Shown here piece by piece: positions 1 to 20,147 of a stretch of 20,147 nucleotides of DNA. The DNA lies in assembly GCA_945827765.1 (NCBI GenBank), contig CALZPS010000005.1, forward strand, positions 1-20,147, in the 5' to 3' direction. The position numbers and the translations under genes are program-made. The notes beneath the pieces are model-generated. The model saw only the letters and a list, made by a program, of their open reading frames with translations. It was not told the DNA's origin and did not search any database. The stretch comes from an uncultured Lachnospiraceae bacterium (GTDB lineage Bacteria; Bacillota; Clostridia; Lachnospirales; Lachnospiraceae). Every line of letters begins with the position of its first letter. Within the stretch, counting starts at the first letter, position 1.

Positions 1-121
1 TTTGGGAGTGCGAAGCACGAAGAAATCGACGTCAGGCTCATTTGTCGGGCAACTCTTATTATTTTTTGAAACTTATATGTTACTGTGCAGCCCGTACTGG
101 CGCGGAGCTGAATTGTAACTC
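1..121. other. Contig left end, no supported gene
   Basis: No gene can be supported here. A short perfect inverted repeat, GTGC-GAA-GCAC, lies at 8-18. On the minus strand an ATG frame (M-S-L-T-S-I-S-S...) runs off the contig edge, but it has no convincing ribosome binding site. A second imperfect hairpin can be drawn from the CAGCCCG and CGGAGCTG segments around 88-111; it lacks a T-tract on either side, so I do not call it a terminator. Confidence 0.4.
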
Positions 122-235
122 TTAGATATATCCCATCGGTCCGCCATAGCATCCTCCGCAAAGACAGTTGCACAACATCATCGTCACACATAACCGGGAA
201 CATTGCCTGCTGTTTGTGAAATTCTTTTCCGCCAT
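122..235 (-). CDS. Possible 37-aa cysteine-rich small protein
   Basis: An ATG-started frame of 37 codons follows the zinc-ribbon gene by about 46 bases. It is preceded by an in-frame TGA two codons upstream, so this ATG is the first possible start. The product begins MAEKNFTNSRQC and ends CNCLCGGCYGGPMGYI, with six cysteines in all, four of them packed into the last 16 residues together with many glycines. The ribosome binding site is weak (GAGAG directly before the ATG). I do not recognise a family. The cysteine/glycine pattern could bind metal or be a modified peptide, but it could also be a chance ORF near a contig end. Confidence 0.3.
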   Translation of the reverse strand: MAEKNFTNSRQCSRLCVTMMLCNCLCGGCYGGPMGYI

Positions 236-281
236 CTCTCAGACAACTTTCAGCCTGTATTTTCTGCCTGCCAGGCAATTA

Positions 282-689
282 TCAACTTCTTTTCACAAAC
301 GTTGTCTGGCACTTCGGGCATCTTATCTCAATTTTCCCTTTACCGCGCGGAATACGTATTTTCTGCTTGCAACTTGGGCAGCTATAAATATGATGCGTCT
401 TTCGCTGCTGCATCAGATTCTTCTGCTGTGCAAAAAAGCTGCGGATTTTTGACGTTTTCACCAAAAACTGCTGGTTCTCTGCATATCGTTTACTGATATT
501 TCTGGAGAATATACGGAAATAAGAATAAACAAACACCACCAATCCCAATGTGTAAAGCACCGTGCCAAACTGTTTCTCGCCAAAAAAGGAAGAAAACAGC
601 ACCATAACCAATGCCACTACCAGTAAAAATTTGGAAAATGAATCCACGCCATATCGTCCCTGCATAAACCGGATGAGCTTTTCTTTCAT
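282..689 (-). CDS. Zinc-ribbon membrane protein
   Basis: A 135-residue protein of unknown function. Two hydrophobic segments, at about residues 18-36 and 42-60, form a membrane hairpin. A basic, glutamine-rich linker follows (about 65-100), then a C-terminal zinc ribbon with CPSC at 104-107 and CPKC at 124-127, expected to lie in the cytoplasm and hold one Zn ion. The start is supported by AAGGAG about 9 bases upstream of the ATG. It is probably transcribed separately from the ABC cassette, because 210 bases with a possible promoter lie between them. Similar small zinc-ribbon membrane proteins are common and uncharacterised in Clostridia; the motif does not reveal a substrate or partner. Confidence 0.75.
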   Translation of the reverse strand: MKEKLIRFMQGRYGVDSFSKFLLVVALVMVLFSSFFGEKQFGTVLYTLGLVVFVYSYFRIFSRNISKRYAENQQFLVKTSKIRSFFAQQKNLMQQRKTHHIYSCPSCKQKIRIPRGKGKIEIRCPKCQTTFVKRS

Positions 690-693
690 GAAT

Positions 694-714
694 TTATGTC
701 TCCTTTTCTTTCAT
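694..714 (-). CDS. Six-codon leader ORF (MKEKET)
   Basis: Directly upstream of the zinc-ribbon gene is ATG AAA GAA AAG GAG ACA TAA, with GGGAGG three bases before its ATG. The first twelve bases, ATGAAAGAAAAG, recur exactly as the start of the zinc-ribbon gene 25 bases later, and the AAGGAG inside the mini-ORF is that gene's ribosome binding site. It may be a translated leader coupled to the next gene or simply a local duplication of a start region. Confidence 0.25.
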   Translation of the reverse strand: MKEKET

Positions 715-782
715 AGTCCTCCCGCAAAAAATTATGGTTCGCATTCAGACCGTTACTCTATGTAAAATACAATATGCTGTTT

Positions 783-811
783 ATTTTCCTCTTATTTCCT
801 TCTAATGTCAA
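783..811 (-). promoter_or_regulatory. Possible promoter of the zinc-ribbon gene
   Basis: On the minus strand a perfect TTGACA (-35, 811-806) is followed 17 bases later by a poor -10, GAAAAT (788-783), in an A/T-rich stretch about 95-120 bases before the zinc-ribbon start. The -35 is consensus but the -10 is weak, so this is a low-confidence call. I saw no other gene or clear terminator in 715-899. Confidence 0.25.
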
Positions 812-899
812 TAAACTGACCATTAAATTTACAAAAACTCTGGTCATAAGTAAGCGGAATGAGACAAAACACGCTTTACGAGTTTAGCCCGTTAGCAAG

Positions 900-1436
900 T
901 CAGTCGTCAAGCTGTGCCATTTCATCCAGTGTATACTGTAAATCTGCGACCACGCCGCTGTTTACCGTGTATATTTCTGCTGTCTCCGGATTCATCACAT
1001 AATAATCCTCGCCGACCGCATTTCCGAAGTATAATTGTACTTCTTTCCCATTCGCATCCGTCAGCAGAATTTTATATGCCGGGGCGTCAAGACCATACGC
1101 CGCCGGTTCATCCGCATTCTCTATATATCTGGTGGATGCCAAACGTCTGAATTCATCCGCAATCTGCTGCGGATACCCCTGTGCCAGCGGGAAATCCGTA
1201 TCTTCCACATATGTCCATACTCCGTCCTGCAGCTCAAACCCCAGCTCCCCGTTTCCGATATCGTAAGAAAATGCTGTAATCTCATCCAGTTCCGTGACAT
1301 AAACCGTATTCTGTTCTGTCTCTTTCTGCTCCTGCTCTTCTTTCCGTTCTTCCCGGAACTGCATTCCAAAATAGGCAAGTAGCAACAGAATCAACACAAT
1401 TCCTAATATACACATTTGATTTCGTTTTTTTTCCAT
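900..1436 (-). CDS. Short DUF4340-like membrane-anchored protein
   Basis: Last gene of the ABC cassette; a membrane-anchored extracytoplasmic protein of unknown function. From the chosen start it has 178 residues: one membrane segment at about 8-27, a charged E/K/Q linker, then a domain resembling DUF4340 (a Y-V-x-E-L-D-x-I-x-x-F core, a VWTY strand, and the phrases AAYGLDAPAYKILL and YYVMNPETAEIYTV typical of that domain). The start at 1436 has GGAGGG six bases upstream. An alternative ATG at 1457 forms an ATGA overlap with the stop of the GldG-like gene, giving 185 residues and translational coupling. DUF4340 proteins beside GldG-type genes are often much longer, with repeated domains, so this is a reduced version. 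Domain assignment is by eye. Confidence 0.7.
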   Translation of the reverse strand: MEKKRNQMCILGIVLILLLLAYFGMQFREERKEEQEQKETEQNTVYVTELDEITAFSYDIGNGELGFELQDGVWTYVEDTDFPLAQGYPQQIADEFRRLASTRYIENADEPAAYGLDAPAYKILLTDANGKEVQLYFGNAVGEDYYVMNPETAEIYTVNSGVVADLQYTLDEMAQLDD

Positions 1437-1453
1437 ACACACCCTCCGGTTTT

Positions 1454-2890
1454 TCATGCTTTCCTTCGTTTTGTCCATACTACAACACCGCCAATCAGCA
1501 GGATTGCCGGAATTGCAAAAATCACAAACAAGCTTAAGAGTCCTGCATGCTGCACGGTATTATATTCTACCGCCAGACTCTTCGGCTCGATAGAGAGATT
1601 TTGTACCCCATCAAAATTTGCCGTCACTGCATTCATGAAAAGAGTGGTGTTTTCCAATGTAGAAAAAGTGTCCGTTATCTGAGAATCAATAAGCGTCGCC
1701 GAGGAAATGACCGTCAGTCGGCTTGTTTTTGTCTCCGCACTGTCTTCCTCGTCCGCTTCATCTCCGTTATCTGTACTTACTGTCTCAGTCGCCACGGCTC
1801 CTATCGTATATGTTCCTTCCGTCTCATCCGTCTCGGTCACGGCATACGCCCCGCTGCTGGTCGTCATAAATTCACTCACATGAATCGTATCCCGAGCCGC
1901 GTCAACCATGTTCAGTCCCTGTGCATAAATCATCAGAACCATTTCAGAGGAAATTCCCTGCGCCAAATCCCCGCTCACATTTAATTCCGGAAAAATATAA
2001 TATGGATTCCCCTGATAGCACCGTTTCGTATCTGCAATATATCCGTCAGCTATCTCCATTCCGTACTCCGCCAGTAATGATTCCAGATTCGGCATCCTGG
2101 TTTCCACATTTTCGCCAAGCAGAAGCATCACCTTTCCGCCATCTGCCAGATATTCACTGATGCACTTCCTCTCCACCTCTGCCAGATCTGCCAGCGGAGC
2201 ATTCAACAGCAACAAATCACAATCTGACGGAATCTGTGCCTCCATCAACAGATTCACCTCGGAGACAGAATAATTATTTTTCTTCATCATATCCGAGACC
2301 GTATGAGAAAATGATGTTTCCCCATGTCCGGTCGTCAGATAAATCGTTTCGTTTGCATCGTTTGTCACGTAGTTGACTGCACTCGTCAACTGTCCTTCCG
2401 CGTCAAACTCACTCTCCGAATAACTCCCCGTATAATAATAGGAAGAGTAATCCATCACTATTATATCTGAAAATGTCACTGTCGTAGATTTCTGCGTACT
2501 TTCATTCGTCACCACGATTGTATTTTCAGATGTATCATATTCTGTCAGTGCTGCCGGATGCAGCACCGGGTCAATCCATTCCACGGCAATGTGTTTGGAC
2601 AGACCGGCATATTTACTTAAAAAGGTCTTAATCCGCTCATCCGTGCTTTCTTTTTCTGCCAAAACGGTAAATGTCACATCATCCTCAAGAGAATTCAGCA
2701 GATTGCGGCTCACCTCCGTAATCTCATAGAGATTCGTATCGCTTACATCAATATTTCTCATATTTTCCGGGAGCTGACCGACAAGCAAATTTGCCACAAC
2801 CACAATGGCAAGTACAATCGCTGTCAGACCTACGCTGTAGCTCCCCTGTTTCATTTTTGTTGATTGAAATAGGTTCTTTATCTTTTCCAC
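1454..2890 (-). CDS. GldG-family ABC-associated extracytoplasmic protein
   Basis: A 478-residue auxiliary component of an ABC-2 type transporter, resembling GldG (ABC_transp_aux, PF09822). An N-terminal membrane helix lies at about residues 18-38. A long extracytoplasmic region follows, containing the family's YEITEVSRNLLNSL start, a thioredoxin-like segment and an IYLTTGHGE motif. A C-terminal helix sits at about 450-470, followed by the basic tail TKRRKA. The GTG at 2890 is chosen because AGGAGG lies 7 bases upstream; an in-frame TTG at 2911 has no ribosome binding site. The start lies 12 bases downstream of the permease stop. In Bacteroidetes GldAFG is tied to gliding motility, but in Firmicutes the homologous cassette has no established role, so I do not assign one. 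Confidence 0.82.
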   Translation of the reverse strand: MEKIKNLFQSTKMKQGSYSVGLTAIVLAIVVVANLLVGQLPENMRNIDVSDTNLYEITEVSRNLLNSLEDDVTFTVLAEKESTDERIKTFLSKYAGLSKHIAVEWIDPVLHPAALTEYDTSENTIVVTNESTQKSTTVTFSDIIVMDYSSYYYTGSYSESEFDAEGQLTSAVNYVTNDANETIYLTTGHGETSFSHTVSDMMKKNNYSVSEVNLLMEAQIPSDCDLLLLNAPLADLAEVERKCISEYLADGGKVMLLLGENVETRMPNLESLLAEYGMEIADGYIADTKRCYQGNPYYIFPELNVSGDLAQGISSEMVLMIYAQGLNMVDAARDTIHVSEFMTTSSGAYAVTETDETEGTYTIGAVATETVSTDNGDEADEEDSAETKTSRLTVISSATLIDSQITDTFSTLENTTLFMNAVTANFDGVQNLSIEPKSLAVEYNTVQHAGLLSLFVIFAIPAILLIGGVVVWTKRRKA

Positions 2891-2901
2891 GGCAATTCCT
2901 C

Positions 2902-3768
2902 CTAACTCCAACGTCTTTTCTGAATCGCCTGTACCGTCAGAAACACAAAGACTGCAATAAGTGACAGATACAGGAAAATTCCGCCGATATCTACGATGCT
3001 GTTATTCGTCACGCTCGAAAACACATCATCGAGCGCCAGTTTTCCCAACAGGTTTGTCAAAAGGTTTTCATACCGTGTAGAATCCACAAAATACACAATC
3101 ACACAGCCAATCACGGATGCCGCCTCCAGTAGTGCTCCGACCAGCCAATTCTGCATCATACGGTAAATATAAAATACAATCGCACTTAGAATCGCAATCA
3201 TTCCCATCAGACAGCCTTCTGCGGAAGATGGCAGAAACTCCATCAGTCCATTCCACAGATACAACACCAACAGTACCCCGAAAGTACTGATGAAGGCGAT
3301 GATCTGACTCTCCGTCTGCGCTGACATAAACATCCCGATTGCCACATATACACATCCAAGCAGAAAAAAGATACCGATGGAAATGTAATCCACCTTCAAA
3401 TAAGCCGTTCCGTTTGCCTTGATAATCAATGGAAACAAGCAGAAAATCAGGTTGGGGATGGCAACAACCGTAACCATCGCCATATATTTTCCGAGAACCA
3501 GTTTCGTCAAGCTGACCGGAGCAGTCAAAAGAAGCTGGTCCGTCTTATTTTTTCGTTCTTCCGCAAAACTTTTCATCGTAATCAGCGGAATTCCTACAAT
3601 AAATACGATCAGAGACCCCGACAATGTATAAGAAAAATATGGATATCCGTAAGTCAGGTTATATGCCGTAAAATAAATTCCCGTAAATGCCACCAGAAAC
3701 GCCACAAACACGCAGCCGGTGACCGACTGGAAATAGGATTTTAGTTCCCGTTTATAAATCGCTGTCAT
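2902..3768 (-). CDS. ABC-2 type permease, GldF-like
   Basis: A 288-residue integral membrane subunit that would pair with the ATPase encoded just upstream. It starts MTAIYKRELKSYFQS, typical of ABC-2 permeases whose N-terminal amphipathic helix precedes the first membrane span. About six hydrophobic segments follow. Between spans two and three is the conserved FAEERKNKTDQLLLTAPVS cytoplasmic stretch with the E-x-x-x-x-T-x-x-L-L-x-x-P pattern of the family. The ATG at 3768 is chosen because GGAAAGGAG lies about 10 bases upstream; it overlaps the end of the ATPase gene by 17 bases, which suggests translational coupling. The transported substrate cannot be told from sequence. Confidence 0.85.
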   Translation of the reverse strand: MTAIYKRELKSYFQSVTGCVFVAFLVAFTGIYFTAYNLTYGYPYFSYTLSGSLIVFIVGIPLITMKSFAEERKNKTDQLLLTAPVSLTKLVLGKYMAMVTVVAIPNLIFCLFPLIIKANGTAYLKVDYISIGIFFLLGCVYVAIGMFMSAQTESQIIAFISTFGVLLVLYLWNGLMEFLPSSAEGCLMGMIAILSAIVFYIYRMMQNWLVGALLEAASVIGCVIVYFVDSTRYENLLTNLLGKLALDDVFSSVTNNSIVDIGGIFLYLSLIAVFVFLTVQAIQKRRWS

Positions 3769-4771
3769 CTGTATCACGCTCCTTTCCCTGTATTTTGACT
3801 GAATCTCGCTGTACGCCTTCACACTTCCGTGTTTCCGCCGAATCTCCCTGTGTCAGTTCCATAAAGACATCTTCCAGACTGGCCTTTGTTGTCTTGAGCA
3901 TCACCAGCGGGCATTGATTTTCGGCAAACGCCAGAAATACTTTCTCTCTGATATCCTCTCCGCCTTTGGCATCAAACCGGGCATAGACTGTTTTGTCCTT
4001 CTGAACTTTTACCTGTATATTCTCCGCACAGCCCATTTCCTGTAAAATGTGCTCCGTCTGCTCCATGCTGCCCGTGGACTCTATCTCAAGACTTTCGGTA
4101 CCGTGCATCACCTGTTCCAGATTGTCCGGCGTGTCGCTCGCCACCAGTTTTCCATTGGAAATGATTAAAATGTAGTCGCACACTTCCCGCACCTCCGCCA
4201 AAATATGCGAGCTTAAAATGACCGTATGTTTTTCGGACAGACTGCGTATCAATTCTCTGATTTCGATAATCTGTTTCGGATCAAGCCCGACCGTCGGCTC
4301 ATCCAGAATAATAATATCCGGGAAACCCAAAAGTGCCTGTGCCAGCCCCACACGCTGTTTGTAGCCTTTGGAGAGATTACGAATCAGCCGCTGCGAAACC
4401 ATTTCCAGTTTTGTCAGTTCTATCACTTTCTTGATTTGTTTTTCCCGCTCATTTCCGGGAATTCGTTTTAATTCTGCCGCAAACTCCAGATATTCCATGA
4501 CTGTCATATCCGTATAAAGGGGCGGAATCTCCGGCAGATACCCGATACATTTCTTCGCCTGCTCCGGCTCTTTTAAAATATCATACCCGTCAATGAACAC
4601 CTGTCCCTCTGTCGCTCCCAGATAACCGGTCATGATATTCATCGTCGTTGATTTCCCGGCACCGTTAGGTCCCAGAAACCCATAAATTTTTCCCGGTTTC
4701 AGATGAAAACTCAAATGGTCTACCGCCACATGGTCTCCATATTTTTTCACCAAATCTTTTACTTCTATCAA
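3752..4771 (-). CDS. ABC transporter ATP-binding protein, GldA-like
   Basis: A 339-residue ATPase that drives the ABC-2 permease encoded downstream. All ABC motifs are intact: Walker A GPNGAGKS at 34-41, signature LSKGYKQ at 133-139, Walker B IIILDEPT at 153-160, D-loop GLDP and switch histidine SSH at about 189. Residues beyond about 220 form a C-terminal extension ending in the KASLEDVFMELT motif seen in GldA/CcmA-type ATPases. The TTG at 4771 is preferred because GGAGGG lies 7 bases upstream and gives MIEVKDLVKKYGD, the usual beginning; an in-frame ATG at 4801 would add ten residues lacking family similarity. It is the first gene of a four-gene operon. Confidence 0.88.
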   Translation of the reverse strand: MIEVKDLVKKYGDHVAVDHLSFHLKPGKIYGFLGPNGAGKSTTMNIMTGYLGATEGQVFIDGYDILKEPEQAKKCIGYLPEIPPLYTDMTVMEYLEFAAELKRIPGNEREKQIKKVIELTKLEMVSQRLIRNLSKGYKQRVGLAQALLGFPDIIILDEPTVGLDPKQIIEIRELIRSLSEKHTVILSSHILAEVREVCDYILIISNGKLVASDTPDNLEQVMHGTESLEIESTGSMEQTEHILQEMGCAENIQVKVQKDKTVYARFDAKGGEDIREKVFLAFAENQCPLVMLKTTKASLEDVFMELTQGDSAETRKCEGVQRDSVKIQGKERDTDDSDL

Positions 4772-5086
4772 ATCTGTCCCTCCTTGTATCCTGCCACACA
4801 CATTCTTGGTTTTTATCGTATGCGGATGTATACATCGATATGCCGTGCCATCTACGTTTGACCAGCACGGCTGAATCGTTACATATTCTGCCGGCAGTAC
4901 CCGTCTGAATGGTACTGCCGCATATCCGTTTTTTACGGTAACAAAGTTTTGTGAAGTTTTTGTGTCACAACTGTGATAATGTTCTGAATTGAAGATTTGA
5001 ATAAGAATGATGTCGGGCAGTTCATTTCATAAAGCAAAGACCGTACCTACGGGACGCGCCACAGGCGGCTTTCTTCTGATTCATGG
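4772..5086. other. Intergenic leader region of the ABC cassette
   Basis: There is no gene here. The minus-strand transcript of the ABC cassette should begin in this region. It holds a 10-bp hairpin (4892-4920), a small CCGT-T5-ACGG inverted repeat (4926-4938), the palindrome TTGTGTCACAA (4960-4970) beside further TCACA/TGTGA half-sites, and the 10-base palindrome ATGTATACAT near 4825-4835. I could not pick a convincing -35/-10 pair. Confidence 0.4.
4892..4920 (-). promoter_or_regulatory. 10-bp inverted repeat in the ABC-cassette leader
   Basis: The arms CGGCAGTACC (4892-4901) and GGTACTGCCG (4911-4920) are perfect complements around a 9-base loop, about 120 bases upstream of the ATPase start. 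Read on the minus strand there is no following T-tract, so it is not a simple terminator. It may be an operator, a stabilising leader stem or part of a switch. Confidence 0.4.
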
Positions 5087-5126
5087 CAAAAACAAACCAG
5101 AGGGAGAATCATTTTCCCTCTGGTTT
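5087..5126 (-). terminator. Rho-independent terminator of the sugar operon
   Basis: A perfect 12-bp stem, AAACCAGAGGGA (5094-5105) with TCCCTCTGGTTT (5115-5126), closes a 9-base loop. On the minus strand the stem is followed by GTTTTT, so it ends transcription coming from the isomerase/reductase fusion gene, whose stop lies about 125 bases upstream. It separates that operon from the ABC cassette. Confidence 0.8.
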
Positions 5127-5249
5127 ATCCGAGATGGAGCTGTTTTTTCAACGTTTCCTGCAAAACTTGTAAATAATTTGTATTACATTCAAGAGCTGCC
5201 GCATTCAGCCATGTTTTTTATCTGCCCACATCCCCACTCATCCGGCCTA

Positions 5250-7067
5250 TTATTGCTCCAGATACGCCACATCCTCCGCACTCAACAGCGCATTTGCCGC
5301 CGCGATATTATCCCGCATACGATTCGGATTTGTGGTGCTCACCACCGCAAACACATTCATTTCATTGCTGAAAATGTATCTCATGGCAATCTGGGAAACG
5401 CTCATCTGATCTCTGGCGGCAAGTTCCTCCGCCCTTGCAAGGCGGGTCATATTGACCTCATGTAAATAGCCCTTCTGTCCGGCATTGTCCAGAACTTTTT
5501 TTGCTCCTTCATAATCACCGGAATGAAACTTTCCGCTGAAGAAACCACGTCCGAGACTGGAATATGCAATCACCGGCATCTGTTTTTCTGCATACCATGC
5601 TCTGGCATCTGCGTTTGCCGCTCCGGAAATGGTAACACACTCCCCGCCCCATGGGTCATTCACCTGCTCCGCCAGACCAAAGTTAGGGCTGGAAACACAG
5701 AATCCTTCTAACCCATGTGCGGAAGCGTAGGCATTTGCCTCCTCGATTCGCTGATGTGTCCAGTTGGAGACTCCAAACACCTTTATCTTTCCCTGCTGTT
5801 TCATTTCATTCAAACAATCAATCACTTCGGAGACCGGTGTGTTCGGGTCGTCTCTATGTAATAGATAGATATCAATATAGTCCGTCTGCAGTGTTTTCAG
5901 GCTTATTGCCAATTCTTTTTCTATCACATTGCGGTTGACACAGACCTTTCCGCTCATGCTGACATTCCCGCATTTGGTGAGCAGTACGACTCTGTCCCGG
6001 TTATTTCTGGCTTTGACCCACTCTCCCAGCGCCTTTTCCGCTCTGCCATAGCCTCTGGCGCAATCAAAGGCATTGATTCCCGCCGCATACACCGCATCCA
6101 ACAGTGCCTCGACATTTTTCCCCATCAGCATCGGCCCTATCGCCGTTCCGAAAAAGATTCGGGAAACCGGCAAAGCGATTCCTTCTATCCTGGCGTATGG
6201 CGGTCTTTGCAGGCTGCCGTCCAATACGCTGCAGATAAATGTGGCGTATGGATTTACCCACTGTGCATTATCCGTACCGTGAACACCTTTTTTCATCGAA
6301 TATTCAATTGCCAACGCTCCCGTATATCCATCTTTCTTCAACGCCAGAAGAAGTTCCTTCATCGGAATGATACCGCTGCCTGTTGCCACAGGTACGATTT
6401 TTTGTCCGTCGACACAAGTCTCACCCTCTGCAAAATCTCCCACAACCACATCTTTCAAATGCACACGAATGATGTAATCTTTCAGCATTTCATAAATCGC
6501 CATCTCATCACAGGATGTATCCGCAACCCGAAAATTGCCGGTATCAAAAATCAGTCCCAGCCCGGGCACATGCTCCAACACATACTTACAGTCCTCGGCA
6601 GATGCCAGCGGCTTATACGCATGCGGTGTATTTTCAAATCCAATCTGTATGTCATACTTTTTCGCCAAATCAACAGCCAAAGTAAACTTTTCCACCGCGA
6701 TATCGAGCATTTCCTGTCTGTCAAGCCCAGCACATATTTTTGGCTCTTTAGGGACGGTCTGTCCCGGAACTACCATAAGATACCTGCTTCCAAAACGTTT
6801 TGCCATATCCAGAGCTGCGGTCAGCTGTTGTTCAACTTTGTCCGGTGCCGTATAAAAGGCAGGTGCGGTGATAAGGCATCCGCAGGTGATACCATATTTT
6901 TTCATCGCATCCTGTAGTTTCTTTTCCCCATACAGCTTTACTTCCATCTCCATAATATCCATCATATGGATACTATTCTCAGCCGCAATCTGACATAGTT
7001 TTTCCGCATTGATTTTGCCAAAGGCAATGTCTCGCATCATGGAAAATGTCATAAGTGTCAGTTCCAT
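5250..7067 (-). CDS. Fusion: sugar isomerase/epimerase barrel + aldo/keto reductase
   Basis: A single 605-residue frame joins two cytoplasmic enzymes. Residues 1 to about 282 are a xylose-isomerase-like TIM barrel with the usual metal ligands E145 (GFENTP), D175 (IFDTGN), H203 (VHLKD) and E255 (AIEYS). Residues from about 292 to 605 are an aldo/keto reductase with an intact catalytic tetrad: D335 and Y340 (FDCARGYG), K365 (LLTKCG) and H404 (LLHRDD), plus FGVSNWT and a C-terminal nucleotide-binding region (VVSTTNPNRMRDN). Both halves are of normal length, so nothing is truncated. The ATG at 7067 has GGGGGA six bases upstream. A possible ribosome site (GAAGGA) precedes an in-frame TTG at residue 299, so a separate reductase could also be made. 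It is the last gene of the sugar operon. Substrates are unknown; an epimerised and reduced or oxidised sugar is inferred. Confidence 0.88.
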   Translation of the reverse strand: MELTLMTFSMMRDIAFGKINAEKLCQIAAENSIHMMDIMEMEVKLYGEKKLQDAMKKYGITCGCLITAPAFYTAPDKVEQQLTAALDMAKRFGSRYLMVVPGQTVPKEPKICAGLDRQEMLDIAVEKFTLAVDLAKKYDIQIGFENTPHAYKPLASAEDCKYVLEHVPGLGLIFDTGNFRVADTSCDEMAIYEMLKDYIIRVHLKDVVVGDFAEGETCVDGQKIVPVATGSGIIPMKELLLALKKDGYTGALAIEYSMKKGVHGTDNAQWVNPYATFICSVLDGSLQRPPYARIEGIALPVSRIFFGTAIGPMLMGKNVEALLDAVYAAGINAFDCARGYGRAEKALGEWVKARNNRDRVVLLTKCGNVSMSGKVCVNRNVIEKELAISLKTLQTDYIDIYLLHRDDPNTPVSEVIDCLNEMKQQGKIKVFGVSNWTHQRIEEANAYASAHGLEGFCVSSPNFGLAEQVNDPWGGECVTISGAANADARAWYAEKQMPVIAYSSLGRGFFSGKFHSGDYEGAKKVLDNAGQKGYLHEVNMTRLARAEELAARDQMSVSQIAMRYIFSNEMNVFAVVSTTNPNRMRDNIAAANALLSAEDVAYLEQ

Positions 7068-7095
7068 CTCAGTTCCCCCATTATCTGTTTTCTTA

Positions 7096-7104
7096 ATTCT
7101 ACCA
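7096..7104 (-). promoter_or_regulatory. Possible extended -10 promoter before the fusion gene
   Basis: On the minus strand TGGTAGAAT matches an extended -10 (TG-N-TAGAAT, five of six bases to TATAAT) about 30 bases before the fusion ATG, within a 99-base gap after the 70-residue zinc-ribbon gene. No good -35 is present, which is tolerated for extended -10 promoters. It could give the fusion gene expression independent of the main operon promoter. Confidence 0.35.
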
Positions 7105-7166
7105 GAAAATGCATGGATTTGATATAGGTAACTGTTCTTTTTTCTTTAAATTTCTCCGCAAAATGG

Positions 7167-7379
7167 TTACTCTTCAAATGTATATCGTTTTCTCATGGAG
7201 CGATAACGAAACCGCACCATCTCATTCTTCTCCAGCACATCCTCCTCGGAGCCGGTATACTGGCAGCGGATACAATAGAATTCTTCTTTCTCTGCATCAT
7301 AAAACATATCGACATCCAGATCCCGCATAAAGCAGGACGGGCACCTGTAATTTAATCTGCCTTTCGTAGCCTGAGCCAT
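7167..7379 (-). CDS. Small zinc-ribbon protein
   Basis: A 70-residue cytoplasmic protein with two CxxC knuckles, CPSC at 13-16 and CIRC at 36-39, which should hold one Zn ion, followed by an acidic patch (GSEEDVLEKNE) and a basic tail (RFRYRSMRKRY). No membrane segment is present. The start overlaps the end of the 610-residue gene by 28 bases in another frame and has AAGGAGG about 10 bases upstream, supporting a real coupled gene rather than a shadow. I do not recognise a named family. Rubredoxin-like or transcript-handling roles are possible but unsupported. Confidence 0.65.
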   Translation of the reverse strand: MAQATKGRLNYRCPSCFMRDLDVDMFYDAEKEEFYCIRCQYTGSEEDVLEKNEMVRFRYRSMRKRYTFEE

Positions 7380-9184
7380 GTGGTGTACACCTCCTTCTCC
7401 TTCAATGTCCCTGTAAAACCCAATGTGAACATCGGACTAAATGCATATCCTTCTTTGACAAATCCACACTTGTCACGGCCTTGCGCTTCCATAGAAACTC
7501 TCGTATCAACCGGCGGAAGCACACATACTGTTTCGTCAGCATTCTGCATCGAAAGTTCCCGGCATTTGTACTCATAATGAATACTATGCGTTTCTTTTCC
7601 GGCCACAACAGCCAGTGTAAGCGCGGTCATATCCTCCGAATATTCTGTCGTGCCGTAACAGCCCACCATATATTCACAAATAGTAACCTCTGCATCCGGG
7701 TCGGACATCTCCAACACCTTCCTTTCAAACCGGATGTCTCCCGTTCCTTCCGCAAATGTAATCACAGTCTGGATTTTTACGGATACATCTGAAAAAACCA
7801 CTTCCACCGGTTCAAGTGTCAGCACAACCGCTCCATTCTTTTTTTCACACGTGGCCTTTGTGCGGCACAGGCATAAATCAACTTCTTCTTTTCCACAGAT
7901 GATTTTAGCGCTGCGGATCGTTCCTTCTCCCGCATAATGGGTAAAATATCCCGCGCGATATTTTTCCTGAATCAAAAACGGATAGGATGCATCCGTGATA
8001 TGCTGCGTGCCGATACCTACCGGCCAGTTCAGTTTTGCCACATACGGCCGCAAATCCACGATAGCTCCGCCCTGATCCATATTTACGCACACCCGCATAT
8101 AGGGGTCGGTGTACCAGAAAAGCTGCTTGTCACTGCCGTAGAGAATATCTCTCCAAAGTGCCGACTCGGGCGTGCTGTACGTCTTTCTGCTCCTATAATA
8201 GTCCGCGAACTCTGCCATCGTCATATCGACCAGCTTGCCTTCTGCTTTTAGCTTGCCGTAATATCTGCACCCATCATCATAGGACTTTAATAGTAGCTCA
8301 TAAGGTGCCTCCCAACGTCCCATCTTATTCATCCATCCGGGTCCGACAAACATCATATTGTAGGCATCTCCGTCGTTAAACTTTGCCTGATACCGATACT
8401 GGTCAATCAAATTGTACAGATACGGATACTCCCATGTCTGGCTGTCATAGATCATCCCTCTCAGTACATTCTGGGGATGGGTACCAAAGTTTGAGCCATT
8501 TCCATCATAGCATGCAATCAAATCACGGCTCAGATGCGGAATCGCCACAATGCCGCTGTCCTCCTCAGCATTTGCAGCGGGCGCATGCGTATTCGCTTTT
8601 GAAGGAATCCAAGGCGCCCACGGCCCTCCGTCCATAAACGTATACCACGAATTATTGCAGGTGTGATAGGCCTTCGGACCTTCCTCCCAGCAGGTGGCAA
8701 CCGCGCACTTCACGTCCGGATACTTCTCCTTAATATAGTTTATTAGCTCTGCATCCATATAATAAGAGCCTGTAGACTGCGGATAAAAGCCAAAAATATC
8801 ATGGAATTTTTCAAAAACATCCTTCACAATAGCCTTTTTGTCTTCCATCGAAAACATCCAGATACAAAAATCCTTCGTCTTATATTTCTCCCGGAATTCC
8901 TCACAGGGCAGTCCCAGAAGGGAGAGTGCAATCTCATCCCCATACGTTTCGTGATGCTCTTTTGCCAGACTGACCGCCTCCTCGTTAAACAAGGATGCGT
9001 AAGTCATCTGAATCGTCGTTTTCAACCCATATTTGTGGGCACATTCCTGCTGTATCTTGAAAATATCCAGACTTTCGGTCAAAAGTCCGCTGTCCTTCAT
9101 ATTTTCTGCTTTCCCCTGACCGGTCACTTTCTGAGAGTATTCCGGTACCATTTCCGGTCTATGGATAATATTTACAACAAACAT
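7352..9184 (-). CDS. Unrecognised two-part protein, candidate carbohydrate-active enzyme
   Basis: A 610-residue protein with no signal peptide, so likely cytoplasmic. Residues 1 to about 370 look like an alpha/beta barrel reminiscent of the polysaccharide-deacetylase / GH57-GH38-type superfamily: alternating strands and helices, the phrase GFYPQSTGSYYMDAELINY, a Trp-rich substrate-like loop (WYTFMDGGPWAPWIPS) and an aromatic run YNMMFVGPGWMNKMGRWE. Residues from about 380 to 610 are beta-rich, like the sandwich domains that follow such barrels. I cannot name the family or point to catalytic residues with certainty. It sits between the permease genes and the small zinc-ribbon gene of the sugar operon, which suggests it acts on the imported glycan. 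The ATG at 9184 has GAGGAG 11 bases upstream, and the gene starts 30 bases after the permease stop. Confidence 0.7.
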   Translation of the reverse strand: MFVVNIIHRPEMVPEYSQKVTGQGKAENMKDSGLLTESLDIFKIQQECAHKYGLKTTIQMTYASLFNEEAVSLAKEHHETYGDEIALSLLGLPCEEFREKYKTKDFCIWMFSMEDKKAIVKDVFEKFHDIFGFYPQSTGSYYMDAELINYIKEKYPDVKCAVATCWEEGPKAYHTCNNSWYTFMDGGPWAPWIPSKANTHAPAANAEEDSGIVAIPHLSRDLIACYDGNGSNFGTHPQNVLRGMIYDSQTWEYPYLYNLIDQYRYQAKFNDGDAYNMMFVGPGWMNKMGRWEAPYELLLKSYDDGCRYYGKLKAEGKLVDMTMAEFADYYRSRKTYSTPESALWRDILYGSDKQLFWYTDPYMRVCVNMDQGGAIVDLRPYVAKLNWPVGIGTQHITDASYPFLIQEKYRAGYFTHYAGEGTIRSAKIICGKEEVDLCLCRTKATCEKKNGAVVLTLEPVEVVFSDVSVKIQTVITFAEGTGDIRFERKVLEMSDPDAEVTICEYMVGCYGTTEYSEDMTALTLAVVAGKETHSIHYEYKCRELSMQNADETVCVLPPVDTRVSMEAQGRDKCGFVKEGYAFSPMFTLGFTGTLKEKEVYTTWLRLRKAD

Positions 9185-9214
9185 AGTTTTTCTTATCTCC
9201 TCATTTTTTATCTA

Positions 9215-10045
9215 TCAGCCTTTTACCGCTCCGGTCATGCCTTCGACAAAGCTTCTCTGCAGCGCGAAAAATACAATTAATGTCGGCAGTGTGGAAATCA
9301 ATACGGCGAGCATCAGCATTCCATAATCAATGTAGTGGCCGGTGGTCATGTTAGAAATCAGCATCGGCAGAGTCTGCGCACGATTATCAGACATAATCAG
9401 ACGCGCCCACATGTAGTTATTCCATGCATTCATAAACGTAATGGTCGCAGCTGCCGCATAAGTTGCCTTCATGGTGGGCACATACATTTTGAAAAAAATA
9501 CCGAGTTCTGTCTCGCCGTCTATCCTCGCCGCCTCGATAATATCTTTCGGGAATGATCTGCTGTTCTGCCGAAACAACATGATGGTAAAGACCGTGGACA
9601 CAGACGGAAGAATAAAACCGAGCGTCGTATTCAACAGTCCCAGTTTTGCATAGGTCTGATAAATCGGGAGCATTGTGGATACAAACGGAATCATCATAGT
9701 AATCATCAACGCTCCGAACAGTCTGTCTTTCCATTTATCATGATATACCTCAAACCCATATCCGGCTACAGAACACACGATAATCGAGGCAATCGTGGTA
9801 ACCGCTGAATATTTAATCGTGTTCCAGCTTGCCCCTAATAGATCATAATGCTCTACAATTGACTTCAGGTTTTCAAGCAGATGTTTTCCCGGCACAAGCA
9901 CGCCCCGAACAATATCCACACTCGCGTTCGTGGAGGCAATCAGCACCCACACAAGCGGAAATACGCAAAACAGACTGCATATGATAAGAATGATATTTTT
10001 TATACCTCTGCCAATCCAGTATTTTGTTTTATTCACGCCTGTCAC
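9215..10045 (-). CDS. Carbohydrate ABC transporter permease, MalG/LacG type
   Basis: A 276-residue inner subunit of a CUT1 sugar importer, with about six membrane spans beginning at residues 16-38. The ATPase-docking EAA loop is clear: EAARIDGETELGIFF at 171-185, with the conserved glycine at 177. The C-terminal end FVEGMTGAVKG is the standard family signature. The start used is a GTG overlapping the upstream permease by 17 bases; a second GTG nine bases later (10036) has AGGTGA five bases upstream and is about equally plausible. There is no ATPase gene in the cluster, so a shared MsmX/UgpC-type ATPase encoded elsewhere is expected, as is usual in Firmicutes. Confidence 0.93.
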   Translation of the reverse strand: MTGVNKTKYWIGRGIKNIILIICSLFCVFPLVWVLIASTNASVDIVRGVLVPGKHLLENLKSIVEHYDLLGASWNTIKYSAVTTIASIIVCSVAGYGFEVYHDKWKDRLFGALMITMMIPFVSTMLPIYQTYAKLGLLNTTLGFILPSVSTVFTIMLFRQNSRSFPKDIIEAARIDGETELGIFFKMYVPTMKATYAAAATITFMNAWNNYMWARLIMSDNRAQTLPMLISNMTTGHYIDYGMLMLAVLISTLPTLIVFFALQRSFVEGMTGAVKG

Positions 10046-10907
10046 CTACTTTCATCTGTATCAATGTGATGGTTCCCACCACCACCAGAATAATCATCGA
10101 GAGCGCGCAGGCATAGCCGAAGTTGGGCACTCCCGCAAACGCTGTATTATAAATATAGTGTGCAATCGGCATCGTCGCATTTCCCGGACCTCCGTTTGTC
10201 AGGTTGACAGATTCATCATATACCTGAATTGCCGCATTGATTGACATCACAAAAGCAAATACCATCGTCGGTTTTAACATCGGCACGGTAATCTTGAAAA
10301 ACTGCTGAAGGGAAGTCGCGCCGTCAATTTTTGCCGCCTCATAAATGCCGGAATCAATCGACTGCAGACCCGCCAAAAAGAATATCATCTGATAACCCAA
10401 CATTTTCCACACACGAACAATCATCAGGATGATTCTGGCGCTGGTCGGATGTCCAAGAAAATTGTAACCGTTTTGGAGTATTCCCAGCCCGACCAGGATA
10501 GAATTCACAAATCCGTCGGCTGCAAAAAGGGAGCGGAAGATGACCGCCGATGCCACCATAGACACTGCTGCTGGTACAAAGATACAAGTTCTGTAAATTC
10601 CTTTAAGTTTCAGTCTCGGGTCATTTAACAGCACTGCCATAATCAATGCCAGTGCAATGATAACCGGCACGGTGACGACCACATACTCCACCGTAATCTT
10701 CAGTGCATCGGCCGCCCGGGAATCCTGCAGGACACGTGTATAATTTGTAATTCCTGCAAATGTCATCTTTCCGGTACGCCCGGTCTGGAAGGACATCAGA
10801 AACGCCCGAAACAACGGCACGAAATTCATCACGACAATAAGAATTACGGCGGGCGTCAAAACCGCCCAGCCTGTCAGATTCTGCCTTTTTTTCATCGAAA
10901 TCTTCAT
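10029..10907 (-). CDS. Carbohydrate ABC transporter permease, MalF/LacF type
   Basis: A 292-residue partner permease of the CUT1 importer. It starts with a basic cap (MKISMKKRQNL), then the first span LTPAVILIVVMNFVPLF and five more spans. The EAA loop EAAKIDGATSLQQFFKITVP occupies 190-209, with glycine 196. The C-terminal region contains NLTNGGPGNATMPIAHYIY, matching the conserved TxGGP segment of this subunit. The ATG at 10907 is favoured because GGGG lies eight bases upstream, 2 bases after the binding-protein stop. An in-frame GTG at 10913 would overlap that stop as GTGA but has poor ribosome-site spacing. It is cotranscribed between the binding protein and the second permease. Confidence 0.93.
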   Translation of the reverse strand: MKISMKKRQNLTGWAVLTPAVILIVVMNFVPLFRAFLMSFQTGRTGKMTFAGITNYTRVLQDSRAADALKITVEYVVVTVPVIIALALIMAVLLNDPRLKLKGIYRTCIFVPAAVSMVASAVIFRSLFAADGFVNSILVGLGILQNGYNFLGHPTSARIILMIVRVWKMLGYQMIFFLAGLQSIDSGIYEAAKIDGATSLQQFFKITVPMLKPTMVFAFVMSINAAIQVYDESVNLTNGGPGNATMPIAHYIYNTAFAGVPNFGYACALSMIILVVVGTITLIQMKVGDRRE

Positions 10908-10909
10908 AA

Positions 10910-12229
10910 TCACTGCCCCATTTCAAAAGCTACCGTTTCTTCCGCTGCCGCCAGTTCCTCATCCAAATCTGCTCCGGAATATGCCACATTTGTCACCGCC
11001 GTCATATGTGCGGTACGAGCCGTTCCCATGTATGCTCCCATTACACAGGACGGGATTTTTGCAGTGAAGTCTACGATGGTGGCATACACTTTCTGTCCGC
11101 CGAAGAATTCTGATTCCTGCTGATAGGTTTCTGATTCTCCCGCCGGAATCCATGTGGAAATCGCGCTGGTCTCCAGAATTTTATCATAAAATTCTTTGCT
11201 GCCCGCAAAAGTTGACTTGAAGAAATCTATTGCCAGCTCCGGGTTGTCACACTCTGTGGTAATTGTCCATGTGGAACCGCCCTGACTTGAATAATTGGTT
11301 GCCCCGTCCACGCCGTCCACCTTCGGCACATTCGTGATGGCCCAGAGTCCGGACTGGTCTGCTGCTGCCTGTATACTGGACATAATCCAACAGCCGTTCA
11401 TCGCACCTGCCACGTTTCCGTTATTCAAATTACCGATGTAAGTATCCCAGCCTGTCTCTTCCTGAAATACGCCTGCCTCAAGCATTTCCAGATACAGTTC
11501 ACTTACTCGCTTAACCTTCTTATTGTCTGACATGTTAAGCTTTCCATCCTCATCGAAATAGCTGCCCCCACAGGAAGTCAGCATAACCGTGATCTGGTTG
11601 TAACCGGACTGTCCGTTCAAGAGGGCTTTTCCTGTCTTCTGTTTGACATCTTTTCCTATCTTGATAAATTCGCTCCATGTGATATCCGTAAGATCCTCAA
11701 TCGTATATCCGGCCTCTTTCAGAATATCCACGCGATATGCGGCAATCGCTGCCCCCGAATCAAACGGGACACCGTAGTTTTTGCCATCCACCACACTCGC
11801 CGCGACCTTTCCTTCGGAGAACTCGGAAAAATCAATGCCTGAATCTGTCAAATCCATGAACACGTCCGGATAGGAAAGTACTTCCTGCGCAATCAGACCA
11901 TCGTCAAAAAGAATGATGTCCGGCAGAACATCAGCAGTATTTCCGGCAGATGTCGAAGTGGACAGTTTCTGTATAATGTCTGCGGATGAGATTTCTACCA
12001 CTTCCATTTCAAAATCCGGATGGTCTTTTTTGTAAATATCTGCCGCCACATTCATAGCATTGATATTGAAAGCCGGATCCCAGCACCATACTGTCAATTT
12101 ATTGACTGTTTCTGCATTCTTATCTTTTCCGTCATTGGTCTTTCCATTGTCTTTGTCTGAACCACATCCTGCCAGTATTCCCATGACCATCACAACCGCC
12201 AGACACAATGCCATTAATCTCTTTCTCAT
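10910..12229 (-). CDS. Sugar ABC transporter substrate-binding lipoprotein
   Basis: A 439-residue extracellular solute-binding protein (SBP family 1). The signal peptide MRKRLMALCLAVVMVMGI leads into the lipobox LAGC, so Cys22 would be lipidated and anchor the protein to the outer face of the membrane. A low-complexity D/K/N linker (about 24-40) precedes the mature fold, which opens with KLTVWCWDPAFN and carries FDSGAAIAAYRVDILKEAGY and a Trp-containing binding region, typical of oligosaccharide binders. The ATG follows the GH53 stop with no gap, and AAGGAGG lies eight bases upstream inside the end of that gene. It supplies substrate to the two downstream permeases. The actual sugar is not readable from sequence; GH53 next door suggests a galactan-derived oligosaccharide. 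Confidence 0.93.
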   Translation of the reverse strand: MRKRLMALCLAVVMVMGILAGCGSDKDNGKTNDGKDKNAETVNKLTVWCWDPAFNINAMNVAADIYKKDHPDFEMEVVEISSADIIQKLSTSTSAGNTADVLPDIILFDDGLIAQEVLSYPDVFMDLTDSGIDFSEFSEGKVAASVVDGKNYGVPFDSGAAIAAYRVDILKEAGYTIEDLTDITWSEFIKIGKDVKQKTGKALLNGQSGYNQITVMLTSCGGSYFDEDGKLNMSDNKKVKRVSELYLEMLEAGVFQEETGWDTYIGNLNNGNVAGAMNGCWIMSSIQAAADQSGLWAITNVPKVDGVDGATNYSSQGGSTWTITTECDNPELAIDFFKSTFAGSKEFYDKILETSAISTWIPAGESETYQQESEFFGGQKVYATIVDFTAKIPSCVMGAYMGTARTAHMTAVTNVAYSGADLDEELAAAEETVAFEMGQ

Positions 12230-13267
12230 TTATTTTTCCTCCTTAAAATCTTTGTAGGCACTTAATACTTTTGTATACTGAAGTTTCTTCTCACCGACCA
12301 CTTTTGCCGTGCCGAGTGGGTAACCATCCGGCATAATCGCTGCATTCGTCTCCGGCTCCCAATAAACCATTCCCTTTAAAGCATGATTATTTACTTTGTT
12401 GACAAGTTCAAGAGTATCGGCAAGTAATGCATACGTCTCGTCCTCTTCATAGTCAAATCCGCCGATTTCACTAAGTACAATTGGTTTTTCGTACAATGCT
12501 GCGATCTGGTTTAATACAACCATAAATTCTTTGGGATTGTGTCTTTCCTTAAACCATGCCGGATAATAAGACAGTCCTATCATGTCGGTCTTTCCGTTAT
12601 ACTTGAAAAACACATCAAAGAAATCTCTTACCCTCTCTAATATGTGTCCCATAGAAACGTGAGCGATTACGCAGGCATCGGGGCAGATTTCTTTAACAGC
12701 ATCATATCCTGCATTCAGCAGTTCCACCATTTCTTCCGGATGTTCCGCTTTGTTTCCTGCCGGATGCATGATACCAGAATTGATTTCATTTCCCACCTGC
12801 ACATATTCCGGAGTAATCCCCGCTGCTTTCAATGCAGACAAAACTTCCTTTGTGTGCTCCGCCACTTTTTTTACCAATTCTTCCTGACTCAGTTCCTTCC
12901 ATGCTTCTGGTATATCCTGATACATCGGGTCCGCGAAATGGTCGCTGTAATGAAAATCTATCATCAGTTTCATATCCAGTTCTTTTGCCCGCCGCGACAT
13001 TTCCACCACACAGTTTTTATCACAGAATCCAAGCATCACCAATCCGCCATGTAGTTGGTATCCTTTGAACTCCTTTCCCGGCTTTACCCAGAATCCATAT
13101 ACCGGAGGCTCCACAAATACTCTGAGACGTACGGTATTGGCTCCCAAATCTTTTGCTGCCTTGATTGGGTCAATTTTTTCTCCGTTTTCATCCATCCACT
13201 CAAACCCAATGGACTCCAACTGGGATACCCAGCCCAGATCAACGCCTAAAATTGTATCATTTTTCAA
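12230..13267 (-). CDS. GH53 endo-beta-1,4-galactanase-like enzyme, cytoplasmic
   Basis: A 345-residue glycoside hydrolase of family 53 (clan GH-A TIM barrel), known for hydrolysing beta-1,4-galactan. Visible family features are the opening GVDLGWVSQLE, RLRVFVEPP at 48-55, MIDFHYSDHFADP at 102-114, the acid/base glutamate E161 in VQVGNEINSG, MIGLSYYPAWF at 229-239, and the nucleophile E267 in IVLSEIGGFD. The start is TTG at 13267 with AAGGAG six bases upstream. Two in-frame TAA codons directly precede it, so there is no signal peptide and the enzyme must be cytoplasmic, unlike the usual secreted galactanases. It is the first gene of the sugar operon, facing the divergent AraC regulator. Confidence 0.9.
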   Translation of the reverse strand: MKNDTILGVDLGWVSQLESIGFEWMDENGEKIDPIKAAKDLGANTVRLRVFVEPPVYGFWVKPGKEFKGYQLHGGLVMLGFCDKNCVVEMSRRAKELDMKLMIDFHYSDHFADPMYQDIPEAWKELSQEELVKKVAEHTKEVLSALKAAGITPEYVQVGNEINSGIMHPAGNKAEHPEEMVELLNAGYDAVKEICPDACVIAHVSMGHILERVRDFFDVFFKYNGKTDMIGLSYYPAWFKERHNPKEFMVVLNQIAALYEKPIVLSEIGGFDYEEDETYALLADTLELVNKVNNHALKGMVYWEPETNAAIMPDGYPLGTAKVVGEKKLQYTKVLSAYKDFKEEK

Positions 13268-13285
13268 TTATTACTCCTTCCCGTC

Positions 13286-13305
13286 TGTCAGTTGCGCACC
13301 TGACA
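13286..13305 (-). promoter_or_regulatory. Inverted repeat upstream of the GH53 start
   Basis: TGTCAG (13286-13291) and CTGACA (13300-13305) form a 6-bp inverted repeat with an 8-base spacer, just upstream of the GH53 ribosome binding site. It is likely transcribed as part of the leader. It might be a second regulator site or a small leader stem; the short arms make this a weak call. Confidence 0.25.
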
Positions 13306-13350
13306 AAGCACATTCAATAGCACTATCTTTCCCCTTTCGGTTCTGACACC

Positions 13351-13379
13351 ATCTTATTTTATCTGCTGCAAAAATACAA
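13351..13379 (-). promoter_or_regulatory. Possible promoter of the sugar operon
   Basis: On the minus strand TTGTAT (13379-13374) and TAAGAT (13356-13351) are separated by 17 bases, ahead of the GH53 gene. Both hexamers are poor matches to consensus, as expected for a promoter that needs an activator. Its -35 abuts the inverted repeat at 13382-13401. Confidence 0.4.
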
Positions 13380-13407
13380 TGACACAGAAAGACTTCTGTG
13401 TTATAAT
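13379..13407 (+). promoter_or_regulatory. Promoter of the AraC-type regulator gene
   Basis: ATGACA (13379-13384, five of six bases to TTGACA) and a consensus TATAAT (13402-13407) have the ideal 17-base spacing, about 105 bases before the regulator ATG. This is the best promoter in the window. Confidence 0.75.
13382..13401. promoter_or_regulatory. Operator-like inverted repeat between divergent promoters
   Basis: The arms ACACAGAA (13382-13389) and TTCTGTGT (13394-13401) are a perfect 8-bp inverted repeat around AGAC. It fills the spacer of the plus-strand promoter and sits next to the -35 of the minus-strand sugar operon. A bound protein could therefore repress the regulator gene while activating the operon. 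Confidence 0.55.
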
Positions 13408-13511
13408 CTGTAACATATATGGGAACACACTTCCATACGACACCGCATAGGCGGCAAGTGGTATGTAATCCAGTACATTTGAACAAAAAAGAATTCTTAT
13501 GGAGGGACAAA

Positions 13512-14594
13512 ATGAATTCAGAATATGCAGATGCATTCCTTTTGGCAAACAGTAACCAAAATTCAATCCATATCGAGCGGAATGAAGAAAATAACAGCAT
13601 TTATCAGATTCGAACCCCCTTTCAAATTACTTTTATCGCCTGCAGCGGAGGTTCGGAACAGGATTATTTAAGCATCACCACACTCTCCGCAAATCAATCC
13701 TGCCACTATCAACTGGCTCTGACTGACCATCATCGGCAATATAACGCCAAAAACCTGCATATTCACGATTATTTTGAATTGCTGGTGGTACTGGAAGGAA
13801 CTGTGCGGCAAATTATTGAAGATAAAGAATACCTCTACACCGCTGGCTCCTGCTGTCTGATTAACCGCAGCCTGTATCATCTTGAAGATTATGCCGGCTC
13901 TGCCAGAATTTTGTTTATCGGTTTTTCGGTGGATTTTATAAAGAATTTATTTTCCACTTGTAACACGGCGGATTTTTCACAGGAAAAAGTAATTTTTAAC
14001 AGTGATTTTTATCGTTTTATTATGAATGACATCAAAAATCCCGGCTCCAAGGCATATCTGGATTTCATTCCTGCCATGGGCAATCAGACCAGTGTGGATA
14101 TGCTGCACAAAGTAAACAGTTCCTTGATGGAAATCATGCTGCATCCTACTTTCGGAGCAACCTTCCAGATCAAAGGATTATTTTCTTCTTTGATTGCCAG
14201 TCTTTCTAATCCAGAATTTTTCCACTGCACCGAAATGCTTCTGGAGCATAACTCGGACGCCTTGATTTTTGCCCGTATCAGCCATCTTATTGAAGAGAGA
14301 AACGGACGCATCAGTCGTGACGAGTTGGCCTGCCAGCTTAATTACAGCGGAGACTATATCAATCGTATCGTAAACAAATTTACCGGACTGTGCTTGTTTG
14401 ATTATTCCATGAACTTTTGCATGAAAAAAGCAGCCTACGAACTAACTCACAGTAAAAAATCTGTCAGTGAGATTTCCGCGGAGCTGCATTTTAGCAACCG
14501 TACTCATTTTTATAAGTTATTCAAAGAGAAATATGGAGTTACTCCGAAAGAATTTCGTGCCCGACAGACTCCGGCTTCCCGCGAAATGCCATAG
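13512..14594 (+). CDS. AraC-family transcriptional regulator
   Basis: A 360-residue cytoplasmic regulator. The N-terminal half holds a cupin-like sugar-sensing domain, recognisable from HIHDYFELLVVLEG at 83-96 and the following strands. The C-terminal ~100 residues carry the two helix-turn-helix units of AraC/XylS proteins: ISRDELACQLNYSGDYINRI and then KSVSEISAELHFSNRTHFYK, ending in the family phrase FKEKYGVTPKEFRA. The ATG at 13512 is chosen because GGAGGG lies five bases upstream; the frame stays open 31 codons further, but those residues lack family similarity and overlap the leader. Divergent placement against the sugar operon makes it the likely local regulator, probably an activator, and autoregulation is suggested by the operator in its own promoter. 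Confidence 0.9.
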   Translation: MNSEYADAFLLANSNQNSIHIERNEENNSIYQIRTPFQITFIACSGGSEQDYLSITTLSANQSCHYQLALTDHHRQYNAKNLHIHDYFELLVVLEGTVRQIIEDKEYLYTAGSCCLINRSLYHLEDYAGSARILFIGFSVDFIKNLFSTCNTADFSQEKVIFNSDFYRFIMNDIKNPGSKAYLDFIPAMGNQTSVDMLHKVNSSLMEIMLHPTFGATFQIKGLFSSLIASLSNPEFFHCTEMLLEHNSDALIFARISHLIEERNGRISRDELACQLNYSGDYINRIVNKFTGLCLFDYSMNFCMKKAAYELTHSKKSVSEISAELHFSNRTHFYKLFKEKYGVTPKEFRARQTPASREMP

Positions 14595-14597
14595 AAA

Positions 14598-14616
14598 GAG
14601 GGGCTCGCCGCCCCTC
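14598..14616. terminator. Bidirectional terminator between convergent genes
   Basis: GAGGGGC (14598-14604) and GCCCCTC (14610-14616) form a perfect 7-bp GC-rich stem with a five-base loop in the 32-base gap between the regulator and sbcC. It is followed by AAATTCTTTCTTATT on the plus strand and TTTCTAT on the minus strand, so it can serve both convergent transcripts. Confidence 0.75.
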
Positions 14617-14626
14617 AAATTCTTTC

Positions 14627-17335
14627 TTATTCCCTCCACCGGGCATGGCTGCCGCGGTCGGTCTTCGTGATATAGAGCTGACAGTCTATCTGTTCTTTCA
14701 ATTCATTGACGTGTGAAATAATTCCCACCAGTGCTTTCTCCCCTGCCAGTTCCTGCAGAATGCGAATTGCCCGCTCACGCGCCATGTCATCGAGCGAACC
14801 GAAACCTTCATCCACGAACATCGTCTCCAGACTGATTGCCCCCGCACTGTTCTGCACAATATCTGCCAGTCCCAGTGCCATCGCCAGTGCAGCCAGAAAC
14901 GACTCTCCGCCTGAAAGCGTCTTTACATCGCGCACAGAATCATTGACCAGATGATACACATCCAAGTCCAGCCCTGCCTGCCCCTGACTGCTCAGATTTT
15001 CCATCTCACGGCACTGCAGAATAAACTCGTTATCGGTCATTTTGGCCAGCCTGCGATTGGCAGCCCCGATGATCTGTCTGAAATATTTGCGCTGTACATA
15101 AGTCTCAAAATCCAGCTTGATGCTGCCGGAAAGTTGCCCGTTCGCCGTGCGGCTTAAATTGTTCATCATTTCATATTGTTTCTGCAAATCTGCAGCAGCC
15201 GAGCCATACTCCCGCAAATTTTTCAATGCCGCTTTGTTTTTTTGATACACCAGATGAAGGCGCAGATGTCTCTCCTTCTGTCCTTTTAATTTTGCCGTTT
15301 CCAGTTCCAACTGTGCCTTGCTCTCCTGCAGGTCAACCGATTTCTTCCCTTCCAATTGAGATTGCAGGGATTCGACTCTGGCTGTCTGCCGGAGAACTTT
15401 TTCCTCGTAAATCTGCACCTTTTTTTGTAACTGTTCCCGCACGGAAAGCCATTGTCTGGCAGTCTCATACTCACTCGACTGATCCAAAAACCCCTGTCTT
15501 TCAAGCTCCTGCACAAACAGTTTTTCCGCTTGTTCCTGCTGTTTAATCAGCATTTCCAATCGATTCTGTTGATTTTCCAGCTGCCCGCTTTTGCGTTCTC
15601 TTTCCTCTGCAAACTTGCGCGAGCGCTGTTCCAGTTTTTCCTCTTCGTCACGCAAGGTCTGCAATGTCCGTTCCAGTTCTTTCATCTGACGTTTCACCTG
15701 CTGCCCGTTAATGACTTCCGCACGGTTATTTTCTCCATTGATTTGCTGCAGCAGCTTTTCTTCCGCTTCCAGTTGTCCTTTGAGCGTCTGAAATACTTCC
15801 GCTGCCTGTGCCCGCCGGTTTTCTGCTGTATCCCGGTACTGTTTTGCCTGTTCCACATCCTTCTGATTCGGCGCATCCTTACGCGTCTGTGCTTTCTGTG
15901 GATGATGCACAGAGCCACACACAGGGCATGGCTTTCCTTCCTCCAGTTGCCCCGCCAGAATTCCCGCCTGTTCCTCAAAGAACCGTTGATACCATTCTTC
16001 ATATATCTGCGAGCACTCCCGGCATTTTTTCATCGCTTGTTCCAGTTTTTCCTGTGCTGTCCGGCAGCTTTCTTTTAAAGTCTGTATGCGCTGCAGGTGC
16101 GGCAGAATATCTGCCAGTCTTTGCAGGCGCATCTGCAGGACAGGTTCCTGTTGTTTGCGTTCTTTTGCCTTTTCCTGCCACTGTTCCTGCAGACGTTTTC
16201 CCTGCGGCAGATACATTTTCAGCCACTGTTCTGTCTTTTGAACATCCGTCCTCTGTTGTTCTGATTCATGGCGGATGCGTACCCACTCTTTTTCAAACGG
16301 CAGAACCTTTTCTGCCCGCGCGGCACATGCAAGCTGTCCCTTACAGCTTTCTATCTCACCTTTCTGTCCCTCCAGTTCCTGTTGTTCTTCTACATATTTC
16401 CCGAGCAGGATAAATAATCGATTCACTTCTTCCTGGGCCTGAATGCGCAGATTGAGTGTATCGATTTGTTTCTGCAGACGAGCGCATTGTTTTTCAGATT
16501 CCATTTCCATACTCTTGTCCCGACTTACAATCTGACTCAGCAGTTCACAGGTTTCCTGCATCGGGGGCATCTCCAAGTCACATAAACGCTGCCAGTTTTT
16601 CCGATATTCGTCTGCACCGGATACCGCTGTGTGCTCCGACACCTCCGCCTGATCCGGCATTCCGACTGAATCCGACACCTCCACCTGATCCATCTCCCGT
16701 TTGCAATCCCGGCGGTTTTGTTCCAGTGAAATGTAAAGCTGTTTCGCGCGGTTCGCCAACTCTTCCTGCATCTGCCAGTACAGTTTTGTCTGAAAAATCT
16801 GTGAAAAAATCTTCCGCCGTTCTTTCGATTCCGCATGCAGTAGTTTCAAAAAATCGCCCTGCGCAATCATGGCAATCTGTGTAAATTGATTCACATCCAG
16901 TCCGATTATTTCTTCTATTTTCTTATCAATTTCCCTCTTTTTTCCCTGAAATTCTTTACCATCCGGTAATAACAGGCTCACTTTAGCGGTTTCTTTCACA
17001 AATTTCAGTGTCCCGTCCTTGTTCTTTCGTTTTCCTGCCCGCAGATATTCGGGATTGCGGCGGACGACATAACATTCTCCACGATAAGAAAATTCAAGTT
17101 CCACGAACGTATCAATATCTTCCGCCGCATACTGGCTGCGCATCATATTCCCGTCACGTTTTCCGCCGCTGGTATGGTCATAGAGAGCGTAGGTTATGGC
17201 ATCAAAAATCGTGGTCTTACCGGCTCCGGTGTCTCCCGTGATCAAAAAAAGTCCGCTGTTTATTTTTGTAAAGTCTATCGCTTCGCACCCTGCATAAGAG
17301 CCAAAAGCAGACATTGTAAGTTTACATGGTCTCAT
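14627..17335 (-). CDS. sbcC: Exonuclease SbcCD subunit C (Rad50-like ATPase)
   Basis: A 902-residue SMC-like ATPase that partners SbcD to open and cut DNA hairpins and blocked double-strand ends. The N-terminal part carries Walker A GDTGAGKT at 34-41 and the Q-loop phrase IAMIAQGDFLKLL. Long glutamine/glutamate-rich coiled coils flank a zinc hook, CPVC at 470-473 followed by GSVHHPQ. The C-terminal lobe has the signature LSGGES at 807-812, Walker B MFVDEGFGSLD at about 839-849 and the switch histidine in ISHV. Length is normal for Firmicutes SbcC. The ATG has AAAGGGA six bases upstream, 17 bases after the sbcD stop. One oddity is a 36-base direct repeat in the first coiled coil. Confidence 0.95.
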   Translation of the reverse strand: MRPCKLTMSAFGSYAGCEAIDFTKINSGLFLITGDTGAGKTTIFDAITYALYDHTSGGKRDGNMMRSQYAAEDIDTFVELEFSYRGECYVVRRNPEYLRAGKRKNKDGTLKFVKETAKVSLLLPDGKEFQGKKREIDKKIEEIIGLDVNQFTQIAMIAQGDFLKLLHAESKERRKIFSQIFQTKLYWQMQEELANRAKQLYISLEQNRRDCKREMDQVEVSDSVGMPDQAEVSEHTAVSGADEYRKNWQRLCDLEMPPMQETCELLSQIVSRDKSMEMESEKQCARLQKQIDTLNLRIQAQEEVNRLFILLGKYVEEQQELEGQKGEIESCKGQLACAARAEKVLPFEKEWVRIRHESEQQRTDVQKTEQWLKMYLPQGKRLQEQWQEKAKERKQQEPVLQMRLQRLADILPHLQRIQTLKESCRTAQEKLEQAMKKCRECSQIYEEWYQRFFEEQAGILAGQLEEGKPCPVCGSVHHPQKAQTRKDAPNQKDVEQAKQYRDTAENRRAQAAEVFQTLKGQLEAEEKLLQQINGENNRAEVINGQQVKRQMKELERTLQTLRDEEEKLEQRSRKFAEERERKSGQLENQQNRLEMLIKQQEQAEKLFVQELERQGFLDQSSEYETARQWLSVREQLQKKVQIYEEKVLRQTARVESLQSQLEGKKSVDLQESKAQLELETAKLKGQKERHLRLHLVYQKNKAALKNLREYGSAAADLQKQYEMMNNLSRTANGQLSGSIKLDFETYVQRKYFRQIIGAANRRLAKMTDNEFILQCREMENLSSQGQAGLDLDVYHLVNDSVRDVKTLSGGESFLAALAMALGLADIVQNSAGAISLETMFVDEGFGSLDDMARERAIRILQELAGEKALVGIISHVNELKEQIDCQLYITKTDRGSHARWRE
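16635..16691 (-). repeat. 36-base-period direct repeat inside sbcC
   Basis: Two 21-base copies (16635-16655 and 16671-16691) differ at one position, with starts 36 bases apart. In the protein they give DQVEVSDS and DQAEVSEH 12 residues apart, at about residues 216-235 in the first coiled-coil arm. This looks like a recent in-frame duplication that lengthens a loop or a break in the coil. Confidence 0.7.
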
Positions 17336-17352
17336 GGATTTCCCTTTCTCAT

Positions 17353-18564
17353 TTATCCTTCTGCCGCATTTTGTGCCAGAATATCACACAAAACTGTTCT
17401 TTCCTCTTCCGACAGTTCCCTCCCCTGCACTTCCCGGTAAAATTCACCGAACAAAGTAAGCGGATCCTGCAATTCACCCTCTTGTACAGACTCACATAGT
17501 TTTTGCCGGGTACGGCTATTGTCCATCCGCACTTCCAATATATGGGAGAACACCCGCTCCAACTGTTCTTTCGGTTTATACGGTTCCGACTCATCAGTCA
17601 GTGTGACACTGATATAATTGCCGCATATTTTCTCTGCATCAGCCAGAATTTCTTTCAATTCACCGCGCACCTTGCACACATCACGCAAAGGATGCAGCGG
17701 ATATTTTATAACTTCCGCAGGCTCCCCCTTTGCCTTTAAATTTACCACATGAAGAGTCTTCTCCTGCTCCGATTCGCTGACAGAATATTTCAGCAATGTC
17801 CCGCAGTAGCGCACATACTCCTGTCCGGCGCACTGTGCCCCGTGCAGATGCCCCAGCGCCACATAATCAAACTTCTCGACCACACTGCTGTCAATTCGGT
17901 CGATGCCTCCCACCTGTACATTCTCGGAATCACAGGTGAGCATTTCGCCTCCCGCACCTGCATAAAATTGATGCGACACCAATATATTGCGGCGTGTCCA
18001 GTCAATGTGTTCCCGCTCCAGAAGACGCCGTACCGCCTCCTGATAAGTCTCCGGCAACTGCAGACTGCACTCCGGCTGCTCCTGTCCGCCTTCACGCAAA
18101 TCCTGATCACTTTCCGTCGTTTCGTGAGTGAAAACCTGTCGTACATATCCCGGTTTTAAAAATGGGAGCAGATAGACATCTACTTCCCCATATTCATCAG
18201 AAAGTGTCACCCGGCGCAGATGCTCCTCCGCCGTCTCCGGTACTTTCCCGGCAATAAAAATATGCTGCCGCCCGAGAATCTCTTTCGCATAATCCAAACG
18301 CTGTGCACTGTCGTGGTTTCCGGCGATGAGTAATACCGGCACTGTCAACTCAGACAATGCCGTCAAAAATCCATCAAAGATTTCCACCGCCTCCGCTGAC
18401 GGCACGGACTTGTCATAGATATCCCCGGCAATGACAATCGCATCCGGCGCAAGCTCCCGCGCATACTGCACGACTTCTTGTAAAATATGTTCCTGATCTT
18501 CTTTTAAATTGTAATGATGCAGTTGTTTTCCGATATGCAGATCGGACAAGTGAAAAAATCTCAT
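17353..18564 (-). CDS. sbcD: Exonuclease SbcCD subunit D (Mre11-like nuclease)
   Basis: A 403-residue metallophosphoesterase-type nuclease that forms the SbcCD complex with the neighbouring SbcC. The two-metal site is complete: D8 and H10 in SDLHIGK, D48 in GDIYDK, N83-H84 in AGNHDS, H198 in VSHQFYAGAGG, and H239/H241 in GHLHGAQ. The C-terminal capping region ends VQEGELQDPLTLFGEFYREV, typical of SbcD. Its ATG overlaps the TGA of the upstream ABC-class ATPase (ATGA at 18561-18564), so the two are translationally coupled; sbcC follows 17 bases after its stop. Manganese is the usual cofactor in the family. Confidence 0.95.
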   Translation of the reverse strand: MRFFHLSDLHIGKQLHHYNLKEDQEHILQEVVQYARELAPDAIVIAGDIYDKSVPSAEAVEIFDGFLTALSELTVPVLLIAGNHDSAQRLDYAKEILGRQHIFIAGKVPETAEEHLRRVTLSDEYGEVDVYLLPFLKPGYVRQVFTHETTESDQDLREGGQEQPECSLQLPETYQEAVRRLLEREHIDWTRRNILVSHQFYAGAGGEMLTCDSENVQVGGIDRIDSSVVEKFDYVALGHLHGAQCAGQEYVRYCGTLLKYSVSESEQEKTLHVVNLKAKGEPAEVIKYPLHPLRDVCKVRGELKEILADAEKICGNYISVTLTDESEPYKPKEQLERVFSHILEVRMDNSRTRQKLCESVQEGELQDPLTLFGEFYREVQGRELSEEERTVLCDILAQNAAEG

Positions 18565-20102
18565 AGTTTCAGTCCCCGGTAACGGTTAAAGCAGGCAAAC
18601 ATTTCCTGCCGTCTCGGTGCTGATAGTGCCGCCACACTTGACGTGCTCTCGCACAGTCCCGCCATCCCGTCTTTTTCTATTTTTTCTTCCAGCTTTTGTA
18701 CAATACTTCGTAAATCCATACGTCCTCCGAAGAAATGTTTCTCCGCATAGCGCACACAGTATCCAAGCGCCGTCACCTGCTCGCTGTCCACAATCTGCTC
18801 CACATAACGCAAATCAATGGTTTCACGATTTATCTGTACCGCTTCACGTCCCATTGTCTTCATCTTAATCCGCTCATTGCCCTGATATTCTCTGTTCTGT
18901 CCCGGGCATCTGGTAAACGACGGTTTTTCTGCCGTCTGCTGCAATCCGGAAAGTGCAGGAAAATTTGCCGCCTCCCGCTTTGCCATCTCTGTAATCTCCC
19001 GCGGCTCATAGCGATCCATCTGCACGATATGGTCTGCGATGTGGAAATATGCGCCTGAGCTCCCTGCCACGATCACCGTGGAGATGCCATACTCCTGATA
19101 TAACTCGCGGATGCGGTCAATAAATGGAGTGATTGGCTCCATATCCCGGTGAATGACCCGCTGCATCAGCTCATCGCGTATCATAAAATTGGTCGCGCTG
19201 GTGTCCTCATCTATCAGCAGTACCTTTGCACCTGCCTCCATACTTTCAATGACATTTGCTGCCTGCGAGGTACTTCCGCTGGCATCCTCGGTATAAAATC
19301 CTTTTGTATCTTTTCCATTCGGCAAATCATTGATAAACATGGAAATATCCGTCTTCTTGATACTTCGTCCATCCTCTGCACGGATTTTCATGGCAGTGGC
19401 ATCCGTAATCACATACTCCCGTCCATCACCGGCGATATGGTTATACACACCCAGTTCCAATGCTTTCAGCAACGTTGATTTTCCATGATAACCACCGCCT
19501 ACAATCAGCGTAATTCCTTTGGGAATTCCCATACCGCGCAGGAGTCCTTTATGCGGCAGTTCAAACGATACTTCCATCTCCTTCGGCGATTGAAACGGGA
19601 TTGCCCCCTTCATCGGTCTTGCGGAAACTCCGGACTCACGCGGAAGGACAGAGCCGTTTGCCACAAATGCTGCCAGTCCCATTTTATCCAGCTGTTCCCG
19701 AATATACTGCTGATCCTCCGCCAAATCGCGGATTTTTCCAAGACGCGCCCTATCACAATTTTTATAATACAAAGACCGCTGTACACAATCCGGCAGAAAA
19801 TCAAACAAAATCTTTTCCAATTCTCTGGCATTGATGGTGCGCCCATTCGCAGGGAAACCAATCTCCATACGCAGAATAACAGAGCCGTCCTCCGGATTTA
19901 TCTGACATGCCGTTCTCTCAAGAACTTCCTGTCCACAGCGGCTGACGGAAATCAAGCCACTCTTACCGGAACCTTTCGCCTGAAATGCGTGCTGTCCCGC
20001 TGCCCGTCCAAACTGTCTTGTCAGCTCGTCCTGCAAAGCAATACGCTGATGCGCGCCGCAATATAATTCCTGCGGGAACCCTGCCTGCGCTCCCTTCAGA
20101 TG
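18561..20102 (-). CDS. ABC-class ATPase (PF09818 type), 5' end missing
   Basis: A partial gene; 513 residues remain, and the first roughly 50-60 residues lie beyond the contig. It resembles the ABC_ATPase family (PF09818), of unknown function. Numbered from the first genuine residue (His, 20100-20102), it has Walker A GGGYHGKST at 202-210, a signature-like TEDASGSTSQAAN at 271-283, Walker B VLLIDEDTSATNF at 294-306, and IVAGSSGAYFHIADHIVQMD, typical of the family. The frame continues into adapter sequence, where a GTG at 20117 would add a false MYKRQ N-terminus; that must be removed. No membrane segments are present, so it is a soluble ATPase. It is first in an operon with sbcD and sbcC, which hints at a nucleic-acid role. 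Confidence 0.88.
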   Translation of the reverse strand, partial: HLKGAQAGFPQELYCGAHQRIALQDELTRQFGRAAGQHAFQAKGSGKSGLISVSRCGQEVLERTACQINPEDGSVILRMEIGFPANGRTINARELEKILFDFLPDCVQRSLYYKNCDRARLGKIRDLAEDQQYIREQLDKMGLAAFVANGSVLPRESGVSARPMKGAIPFQSPKEMEVSFELPHKGLLRGMGIPKGITLIVGGGYHGKSTLLKALELGVYNHIAGDGREYVITDATAMKIRAEDGRSIKKTDISMFINDLPNGKDTKGFYTEDASGSTSQAANVIESMEAGAKVLLIDEDTSATNFMIRDELMQRVIHRDMEPITPFIDRIRELYQEYGISTVIVAGSSGAYFHIADHIVQMDRYEPREITEMAKREAANFPALSGLQQTAEKPSFTRCPGQNREYQGNERIKMKTMGREAVQINRETIDLRYVEQIVDSEQVTALGYCVRYAEKHFFGGRMDLRSIVQKLEEKIEKDGMAGLCESTSSVAALSAPRRQEMFACFNRYRGLKL

Positions 20103-20147
20103 CTGTCTCTTATACACATCTCCGAGCCCACGAGACCGTACTAGATC
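20103..20147. other. Illumina Nextera adapter and index (artefact)
   Basis: 20103-20121 is CTGTCTCTTATACACATCT, the Tn5 mosaic end. 20122-20136 is CCGAGCCCACGAGAC, the rest of the Nextera read-2 adapter. 20137-20144 is CGTACTAG, which matches the i7 index N702, and ATC begins the P7 tail. These bases come from library preparation and are not part of the organism. Confidence 0.98.

Follow-up and report, generated by a model that had tools for sequence, protein, structure and literature searches.

A contig end of an uncultured Lachnospiraceae genome that reads as untrimmed Nextera adapter, and the truncated gene that runs into it

The window, by which is meant the whole stretch of 20,147 nucleotides that was analysed, is contig 5 of a 69% complete draft genome of an uncultured Lachnospiraceae bacterium, comprising 1,806,323 bases in 302 contigs. 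Scans of the window with Rfam and for tRNAs gave no matches. A 605-residue protein (5250-7067, minus strand) combines a TIM barrel resembling xylose isomerase (PF01261) with an aldo/keto reductase (PF00248). This fusion was found at full length, with 65% identity, in two same-genus genomes (G002 and G009) among the 24 relatives searched; on contig 50 of G001 and contig 48 of G002 matches to the halves of the fusion adjoin as separate frames. Next to it, and beside genes for sugar uptake, lies a frame of 610 residues (7352-9184, minus strand) for which Pfam gave no match even at E 1, NCBIfam likewise none, and a comparison by sequence with solved structures no relative. Farther along (9215-13267, minus strand, and 13419-14594, plus strand) come a pair of ABC permeases, a solute-binding protein and a galactanase-like enzyme of family GH53, with an AraC-type regulator encoded on the other strand, and judged by its sequence the gene set at 9215-14594 would be an ordinary-looking glycan-use cluster. 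The interval 14627-18564 (minus strand), directly downstream of an ATPase gene that is truncated at the contig end, contains an SbcD gene, which scores above the TIGR00619 cut-off, and a gene resembling SbcC, which stays below the NCBIfam cut-offs shown. The features of that end are collected in Table 1.

Table 1. Features at the right-hand end of the window, with their coordinates and the basis on which each was assigned.
Feature	Position	Strand	Basis
ABC-class ATPase gene, genuine part of 513 residues, first 54 missing	18561..20102	-	Pfam; comparison with P0001
Last nine genomic bases CTTCAGATG, would-be Tn5 target	20094..20102	+	Fits GNTYWRANC at 5/7 informative positions
Tn5 mosaic end, 19 bases, synthetic	20103..20121	+	Exact match; mosaic-end reverse complement in PMC3046479
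Remainder of the read-2 (P7-side) Nextera transposon adapter, CCGAGCCCACGAGAC	20122..20136	+	Sequence; printed in PMC6460022
i7 index CGTACTAG (N702)	20137..20144	+	Sequence; index table in PMC7589761
ATC, with which the P7 flow-cell sequence opens; end of the contig	20145..20147	+	
Adapter-coded false N-terminus DLVRSRGLGDVYKRQ	20103..20147	-	GTG at 20115-20117 usable as start (MYKRQ...)

The last 45 bases of the window resolve, without a mismatch, into adapter parts of 19, 15, 8 and 3 bases. The order at the contig end is ...CTTCAGATG, CTGTCTCTTATACACATCT, CCGAGCCCACGAGAC, CGTACTAG, ATC, so that an exact mosaic end has the read-2 adapter sequence directly behind it, then a catalogued 8-base index and then what we take to be the beginning of P7, which would continue ATCTCGTATGCC... 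Other ends of the same genome do run on, as ATCT, ATCTC and ATCTCGT (the last in locus L004). The mosaic end occurs only once in the window, even when three mismatches are permitted. The window covers contig 5 from base 1 to base 20,147 and when the locus is taken with flanks (L006) no sequence follows the 45 bases that open with the mosaic end, from which it follows that the end of the window is the end of the contig. As regards the published sequences, the reverse complement of the mosaic end is given as CTGTCTCTTATACACATCT in PMC3046479, the trimming parameters in PMC6460022 include CTGTCTCTTATACACATCTCCGAGCCCACGAGAC together with its P5-side counterpart, and the index table in PMC7589761 lists N702 as CGTACTAG and S507 as AAGGAGTA. 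The preliminary description had named these bases an untrimmed Nextera adapter made up of the mosaic end, the read-2 adapter and the 8-base index N702, with no mismatch, and this composition is confirmed by the sequence, while the claim as a whole is borne out both by the exact anatomy and by 244 mosaic ends across the genome. The ATC at 20145-20147 was missing from it. Its verdict on features called there, that they are false, applies to 20103-20147 alone and not to the gene passing through the junction, 513 residues of which are genuine; with this refinement and a second one on the index N702, given below, the adapter interpretation is supported.

The 244 exact mosaic ends of the genome are divided between 127 in forward and 117 in reverse orientation, and the P7-side continuation (a 34-base pattern) was found at 127 places and the P5-side continuation (a 30-base pattern) at 103. 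From the 244, 119 ends were read, in 120 rows of which two are the same end (30 loci with a 1500-base flank, 10 adapter ends among 20 regions and 80 further rows), a sample in which longer contigs are over-represented. All 119 proved to be terminal on their contigs, with tails of 32-53 bases; lengths of 44-47 account for 96 of the 120 rows. The i7 index N702 was exact in 60/61 P7-side tails long enough to contain it, and the i5 index S507, present as the reverse complement TACTCCTT, in 52/53 long-enough P5-side tails, the exception in each case being one substitution. Each side thus shows a single index in the ends read, and the tails were made from one dual-indexed library. Nine contig starts picked because no mosaic end was listed for them contained none in their first 120 bases, and the first base of the window is likewise a contig end without a mosaic end. 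If each mosaic end has a contig end to itself, then 244 of 604 contig ends (~40%) are tailed, and since ~60% of contig ends are without a tail the adapters are not the sole cause of breaks in the assembly.

Comparison with relatives placed the end of homology at base 20102. The truncated gene contains the Pfam domains ABC_N (PF20446), ABC_ATPase (PF09818) and MRB1590_C (PF21117); the scores for ABC_N, the P-loop domain and MRB1590_C were 91.5, 416 and 90.5 bits, all above the Pfam cut-offs, and the ABC_N match begins at profile position 54, as expected of a protein with its N-terminus missing. P0001, a relative of 567 amino acids, matches the whole genuine part (513 residues) at 98% identity and has a further 54 residues ahead of it. 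The agreement between the two proteins starts at the first genuine residue, with none before it, and in place of the missing part stands the adapter-coded DLVRSRGLGDVYKRQ, which the aligner scatters there with gaps. When a query whose bases 1-45 were adapter was compared by nucleotide BLAST, 11 out of 11 same-genus loci aligned from query base 45-64. Three of them started at 46, four one base inside the adapter, and the remaining four were divided equally between 50 and 64. The best match had 75% identity, and an uninterrupted frame of 568-604 amino acids was found in all 11 same-genus genomes. The missing first 54 residues were also sought in the genome itself, which is 69% complete and in which a piece of 54 residues is easily missed, and only the window copy matched well. 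The search with P0001 recovered that copy as query 54-567, extending one residue into the adapter as the end of an alignment can, and two weak matches in the same search (E 0.08 and 0.2) fell in other parts of the protein. The sole loss suffered by the ATPase gene is that of its 5' end at the contig break, and it bears no sign of biological change.

The bases immediately before the mosaic end were also compared across the 119 ends. Positions -1, -2, -4, -5 and -6 deviate from the upstream composition (p 6e-4 to 2e-6), there is no deviation at -3 or from -7 to -12, and -13 has p 0.02. A target preference of Tn5 for AGNTYWRANCT is quoted in PMC3046479, and the base pattern at the junctions is similar to the right half of this sequence. 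Scored against GNTYWRANC, the junctions have a mean of 3.31 of 7 as against 2.54 for the background (p 5e-12). The score of CTTCAGATG, the junction in the window itself, is 5. The fit is imperfect, with A enriched at -2, where the consensus has N, and with T rather than A as the commonest base at -3. The junctions bear a Tn5 target signature, albeit a weak one.

Two points favour the rival view that an IS50/Tn5 end of natural origin, or a transposon from the laboratory, has inserted into the DNA of the organism: the bias of the junctions towards Tn5-like targets, and the derivation of the mosaic end from the ends of IS50 (PMC3046479). However, what stands behind the 19 bases is Nextera adapter and index, not transposon DNA, after which the contig ends, and a natural transposon end was rejected. 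The explanation would further have to accommodate 244 copies with two adapter sides in one genome of 1.8 Mb, the location of every end read at a contig edge and the observation that similarity to none of the 11 same-genus loci reaches more than one base past the junction. Not one of the 119 ends read was backed by transposon DNA and flanked left and right by genomic DNA, and insertion of a transposon, natural or from the laboratory, must be considered extremely improbable. A chance resemblance of real genomic sequence to the adapter, in favour of which nothing was found, was likewise rejected and has a probability close to nil: no match to the mosaic end was obtained in 100 shuffles of the window with three mismatches permitted, the reversed pattern was found neither in the genome itself nor in genomes drawn from the family and the phylum, and the number of copies genome-wide refutes it.

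It is less far-fetched, though still very unlikely, that the contig and the remainder of its bin come from different samples or libraries, by way of mis-binning, index hopping or a chimera. The tail of the window reveals the i7 side only, and N702 is common to many unrelated libraries, but the other P7-side ends of the genome bear the same i7 and its P5-side ends one i5, as a single library would. The explanation preferred here, to which a probability of about 99% is given, is that the terminal 45 bases are synthetic and represent untrimmed Nextera read-through from a library carrying N702 and S507.

Read-through of this kind would have begun with the tagmentation of bacterial DNA by Tn5 transposase just past base 20102 of the window. 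Reads of short fragments would then have passed beyond the fragment end into P7-side adapter and, with the reads left untrimmed, the assembler would have run from genomic DNA into adapter. Adapter k-mers common to all junctions would cause the assembly graph to merge, so that a unique path might stop after about 45 bases. In a de Bruijn graph the path would end once two junctions were also alike over a sufficient length of genomic sequence, and the length of a tail would equal k minus the longest shared genomic suffix. Untrimmed read-through is what we infer to be the source of the tails, with graph merging as the probable rule by which they stop. Most tail lengths are tightly distributed, as the graph-merging model predicts. 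Values of k from 49 to 63 fit the tail lengths equally well, k = 55 giving a plausible number of junctions (about 2.4e5), and as a guess from the model 55 may have been the k of the assembler. The two tails that bear an error have lengths of 53, which no other tail reaches, and 49, a length found in three tails; if it is shared k-mers that end contigs, an error in the adapter would keep the path unique for longer, which would explain the length of these tails. The largest sum of tail and shared suffix among separate error-free ends was 52, which is within 55, although the test is a weak one in which the model forbids only sums greater than k. Five of the 119 tails were short (32, 35, 37, 37 and 37), and at k = 55 these would need 18-23 shared genomic bases. 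This exceeds what random sharing among about 2.4e5 junctions would be expected to provide, and the short tails therefore require related fragments or some other cause.

A consequence of the adapter sequence is that it can supply start codons. When read outwards, each adapter side provides one frame with ATG (...MCIRD), one with GTG (...VYKRQ, the V being read as M) and one with a stop. The frame across the junction of the window has 528 residues if left open at the edge, or 518 residues if started at MYKRQ. In 18 of the 30 loci with a 1500-base flank the longest frame leaves the end and has at least 100 codons, these being mechanical frames rather than proven genes, and the adapter gives the start codon in 11 of the 18 (7 GTG and 4 ATG) and none in the other 7. 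The adapter-coded 6-residue words were found in none of 120 homologues (the best 120 of 7993), a result from which the frequency of chimeras is not inferable. The chances appear evenly balanced that Nextera tails constitute an under-counted class of contamination through which genes cut at a tagmentation site can be called as full-length proteins bearing an N-terminus that is false and recurrent, and not as partial genes at an edge. If this is true, public protein sets may contain a recognisable group of adapter-started chimeras.

The spread of such tails in public genomes was surveyed with a pattern merged from both adapter sides. It was found in 5/397 genomes drawn from the family, including the present one, the others having 197, 69, 27 and 1 copies, and in 5/398 genomes drawn from the phylum, again including the present one, the others having 1-3 copies; other species with tailed genomes number 4/396 and 4/397 in the two draws, which overlap. 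The 197, 69 and 27 Nextera words belong to three genomes of the same family (G163, G177 and G404), in which the listed places at contig starts lie at bases 10-47. A scan of genome contigs for the P7-side adapter with N702 gave at least 110 stretches, in unrelated MAGs and in at least one isolate, Streptomyces griseoluteus NRRL ISP-5360. The occurrence of N702 tails in many unrelated public genomes means that N702 alone identifies no sample. The pair of N702 and S507 is more specific, and among the 80 N702 loci looked at those P5-side tails that show an index, where present, never had S507. In an uncultured Ardenticatenia MAG (CALLZA010..., loci among L064-L125) the mosaic end was found 68-260 bases from the contig end, not about 45, with further sequence behind the adapter.

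Moeller et al. (2024, BMC Genomics; PMC11536531) found adapter words to be significantly enriched (p < 0.01) in 1110 of 15,657 MGnify species assemblies and to be concentrated at contig ends. The words 'Nextera', 'transposase' and 'protein' are absent from the main text of that paper, and the absence of the last means that effects on predicted proteins are not treated in it. Artefacts of this kind, adapter sequence left at the ends of public contigs, are thus known and already published, the Nextera type being uncounted in that census; the literature searched was that under open licence, and no claim is made that Nextera tails in assemblies are unreported. The finding matters as quality control only. 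In the record, bases 20103-20147 should be taken out along with the N-terminus that they encode, and the gene at 18561-20102 should be marked as 5'-partial. A screen with the TruSeq word alone would miss Nextera tails, and the false start codons in the mosaic end and the rough count of Nextera-tailed genomes are practical additions.

Compared with the adapters used in Nextera/Tn5 tagmentation, the mosaic end, the P7-side and P5-side sequences, N702 and S507 are all identical in wording to those printed in the sources cited above, and the tail differs from the full Nextera adapter solely by its truncation after about 45 bases. The broken gene retains all three domains of the ABC-class ATPase/MRB1590 family and differs from its close relatives P0001-P0003, which have 557-567 amino acids, in being 5'-truncated. 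The contamination described in PMC11536531 takes the same form as that found here, with adapter words at contig ends and their reverse complements at contig starts. Copies there amount to as many as hundreds per assembly, in MAGs and isolates, and there are likewise many copies in the present genome. The word counted in that study was the TruSeq word AGATCGGAAGAG, whereas the tail described here is without AGATCGGAAGAG and is of the Nextera type.
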